From: Rickettsiales bacterium
Lineage (GTDB): Bacteria > Pseudomonadota > Alphaproteobacteria > Micavibrionales > GCA-2720935
Reading direction: 5' to 3'
DNA length: 36,002 nt
NCBI GenBank assembly: GCA_002720935.1
Contig: PBIV01000022.1
Span: 11,815-47,816, forward strand
This document shows, piece after piece, positions 1 through 36,002 of this stretch. The stretch's first letter is position 1, and each line of letters opens with the position of its first letter. The notes beneath the pieces are model-generated. The model was not told where the DNA came from and searched no databases. It saw only the letters and a list, made by a program, of their open reading frames with translations. Position numbers and translations under genes: made by a program.

Positions 1-230
1 GAAATAGACCCCAGATGAAAAACAATATCAACAAAGTCAGAGCGCTTTTTTAAATAGGGAATAAAATCTTCAGGATCAACGATATCGCGAATTTCACGCT
101 TTGAGATATTTTTCCATTTGTCATCAGAGCCAAGGCGATCAACGATTGTAATGTCGTGATATCCTTTTGCTTCTAATGCTGCGATTAAGTTTGAGCCGAT
201 AAATCCAGCGCCGCCAGTTACAATAATCAT
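1..230 (-). CDS. NAD-dependent epimerase, HldD (ADP-glyceromanno-heptose 6-epimerase)-like, N-terminal part, truncated by window edge
   Basis: Minus-strand reading from the ATG at 230 gives MIIVTGGAGFIGSNLIAALEAKGYHDITIVDRLGSDDKWKNISKREIRDIVDPEDFIPYLKKRSDFVDIVFHLGSIS; GxxGxxG Rossmann motif and HldD-like N-terminus; not in ORF track because it is partial. Confidence 0.75.
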   Translation of the reverse strand, partial: MIIVTGGAGFIGSNLIAALEAKGYHDITIVDRLGSDDKWKNISKREIRDIVDPEDFIPYLKKRSDFVDIVFHLGSI

Positions 231-532
231 AATTTATAGAATCCTTATTTTTTTATAAAAACCTATCATGAAGCAAGTGCTTTGATTTTAAAAGGGTCTT
301 TTAGAGTCAAGTCAAAAGTTTTTATTTTTTATGCGATTTTATTTTGACTCTTAGCTCATTTTTTGTCATTAATCCGAGTCGCAAAACATTAAATTGTAAT
401 GTTTGTTATCTTTTAAGCCTTTTTATTAAAAAACACACCAAAGGTTCTGATTTAAAAATATTTTTTAAGTTGGTGTGCGTTGCTGACAAGATTTGCAGAC
501 GCTATTAGTTACGTTAGAAATGAAGGACCTGA

Positions 533-1048
533 ATGAAAATGAGAAACACCAAATCACAAAAAGCATTTTACGATTTTACAACAGCCTTGGAAGGGATTGA
601 AAAAGCCCTGTCTGTTGCTGGTTTTACGTGGGATCGATTAAGTGATGAAGAGATCAAGCTAACTTTGGCTGGTCGTTGGTGTGATTATAAGGTTTTCTTT
701 GAGTATTGCGATGATCTGGATGTTGTCCAGTTAACAATCTGGCCTGAAGGTGTTTTTGTTGGGGATAAAGATTTATCAGATATCGCAGAATTTCTTGCAC
801 GCATTAATCAACAGCTTTGGATTGGTTGTTTTTGTTGGGATGATGAGGCAGAAACAATTACCTTCCGTCAAACATTCTTAGCCAATGAAGCGCACAGCAT
901 TGAGGCTGAATCTTTGGTTGATGTATTAGAAGCTGCAAAACTTGCTTTTGATCGTTTTCAACCATTTTTCCAATTGCTTGTTACTGGCGATGTTGGTGTT
1001 CAGCAAAGCTTGAACGTTGCTTACATGGATACAATCGGCGAAGCGTAA
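533..1048 (+). CDS. YbjN domain-containing protein
   Basis: 171 aa; YbjN-type pattern (WxxLSDEEIKLTLAGRWCDYKVFFEY...), directly upstream of proC as in many alphaproteobacteria. Confidence 0.7.
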   Translation: MKMRNTKSQKAFYDFTTALEGIEKALSVAGFTWDRLSDEEIKLTLAGRWCDYKVFFEYCDDLDVVQLTIWPEGVFVGDKDLSDIAEFLARINQQLWIGCFCWDDEAETITFRQTFLANEAHSIEAESLVDVLEAAKLAFDRFQPFFQLLVTGDVGVQQSLNVAYMDTIGEA

Positions 1049-1128
1049 AATTCTTTAATCTTTAAATTTGTCATTCTATATAAAATCTTATAGGCTCTCC
1101 TTAATAAAAGCAATTAAGGAAGGCAAAA

Positions 1129-1938
1129 ATGGTATCATCAAAAAAACTTCTACTTGTTGGGTGTGGAAAAATGGGCGCGGCTCTTTTAACGGGCTGGCTT
1201 AAAAATGATTTTTTTAGTGAAATCACAATTATAGATCCATTCTTTAATTCTAACTTGGAAGAAGAAAACGTCACAATTCTGGACAGTGTTGATAAATATC
1301 AAAGCACTCCAGATGTCATTGTTTTTGCGATTAAACCACAAATCTTTAGTGTGGCTTTGCCTGATTATTCTCAATTTGAAAATGCTTTGTTTATTTCTAT
1401 CGCAGCGGGGCAATCTGTTGACAAGATTGGTTCTTTGATCGGAGAGGATAAACGTATAATTCGTGTTATGCCCAATACGCCAGCTTCAATTGGTCATGGT
1501 ATGAGTGTGCTTTATGCGAATAAATTTGCGAGCAATGAAGATAAAGAACTGTCACAAAACCTGATGGAAGTTTGCGGGCAAACGCTCTGGATTGATAAAG
1601 AAGATGATATGCACGCAGTAACTGCGCTTTCGGGTAGTGGGCCTGCTTATGTGTTTCATATGATTGAGGCACTAGCAGAAGCGGGCAGAGAGTTGGGTCT
1701 GGCTTCCGATGTCGCAATGACATTAGCACGCCAAACGGTAGAAGGCTCAGCGATGTTAAGTGCAGCTGATAAACAAACAGCCGTCTCTGTTTTAAGGGAA
1801 AATGTGACAAGTCCGCAAGGGACAACTTGGGCAGGCTTAACAGTTCTAATGAATGATCATGAAGGTTTGCCCAAATTAATGAAGAAAACGTTAGAGGCTG
1901 CAAAAAGCCGTTCTATTGTTCTTGATAGCTTGGATTAA
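1129..1938 (+). CDS. proC: Pyrroline-5-carboxylate reductase
   Basis: GCGKMGAALLTGW N-terminus, VMPNTPASIGHGMSVL, ALSGSGPAYVFHMIEALAEAG and TSPQGTT motifs. Confidence 0.95.
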   Translation: MVSSKKLLLVGCGKMGAALLTGWLKNDFFSEITIIDPFFNSNLEEENVTILDSVDKYQSTPDVIVFAIKPQIFSVALPDYSQFENALFISIAAGQSVDKIGSLIGEDKRIIRVMPNTPASIGHGMSVLYANKFASNEDKELSQNLMEVCGQTLWIDKEDDMHAVTALSGSGPAYVFHMIEALAEAGRELGLASDVAMTLARQTVEGSAMLSAADKQTAVSVLRENVTSPQGTTWAGLTVLMNDHEGLPKLMKKTLEAAKSRSIVLDSLD

Positions 1939-2013
1939 AATCGCTTTATTTTGTTGTTTTTTTGAGCTAGGATTTCTTTATCAAAATTGTGGGGAGTCTC
2001 TCACTCTATCTAA

Positions 2014-2042
2014 ATGCTTTGTTCAAAGCATGATTTAAATCA
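2014..2042. promoter_or_regulatory. Two adjacent palindromes upstream of prpD (candidate operator)
   Basis: ATGCTTTG-tt-CAAAGCAT (2014-2031) and TGATTTAAATCA (2031-2042), just before the ribosome-binding site of the ATG at 2056. Confidence 0.4.
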
Positions 2043-2055
2043 AAAGGAATTAGCA

Positions 2056-3564
2056 ATGAAATTACACACTCTGAAAGTCCACCCAGAAAAAGACCGTCTT
2101 AAAAAAGAAGATCAACTCGCTTGGAAAATGGCAGAGATTGCAGCTGATAATGTTGCTTTGGATGATGATGTAGTAGATATGATTATTAACCGTATCATTG
2201 ATAATGCGTCTGTTGCGATGGCATCTGTGAATAGATCATCAGTGATTTGTGCAAGGGCACAAGCAAGACAACATGAAAAGAAAAATGGCGCTACTGTTTT
2301 TGGTTTATCAAAAGAGTATCGTTTTTCACCAGAATGGGCGGCATGGGCAAATGGAACAGCTGTGCGTGAGCTTGATTGGCATGATACATTTTTGGCCGCT
2401 GACTATTCACACCCAGCAGATAATATTCCACCACTTTTAGCAGTCGCGCAAACATTGGGATGTTCAGGAAGCGATCTTCTTCGTGGATTAGCGACAGCCT
2501 ATGAGTTTCACATTGCTCTTGTTAAAGGGATTTGTTTACACAAACATAAAATTGACCATATTGCGCATTTGGCACCTGCGGCAGCCGCAGGAATTGGAAC
2601 GATGTTGAATTTAGATAAGGACACGATTTATCAAGCAATTCAGCAGGCGTTACATGTATCGTGTTCTACAAGGCAATCACGTAAAGGCGAGATTTCAACA
2701 TGGAAAGCATTTGCGCCAGCCCATGCTGGTAAATTAGCAATTGAAGCCGTTGACCGTGCAATGCGAGGTGAGGGTGCACCAAGTCCAATTTATGAAGGCG
2801 AGGATAGTGTCGTTGCATGGATGCTTGATGGCCCAGATGCTGAATATAAAATTCCACTTCCAGAGCTCGGGCAGAGCAAGCGCCAGATCATGGATTCATA
2901 CACAAAAGAACATTCTGCGGAGTACCAATCACAAGCCTTAATTGACTTGGCATTCGAGCTTCGTGAAAAGATCGATAATTTTGATGATATTGAGGACATC
3001 TTGATTGAAACAAGTCATCACACTCATTACGTGATCGGAACAGGCGCTAATGATCCACAAAAAATGGATCCTAAGGCCAGCCGTGAAACTTTAGATCACT
3101 CAATCATGTATATATTTACTGTCGCCTTGGAAGATGGCAAATGGCATCATGTTGACTCATACACACCTGAGCGTGCTGGACGTGATAAAACGGTTAAGAT
3201 TTGGCACAAAGTTCGCACCATTGAAGATCCAAAATGGACAGAGCGTTATCACTCAAGTGATCCAAATGTAAAAGCGTTTGGTGGTAAGGTTATAATCACA
3301 ATGAAGGATGGCACTAAAATTGAAGGCGAGAAGGCTGTTGCTAATGCGCACACACTTGGCAAGACACCTTGGAAGCGTCCAAACTATGTGAATAAATTCA
3401 AAGTTGTCACGGAAGGCATTTTATCAGCTAAAGAACAAGATCGTTTCTTGAGCCTTGTTGATAATTTAAAGAATTTAAACGCAAGTGATCTACTGGATTT
3501 AAATCCTGTAATTGATGAAAAGGATTTAGTCGATAGCAGAAATGATAAGAAGGGGATCTTTTAA
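2056..3564 (+). CDS. prpD: 2-methylcitrate dehydratase (MmgE/PrpD family)
   Basis: PrpD motifs ([57 protein letters not shown]). ORF track starts at 2014, but ATG 2056 follows AAAGGAA and avoids a palindrome, so 2056 is preferred. Confidence 0.93.
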
Positions 3565-3566
3565 GT

Positions 3567-4496
3567 TTGAGTGAATATTTTAAAAGAAAACCAATTTTTA
3601 GCAAAACAATCAGCTCGGAAGATGTTCGGGCTGGTTTTGCTAAACTATTAGCGGATAAAAAAGGGGTTGCCCTTATTGGCGTTACACAAGCCATAGAGGC
3701 AATTATTATTGAGCGCCAAGCAAAGATTCGACAAATCCCTGTTGCTTTATATTTATCTGGCGCAGGGCTTTCAACATCTCTTGGTATTCCCGATATCGGT
3801 GTGATGGATTTAGAAGATGTTGTTTATGCTGTAAAAACCATTTCAAGAGTTACCAATCTGCCACTGCTTGTTGATATTGATACGGGCTATGAGGATATTG
3901 AACATACGATCAAAGAGATTGAGGCTGCGGGTGCAGCTGGCGTTCATGTTGAAGACCAGCTCTTTCCTAAACGTTGCGGGCATTTAGATGGCAAAGAGCT
4001 CGTTTCTAAAAAAGAGATGATTGCGAAAATAAAAAAGGCGGTCGATGCAAAAACAGATAAAAACTTTATCATCATGGCGCGCAGTGATGCAAAGGCCGTT
4101 GAGGGGTTTGATGCAATGATTGATCGTCTTGATGCTTATATTGAATCAGGTGCAGATGCAATTTTCCCAGAGGCAATGACAGGGGTTGAAGATTTTACCC
4201 GTGTTGCAGAGACGTTTAATGTTCCCATGTTAGCCAATTTAACGGAAAATGGAAAAACACCGCTTGGCTTAGAAGATATTTTAAAGCGGTTGGGCTATTC
4301 ACTTCTTTTATATCCTGTAACTTACATGCGCGCGCACATGAAATCATTGGGGCATGCAACAGATATCCTCTTAAATGAAGGTAATAAGAACTTAGCCAAA
4401 ATGGTCATGGCCAGACAAGATGCTATGCAGCTTTTAAATTATGATCAATATGTTTCTCAAGATGAAAAACTTGGAAATCATGGTTACGAAGCATAA
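3567..4496 (+). CDS. prpB: Methylisocitrate lyase
   Basis: ICL/PEPM superfamily: LVDIDTGYED, HVEDQLFPKRCGHLDGKELV, IMARSDA; 2 nt downstream of prpD; TTG start. Confidence 0.93.
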   Translation: MSEYFKRKPIFSKTISSEDVRAGFAKLLADKKGVALIGVTQAIEAIIIERQAKIRQIPVALYLSGAGLSTSLGIPDIGVMDLEDVVYAVKTISRVTNLPLLVDIDTGYEDIEHTIKEIEAAGAAGVHVEDQLFPKRCGHLDGKELVSKKEMIAKIKKAVDAKTDKNFIIMARSDAKAVEGFDAMIDRLDAYIESGADAIFPEAMTGVEDFTRVAETFNVPMLANLTENGKTPLGLEDILKRLGYSLLLYPVTYMRAHMKSLGHATDILLNEGNKNLAKMVMARQDAMQLLNYDQYVSQDEKLGNHGYEA

Positions 4497-4544
4497 ATAA
4501 ATATTAGCAGTATTTAAAACTTATAAAAAATAGGGAGTTATCCA

Positions 4545-5654
4545 ATGGTAGAAGTAAGAAAAGGCCTTGAGGGCGTGATTGTTGATGAGACTTCGATTTC
4601 AAAAATTGATAAGGAAAAAAATATCCTTTTATATCGTGGTTACCCAGTTCAAGAATTGGCGATGAAGCGTTCTTTTGAGCATGTTGCTTATATGCTTTGG
4701 TATCAAGAATTGCCAACTGATCGTGAATTGATCGTTTTCCATGATAAAGAACGCCATCAAAGAACAATCTCTCCAAAAATTAAAGAGCTTATCGCTTCAA
4801 CACCAGTTGATGCACACCCAATGTCTGTTTTAAGAACGGCCGTTAGTTACTTAGGGATGGAAGAGCCATCAGCAGGACGTTTATCAAGCAATATTGCAAT
4901 TCAAAAATCAATAACACTTTATTCAAAATTACCAACGATTGTTGCTGCTATTGCAAGACATAGGCAAAGCAAACCCTTTATTGAGCCAAGAGACGATTTG
5001 GGCTTTAGTGAGAATTTCTTTTACATGGTTTTTGGTGAAGTGCCAGCCCCTGAAATTGTAAAAGCTTTTGATATTTCAATGACACTTTATGCAGAACACA
5101 CATTGAACGCATCAACATTCTCGGCCATTTTGACGGCTTCAACTTTGTCTGATTTCTATTCATGTATTGTGTCGGCGATTGGAACTTTAAAAGGCTCTCT
5201 GCATGGTGGTGCCAATGAGGAAGTCATGCATATGATGAAAGAGATAGACGATCCAGCAAAGGCAAAAGACTGGATGCTAGATAAGATCGCTAATAAAGAA
5301 AAAGTAATGGGCTTTGGCCACCGCGTTTATAAAAACGGAGATAGCCGTGTACCATGTATGACAGATGCTTATAAATTAGTATCTGAGGCTGTTGGCGATG
5401 ATAAATGGTTTAAAATGTCAGAAATCTTAGCTGAAACAATGATTTCTGAAAAAGGTATTCATCCAAATCTCGATTTTCCAGTAGGGCCAACCTATTATTT
5501 AATGGGTTTTGAAATCCCGATCTTTACACCAATCTTCGTGATGAGCCGAATTACAGGCTGGTCAGCGCATGTGATTGAGCAATGGGAAAATAACCGCATC
5601 ATTCGTCCATCATCGGCCTATGTCGGGCATGGCGAACGCCATATTGAGGATTAA
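4545..5654 (+). CDS. prpC: 2-methylcitrate synthase / citrate synthase family
   Basis: Citrate synthase signatures (GSLHGGANEEVM, GFGHRVYKNGDSR, NLDFPVGPTYYLMG); position after prpDB. Confidence 0.9.
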   Translation: MVEVRKGLEGVIVDETSISKIDKEKNILLYRGYPVQELAMKRSFEHVAYMLWYQELPTDRELIVFHDKERHQRTISPKIKELIASTPVDAHPMSVLRTAVSYLGMEEPSAGRLSSNIAIQKSITLYSKLPTIVAAIARHRQSKPFIEPRDDLGFSENFFYMVFGEVPAPEIVKAFDISMTLYAEHTLNASTFSAILTASTLSDFYSCIVSAIGTLKGSLHGGANEEVMHMMKEIDDPAKAKDWMLDKIANKEKVMGFGHRVYKNGDSRVPCMTDAYKLVSEAVGDDKWFKMSEILAETMISEKGIHPNLDFPVGPTYYLMGFEIPIFTPIFVMSRITGWSAHVIEQWENNRIIRPSSAYVGHGERHIED

Positions 5655-5656
5655 GA

Positions 5657-6544
5657 TTACTTTTTAGCAAGCTCTTTATTAAGCGCCTTAATCTCTTTGC
5701 GGAGTGTTTGGATTTCTTTTAAGACTTCCTCACGCTCAGACTGTGCTTGTTCTTCTAAATCTTCCATATATTCTTTATTTTGTGCGGCTTCAATAATGTG
5801 AAGTGAGTTCACAATAATACCTATAAATAGATTTAAAACGGCAAAACTGGTCAAGACGATAAAAGGAATAAAGAACATCCATGCATAGGGGTAAGTGACC
5901 ATGATTGGTCTTACAACTTCTGCGGCCCAGCCTTCGAGCGTCATCACTTGGAACAGGGTAAACATGCTATCACCGATAGTGCCAAACATTTCTGGAAAGG
6001 TGTCATTGAAGAGTTTTGTCGCCATCACAGATGAAACATAAAACACAAGTAATAATACTGTAATAATAGAACGCATACCAGGTAGGGCATTAAATAAGGC
6101 TTGGATAACTGCACGCATGGAGGGCACCACGGACAAAAGGCGCAAAACCCTCAAAATCCTTAAGGCACGTAGGATGCTGAATATTCCAGAGGTTGGGAGA
6201 AGTGACACAGCAACAATAATGAAGTCAAAATTATTCCATGGGTCTTTGAAAAAACGAACACGAAATGCAAATAGCTTTAAAAGAATCTCAACAACAAAAA
6301 TACCTAGAATCACTTGATCAATGAGACGTAATGTTGGACCAATTTTATCCATGATGGATTGAGAGGTCTCTAGCCCAAGCGTAATTGCATTGATAATAAT
6401 AAGAATGATGATAAAGCTTTGGAATTTTTTGTGGCAAACCAAATTAAAGATTTTTTCACGAACTCCACCAAGCTTAAACTCTGAAGTATCGCAATAATGT
6501 TCATCGTGAATGGCTTTAGCACTTTTATCAGAAAACTCAATCAT
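5657..6544 (-). CDS. Voltage-gated cation channel, BacNav/NaChBac-type single-domain ion transport protein
   Basis: Six-TM ion_trans pattern; S4 SILRALRILRVLRLLSVV with regularly spaced Arg; pore FTLFQVMTLEGWA; S6 VLNLFIGIIVNSL; C-terminal charged coiled coil. Confidence 0.9.
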   Translation of the reverse strand: MIEFSDKSAKAIHDEHYCDTSEFKLGGVREKIFNLVCHKKFQSFIIILIIINAITLGLETSQSIMDKIGPTLRLIDQVILGIFVVEILLKLFAFRVRFFKDPWNNFDFIIVAVSLLPTSGIFSILRALRILRVLRLLSVVPSMRAVIQALFNALPGMRSIITVLLLVFYVSSVMATKLFNDTFPEMFGTIGDSMFTLFQVMTLEGWAAEVVRPIMVTYPYAWMFFIPFIVLTSFAVLNLFIGIIVNSLHIIEAAQNKEYMEDLEEQAQSEREEVLKEIQTLRKEIKALNKELAKK

Positions 6545-6629
6545 GTGTTTACTGTGTATCTTTCTTTTGCTATCGGTTAACTCTCATAGTAATGTTTTAT
6601 ATTATAGCTTATATATTAAAAAAATGTAA

Positions 6630-7337
6630 TTGCAAATGGACACAACCAAACACCATATTTTAGTCACAGATGACGATGAACGCATTCGCACATTGTTGTT
6701 TAAGTACTTTCAAAAAAACGGCTTTATTGTATCGTTAGCGCATGATGCTTTTGAGGCTTGGGAGCTTATTGAGAAAATAGATTTTGATATCTGTATTTTT
6801 GATGTGATGATGCCAGAGCGCGAAGGCTTTAAAAATGGTTTTGATTTGGTCAAAAAATTAAGAGCAAAAGAATTTGAAACACCAATTTTAATGCTAACCG
6901 CAAAGGGCGAGAGTGAAGAGCGTATTGAAGGATTAGAATCAGGCGCAGATGATTATTTATCAAAACCATTTGAACCAAAAGAATTACTTTTACGTGTTCA
7001 GTCTATTTTAAAGCGCTCAAGCAAAGCTGTTCAAAACAAGCAAGAAATTAGTATTGGATCTTATGTGTTTGATAGTGAGCGAGGCCAGCTCCTTGATGGG
7101 AGTGATGTTGTTGATTTAACCAATGTTGAAACCACACTGCTAAATTTATTAACCAGTAAACCAACACATATTTTCTCGCGTGAAGAACTGGCTGGTGAAA
7201 CACACCAAGACCCAGATTCAAGAACAATTGATGTTCAAATTACTAGGTTAAGAAAAAAAATTGAACCTGATCCAAAAACACCACGTTATATTCAAACCGT
7301 GCGCGGTCAGGGATATGTATTTAGACCGGATTATTAA
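6630..7337 (+). CDS. OmpR-family response regulator
   Basis: Receiver domain (VTDDDERIR, FDVMMPEREGF, MLTAKGESEERIEGLESGADDYLSKPF) plus winged-helix C-terminus (DVQITRLRKKIEPDPKTPRYIQTVRGQGYVF). Confidence 0.95.
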   Translation: MQMDTTKHHILVTDDDERIRTLLFKYFQKNGFIVSLAHDAFEAWELIEKIDFDICIFDVMMPEREGFKNGFDLVKKLRAKEFETPILMLTAKGESEERIEGLESGADDYLSKPFEPKELLLRVQSILKRSSKAVQNKQEISIGSYVFDSERGQLLDGSDVVDLTNVETTLLNLLTSKPTHIFSREELAGETHQDPDSRTIDVQITRLRKKIEPDPKTPRYIQTVRGQGYVFRPDY

Positions 7338-7342
7338 AACTT

Positions 7343-8725
7343 ATGATTAAATTTCCTTCCATTAAAAGAGGCATGTTTTTATTGCGCAGGCGTTTTATAC
7401 CGCAATCATTATTTGCAAGATCATTATTGATCTTGATTGTGCCTGCTTTTTTAACACAAGCAATTGCGACCTTTATTTTCTTTGATCGTCACTGGGATAA
7501 TATGACGAAACGCTTGGCTGAAGCTGTGGCAGGTGAGATTTATATGATTGCTGAACATGTTGATGAGGTTGTTGCGGGCGGCGAAGAGGACAGTATTAAA
7601 TTTGTAAAAAATATTGCACGATCTTTGCGCCTTTACGTGAGTTATGAAACAGGTGTGACAGAATTACCAAAAGTACTTCCCGATGATAAATGGAATTCTT
7701 CTGTTATTCCAACAGTTAAGAAAGCTTTGGATGAACAGGTTAAGCGCCCTTATAATTTGGGCTATATTGAGGATAAAGAATGGGTTGAAATTCAAGTCCT
7801 TGTGAATGATGGTTTGTTAACCGTTCAAGTGCCTGAAAAGCGTTTGTTTTCTTCTACCGTGTATATTTTTTTAGGCTGGATGATTGGCTCTCAAATCTTA
7901 CTGATGGCGATTGCTATTATCTTTATGCGCAATCAGATTAAACCTATTCGTAAACTGGCTTGGGCAGCGGATCGTTTTGGGCGCGGGCTGGATGTTCCAA
8001 TTTTAAAGCCAAGCGGGGCAAGAGAAGTGCGCGCCGCCATGATTGCTTTTAAGGAAATGTATGAAAGATTGCTTAAACAAATTGAGCAAAGAACATTAAT
8101 GTTGGCTGGTGTCTCACATGATTTAAAAACACCGCTTACCCGTATTCGTTTAGAATTATCCATGATGGATGAGGGCGAGGAAGTCGAGGAAATCAAAAAA
8201 GATTTAAATGAAATGCAACGCATGATTGAGGGGTATTTATCTTTTGCCCAAGATCAAAGCTCTACAACCGCAGAACGTGTAAATATCTATGATATTATTG
8301 AAGATCTTGCTTCAAAATATAAGCGCATGGATAAGGCTTTAGAAAAGGCGATCCAAAAAGATTTATGGTTACCACTTCGTATTCAGCAATTTGAAAGGGC
8401 GCTTGATAACCTGATCTCTAATGGTTTTAAATATGGACAAAAAGTTTGGGTGCGTGCCTATAAGCTTGGCAATTTCTTTGAAATTACAGTTGAGGATGAT
8501 GGGCCAGGAATTCCACAAGAAAAGTTTGAGGAAGTTTTTAAACCATTTTATAGGCTTGATCAGTCCCGTAATTTAGATACTGGTGGTGTGGGGGTAGGGC
8601 TTTCAATTTCAAAGGATATCGTTCATCAACATGGCGGTGAAATCTTCCTTGAAAACAGTCCCAAGGGCGGATTGCGCGTTGTGATTAGATTGCCAATCGG
8701 TGTGAGCTCACAAGAGGGTGTTTAG
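7343..8725 (+). CDS. EnvZ-like sensor histidine kinase
   Basis: N-terminal TM, HAMP, H-box AGVSHDLKTPLTRIRLELSMM, N-box NLISNGFKYG, G-boxes DDGPGIP and GVGVGLSISKDIV; 5 nt after the response regulator. Confidence 0.95.
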   Translation: MIKFPSIKRGMFLLRRRFIPQSLFARSLLILIVPAFLTQAIATFIFFDRHWDNMTKRLAEAVAGEIYMIAEHVDEVVAGGEEDSIKFVKNIARSLRLYVSYETGVTELPKVLPDDKWNSSVIPTVKKALDEQVKRPYNLGYIEDKEWVEIQVLVNDGLLTVQVPEKRLFSSTVYIFLGWMIGSQILLMAIAIIFMRNQIKPIRKLAWAADRFGRGLDVPILKPSGAREVRAAMIAFKEMYERLLKQIEQRTLMLAGVSHDLKTPLTRIRLELSMMDEGEEVEEIKKDLNEMQRMIEGYLSFAQDQSSTTAERVNIYDIIEDLASKYKRMDKALEKAIQKDLWLPLRIQQFERALDNLISNGFKYGQKVWVRAYKLGNFFEITVEDDGPGIPQEKFEEVFKPFYRLDQSRNLDTGGVGVGLSISKDIVHQHGGEIFLENSPKGGLRVVIRLPIGVSSQEGV

Positions 8726-9312
8726 CCAAATTTGAATAAGCTATTTGCGATTTGTTCTGCAAAAGTGAGATGCTTATCAAGGGCGGCCATAGTTTTTCCC
8801 TTATCAACTGATTCATCTTCAAACCAGTTTTTACAACTGCGTAAGTAAATGTATGTAAATCCGATGATTTTGATTTCTGAAGTTGGGCACGAAATGTCAA
8901 TATCTGCTAATTGTAAGATCGAGCGCACCATATCTCTAAAATGAGGGATGCTCTTTAATACTAAAATTGGGTTCATCGGTAAGGTTTTAAAGATTTCATG
9001 CAAACCTGTTTTATAAGGTTCCATTAAATCAAAGCGCTCCATCATCAGCTCAAACAATTTTTCTTTTGTAGTCTCTGAACCGTCAAACAATTCTGGTGCA
9101 ATTTGTATGAGTTGGTCTGTAATATGTTCTTCGAATAAAACCATCACATCTTCTTTTGAAGACAGGCTAAAGGGAATATCTTTTGCAGAAATGCCCATGT
9201 CTTTTAAAATAAGATCAGGCGAAAGGCTTTGATAGCCTTTGGTTTCAATAACCTCAAACGCTTTATTTAGAAACGCGTCTTTATCAAATGCTTGTTTTTT
9301 AGATTTTGCCAT
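8722..9312 (-). CDS. TetR/AcrR-like transcriptional regulator
   Basis: 196 aa; N-terminal HTH-like segment, C-terminus (RFDLMEPYKTGLHEIFKTL...KTMAALDKHLTFAEQI) resembling an alphaproteobacterial TetR/COQ9-like family. Confidence 0.65.
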   Translation of the reverse strand: MAKSKKQAFDKDAFLNKAFEVIETKGYQSLSPDLILKDMGISAKDIPFSLSSKEDVMVLFEEHITDQLIQIAPELFDGSETTKEKLFELMMERFDLMEPYKTGLHEIFKTLPMNPILVLKSIPHFRDMVRSILQLADIDISCPTSEIKIIGFTYIYLRSCKNWFEDESVDKGKTMAALDKHLTFAEQIANSLFKFG

Positions 9313-9388
9313 TCTTTAACCTTTAATTCTTTAACGAATATAGTATCTTTATAACATAAAAAAGTCACAGACTCATAAAGGAAATATC

Positions 9389-10423
9389 ATGTCAGATAAA
9401 TCTCACTATCATATTGTTGCCGTTGGAAATGCCATTGTTGATGTTATTGCATCATGCGATGAAGAAACGATCCAAAAAAACGGAATGAAAAAAGGCGTTA
9501 TGCAGCTTTTATTTGATGAGGATGAGGCCAAACGAATTTATTCAGTGATGCCAGCAGCCACAGAATCTTCTGGAGGTTCAGCGGGCAATACGGTTGCTGT
9601 TATGGCGGCACTTGGTGCAAAAGCGGGCTTTATTGGTAAGGTTGCAGATGATGAGCTGGGCGAGATTTTTACCCATGATATGCGTGCCATTGGTGTTGAG
9701 TATAATACACCAAAATTAAAAGACAGTGTGTTGACAGGGCGATCAATGATCTTGGTCACACCAGATGCAGAGCGCACAATGAACACTTATCTTGGCGCAT
9801 CTGTTGAATTTGAGGATACAGATATTGATGCTGATCTGATTAAAAAAGGCGAGATTTTATATTTAGAGGGCTATTTATTTGACCGCGACTTGGCAAAAAA
9901 AGCATTCCAAGACGCGGCCAATATTGCAAGACAAGCAAACCGCAAAGTGGCGATTACTTTATCAGATCCATTTTGTGTGGATCGACACCGTGAAGATTTC
10001 CAAAAGCTAATTCATGGTTCTGTTGATATCGTCTTTGCCAACAAAGATGAAGTCGCAGCCCTATATCCTGATTTGACCCTTGATGAAGCAATTCAAAAAT
10101 TATCATCCAATGTTGAAATCTTAGCCATGACAAAAGGGTCAGAAGGGGCGCTTATCGTAAAAGATGGAACGCATACAAATGTTGATGCCGTTGATATTAA
10201 TGTTGTTGATACAACGGGCGCTGGCGATGCGTTTGCAGCCGGGTTTATCTATGGCTTTACACATGGTTATGATTTAGAAGAGGCTGGGAAGTTGGGCTGT
10301 GCGTGCGCAGCAAAAGCAATCTCAGAACTGGGTGCCAGAATTACAAAAGATTTACCTGAATTTATTAAAGATAAAACAGGTCTTGATCTTAGCCAAAAGC
10401 AATCAATGGCAAAAGCGGTTTAA
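9389..10423 (+). CDS. PfkB-family carbohydrate kinase, adenosine kinase-like
   Basis: GNAIVDVIA N-terminus, SSGGSAGNTVAVMAALGAKAGFIGKVADDELG, DTTGAGDAFAAGFIYG. Confidence 0.92.
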   Translation: MSDKSHYHIVAVGNAIVDVIASCDEETIQKNGMKKGVMQLLFDEDEAKRIYSVMPAATESSGGSAGNTVAVMAALGAKAGFIGKVADDELGEIFTHDMRAIGVEYNTPKLKDSVLTGRSMILVTPDAERTMNTYLGASVEFEDTDIDADLIKKGEILYLEGYLFDRDLAKKAFQDAANIARQANRKVAITLSDPFCVDRHREDFQKLIHGSVDIVFANKDEVAALYPDLTLDEAIQKLSSNVEILAMTKGSEGALIVKDGTHTNVDAVDINVVDTTGAGDAFAAGFIYGFTHGYDLEEAGKLGCACAAKAISELGARITKDLPEFIKDKTGLDLSQKQSMAKAV

Positions 10424-10428
10424 ACGAT

Positions 10429-12267
10429 ATGATGAAAGCTTTCTTTAAATCCCTGATTGTTTTATTTGCCTTTTTTGTTGTTATCCAAACGGGACAAGCC
10501 CAAGAACCTTTGCATGATAATCATGATAAAGGAATGATGCATGGTCTTGCTATGCATGATGAACCAGCATTGGGTTTGAGCTTTAAACATTTTAAATATG
10601 CCAATCCAGACGCGCCAAAAGGCGGTGTTTTAAAACAAGCTGAAATCGGTACATTTGATAACCTTAATCCTAATATCATTAAGGGTAAGGCAGCAGCGGG
10701 AAGTGGCTTGATGTTTGGGCGCTTGATGGCAAGAAGCTGGGATGAACCATTTACACTGTACCCTTGGATTGCCAAAGGTGTGGAGATGCCAAAAGATCGC
10801 AAATGGATGATGTTCTTTCTTGATGAAAGGGCAAAATTTAGTGATGGTTCTCCAATCACGGCCACGGATGTTATTTTTACATTCAATACACTTAAGGCAA
10901 AAGGCCGTCCAAATTTTAGGAATGTCTATGGTCTGGTTAAGGATGTGATCAGACATGATCAATACACGGTTGAGTTTAGGTTTAGTGATAAGGCAGATTT
11001 AGAAACCCCAATCATTATGGGCTTGATGCCAGTTTATTCAAAAGCCTACTGGAAGGATAAAGATTTTGAGGCAACAACATTAGAGCCATTTGTCTCAAGC
11101 GGGCCTTATAAAGTTGATAATATTCTACCAGGTCGTCAAATTACCTATTCAAGGATTAAAGATTATTGGGCAAAAGATATCCCATCTTTAAAAGGACAAT
11201 ATAATTTTGATAAAATGGTTTTTGATTATTACCGTGATGAAAATGTGATGTTCCAAGCTTTGCAAGCGGGGAAACTTGATTATCATCTGGAGCAAGACCC
11301 AAGTCGCTGGCAGACACAATATAATTTTTCTAGTTTAACTGATGGTACGTTTGAGCAAAAGAAACTCAAACATAATCGCCCAGAATGGGTAAAAGCCATG
11401 ATCATGAATACAAGGCGTGAACCATTTAAAAATATTCGTGTAAGGCGAGCATTATCTTTGGCGTTTGATGCAGAATGGGTTAACCGTACTTTTTACCAAG
11501 ACCAGTTTAATCGCATTAAATCAATCTATCCTAATTCTGAATTAGCGTTTAGAAAAGCGATGCCACCAGAACAACAAGCGATGATTGAAGCAATTGGCTA
11601 TGATGAGAGCTTTGATGAAAGACGCATTACTTTTATGAAAGAGGGGTCATCAAAATTTGCTAAGAATAATTTTAGACAAAAATTACAACAGGCAAAAATC
11701 TTCCTCGAGCGTGCTGGCTATAAGGTTAATTCATCGGGAACCTTAATTCATAATGAAACGAAAAAACCCTTAAAATTTGAAATTCTTTTACAAGATCCAG
11801 AACAAGAAAAGGTTGCTTTATTCTATGCATCTCATTTAAGGAAACTTGGAATTCTTCCAACAATTCGTAGTGTTGATAGCGCCCAGTTCTTTGCCCGTTT
11901 GAATGATTTTGATTTTGATATGGTGTTCTTTAAATGGCACTCAACTTTATCGCCAGGCAATGAGCAATTATTTTATTGGGGATCAAAATTCGTTGATCTA
12001 AAGGGAAGCCGAAATTATGCAGGCATTAATTCTAAACTTGTTGATGGCTTGGTTAGTAAAATGACGAGCACCCAATCAAGAGATGAATTGGTCACAGCAG
12101 CTAGGGCTTTGGATAGAACAATTATGTCGGGCTATTACTTTATTCCATTATTCTTTGATGGCTATGATCGCATTCTGCATAAAAGCTATTTAAAATATCC
12201 TGAATATACATCTTTATATGGGCCTGTGATTGAAAGCTGGTGGGCACAAAATCCAGTATCTCAATAA
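10429..12267 (+). CDS. Extracellular solute-binding protein family 5, YejA-like (oligopeptide ABC transporter)
   Basis: Signal peptide; HGLAMHDEPALGLSFKHFKYANPDAPKGGVLKQAEIGTFDNLNP is characteristic of YejA-like binding proteins. Confidence 0.88.
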   Translation: MMKAFFKSLIVLFAFFVVIQTGQAQEPLHDNHDKGMMHGLAMHDEPALGLSFKHFKYANPDAPKGGVLKQAEIGTFDNLNPNIIKGKAAAGSGLMFGRLMARSWDEPFTLYPWIAKGVEMPKDRKWMMFFLDERAKFSDGSPITATDVIFTFNTLKAKGRPNFRNVYGLVKDVIRHDQYTVEFRFSDKADLETPIIMGLMPVYSKAYWKDKDFEATTLEPFVSSGPYKVDNILPGRQITYSRIKDYWAKDIPSLKGQYNFDKMVFDYYRDENVMFQALQAGKLDYHLEQDPSRWQTQYNFSSLTDGTFEQKKLKHNRPEWVKAMIMNTRREPFKNIRVRRALSLAFDAEWVNRTFYQDQFNRIKSIYPNSELAFRKAMPPEQQAMIEAIGYDESFDERRITFMKEGSSKFAKNNFRQKLQQAKIFLERAGYKVNSSGTLIHNETKKPLKFEILLQDPEQEKVALFYASHLRKLGILPTIRSVDSAQFFARLNDFDFDMVFFKWHSTLSPGNEQLFYWGSKFVDLKGSRNYAGINSKLVDGLVSKMTSTQSRDELVTAARALDRTIMSGYYFIPLFFDGYDRILHKSYLKYPEYTSLYGPVIESWWAQNPVSQ

Positions 12268-12351
12268 ATAAAACTTTATTTGAAAAGAAAATCAGTTTAT
12301 TTTGATGCTCAAGATAAATGAATTCATCCACGAACAATTAAGAGATAATCG

Positions 12352-12906
12352 ATGAGATTAAATACAGTATCTAAAATTTATTCAGTTTTATTAATTTCAA
12401 CACTTGCCCTTGGCGCGTGTACTTACACACCAAATGCAGGTGGCCCAAAATATTGGCAGCGCATTGATACGCATTCAGCACTTTATTTACAAGGCGCAAA
12501 AGCACAACAAACATTAGAAGAAGATATGTCTCGTTGTGTGACTGAAATCGAAGAACTTGTTCGCCTAGGCGCTGTTCGTAAGAAATTACCTGAAGGGCAA
12601 GATTCGATGAGCGAATATAAAATTGATGCTGGCTCATCAGATGTTTATTGGAATGTTCCAATGCGCTATGGATACCGTTATGTTGATCATAGCCAATATC
12701 ATGATTTTGACAGCTGTATGCGTTACCGTGGTTGGAAGCGTGTTGCATTCAACGACTTTAAAACATTGCAATTATCACATGACACATATGATAAGCTGAA
12801 AAAAGATCGTTTGGATCAAACATCGCATGGTGCTGTTCACAGACGTGATGAAGATGGCGACCGCGTGAAGACATCGAACCCTGATTTCCAAGATTTAAAT
12901 CAGTAA
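12352..12906 (+). CDS. Putative lipoprotein of unknown function
   Basis: N-terminal hydrophobic segment and lipobox LALGAC. Confidence 0.7.
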   Translation: MRLNTVSKIYSVLLISTLALGACTYTPNAGGPKYWQRIDTHSALYLQGAKAQQTLEEDMSRCVTEIEELVRLGAVRKKLPEGQDSMSEYKIDAGSSDVYWNVPMRYGYRYVDHSQYHDFDSCMRYRGWKRVAFNDFKTLQLSHDTYDKLKKDRLDQTSHGAVHRRDEDGDRVKTSNPDFQDLNQ

Positions 12907-12914
12907 TTTAAAAA

Positions 12915-13406
12915 ATGAAGCTTCGTCTTGCCCAAAAAACTGATATGCCTTTGCTAATGCAATTAGGGCATTCAGTTTGGGCAAAGGGGCGTTCATTAGA
13001 AGACTTTACCCAATCATCAATTGAAAAGGATAAAACGACTAATCGGGACTGGTTAGTTTTGGTTTCTGATGATGATGAAGTCTTGTCTTCGCTTACGATA
13101 CAACCTTTAAATTATGATGGGCATTTTGGTTTTGGAAATGTAGTAACACCAGAACAACACCGTAAAAATGGATATTCATCACAATTAATCAAGCTAGCGA
13201 TTGAAGATTATTTAGCTAATAAAGGGGCTACTGCCTTTTTTCTATATTCAGAAGTGGATCCAAAAATCTATGAAAGTTTGGGTTTTAAAATTTTGCCAGA
13301 ACAGTTTCAAAACTTCTTGCCCAAAAGCTCTTATATGTGTGCATCTGATATGTATGATCAAATTGTAAATGATCCAGATTTTCAGCCACCTAAGGACTAT
13401 TACTGA
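12915..13406 (+). CDS. GNAT-family N-acetyltransferase
   Basis: GNAT-like FGFGNVVTPEQHRKNGYSSQLIKLAIEDYLANKGATAFFLYSEVDPKIYESLGF. Confidence 0.8.
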   Translation: MKLRLAQKTDMPLLMQLGHSVWAKGRSLEDFTQSSIEKDKTTNRDWLVLVSDDDEVLSSLTIQPLNYDGHFGFGNVVTPEQHRKNGYSSQLIKLAIEDYLANKGATAFFLYSEVDPKIYESLGFKILPEQFQNFLPKSSYMCASDMYDQIVNDPDFQPPKDYY

Positions 13407-14386
13407 TCGGTATTGACCTTTGATAGGACACTATTAACGGAGATAAAGGCGTCCTCTACACTCAAACTTTCCATCAATTGTTGTAGCTCATCTTCTGCCA
13501 GTGTGTCTTTCGTTATATTTAAATTTTCAAAGCTTTCTTTTGTGTGTGCAACTTCTGTGTAAGGGCCATATGGTGCGTAGGTCTTTACATCTGTTGGACC
13601 AAAAAAGCCAACCGTTGGAATGGCACTTGCCGCGGCACAATGCATTAACCCTGAATCATTACCGATAAATAAATCACATTTTGAGATGATCGCGGCTGCC
13701 TCAGCAGGCTTTGTCTTGGCAATGAAATCAAGCTGTTTATCTTGTTCAATTGAATCAAGGACAGGCTTTGCGTAATGCTCTTCGCCTGGGGCTGCAAATA
13801 CGGCCACATGAGCGTCTTTAAAATCGGAACGTTCTTCACGGATGCGCTTTATTAGCTCAATAAATTTTTCGGCTGGCCAAATTTTCCCAAGCCAATTGGC
13901 AGACGGGGCAACGGCTATAACTTTCTCACAGCCCTGAAGTGCCTTTGTTGCAAATTCATTTAATTCTGGTTGAAAGTATAATTTTGTATTTAAAATTTCA
14001 TCGGTTTTAAGCAAGCGTTGAAGCTGTTCAATTTTATGTGGGTATTTACCAGTTACTGAATCTGGCTTTTTATATTTTGAATCCCAAATAAATTTTTTAC
14101 CCGCCAACAATAAATGCGATGTTGCAGAGCCACGAATATCAATCACAATATCCCATTTTGTTGAAACTGTTTGCCACCAAAGTTTGAGCCAATGACGATT
14201 AAAGCTTAGCTTTTTCATTGGAATTGTTTCTTTTACTTGTGGAAACTGTGACAATAGCCCTAGGCCTAAAGAGCCACCTGCGACGGTTACTTCAGCATGG
14301 GCATAGTGGCGCTCTATATAATCCAAAATGGCTGTTGAAATAACACAATCTCCAAGACGGGTTGACGTGACAAATAAAATCTTCAT
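13400..14386 (-). CDS. Glycosyltransferase family 9 (ADP-heptose:LPS heptosyltransferase-like)
   Basis: ILFVTSTRLGDCVISTAIL, VIDIRGS, VAVAPSANWLGKIWPAEKF-like segment, LFIGNDSGLMHCAAASAIPTVGFFGPTD. Confidence 0.9.
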   Translation of the reverse strand: MKILFVTSTRLGDCVISTAILDYIERHYAHAEVTVAGGSLGLGLLSQFPQVKETIPMKKLSFNRHWLKLWWQTVSTKWDIVIDIRGSATSHLLLAGKKFIWDSKYKKPDSVTGKYPHKIEQLQRLLKTDEILNTKLYFQPELNEFATKALQGCEKVIAVAPSANWLGKIWPAEKFIELIKRIREERSDFKDAHVAVFAAPGEEHYAKPVLDSIEQDKQLDFIAKTKPAEAAAIISKCDLFIGNDSGLMHCAAASAIPTVGFFGPTDVKTYAPYGPYTEVAHTKESFENLNITKDTLAEDELQQLMESLSVEDAFISVNSVLSKVNTDQ

Positions 14387-14425
14387 ATTACTAACTGTTC
14401 TTTTTAAAATTATGGGTGTTTATAC

Positions 14426-15271
14426 ATGGATAAAATAACGTTTAATCTCAATCAAAATCAAGATAATCTAACACAGATTGAAGGTCGAGGCTTTATTAAA
14501 ATTAAGGGCGCGGATCGTTTTGAGTTTTTACAAGGGCTGATTACACAAGATGTTTTCAAATTAAAAAGCCAACCTTTGATCTATAGTTGTTTTTTAACTC
14601 CGCAGGGGCGTTATTTATTTGATTTCTTTATTTTTGAAGATAATGACGCGCTCGTGTTGGATTTAACCAAGGATCAGGCTGAGAAGTTTTTTAAGAAGCT
14701 AAAAATCTATAAGTTGCGCTCTAAAGTGTCTCTAGAGCTTCTTTTAGAAGAGGGGTATAGTGTTTCATACTATGTTGGCTCAAGTGCACCTCAAAATGTT
14801 TTAGGTGGCTCAGACCCCCGCAAAAACGATTTGGGGCATCGTCTTTATAATTTTAAAGCCCCTAAAGAGATGATTGAATTTTCTTATGATGATTATCGGT
14901 ATGCGAGTTCGATTATTGAAGGCGACCAAGATATGATCCAAGATAAATCAACATTGCTTGAATGCCGTATGGATGAGCTAAACGCCGTTGATTTTAAAAA
15001 AGGGTGTTATATCGGGCAAGAGCTAACGGCACGCACTCATTATCGTGGATTGTTAAAACGCAAACTTTATCATTTTAGCTATGATGGACAGATTGAAGCG
15101 GATTTAGACATCATCGATACCGATGGAAAGACGATTGGTACTATTCGCTCTAATCATGAAATTCAATCTGGTAAAGGATTTGGGTTTGCATTGATGAAGG
15201 TGTCTGAAGAGTTTCAAGGAAAAGAATTTGATATAAATGGTTTAAAGCTTTTCTTTAAAGTTCAGGATTAA
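14426..15271 (+). CDS. ygfZ: Folate-binding protein YgfZ (GcvT-like)
   Basis: LQGLITQDV, LTPQGRYLFDFFIFE, KGCYIGQELTARTHYRGLLKRKL signature. Confidence 0.92.
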   Translation: MDKITFNLNQNQDNLTQIEGRGFIKIKGADRFEFLQGLITQDVFKLKSQPLIYSCFLTPQGRYLFDFFIFEDNDALVLDLTKDQAEKFFKKLKIYKLRSKVSLELLLEEGYSVSYYVGSSAPQNVLGGSDPRKNDLGHRLYNFKAPKEMIEFSYDDYRYASSIIEGDQDMIQDKSTLLECRMDELNAVDFKKGCYIGQELTARTHYRGLLKRKLYHFSYDGQIEADLDIIDTDGKTIGTIRSNHEIQSGKGFGFALMKVSEEFQGKEFDINGLKLFFKVQD

Positions 15272-15273
15272 AA

Positions 15274-15302
15274 AAAAGCGCTTCAAAATATGAGGCGCTT
15301 TT
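15274..15302. terminator. Bidirectional intrinsic terminator between ygfZ (+) and rpsO (-)
   Basis: AAAAGCGCTTCA-aaata-TGAGGCGCTTTT hairpin (one G-U/mismatch step) flanked by an A-run on the left and TTTTCTTTTT on the right. Confidence 0.8.
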
Positions 15303-15331
15303 CTTTTTAAAATTCTTATAATTTTTGAAAA

Positions 15332-15604
15332 TTACTTTCTTAAACCTAATGATTTAATAAGCTTTTCATAGCGGTTAAGATCTTTTCTCTTTAAGTAATC
15401 AAGAAGCTTACGACGCTGGCTAACAAGGATTAATAGACCACGACGGCTATGGTAATCTTGTTTGTGCTCTTTCATGTGCTCTGTTAGGTTACGGATGCGC
15501 TCAGTTAAGATTGCAACTTGTACTTCTGGAGAACCTGTATCATTGGCGCCTTGAGCGTATTCTTTGATAAGTTCTTGTTTTCTTTCTGCAGTAATCGACA
15601 TCAT
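15332..15604 (-). CDS. rpsO: 30S ribosomal protein S15
   Basis: 90 aa; [51 protein letters not shown]. Confidence 0.98.
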
Positions 15605-15634
15605 CTACTCCTTTATTTTAGTGTTTCGATCAAT

Positions 15635-16576
15635 TTAGCAATTAAAAACTCGAATAGGTCTGATTTCAGGCATATTGAGTTTTAGCATAGCGATCGGCTT
15701 TTTTGTCTTCTCATGAAAGCCATATAAAATGGTTTCTTGATTTAGAGCGGTTGTTATATGCAATGACTTTAATTTCTCTAAGTCAGCGCGTGTAACAACG
15801 TTTAAAATACCGCCTCGCTTAATAGTAGAAGCTTCTGTGTCATTAAGTGGTATGCCCGAGATGTCGTCCAGTGCAACCGCCAATGAGAGAAGATATTCTT
15901 CTAATGCAGGAGTTTTAGCATATTTTTCCAGAATGTCCAGAGAAATCGCACTTTCAAGCGAAAAAGGCCCTACTTTTAAGCGTCTTAGAGCTGTTATATA
16001 GCCAAAACAGCCTAATTTCTCACCCAAATCACGTCCAATTGAGCGGATATAAGTGCCTTTGCCACATGTAACTTTTAAATCAACCCAGTCAGTGTCATGG
16101 TCTAAAATCTCAATATCATAGATATAAACGGTTCTCGTTTTGATCTCAAACTCTTCACCCTTGCGTGCTAAATCATAGGCTCTCTTGCCATCAATTTTAA
16201 TAGCTGAAAAACGAGGGGGAGTTTGTTGAATATCGCCTAAGAACTCTGATTGAATAAGAGATTTGATATCCTCAAGGGTAGGGCGCTTATCAGATGTATT
16301 GATAACATCGCCCTCTAAATCATCAGTGCTGGTTTGTTTACCCCATTCAACGCGGCAGGTATAAATTTTCTTATAATCTTGGGCGTAAGCCACAGTTTTT
16401 GTCGCCTCGCCAAGGGCAATTGGGACAACGCCAGTTGCTAAGGGGTCAAGAGTGCCCGCATGACCAACTTTTTTTGTATTATAAGCTTTCCTAACAGCGC
16501 CAACCATTTGTGTGGATGTCTTGGTTAAGGGCTTATCAATGACAACCCAGCCATTATAAGAGTTATTTATTGACAT
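15635..16576 (-). CDS. truB: tRNA pseudouridine(55) synthase
   Basis: GWVVIDKPLTKTSTQMV, KVGHAGTLDPLATGVVPIALGEATK motifs. Confidence 0.97.
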   Translation of the reverse strand: MSINNSYNGWVVIDKPLTKTSTQMVGAVRKAYNTKKVGHAGTLDPLATGVVPIALGEATKTVAYAQDYKKIYTCRVEWGKQTSTDDLEGDVINTSDKRPTLEDIKSLIQSEFLGDIQQTPPRFSAIKIDGKRAYDLARKGEEFEIKTRTVYIYDIEILDHDTDWVDLKVTCGKGTYIRSIGRDLGEKLGCFGYITALRRLKVGPFSLESAISLDILEKYAKTPALEEYLLSLAVALDDISGIPLNDTEASTIKRGGILNVVTRADLEKLKSLHITTALNQETILYGFHEKTKKPIAMLKLNMPEIRPIRVFNC

Positions 16577-16630
16577 AATTTATTGTTCTTGTTAGTTTTA
16601 TTCTTTATTATTTAAAGCGGAGTTTATTAC

Positions 16631-17197
16631 ATGAGATCTTATTATACAATCTTAGATGATGTTGTTATGCAAGATTATGGTTTGGGGAATGAATTTAATG
16701 AGCATTCTTTTAGCGAAGACCAAAAGAACCTATTAAAAGCAATACAAGGCCTGCCATTTGAAACACAAATAATTTCTGATTGGCACGATACTGAAACATA
16801 TGATGATGGCACAATTATGGAAGTGCGTTATAGATGTTTTAGAGAAGTTGAATCTGGTAATATTAGATTATCTGATCAAACACGTCTTCGTAAACCAAAG
16901 TTAAATGATAAAGGCGAGCCTGAGTATCTTGAGAGTACATCATTCTGGGAAGATGAAGAGAATGATGACTGGTGGACTGAATTCTCAAAAACAAAGAGCC
17001 CATTTGAAATTATTTTTACATTTTCAAATTATTTCAATGAGGTTTATCGTAAACGCTCAGATTTCAAGCAAATAGAAAGACATACGCCACGATTAAATTT
17101 CTTAATTGATCTTGCACAAGAAATAGAGACTCTTGATCCAGAAACTTTACCAAAAAATCATTATAAAAGAGTGATTAAAGAAAAACTTTCAATGTAA
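16631..17197 (+). CDS. Hypothetical protein, no family recognised
   Basis: 188 aa ORF with ATG and AAAGCGGAG upstream, placed on the opposite strand between rbfA and truB. Confidence 0.65.
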   Translation: MRSYYTILDDVVMQDYGLGNEFNEHSFSEDQKNLLKAIQGLPFETQIISDWHDTETYDDGTIMEVRYRCFREVESGNIRLSDQTRLRKPKLNDKGEPEYLESTSFWEDEENDDWWTEFSKTKSPFEIIFTFSNYFNEVYRKRSDFKQIERHTPRLNFLIDLAQEIETLDPETLPKNHYKRVIKEKLSM

Positions 17198-17566
17198 TCA
17201 ATCGTTATCGAGAAGCTGTTCCATGCGCTTCATTGCTTCAATGCTTTTATCAACAGCAAAGCTAACCTTTGGTGTGTTCTTTGTCTCTAATCCTTTTGCG
17301 ATTGCGTGATTAAAGTTTGATGACACAACATTTAAAGCTCTCACGATGTCTTTAATGTCATTGCGATCAATAAGGCTAGAGACGAATACAGTCGCTTGTC
17401 TTAAGTCAGGGCTAACTTGCACATCACAAACAGTGATTTCAGCAGGGTTCGATAAAACCTCATCTGCAAAGAATTCTCTGTGCATATGTTCAGAAATGAT
17501 TTGTTTTACACGCTCAGCAACACGAAGCTGTCTTTGCGAGCGCTCCTTACCAGAGCGTTTCATCAT
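17198..17566 (-). CDS. rbfA: 30S ribosome-binding factor A
   Basis: SQRQLRVAERVKQIISEHMHREFF...ITVCDVQVSPDLRQATVFVS; position after infB. Confidence 0.95.
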   Translation of the reverse strand: MMKRSGKERSQRQLRVAERVKQIISEHMHREFFADEVLSNPAEITVCDVQVSPDLRQATVFVSSLIDRNDIKDIVRALNVVSSNFNHAIAKGLETKNTPKVSFAVDKSIEAMKRMEQLLDND

Positions 17567-17606
17567 GGCGTTATATCCTTATCAATAAATGAATTAATTC
17601 GTGGCT

Positions 17607-20168
17607 TTAAAGTGTTTTTGCGATTTCTTCAATCTCGAAGCACTCAACAACATCGCCTTCTTTGATATCATCATATTTTTCAAAGGCCATACCACATTCC
17701 ATACCTTCACGCACATCTTTAACTTCGTCTTTTTCACGTTTCAGTGTTTTCAAAGTACCCTCATGAATAACGACGTTATCACGAAGTAGGCGAACCTTCG
17801 CACCACGTTTCACAGTACCATCAGTAATCATACAACCAGCAACCTTACCAACTTTAGTAATGTTGAATACGGCACGGATTTCTGCATAACCAATGAAGTT
17901 TTCTTTTAAGACTGGAGACAATAGACCTTCTAACTTCGCCTTAATATCATCAATAATGTTATAGATGATTGAGTAGTAATAAATCTCACGACCAAGTTGT
18001 TTTGCCTTATCACGGGCTTGTGAATTTGCACGAACGTTGAAACCAATCACAACGGCATTTGATGCGTTTGCAAGCGTGATATCAGCTTCTGTGATCTCCC
18101 CAACAGCAGTGTGAAGGATTTTGATATCAACTTCTTCATTGTCTTCTGCTAGTTTTCTTAATGAACCACTAATCGCTTCGAGCGAGCCTTGAACATCACC
18201 TTTAATAATAACAGGTAGTGTTTTCACATCGCCACGCTTGGCTTCGGCAAATAGCTGATCAATCGTTGCTGTTTTCGCAATAACGTCCAGATCTTTGGCT
18301 TTACGCTTACGATAGTCAGAGATTTCACGCGCTTCTGATTCAGATTTCACAACAACAAAATCATCCCCAGCTTGTGGTGTGCCGTTAAGACCTAAAACCT
18401 CAACCGGAACAGAAGGGCCAGCAGACTTAACACGCTTTCCTTTATCATTAACAAGCGCACGAACCTTACCCCACTCAGAACCAGAGATAAAGATATCACC
18501 AACTTTAACTGTACCATTTTGAACAAGTAGTGTTGCAACCGCACCACGACCTTTATCAAGCTCGGCTTCAACAATTGCACCACGACCTTCACGATCTGGG
18601 TTGGCTTTTAATTCTAACATTTCTGCTTGTAATAAAACGGCTTCTTCTAATGCATCCAAGCCCATTTTAGTTTTCGCAGAAACTTCAACAGCTTGAACAT
18701 CCCCAGAATAGTCCTCAACAATAACTTCATGTTGTAAAAGCTCTTCTTTTACTTTTTGTGGATTTGCTTCTGGAAGATCACATTTGTTAATCGCAACAAT
18801 GATTGGAACTTCGGCTGCTTTCGCATGATGGATCGCTTCGATTGTTTGAGGCATCACACTGTCATTTGCGGCAACAACCAGAATAACAACATCTGTTACA
18901 TTGGCACCACGCGCACGCATCTCAGTAAAGGCCGCGTGACCAGGTGTATCAATGAATGAAATCTTTTTACCGTCTTTGCGCTGAATCTGGTAAGCACCAA
19001 TATGCTGTGTAATACCACCAGCTTCGCCAGCAACAACATCAGTTTTACGCAAAGCATCCAAAATAGATGTTTTACCATGATCAACGTGCCCCATGATTGT
19101 GACAACAGGGGCTCTAGGTTGAAGGTCTTTATCTTTATCTTCGATATCTTCAATAACTTGCTCAACATCGGCTTCAGTAACACGGCTAAATTTATGTCCA
19201 AAATCAGTCACAACCAATTCAGCAGTATCTGCATCGATAGGCTGGTTCAGTGTTGCCATAACGCCCATACCCATTAAGAACTTAATCACGTCAGCTGATT
19301 TCTCTGCCATTCTTTTGGCGAGTTCTTGAACGGTAATAGTCTCTGGAATAACAACGTCTCTGACTTGTTTTTCTTTCGGCTCATCACTGATTTTCTTTGT
19401 TTTCTTTTTAGAGCGACGGCTCGCCATACTTCTTTGGCGCTGTTCGACTTCATATTCATAGTTAAGAGCAGAGTTTACAGTAAAGTTATTTGAGCCACGC
19501 CAGTCGCGCTCATCACGCGTGCCACCACCAAGACGGCGTTTCTTCTCTTCTGCTTCCTCTTCTTCTTTTGTTGGTCGTGTCGGTGTTGAGAATTTCTTGC
19601 GCTCTTCAAATTGCTTTTTGGCTTTTGCCTCGGCTTCTTCTTTTTGTTTGTTCTCAGCAGCCTTAATTTTAGCAAGCTCTTCTAATTCTCTTTCACGCTG
19701 AGTTTTTACAGGCTTATCTGTTTCTTCAACATCGCTATCATCAGATTTAGCAGCTTCAGCTTTTTTAGCGGCTTCTTCTTCAGCTAGAGAAGGAAGGCCC
19801 TGTTCTTTACGGCGAGCGTCTTCTTCTTCACGTCTTTTTGCTTCTTCAGCAGCTTTTTTAGCAGCTTCTTCTTCGGCTTTCTTCGCGGCTGCCAAGGCAC
19901 GTTCACGCGCTTCACGCTCTTGCTTTGTTAAGCCCGTTAAATTTTGGTTGTCATCACCCAGATTACCAGAAGGCTGTCCTGTAGATGATCTTTTTTGCAA
20001 ACCACCAAGAGCTGTGCGCTTTCTTTTAACTTCAACAGTTACAGAATTAGAGCCACCCCTAGATTTAGGAGCGCCACCACCAACACTTAATGTCTTTGAT
20101 GATAAACTTAAGGTCTTCTTACCTTTATCGTCTTTTTGCTCTTCGTCTTTTTTATTTTCTGTTGCCAT
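17607..20168 (-). CDS. infB: Translation initiation factor IF-2
   Basis: 853 aa; [49 protein letters not shown]; low-complexity K/E/A-rich N-terminus. Confidence 0.98.
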
Positions 20169-20231
20169 GTAATTTTACATCCTTCTTACGTTAATCAAAC
20201 TTCTATATCATAATTTTGACATTTGCTCAAA

Positions 20232-20878
20232 TTATGAGTTTTGTAAATTCCGTATTATTTTTATCTTATTAATTAATATAGGTACCAAATGGTGTTTTTT
20301 AAGCCCTATGAAAACCACTCTCTCGCGTGAGAAGATGGGGCCATACTTATCCGCATCGCCAAATTGAACCAATCTTTTAGGCGAAAGTGTATTAAAATAT
20401 GAGGGGATAGAACTTAAATCTTGTGCGACAAGAGCTGTTGCAACCTCGCTATGACGCATGAGGCTTTCAACCTTGCTTGATCCAAAAACCAAATCGCCAG
20501 TACGGCGCAAAAGGGCGACCATCTGATAAAAATCAGTCTCAAGCAAATCAAGGAGTTTGCTTTTTATAATCTCAAAACTGTCGTCAGTTTTAAATGAACC
20601 TTCATCATAACTTTTTTTAATCGCCTCTAAGGTAAGAGGGATATAAAAACCATTATCTGTTTTAATCTTATCTTTTAAATCAAAACCAGATTGCCATCAG
20701 GATCAAAAACACAATGAAGATTTTGTGGAAGGTCAGGGCTCTTAATTGATTTTTTAGACTTATCAGGAGATTGAGCGATACCGTTCACTCCCTCATCAGG
20801 AGTGTTCGACATGACGCTTACGCTGTTATCAGCGCTGTCATGCTGTGATGAGACAACCTCATCTTTTGTACCGCTCAT
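20232..20878 (-). pseudogene. ylxR: YlxR (DUF448) RNA-binding protein with C-terminal L7Ae-like domain, interrupted by a one-base frame disruption
   Basis: Between nusA and infB. Frame 1 (20878-20675) ends ...LHCVFDPDGNLVLI*. The next frame continues ...DLKDKIKTDNGFYIPLTLEAIKKSYDEGSFKTDDSFEIIKSKLLDLLETDFYQMVALLRRTGDLVFGSSKVE...IFSRERVVFIGL to 20232. Adding one T to the T4 run (20682-20685) gives a 215-aa continuous protein. Confidence 0.8.
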
Positions 20879-20914
20879 TGTTATAATTTCTAATCTCCAT
20901 GATCATATCTAAAA

Positions 20915-22447
20915 TTAGGCTGCGTTTTCGTCTAAAGCTTCTTGCTCATCATTGGCAAGGTCTTCTTCGCTGATAAGGCCAGCATTAACACGCTCAGCCA
21001 TAACGATTTCGTTTGCTTGTTCTAGGCCAACTGTTTTACGACCTAAGATTTCAACCAACTCATCACCAGATAGGTAAGCAAGATCCTTACGGCTCTTAAC
21101 ATCATCTTCTGCTAGTTTAACAAGCATTTCTGGTGTAAATAGACCCATCTCAACAAGGTCATCTTGTGTGCCAAGGTCTTTATATTTCTTAGTTAGCTCA
21201 GCATCACGCTTTTCAATGAATGTAGCAGCACGGTTTTGAAGTTCTTGAGCGATCTCTTCCTCAAAGCCTTCAATCTTAACAAGTTCAGAGAGTTCTTCAT
21301 CACGAAGCTCTTCAACCATTGTGAAACCTTCAGCAACAAGAAGGTGTGCCAATACATCATCAACATCCAACGCTTCCATGAAGAGTTCAGAGCGCTCTTT
21401 AATTTCAGCTTGGCGACGTTCAGATTCTTGCTCTTCCGTCATAATGTCGATATCCCAACCAATAAGGTTAGACGCAAGGCGCACATTTTGACCGCGACGA
21501 CCAATTGCTAATGAAAGCTGATCATCAGGAACAACAACTTCAATTTTGTTCTTATCTTCATCAAAAACAACTTTTGATACTTCGGCAGGGGCAATCGCAT
21601 TAATCACGAATGGCGCCATTTCGCCAGTCCATGGAATAATATCAATTTTCTCGCCTTGTAATTCTGCAACTACCGCTTGAACACGGCTACCGCGCATACC
21701 AACACAAGCCCCAACAGGATCAATACCAGGATCATTTGATAGAACAGCGATTTTCGCGCGGCTACCAGGATCACGGGCAACAGAACGAATCTCGATAATG
21801 CCATCGTAGATTTCAGGAACTTCTTGTGTGAATAATTTCGCTAAGAATTGTGGGTGTGTTCTTGATAAGAAAATTTGTGGACCACGGTTTTCACGGCGAA
21901 CATCATAGATATAAGCACGAATACGCTCGCCCGTTTTTAAATGCTCACGAGGGATACCCTCATCACGGCGTAAAATCGCTTCTGCCTTACCAAGGTCAAC
22001 AGTAACGTTGCCATATTCAACACGCTTAACAACACCGTTGATGATCTCACCAACACGGTCTTTAAATTCATTGAACTGACGATCTCTTTCAGCTTCACGA
22101 ACTTTTTGTGTAATAACTTGTTTCGCAGTCATCGCAGCAATACGACCAAAATCAAGCGGGGGAAGTTTATCTTTTACAAAACCACCAAGCTCAACTTCTG
22201 GATCAATTGCTTTTGCTTCTTTTAATGTTAATTGACGAGGGGCTTCTTCAACTTCCTCAACAACTTCACGGAAACGGTAAAGATCAATGTTACCAGATTT
22301 GCGGTCAACAATCGCACGAATGTCATGTTCAAAACCATATTTTGAACGACCAGCTTTTTGAATAGCTTCTTCCATTGCCTCAATGACAACTTCCTTATCA
22401 ATGCCTTTTTCTCGTGCAACTGTGTCACATACTTGTAAAATTTCCAT
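20915..22447 (-). CDS. nusA: Transcription termination/antitermination protein NusA
   Basis: NusA S1/KH pattern: RTHPQFLAKLFTQEVPEIYDGIIEIRSVARDPGSRAKIAVLSNDPGIDPVGACVGMRGSRVQAVVAELQGEKIDIIPW. Confidence 0.98.
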   Translation of the reverse strand: MEILQVCDTVAREKGIDKEVVIEAMEEAIQKAGRSKYGFEHDIRAIVDRKSGNIDLYRFREVVEEVEEAPRQLTLKEAKAIDPEVELGGFVKDKLPPLDFGRIAAMTAKQVITQKVREAERDRQFNEFKDRVGEIINGVVKRVEYGNVTVDLGKAEAILRRDEGIPREHLKTGERIRAYIYDVRRENRGPQIFLSRTHPQFLAKLFTQEVPEIYDGIIEIRSVARDPGSRAKIAVLSNDPGIDPVGACVGMRGSRVQAVVAELQGEKIDIIPWTGEMAPFVINAIAPAEVSKVVFDEDKNKIEVVVPDDQLSLAIGRRGQNVRLASNLIGWDIDIMTEEQESERRQAEIKERSELFMEALDVDDVLAHLLVAEGFTMVEELRDEELSELVKIEGFEEEIAQELQNRAATFIEKRDAELTKKYKDLGTQDDLVEMGLFTPEMLVKLAEDDVKSRKDLAYLSGDELVEILGRKTVGLEQANEIVMAERVNAGLISEEDLANDEQEALDENAA

Positions 22448-22451
22448 CTTT

Positions 22452-22973
22452 TTATTGCTCCTTTTTCTTACTATAAGCGTTTAAAAGTTCGTCTGTTAAA
22501 ATAAGTTTTCCTCTTTCGATTTTCTCAAAAGGAATTAAAAATTCTTGTCCGCCATCTTTTAATGTGATGACGTTATCTTCTACGGCTTCGATGATTCCAC
22601 GATAGCGCTTTCTATCTTCTATGACGAAAGGCGCTTCGATTTTCGCTTCATGGCCTAAGAAACGTTTATAGTCTCTAAGTTTAACCAATGGGCGATCAAT
22701 ACCAGGGCTACCAACTTCTAACATGTAAGGATCGTTAAACGGGTCTTCAACATCCAAAAGCGCAGAAACAGTTTTGCTAATCAATTGGCACTCATCAACC
22801 GTAACGCGCAGATCATCATCAAATGAAACATCTTCATTTGCTGGCATTTTCTCTGCTAGAATTTGCAAAGTCGGGCGATTGGCTTGACCAGAAATTGTCA
22901 ATTGCACAATCTCAAAACCCATATCTTCCAAAGCAGGGCGGATCATATCATCAATTTGTTTCGCATTTGCCAT
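22452..22973 (-). CDS. rimP: Ribosome maturation factor RimP
   Basis: EDMGFEIVQLTISGQANRPTLQILAE, YMLEVGSPGIDRPLVKLRDYKRFLG; 4 nt upstream of nusA. Confidence 0.95.
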   Translation of the reverse strand: MANAKQIDDMIRPALEDMGFEIVQLTISGQANRPTLQILAEKMPANEDVSFDDDLRVTVDECQLISKTVSALLDVEDPFNDPYMLEVGSPGIDRPLVKLRDYKRFLGHEAKIEAPFVIEDRKRYRGIIEAVEDNVITLKDGGQEFLIPFEKIERGKLILTDELLNAYSKKKEQ

Positions 22974-22994
22974 TTATAAACTGCTTCATTCATC

Positions 22995-23076
22995 TCAGGA
23001 CTTCGTTATTTGTTCATCACGTATGAGTTATACGTTTCTTCACTGCATGTCTTGTCCTGAAATAAAGACAAGCAGC
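22995..23076 (-). ncRNA. Candidate structured leader RNA of the rimP-nusA operon
   Basis: Minus strand: hairpin CTTGTC/GACAAG (23067-23072/23051-23056), hairpin ACGTAT-aactc-ATACGT (23019-23035), and long-range TCAGGAC/GTCCTGA (23054-23060/22995-23001) overlapping the first hairpin. Confidence 0.45.
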
Positions 23077-23100
23077 TTATATCGCCATAGCCTAGATAAT

Positions 23101-23135
23101 AAAAAAAAACCGGCGCTTCTTTTATGAAGGCCAGC
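23101..23135 (-). terminator. Intrinsic terminator downstream of trmB
   Basis: Minus strand GGCTGGCCTTC-ataaaa-GAAGCGCCGG (one-base bulge) followed by an unbroken T-run. Confidence 0.7.
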
Positions 23136-23211
23136 CTAATAAATAAGCTACAATGTAAGGTAAAAATACTCTTTATCGCTAAAGAAAGCAAGTGTTTTCT
23201 TTTAAAGCAAT

Positions 23212-23925
23212 TTAAAGGCGCTCAAACTCCAAATAATAAGGTTTTCGCCCAGCCTCAATGCCTTTTGCTTCATAGCGGGTTTGTGGCCAGTCTGGTTTTG
23301 CTTTTCGCCAATCATCAGCCGATGTTGCAAGCCATTCAAAAGAGGGGTGGTTTAGGGCTTTCTCTAGCATCCATTCTGCCATGCTAGGATCATCAGAAGC
23401 CATTCTTAAAATAGCGCCTTTTTTCATGAGTTCTGCAAAACGAGTTAGCATCTCTGTTTGAAGAAAGCGACGCTTATGATGGCGTTTTTTGTGCCACGGA
23501 TCAGGGTGAAGAAGGAAAATGCGCTCTAAAGAATCATTGGGCAAGTTTTCTAAGACCATACGCGCATCATCAGGCCAGATGCGAGCGTTTGTGACATCTT
23601 CATCATCAATTTGCTTTGCACAAGCCGAGACACCGTTTAAAAACGGCTCACAGCCAATATAATGGACATCTGGATTATGTTTTGATTGCCAAACCAAATG
23701 TTCGCCATTGCCAAAACCAATTTCTAACCAGTTTTTATTATTGATATCTAAGGTTTTTAAATCATCAAGATTAACTTCGATTTCTGGAAGTGTTTCTTCA
23801 ATCGCTTTTTTCCTGTCGCCACGAAGAGGGCGCCCCATGCGACGTCCATAGACTTTGCGTTTTCGCTCTTTTCTTTGTTCTTCTGATCTGGTTGGGTCTT
23901 TGATGTAACCCTTATTATCAGTCAT
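23212..23925 (-). CDS. trmB: tRNA (guanine-N7-)-methyltransferase
   Basis: GRRMGRPLRGDRKK, LEIGFGNGEHLVWQ, IFLLHPDPWHKKRHHKRRFLQ. Confidence 0.96.
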   Translation of the reverse strand: MTDNKGYIKDPTRSEEQRKERKRKVYGRRMGRPLRGDRKKAIEETLPEIEVNLDDLKTLDINNKNWLEIGFGNGEHLVWQSKHNPDVHYIGCEPFLNGVSACAKQIDDEDVTNARIWPDDARMVLENLPNDSLERIFLLHPDPWHKKRHHKRRFLQTEMLTRFAELMKKGAILRMASDDPSMAEWMLEKALNHPSFEWLATSADDWRKAKPDWPQTRYEAKGIEAGRKPYYLEFERL

Positions 23926-23926
23926 T

Positions 23927-25102
23927 TTAAACTCCGAAATGCCTTTTTAACTCATCAACTAGATCAGTTTTTTCCCAAGAAAAGCTTCCATCATCGCGAG
24001 GGTTGCGACCAAAATGCCCATAAGAAGAGGTGCAAGAATATATTGGTCTGTTAAGTTGTAAATGCTCACGGATGCCTCTTGGGCTTAAATCCATCAACTC
24101 ATTTAGAACCTTTGCGATCTCTTTTTCTTCCACCTTGGCTGTGCCATTACACATCACATAGAAAGAAAGCGGTTTAGAAATTCCGATTGCGTAAGAGACT
24201 TGCAATGTGCATTCTTTTGCCAAGCCTGCGGCTACAACATTCTTTGCTAAATAACGCAAAGCATAAGCCGCCGAGCGATCAACTTTGGTTGGGTCTTTGC
24301 CAGAGAATGCTCCGCCGCCATGAGGTGCTGATCCGCCATATGTGTCAACAATGATTTTTCTACCAGTGAGACCAGCATCCCCATCGGGGCCACCAATTAC
24401 AAATTTTCCTGTTGGATTAATGTAAATATTTTGTTCATCACATAACCAGCCTTCCGGCAAGATGCGTTCAATGTAAGGCATAACCAAAGCTCTTACATCA
24501 TCTTGGGTAAGACTTTCATCATGTTGTGTTGATAATACAATCGCGCTTGAACCAACGGCCTTACGATCACGGTAATCAATTGAAAACTGACTTTTGGCAT
24601 CAGGGCCAAACTTATCAAGAATACCAGCATGACGATCTTTTGCTAATTCTTGTAACAAGCGATGTGAATAATAAATAGGGGCAGGCATATAAGCTTCTGT
24701 TTCATCACAAGCATAGCCAAACATAATGCCTTGATCGCCAGCACCTTCATCTTTGCTATCATTAGAATCAACACCCATAGCGATTTCAGGTGATTGTGAA
24801 TGAACTTTAATAACGCACTCTAAATCTTTCCAGTGAAAGCCATCTTGCTCATAACCAATCTTTTTGACGGTTTGACGTGCGACATCTTCTAAAATATTAT
24901 GCGTAATTTTATCAGAGCCACGAACCTCGCCAGCAATAGCAAGGAAGTTTGTGCTTGCCATTGTCTCAACTGCAACACGAGAATAGGGATCTTCTTTTAG
25001 GTATGTGTCTAAAATTGCATCGGATATTGCATCACAAACCTTATCGGGATGACCTTCAGAGACAGATTCACTTGTAAATGTATAATTTTTTAAAGATGGC
25101 AT
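23927..25102 (-). CDS. metK: S-adenosylmethionine synthetase
   Basis: [55 protein letters not shown]. Confidence 0.98.
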
Positions 25103-25227
25103 AACGTATAGGCTTTCTGAAAAACGGCTTTGTTTAAAACTCGTTTGTTATTCATACAAAGTTTTTGAAAATCTTCAAGCTTTAAAGGAGTAGAAGACAC
25201 TATAATTTTTAAATAAGCGAGGGGGCT

Positions 25228-25686
25228 TTATTCTTCTTTAGTGTCTTCGCCAAGGGATTTAATGAGCTCATAAACACGCTTTCGCTGTTTTTCATCAGGA
25301 ATATTATAATATGCGCGGACTAAATTCATGGTCTCTTTTTTATCCATCGGATCATCACCAGAGAAAGGCACTTGTTCATTCTCGGCTAATCCAGCAAAGG
25401 CAGCAGGCATTGCTTCTCCATCCTTATCAAAATCTTCAAAGAAATATTTGATAGGAATTTGTAAAATTTTGCTTAACTGAAATAGTGTACCTGCGGCAAC
25501 TCTATTTTGACCTCGCTCATATTTTTGGATTTGTTGATAACGAATATCCAAATAATCAGCTAGGTCACCTTGTGTTAAACCAAGCAAGTTTCGTCTTTGC
25601 CTAATTTTTTGGCCTACATGTTTATCTATCTTGTTCACGGCTTCCGTTTTTTTCTTTCTACCCATTTTACTGCTCCCAAATTGCAC
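25228..25686 (-). CDS. XRE/Cro-family HTH transcriptional regulator
   Basis: VGQKIRQRRNLLGLTQGDLADYLDIRYQQIQKYERGQNRVAAGTLFQLSKILQIPIKYFFEDF; start may be the internal MGRKKK (25665). Confidence 0.9.
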   Translation of the reverse strand: MQFGSSKMGRKKKTEAVNKIDKHVGQKIRQRRNLLGLTQGDLADYLDIRYQQIQKYERGQNRVAAGTLFQLSKILQIPIKYFFEDFDKDGEAMPAAFAGLAENEQVPFSGDDPMDKKETMNLVRAYYNIPDEKQRKRVYELIKSLGEDTKEE

Positions 25687-25688
25687 GT

Positions 25689-25709
25689 ATTAGATGTTTT
25701 ATGTCTAAT
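25689..25709. promoter_or_regulatory. Candidate operator dyad upstream of the XRE gene
   Basis: ATTAGA-tgttttatg-TCTAAT perfect 6-bp inverted repeat directly upstream of the XRE start. Confidence 0.35.
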
Positions 25710-25734
25710 CGATACAATTTTTATGCCAGTTTTA

Positions 25735-27372
25735 TTAACTTTGGTTTTTATTGGCATAAAACAAGGGGATGGCAATACTTATTAATAATATAAATAAATT
25801 TATATACACATTATAGGATGCATATATTGTCGCAATTTGCAATTTTTTTGGCAATTTGCTAGTTGCAAATGTTCTTATTCCATAGGAAGTCTGAAAAACC
25901 GTGCTTCCTAAGGCGTTTGTAACAGAAGAAATCCCTGTATTCGCTACACGGATAAAGGGTATAGCTTCTTCAATTGCACGAATTTTAACAAAATCATGAT
26001 GTTGATAGGGCCCAATCGAGTCTCTATACCATGCATCATTTGTTAAATTTATTAAGATTTCAGGACGTTCTTTTTGGTCGTTATTTGACAAGATTTGTCC
26101 AGAAAACAAAGCTTCATAACATATTAACGCGCGAAACTTCAAATAGTTTCTATTGCCTTGTGAAATATAAGATAGTTTAACTGAATCGCGATTCGTTCCG
26201 GGCGTAAAACCTGTGCCACCAATAGGAAGAAAGTCTAAATATTCGCCAAAAGGCAAATATTCTCCAAAGGGCACAAGGTGTGATTTATCATATCGTTTCC
26301 AACGAACACCAGAAGAAAGAAGAAAACTATCTTCTTTGCCAAAAGTTTTTGTTGCGCTTGGTTTTTCTTCGATTGAGAAGACTGAATTAAAGGTATCAAA
26401 CTCATTTGGACCTGTTTGTAAATAATCAATACCACCAGTTATCAGGCTTACATTATTCATCATTACAAGGGCTTCAATCTCTGCAATATAATCAGCATAA
26501 TATCGTGTTTCATCAGGGTATATATCGGGGAAGAAAGTTAGCGCCGTTTCTGGCCAGATTAAGATTAAATGACTGTTATCATTATGGGCTTCAATCGCTT
26601 GTTTTGAGAGATTGATATAGGTTTTAAAATTCTGATCTAAAAAGTCTTTATCCCATTTTATTTTTTGATCAATATTGGGTTGGATCAGGGCTAAACTAAC
26701 CGTTTCATTATAAGTCGTGACAGGCTTGTCTTTATAAAAATCAAGTCGTAAGTAGCCAAAAATGAATAGGCTGGCGATGATCAATAGGGAGAGAGCAGCG
26801 CCTTTTCTTGAGAGAAATAAAGACCCACATAAAAAGGTTATAAAGCTCAGCCCATAAATACCAATTACAGATAAAATTTGTGATATCTCAAGTGAGAATA
26901 AAAAGCTTTGCCCTGCAATATTCCAAGGAAATCCAGTGAAGAGATATGAGCGCCCCAGCTCACATAGCGTGAACAGGCAAGTAAAGCTTAGAACTTTAGA
27001 AGCAGTCGTCTGAGGGTTTAGGGTTTTATAAAAGAAACCAGCTAACCCATAAAAAAGGGCGAGAACCGCAGGCAACCCAATAATTGCAAAGGGAATAACC
27101 CAAAAATAGCTTTCAACCTCAACCAAAAGGGCGAAACTAATCCAATAAAGGCTTAATGTTAAAAAGCCAAATGCATAGAACCAGCCAGTAAAAAAGGCAT
27201 TCTGTTTGCTCTCACATTTATCAAGCAGGATGATCAGTGCAGGATAGGTTAAAGCAAGAATGAAGACGAGGTAGGTTGGCGAAGTTGCAAGGCTGGCAAG
27301 TGCCCCTAAAACAAAGCTAAGCGCATAGTGCTGCTTTGATGTTAGAGAAGTATTTTTGAGCCTATTGAACAA
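25735..27372 (-). CDS. lnt: Apolipoprotein N-acyltransferase
   Basis: Multi-TM N-terminus, nitrilase-like WPETAL, KSHLVPFGEYLPF, ICYEALF, NLTNDAWY. Confidence 0.96.
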   Translation of the reverse strand: MFNRLKNTSLTSKQHYALSFVLGALASLATSPTYLVFILALTYPALIILLDKCESKQNAFFTGWFYAFGFLTLSLYWISFALLVEVESYFWVIPFAIIGLPAVLALFYGLAGFFYKTLNPQTTASKVLSFTCLFTLCELGRSYLFTGFPWNIAGQSFLFSLEISQILSVIGIYGLSFITFLCGSLFLSRKGAALSLLIIASLFIFGYLRLDFYKDKPVTTYNETVSLALIQPNIDQKIKWDKDFLDQNFKTYINLSKQAIEAHNDNSHLILIWPETALTFFPDIYPDETRYYADYIAEIEALVMMNNVSLITGGIDYLQTGPNEFDTFNSVFSIEEKPSATKTFGKEDSFLLSSGVRWKRYDKSHLVPFGEYLPFGEYLDFLPIGGTGFTPGTNRDSVKLSYISQGNRNYLKFRALICYEALFSGQILSNNDQKERPEILINLTNDAWYRDSIGPYQHHDFVKIRAIEEAIPFIRVANTGISSVTNALGSTVFQTSYGIRTFATSKLPKKLQIATIYASYNVYINLFILLISIAIPLFYANKNQS

Positions 27373-27474
27373 AATTCGGCCTTTCTAAAATCATTAAAGA
27401 ATCACAAGTGACACCTGCCACAAAGCGTTTTCATGACATGGTTTATAAAGTTTTGCAACTATAATCTATTGAAA

Positions 27475-28422
27475 TTAAACTGTTTTTAGAGATGATTTCT
27501 TGCGAATTCGGATTTTGCGAATGCGTCTTGTATCGCCATCAACAACCTCAAAAGATAACCCAGATGGGTGCTCAATAATTTCGCCTTTTGCAGGAACGCG
27601 TCCTGCCCAAGAAAAGACAAAACCGGCTAAAGTATCGATTTCTTCGCGCTCATTCTCATCAATCAAATCTTCCATACCAACTTCACTTTCAAAGTCTTTA
27701 ATGCTCAAACGTGCATCGGCAAGATAAGTGTTATTTGTATGAAGTTTAATTTGTGGGTTGATATCTTCATCATAGATATCATCAATTTCGCCCGTAATTG
27801 CTTCAATAAGGTCGCCAAGGGTTACGAGCCCATCAATGCCGCCAAATTCATCGACAATCAATGCCATGTGGTTTCTGGTCTCTCTCATTTGAATAAGGAG
27901 ATCCATCACAGGCATGCTCGGCGAGATAATAGGCACTTCGCGTGTTATTTTAGAAAGGCTGAATTTTTGGTCACTTGCCAACTGGCCAAGGAAATCCTTG
28001 ATATGCACTGTGCCAAGGATGTTATCAATATTCTCTTTGAAAACAGGAAGGCGGCTTCTTGGTGTCTCCGCATAAGTTTTCATTAAATCGTCTTTTTTTG
28101 TTTTGCTATCAACAGCAATAATATCCGCACGAGGAACCATGACGTTCTCGGCTTTTAAATCTCTAAATTTTAGGATATTGGAGAGAAGAATTCTTTCATG
28201 AGACCTTGCGATTGCATCTTCATCATCAGAATTGTCAGCTTCCTCGATAAATTCTTCAACGGCTTCTCTTAAGCGATCATCATTGGATGTTGCAAAGAAG
28301 CGTTTGAACCATCCAGATTTTTTATTTTTGCTCTCATCAGAGCTTTTTTCTAAAGATATATCACCCGATGAGGGCGGTTCGTCTTCTTGTCTTGTTTCTC
28401 TTGAAACTGTATCAACTGGCAT
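27475..28422 (-). CDS. corC: CBS-domain CorC/HlyC-family protein
   Basis: ENVMVPRADIIAVD, SRLPVFKENIDNILGTVHIKD, MALIVDEFGGIDGLVTLGDLIEAITGEI. Confidence 0.93.
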   Translation of the reverse strand: MPVDTVSRETRQEDEPPSSGDISLEKSSDESKNKKSGWFKRFFATSNDDRLREAVEEFIEEADNSDDEDAIARSHERILLSNILKFRDLKAENVMVPRADIIAVDSKTKKDDLMKTYAETPRSRLPVFKENIDNILGTVHIKDFLGQLASDQKFSLSKITREVPIISPSMPVMDLLIQMRETRNHMALIVDEFGGIDGLVTLGDLIEAITGEIDDIYDEDINPQIKLHTNNTYLADARLSIKDFESEVGMEDLIDENEREEIDTLAGFVFSWAGRVPAKGEIIEHPSGLSFEVVDGDTRRIRKIRIRKKSSLKTV

Positions 28423-28489
28423 TTTAAAAATTATCTCCTAAATAAACTGGTCCAGATTATAACGTTATTTTATTTACCTTAAAAGAATA

Positions 28490-28846
28490 TTATATCAAAT
28501 AAGGTTTAATAAATGCTACAGAAAATCCAACCGCAGCCCAAGCCAAACAGCTTGCCCCGACGGTTAGTGAAAAATTATTTTCATTAATCATAAAGTAAAA
28601 AGTTAAATAGTATGCAACAAGGGGAAGTAAAGCCAAACACCCAAAAAGCATAGTGTCTTTCATGGCTTGGATATTTCCGCCCTGATTTTGCCAAACCCCG
28701 AAGGTTGCAAATAGTGTAAATGTTGGAAAGGTAACAGCCAGCATACTGACGAAATAATTTTCTGTACGACTAATAAAACTAATAATGATAACAACGATCG
28801 CGCCAAGCAGGCCTTTAAGCATCATTGTAACGGCAGGGGTAAGCAT
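28490..28846 (-). CDS. GlpM-like small integral membrane protein
   Basis: 118 aa, about four TM segments; LKGLLGAIVVIIISFISRTENYFVSMLAVTFPTFTLFA resembles GlpM (KAALGALVVLL...KTKNYYIAGLIPLFPTFALIA). Confidence 0.7.
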   Translation of the reverse strand: MLTPAVTMMLKGLLGAIVVIIISFISRTENYFVSMLAVTFPTFTLFATFGVWQNQGGNIQAMKDTMLFGCLALLPLVAYYLTFYFMINENNFSLTVGASCLAWAAVGFSVAFIKPYLI

Positions 28847-28858
28847 AAAAACTCTTCT

Positions 28859-29368
28859 TTATTGGTAGGGATTGGCGACGTTAAAGATTTTTAACAATTC
28901 AATTTCAAACGCTTCCATGCGTTCTGCTTCATCATCTTCCATATGATCAAACCCAAGAAGGTGGAGCGTCCCATGAATGATCAAATGACGCATATGATCG
29001 GCAAAACTTTTGCTTTGCTCAGCTGCTTCGCGTTGAATTGTTTCATGGGCAAAGACAAGGTCTCCAAGCATTAATTCTGGATCGGTTTGATGTGCATCTA
29101 AAAGCGGGCTTTTATAATCATGGGCGGTTGCAAAAGATAAAACATTGGTTGGCTTATCTTGTTCACGATATTGCTCATTAATTTGTGCCATATATTCATC
29201 ATGGCTCAACAATACTGAAACCTCGACAATCTTTTTATTATTAAACAGGGGGTGTTTTGCAAATTTCTTTATACACAGTGCAATTGTCTGGCTAATAAAA
29301 TTCTTATGATCGGGAAGAAGCTGTTTCCACGCTTCATCATCATGGTCAATATCGATACGTGCTTGCAT
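28859..29368 (-). CDS. ybeY: Endoribonuclease YbeY
   Basis: NEQYREQDKPTNVLSFA and zinc site HLIIHGTLHLLGFDHMEDDEAERME. Confidence 0.96.
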   Translation of the reverse strand: MQARIDIDHDDEAWKQLLPDHKNFISQTIALCIKKFAKHPLFNNKKIVEVSVLLSHDEYMAQINEQYREQDKPTNVLSFATAHDYKSPLLDAHQTDPELMLGDLVFAHETIQREAAEQSKSFADHMRHLIIHGTLHLLGFDHMEDDEAERMEAFEIELLKIFNVANPYQ

Positions 29369-29383
29369 AGTCTTAAATTTGCC

Positions 29384-30382
29384 TTAGCTTTTGCCGTTGC
29401 CTTTTTTGTTATAGGCTTCAATGATTTTAGAGACAAGGCCATGTCTAACAACATCGCTTTGTGTAAAATGCATTCTATCGATATCTTCGATATCTCTCAA
29501 GATATAAAGTGCTTCAATAAGACCTGAATTTACACCATGTGGTAAATCAACCTGAGATTCATCGCCTGTGATAACCATACGGCTATTCGGGCCAAGGCGT
29601 GTTAAGAACATCTTCATCTGCATTGCAGTTGTATTTTGCGCCTCATCCAAAATAATGAATGCGTTTGATAGTGTGCGTCCACGCATGAAGGCAAGAGGGG
29701 CAATTTCAATATCGCCACTTTCAATTTTTTTATTCATCGTCTCAAATCCCATAAGGTCATGAAGCGCGTCATAAATAGGGCGGAAATAGGGATCAACTTT
29801 TTCTTTCATATCGCCTGGTAAGAACCCTAAACGTTCTCCGGCTTCGACAGCTGGACGACATAAAATAATACGTTTAACTTCTGCTTTTGAATACATTTCA
29901 ACAGCTTTCGCAACCGCCAAATATGTTTTACCTGTACCAGCAGGGCCCAATCCGAAAACCAGTGGATTGTGGTGCATCATTTTAATATATTTTGCCTGAT
30001 TAGAAGAGCGCGGTGTTACCGTTCTTTTCGGTGCTTTGATGATTTGTGTTTCATCATGAAGACCTTTTAATGCTTCTTCTTTTGTTTCTTCGCTATTTTC
30101 ATTTTCTTGTGCAATACGAATGGCGGCCTTGATCTCTCCATACCCGACGGGCAATCCTTTTTTAAGGCGTTCCCACATCGTGTTTAGAACAAGTTCTGCA
30201 TAATTACGTGACGCTTCATCGCCTTTGATCGTGACGGTGTTGCCTTTTGTTATAAGGGTTACGTTTAACTTGTCTTCTAATTTTGTTAAATGTCCGTTAT
30301 GTTCGCCATAGAGGTTTGGCAAGAGACTATTGTCGTCAAATTCAATAACAATGATGTCTTTATTTTCTGTGTTTTCTGTCAT
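29384..30382 (-). CDS. PhoH family protein (YbeZ)
   Basis: FGLGPAGTGKTYLAVAKAVE, RPAVEAGERLGFLPGDMKEKVDPYFRPIYDAL, FIILDEAQNTT. Confidence 0.96.
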   Translation of the reverse strand: MTENTENKDIIVIEFDDNSLLPNLYGEHNGHLTKLEDKLNVTLITKGNTVTIKGDEASRNYAELVLNTMWERLKKGLPVGYGEIKAAIRIAQENENSEETKEEALKGLHDETQIIKAPKRTVTPRSSNQAKYIKMMHHNPLVFGLGPAGTGKTYLAVAKAVEMYSKAEVKRIILCRPAVEAGERLGFLPGDMKEKVDPYFRPIYDALHDLMGFETMNKKIESGDIEIAPLAFMRGRTLSNAFIILDEAQNTTAMQMKMFLTRLGPNSRMVITGDESQVDLPHGVNSGLIEALYILRDIEDIDRMHFTQSDVVRHGLVSKIIEAYNKKGNGKS

Positions 30383-30473
30383 AAATTCCCTAGCTTAATG
30401 AGCAAGGGCACAATGCCATTACCCGTAGTAATAGTATCACTTATTTTCATTAAAGATATCGTTAATTTTTTAT

Positions 30474-31862
30474 TCACGCAACATTTCGTGTTGATGAAAA
30501 CTCGCCAAGCTCAATATCGCCAGATAGGCTATTTGGTGCAGCATGATTGATCTTTACATCAATGATTTGACCAATTAAGCGCTCATTCCCAAAGGCTGAT
30601 ACCGATTGCATGTAAGGGCTTCGGCCAATGATCTGACCATCTTTTTTACCTTTGCGCTCGAACAACACTGGAATAGTACGCTCTAGACAAGTCTGATTGA
30701 ATGCCATTTGTTGCTCATTTAATAAATCTTGTAAGCGCTGAAGGCGCTCGCCTTTGACTTTTTCTGACAATAGGCCTTGCATATTTGCTGCAGGTGTACC
30801 TGGGCGGGCACTATATTTGAATGAGTATGCTTGTGCGTAATTCACACGGCGTACCAAGTCCATTGTGTCTTCAAAATCTTGTTCACTTTCACCTGGGAAG
30901 CCAACGATGAAATCACTGCTGAAAACGAGGTCAGGGTGCGCATCACGAAAACGATCGATAAGTTTAAAATATTCATCACGATCATGTTTGCGGTTCATCG
31001 CTTTTAAAATTTTGTTTGAGCCACTTTGAACGGGAAGGTGCAAATAAGGCATGATCTTGCCAACATTGCGGTGTGCTTCGATAAGCTCATCATCAACATC
31101 TCTCGGATGTGATGTTGTATAACGAATGCGTTCAACACCATCAATTTCTGCAACGGCTTGGATTAGTCTGCCTAAACCCCATTCTTTACCATCTGGGCCT
31201 TCGCCGTGATAAGCATTTACATTTTGCCCTAACAGATGGATTTCTTTTGAACCAGCCTTGGTTAAAACGCGCGCTTCATCTAAGATTTGCTTTGCAGGGC
31301 GTGAAAATTCAGCACCCCTTGTATAAGGGACAACACAGAAAGTGCAAAACTTATCACACCCTTCTTGAATAGAGAGAAACGCAACGGCTTCGGCATTGCT
31401 GTTTTCTTCTGGAAGGAAATCAAATTTTGATTCAACGGGGAATTCTGTATTAACGACACGTTTATTACCATAGGCATCGGTCAGGTTTGCCATCATTTCA
31501 GGTAATTCATGATAGGTTTGTGGGCCAAACACAAGATCAACAGCGGGCGCGCGTTTTGTAATCTCATCGCCTTCAGCTTGACCAACACAACCAGCAACAG
31601 CCAAGATCATATCTTCGCCAGCGTCTTTTTTCTTATCTTTAAATTGCTTTAAACGACCAATTTCAGAAAAGACTTTTTCAGTTGCTTTTTCACGGATGTG
31701 GCATGTATTTAAAATGATCATATCCGCACCCTCTGGCTGATCCACAGTCTCATAGCCAAATGGTTTTAAAATATCTGCCATGCGGTTACTGTCATAGACA
31801 TTCATCTGACAGCCCCATGTTTTAATAAATAAATTCTTTTTTTGTTGGTGTGCTTGGGTCAT
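30474..31862 (-). CDS. miaB: tRNA-2-methylthio-N6-dimethylallyladenosine synthase
   Basis: KTWGCQMNVYDSNRMADIL, NTCHIREKATEKVFSEIGRLK, radical SAM CDKFCTFCVVPYTRG, TRAM-like C-terminus. Confidence 0.97.
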   Translation of the reverse strand: MTQAHQQKKNLFIKTWGCQMNVYDSNRMADILKPFGYETVDQPEGADMIILNTCHIREKATEKVFSEIGRLKQFKDKKKDAGEDMILAVAGCVGQAEGDEITKRAPAVDLVFGPQTYHELPEMMANLTDAYGNKRVVNTEFPVESKFDFLPEENSNAEAVAFLSIQEGCDKFCTFCVVPYTRGAEFSRPAKQILDEARVLTKAGSKEIHLLGQNVNAYHGEGPDGKEWGLGRLIQAVAEIDGVERIRYTTSHPRDVDDELIEAHRNVGKIMPYLHLPVQSGSNKILKAMNRKHDRDEYFKLIDRFRDAHPDLVFSSDFIVGFPGESEQDFEDTMDLVRRVNYAQAYSFKYSARPGTPAANMQGLLSEKVKGERLQRLQDLLNEQQMAFNQTCLERTIPVLFERKGKKDGQIIGRSPYMQSVSAFGNERLIGQIIDVKINHAAPNSLSGDIELGEFSSTRNVA

Positions 31863-32042
31863 TTAAAAGTGGCCTTTGTTTTAAGCATGAATTTAAACGT
31901 GATTTTATTCCATAACTGACATGAAAAGTCCAGTAAAATCGAAGAAAAACACATATCCGAATATATTTAGTTGAAATAAAAAATTTGGATTTTGTCCTCG
32001 ATTCTAAAAACGAATCATTTAGGCTAAGATCTACTTACACTT

Positions 32043-32060
32043 TATATCACGCGTGTTATA
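32043..32060. promoter_or_regulatory. Near-perfect 18-bp palindrome upstream of the large coiled-coil gene
   Basis: TATATCACGCGTGTTATA; only the T-T pair at 32047/32056 breaks symmetry. Confidence 0.4.
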
Positions 32061-32138
32061 CGCTTGTCATCGGGGCAAATCCTTGCGTCTATGTCAGGTG
32101 TCAGCACATATAATTGACTAAAGGGAGTCAAATTTACA

Positions 32139-35100
32139 ATGTCTGAACAAACTAAAAATAAAAACGAAGAATTAGAGAATGAAACATCAACAAATGTTGA
32201 AGTTTCTACAAAGGATCATTCATTTGATACATCTTTCAAACCGAGCAATGAAGACAAAACGGTTTTAGATGAAAATGTAAAAGATATCGAGGAAGAAAAA
32301 TCGTCAGATATTTTTGCGCGTGAAAAAGAATTAAACTCAATTACAAAGAAAATCCAAGATCTTGGTCGTTCCCTAGAGACTACAGATGCTGAAGGCTTTG
32401 AAGAAGATGAAGGTGCTGACGTTGCACCACAAGCTGTTGTTAGTCCTAAAGCATCAAATGAGACACAAACAGATTATTTAAGTGGAACAGAAGAAGGCTC
32501 ATTCACATTTTTGAATAGAGCCGTTCAGATTTTAGCCGTTTTAATGACTGGTGCATGGTTCTATTACGCAGCTGGTATGGGATTGTTCGAATTTGCCTTT
32601 ACAGGAACAGAACTTGGCGTTGTAACATCAAGCCTAACAGCTTTGTTTATGCCAGCAATTATGATTTGGATGGTTACATTGGCGGTTACAAAATCATTAG
32701 AGAGCAAGTCTGTAAAACAAACTATTCGCAATGAGTTACTCACGCTTCTTAATCCATCAAATCAAACCGAAAAAGATGTAAGAGCACAATTATCGAGCCT
32801 TTCTACTGAAGCCTCTCAATTAACAGCGGCGACAAACTTATCATTAGAAGCAATTTCAAAAGCGCGTGCTGGTTTGCGCCAAGAGATGGATCAATTCAGC
32901 ACAATGTCACGTGAGACAGAAGCCAATGTTATTCGTCTTTCAAGCACAATGAAAGAGCGCATGATCAAACTTGATACGCTTACAAAGGCACTTTACTCAA
33001 GAACAGCGAAAATCGGTGAGAAAGCTGATGATAGCTCACAAGCTTTAGAGCGTGCGACAACTGGTCTAATGGAGAAAGTTGGTCGCATTGAAGCGGAAAT
33101 GAATGGCGGTGTGAATAAGGTCTTAAGCGCATCTTCAACTGTTCAAGATAAAATCGACCAAATTAAGCTTATTGTTGGTGAATCTGTTGATGGTCTTCAT
33201 AATAGTGCTGATGAAGTGTTTGACCGCTTAGAAGAAACAACAAAAGAATTTGGCACGCATGAAGATCGCCTTAGAACTGGTATTGCTGCGATTGTTGAGC
33301 AACGTGAAAAACTAAACACAGCGTTGAATGAGCGTATGAGTGATTTAGAAGAGCTTTATGAAGAGATCAATGGTCGTATCCGTGACAGCAAAATGGAGCT
33401 TAGCGATGAGAAAGCTGATCTTGTTCAAATTACAAACTCTGTTGGTGAGCAAGTTCAAGGTCTTCGCGATATGTTAGAAACGCAATCATCTGAGGTTTCA
33501 ACATTAATCGATAACCTTCGCGAGTCTGGTGTTGAGATTGATAGCCGTATGAAAACACGCGGCTCTGAAATTCAACGCATGATTGAAGGCTTAGAAAAAC
33601 AAAGTGAGAGCTTCACAGAGATTGGTAAAACAACGTCTCGTAAACTCAGTGATGCAATGACAGCAGCGTTATCAAGTGCCGATACAATTAACAATGCGGT
33701 TCGCAAAGGGGCGGATACACTTCGAACTGCCTCTGATCAGGCTGTATCACAGTCAAACAAAGTCTCTCAAACGATTCTTGATCGCTTAAAACTTCTTGGT
33801 CAGGCCAATGATGCAATCTCTAAGCGCATGGAAAGCTATGACGAAGTGTTTGAAAAGAACAAATCACTTCTTGATAAGGCAATTAGCACATCAACAGATA
33901 AGAGTGCAGAGACAATTGAACTGTTGGAAAATCAATCTGATCGCATTTCTATGGCTTACGCATCTGTCCGTGAGCGCTTAGAAAGCTTACTAACTTCATT
34001 TGACGAGCCAGTAAAAGCCCTTAATGAAGTGGTAACAAAAGCGGATGCAGGGTCTGATAAGATCAATGAAGTGATGACTAGCCGTATTAAAGAGCTTGAG
34101 ATCATGGCTGAGAAGGCTGTTGAGCAAGCTGGCGAAATTCGTCAGTCACTTCGTGCACAATCTCAAGAATTGTCATCATTGGCAGGCCAGTTAACTGGTA
34201 ATTCTAAAACGATCAATGATCAGTTAGACTTCCAACAGAACAAACTTCGTGAAGAAGTCTTGGCAAGTGTTGATGAAATGCAAAAAGTCAATGAGGCCTT
34301 ACAATCTCAAGTTACTAACGTCACAACAGCCTCTAACAAGGTTAGTGAGAAAGTTCACAATCTAGAGACACGAATTTCTGCGCGTTATGATGAAATTCAG
34401 CAAGGCTCGAAAAGAACCTTTGATACCTTAGAGCGTCTTGATAAATCATTTGCCGAGCAATATGCTTCATTTGAAACTGTCCTTGATAAGGTTAAGGGCA
34501 ATGTTACAACCGTAATTGACGTGTTTGGTCAGGGAACTGACGATATGGTTGAGAAATCTGATCTAGCGATTGATAGCACAGAAGCATTAATCCAAAAAAT
34601 GTCAGAGCTTTCTGGTCAGGTTGAAAGCACAACAAGAAGCAGTGAGCAAAACATTGAAAAACTATTCAGTAACTTTGAAGTACGCCTAGAGGGTATGGAA
34701 GAGCTTGCAGGATCAGTGACAGTATTGCTAAAGGATGCATCATCATCTTTAAAAACAAAGGTAGAAGAGATTGGCGATGCTGCGCAATCAGCTTCAACCT
34801 TGGTAAAAGAAGTAAGTCAGTCATTAGAAAACCAAGCACAAGATGTTCATATCATTACCGATCAGGCAGCCTATAAGGTTGAGAATGTTCAAAAAGTTAT
34901 TACTGAGCGTTTCCATGATCTTGCGGCTTCAATTGGTGAGTCTGTATCACAGCTTGATGGTGCAGGGGAGAAGTTCGTTCAATGTGCGGCTCAGATTAAT
35001 GAGACCTCTGATGAAATTGAAGCAAGATTTACAGGTGTCGGTTTAGAAGCCCGTAATGAAGTAAAAGCAATCTCTGAAGTAGCTGAGAACACAGCGCTTC

Positions 35101-35990
35101 TTGCTTCTAAAGCAGTTCAACGCGTTAAGGAAGAAACAGATGTTCTTCTTCGTGAAGCTAATAAATCACTTGGTGCATTAAATGAGATGAGTGATGAGTA
35201 TATTGACCGCAGTAAAGAACTTAATGATCAAATGAACAGAAGCCTTGATTTGAGTAATGAGTATTCAAGCAATGTTCGTGTTCAAATCTCTGGCATTGCA
35301 AGTACTGCTAACGAGGCGGCTGATACGATTATCACGCATATGTCTCGTTTAACAGAAAAAGCAACGGAAGTTGATGGTCTAATCAGTAAGACAGCTGGTA
35401 AGATTGATACATCAACAGATGCATTAGCGAATGAAGCAGGAAAGCTCTTAGCGATCTCTGATAAGATCAACAAATCTATTGGCGATACAAATGGTATCTT
35501 CGTGAAGCAAAGCTCTCTTCTTGCGAAAGCATCAAAAGAAGCAGCAGAGCAAGCCGATAAGATTATTAAGGCTGACTTTAATCTTAAACGTGAAGCCTTC
35601 TTCTCATCAGCTAAGTTTGTGATTGAATCATTACACTCATTATCAGTTGACTTCACACGTCTATTAGAAGGTGGCGATGTGCCAGAGAAGAACTGGAAAG
35701 CATACCAGAAGGGCGATGTTGGAACATTCACAAGACGTCTCTTGCAAATGAGCGATAGTCTGCCAACAGATAAAATCCGTGGTAAATATGCCGATGATCA
35801 TGAATTTAGAAACTATGTTCAAAGATACTTCCGTCAGTATGAAGAGCTTTATGATCAAGCGGTGGCGACAGACCATGGTGACATGCTAGCAGCAACATTC
35901 AGCTCATCTGATATTGGACGATTATACACATTCTTGTGCTCAATCTTAGGGCGTGAAGCAAGAGGGAATGATAAGAAGATCGTTCACTAA
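32139..35990 (+). CDS. Large (1283 aa) membrane-anchored coiled-coil protein; candidate cell-pole/growth-zone organiser
   Basis: Acidic N-terminus, two adjacent TM segments (RAVQILAVLMTGAWFYYAA...LTALFMPAIMIWMVTLAV), about 950 aa helical repeat region, globular C-terminus FSSAKFVIESLHSLSVDFTRLLEGGDVPEKNWKAYQKGDVGTFTRRLL...SSSDIGRLYTFLCSILGREA. Confidence 0.85.
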   Translation: MSEQTKNKNEELENETSTNVEVSTKDHSFDTSFKPSNEDKTVLDENVKDIEEEKSSDIFAREKELNSITKKIQDLGRSLETTDAEGFEEDEGADVAPQAVVSPKASNETQTDYLSGTEEGSFTFLNRAVQILAVLMTGAWFYYAAGMGLFEFAFTGTELGVVTSSLTALFMPAIMIWMVTLAVTKSLESKSVKQTIRNELLTLLNPSNQTEKDVRAQLSSLSTEASQLTAATNLSLEAISKARAGLRQEMDQFSTMSRETEANVIRLSSTMKERMIKLDTLTKALYSRTAKIGEKADDSSQALERATTGLMEKVGRIEAEMNGGVNKVLSASSTVQDKIDQIKLIVGESVDGLHNSADEVFDRLEETTKEFGTHEDRLRTGIAAIVEQREKLNTALNERMSDLEELYEEINGRIRDSKMELSDEKADLVQITNSVGEQVQGLRDMLETQSSEVSTLIDNLRESGVEIDSRMKTRGSEIQRMIEGLEKQSESFTEIGKTTSRKLSDAMTAALSSADTINNAVRKGADTLRTASDQAVSQSNKVSQTILDRLKLLGQANDAISKRMESYDEVFEKNKSLLDKAISTSTDKSAETIELLENQSDRISMAYASVRERLESLLTSFDEPVKALNEVVTKADAGSDKINEVMTSRIKELEIMAEKAVEQAGEIRQSLRAQSQELSSLAGQLTGNSKTINDQLDFQQNKLREEVLASVDEMQKVNEALQSQVTNVTTASNKVSEKVHNLETRISARYDEIQQGSKRTFDTLERLDKSFAEQYASFETVLDKVKGNVTTVIDVFGQGTDDMVEKSDLAIDSTEALIQKMSELSGQVESTTRSSEQNIEKLFSNFEVRLEGMEELAGSVTVLLKDASSSLKTKVEEIGDAAQSASTLVKEVSQSLENQAQDVHIITDQAAYKVENVQKVITERFHDLAASIGESVSQLDGAGEKFVQCAAQINETSDEIEARFTGVGLEARNEVKAISEVAENTALLASKAVQRVKEETDVLLREANKSLGALNEMSDEYIDRSKELNDQMNRSLDLSNEYSSNVRVQISGIASTANEAADTIITHMSRLTEKATEVDGLISKTAGKIDTSTDALANEAGKLLAISDKINKSIGDTNGIFVKQSSLLAKASKEAAEQADKIIKADFNLKREAFFSSAKFVIESLHSLSVDFTRLLEGGDVPEKNWKAYQKGDVGTFTRRLLQMSDSLPTDKIRGKYADDHEFRNYVQRYFRQYEELYDQAVATDHGDMLAATFSSSDIGRLYTFLCSILGREARGNDKKIVH

Positions 35991-36002
35991 AGAATAAAAG
36001 CT

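Follow-up and report, generated by a model that had tools for sequence, protein, structure and literature searches.

The window, a stretch of 36,002 nucleotides from an uncultured bacterium related to the predator Micavibrio, contains a degraded ylxR-L7Ae fusion gene between nusA and infB, with a reading frame that is broken once. We consider it probable that this gene has been caught during its loss and that the frame break is a young mutation, so that the host most likely shows gene loss in progress. The gene has lost most of the positions conserved in its family, and related lineages have repeatedly discarded it.

Layout and identity of the broken gene

Flanked by nusA and infB, the gene has the same orientation as both (Table 1). 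The open reading frame of the N-terminal half ends in ...FDPDGNLVLI*, with the TAA codon at 20677-20675, and can be aligned to the family in the PDGNLV region. From 20696 down to the stop at 20232 the -1 frame is open; it reads (WQSGF)DLKDKIKTDNGFYIPL...SRERVVFIGLKKHHLVPILINKIKIIRNLQNS. An earlier, sequence-only reading of this locus had reported a disrupted ylxR in which the N-terminal half stops right after the PDGNLV stretch and the -1 frame continues, with a T4 run at 20682-20685, and our analysis reproduced each of these observations. That reading had also placed the change at the T4 run; the single-base break stands, but its site is less narrowly defined, since both frames are open in the interval of about 20696-20677 and the indel can lie anywhere within it, so that the exact lost base cannot be placed. 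A one-base loss is preferred because the family spacing PDG-xxxx-DL then results. Because of the break at 20677-20696 there is no single open reading frame, and the gene was filed as a degraded copy and not as a working YlxR-L7Ae member.

Table 1. Coordinates of the broken gene and its neighbours in the window
Feature	Position	Strand	Basis
nusA, intact, upstream neighbour	20915..22447	-	ORF of 510 aa
N-terminal half of the broken ylxR-L7Ae gene	20675..20878	-	67-aa ORF and codon signal; RxCxxTG absent
Frame-break stretch, both frames open, holds T4 at 20682-20685	20677..20696	-	sequence, frames
C-terminal half in the -1 frame: end of the YlxR domain and L7Ae/YlxQ-like domain	20232..20684	-	149 codons and stop; profile, AlphaFold, Foldseek
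infB, intact, downstream neighbour	17607..20168	-	ORF of 853 aa; homologues in relatives

NusA is 62-69% identical to its counterparts in relatives of the order across most of its length, and a ribosome-binding-site-like AAGGA is found 11 nt upstream of the infB start. Scans of the spacer gave promoter-like sites no more often than expected by chance and terminator-like sites slightly above the chance level.

Mean codon scores in the frames of Table 1 were +0.25 for the N-terminal half and +0.06 for the C-terminal half, compared with -0.8 to -1.8 in the other two frames; each half carries a codon signal only in its own frame, and this signal matches the signature of the genome's genes. The C-terminal frame stayed open over its full length in none of 20,000 shuffles. 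Elsewhere in the window, a 122-codon open frame at 28493-28858 of the minus strand, adjoining the gene at 28862-29383, shows a codon signal only at 28781-28852.

As profile A1 contains the window sequence, which makes its match to the window circular, the search was repeated with a profile built without it. The scores were then 37.4 bits for the C-terminal half and 47.0 bits for the two halves joined with X at the break, while none of 300 shuffles exceeded 0.8 bits; the N-terminal half alone scored 0 bits and was unrecognisable as YlxR. No Pfam family scored above its cut-off with either half; the YlxR family (PF04296) likewise had no match to the joined protein or genome-wide, and the RxCxxTG-type N-terminal signature is absent from the window copy in the family alignments. 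In intact relatives, PF04296 matches the first part of the protein, and Pfam recognises the second half as L7Ae only weakly at best. Compared with known structures, the family profile matched 1g2r with its N-terminal half (labelled in the PDB only as 'hypothetical cytosolic protein'; we take it to be pneumococcal YlxR) and the YlxQ structures 3v7q and 3on1, together with L7Ae/L30e structures, with its C-terminal half. The AlphaFold model of the C-terminal half had a pLDDT of 89.8, and 3v7q and 3on1 were among its Foldseek matches (TM by target 0.72 and 0.69, respectively); the model used relatives in its alignment and therefore shows homology, not function. The C-terminal half is a real YlxQ/L7Ae-like domain, as the sequence-only reading had proposed. 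Its naming of the gene as ylxR, located between nusA and infB, also holds: since position, length, profile and fold agree, the gene is a YlxR-L7Ae gene, though it fails the Pfam YlxR test.

YlxQ is a free-standing gene in Firmicutes, and the C-terminal half of the window gene is a discrete YlxQ-like domain that is better conserved than the N-terminal half. Both features would suit a gene fission in which the L7Ae-like half becomes a protein of its own, translated from an internal start such as the ATG of YQMVALL named in the earlier reading. However, the first starts in the C-terminal frame, TTG 20546 and ATG 20522, are located 135-160 nt inside it, lack a ribosome-binding-site-like sequence and, according to the model, fall within the first long helix of the domain. 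Nor is there a split copy among the full-length relatives in the order: the suggestion that the two halves might always be separate genes in relatives is contradicted by all 24 of them, which are single open genes. Fission is thus a highly unlikely explanation.

The codon signal extends in both frames right up to the break and a hairpin is predicted over the site, which would be compatible with slippage of ribosomes or RNA polymerase at 20677-20696 and the production of a full-length protein from two frames. Against this, an in-frame scan found no X_XXY_YYZ heptamer, as the sequence-only reading had noted, the only run available being the short T4, and 0 of the 24 full-length relatives use a frame break. 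The predicted hairpin reached a z of -3.3 in one folding window and -2.6 or weaker when that window was shifted, and about 2% of the regional windows gave similar folds; it was therefore not counted as evidence. Of a young mutation, a consensus error and recoding, the last is the least likely, and we would give it very little credence. We find it similarly hard to believe that unrecognised recoding at this site lets the nusA-infB operon of the lineage yield a signature-less, highly diverged YlxR-L7Ae RNA-binding protein in a low, fixed proportion.

The minus strand at 20650-20690 is A/T-rich and contains a nearly perfect inverted repeat, GTTTTGATTT ... AGATTAAAAC, across the frame break. The break may have arisen by a hairpin-templated deletion, but plain slippage would account for it equally well.

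Repeated loss of ylxR in Micavibrionales

The host genome (1.72 Mb) is the sole member of its family among the relatives searched. In the order as a whole, a profile search detected ylxR in 26 of 142 genomes: 24 with full-length, open copies, Micavibrio sp. S141 bin.105, and the window genome. Only the window copy has a frame break; the 24 full-length relatives contain neither a frame break nor a stop. In 44 relatives a single contig carries both nusA and infB; the spacer measures 0-275 bp, with no ylxR between the two genes, in 38 of them and about 720-880 bp, with an intact ylxR, in six. A search of the short spacers for ylxR relics found none.

In a tree of NusA and InfB, in which the window genome forms a deep lone branch within the order, the absence of ylxR requires eight changes, one of them outside the order, and the well-supported (starred) branches force at least 5-7 changes, depending on the state that is counted; the tree is a quick one under a simple model, and the change count is approximate. 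By this approximate count, ylxR has been lost independently about seven times within Micavibrionales, the whole gene disappearing and leaving nusA beside infB. None of the papers found in our literature search describes a loss of ylxR in Micavibrionales.

In a sample of the class, PF04296 was present in 206 of 289 genomes. The 20 genomes without it that were listed are all small (0.9-2.4 Mb). A groundwater alphaproteobacterial MAG outside the Micavibrionales branch (L031) is also missing ylxR and has a nusA-infB spacer of 24 bp.

Erosion of the gene and origin of the frame break

The window copy retains 10 of 33 strongly conserved columns, compared with 24-33 in the 24 intact relatives. It shares an identity of about 0.19 with other YlxRs, against the value of about 0.30 that is usual for an equal distance in NusA/InfB. 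Both marks by which a pseudogene would be recognised, a disrupted frame and the loss of residues that intact relatives conserve, are therefore present. The YlxR of Micavibrio sp. S141 bin.105 also has a low identity, about 0.22; since this copy has no signature and yet an otherwise open frame, erosion alone is no proof of function loss.

Apart from the break, no stop codon was found in over 200 codons. When neutral erosion was simulated to the depth seen in the window copy, the mean number of stops was 6.8 and none of 400 runs was free of them; with 0.2 neutral substitutions per site, an absence of stops already had a probability of 3.5%. These numbers are rough, as the window gene itself served as the starting sequence and the mutation bias was assumed. 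Zero stops against about seven expected nevertheless indicates that the frame was kept during the divergence and that the break is recent.

The main rival to gene decay is an error in the assembly or its consensus, whereby the contig lost one base and the cell has an intact gene for a single, fast-diverging YlxR-L7Ae protein of about 215 aa. The assembly consists of 62 contigs and is 73% complete, and the disruption is exactly one. The simulation, which indicates that selection maintained the frame until very recently, points in the same direction, and an intact gene would be just as likely to show the open C-terminal frame, a confident fold model and no stops. Micavibrio sp. S141 bin.105 provides a precedent for a diverged YlxR of this kind. 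To estimate the error background, we screened twenty contig stretches, comprising 447 kb, 429 coding segments and 144 abutting same-strand pairs, for frame switches without a usable start, using a filter that misses breaks that chance to lie near a start codon. Two pairs were retained, ylxR included; the other, in which weakly coding sequence comes after a complete gene, was not convincing, so that no further convincing frame break passed the same filter. Moreover, the break is at T4, yet the A7, A6 and T5 runs of the same gene are unbroken, and the gene affected is one that is eroded here and has been discarded elsewhere in the order. An assembly that is not rich in frame errors, with its one break in a gene that the order discards, favours a real mutation, and we regard a lost base in the contig as less likely, although it deserves to be kept in mind.

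Among the four alternatives offered by the sequence-only reading, recent pseudogenisation is thus the best supported, whereas separate translation is poorly supported and recoding is unsupported. The order of events can be read in part from the locus, where most conserved positions were lost while the frame was kept and a single break followed. If the loss of one base around 20677-20696 is a real, recent mutation, translation would end after 67 codons, and the product, devoid of both the YlxR signature and the L7Ae domain, would presumably be non-functional. Selection on the gene may well have been weak before the break, and decay would be expected to continue. Together with the relatives, the locus suggests a series from divergence with an open frame, through a frameshift, to clean deletion.

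Significance and comparison with known systems

The YlxR (RnpM) of B. subtilis binds the RNA of RNase P and modulates this enzyme; about 400 genes are altered when YlxR is disrupted (PMC11898665). Beyond the modulation of RNase P, YlxR is little understood. The losses within Micavibrionales, an order that includes predatory bacteria, together with one apparent intermediate, amount to natural knock-outs, which allow one to ask what replaces YlxR or what stops needing it. YlxR loss seems to go along with genome reduction in alphaproteobacteria. The suggested series of events is informative in itself; taken as a single case, the locus is ordinary gene decay, probably at an intermediate stage, and is of modest interest as a rare intermediate.

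The closest known type is the YlxR-L7Ae protein of Micavibrio aeruginosavorus ARL-13 (YlxR being also known as RnpM, DUF448 or PF04296), with which the window gene shares the position between nusA and infB, the domain order, a length of about 215-240 aa, profile similarity and the L7Ae/YlxQ-like fold of the C-terminal half. Unlike that type, the window copy has a frame that is broken once, lacks RxCxxTG and most of the conserved positions, and has an N-terminal half that is unrecognisable alone. The ylxR of Micavibrio sp. S141 bin.105 (L033, genome G365) resembles the window copy in its N-terminal half without RxCxxTG and in its unusually low identity to the family, but it is open where visible, its L7Ae half is better conserved, and it does not belong to a sister lineage. 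That gene is split between two contig ends (L217 on C92 and L218 on C141 of G365), with the middle lost. The lineages of the order that have lost ylxR (e.g. genomes G051, G016, G018 and G017) are similar in that a working ylxR is absent from the same operon; in them, however, the gene is gone without a relic, whereas in the window it is still present and mostly open. Finally, the C-terminal half has the fold of Bacillus YlxQ (3v7q, 3on1), which is encoded by a gene of its own, whereas in the window this domain is the second half of a fusion.
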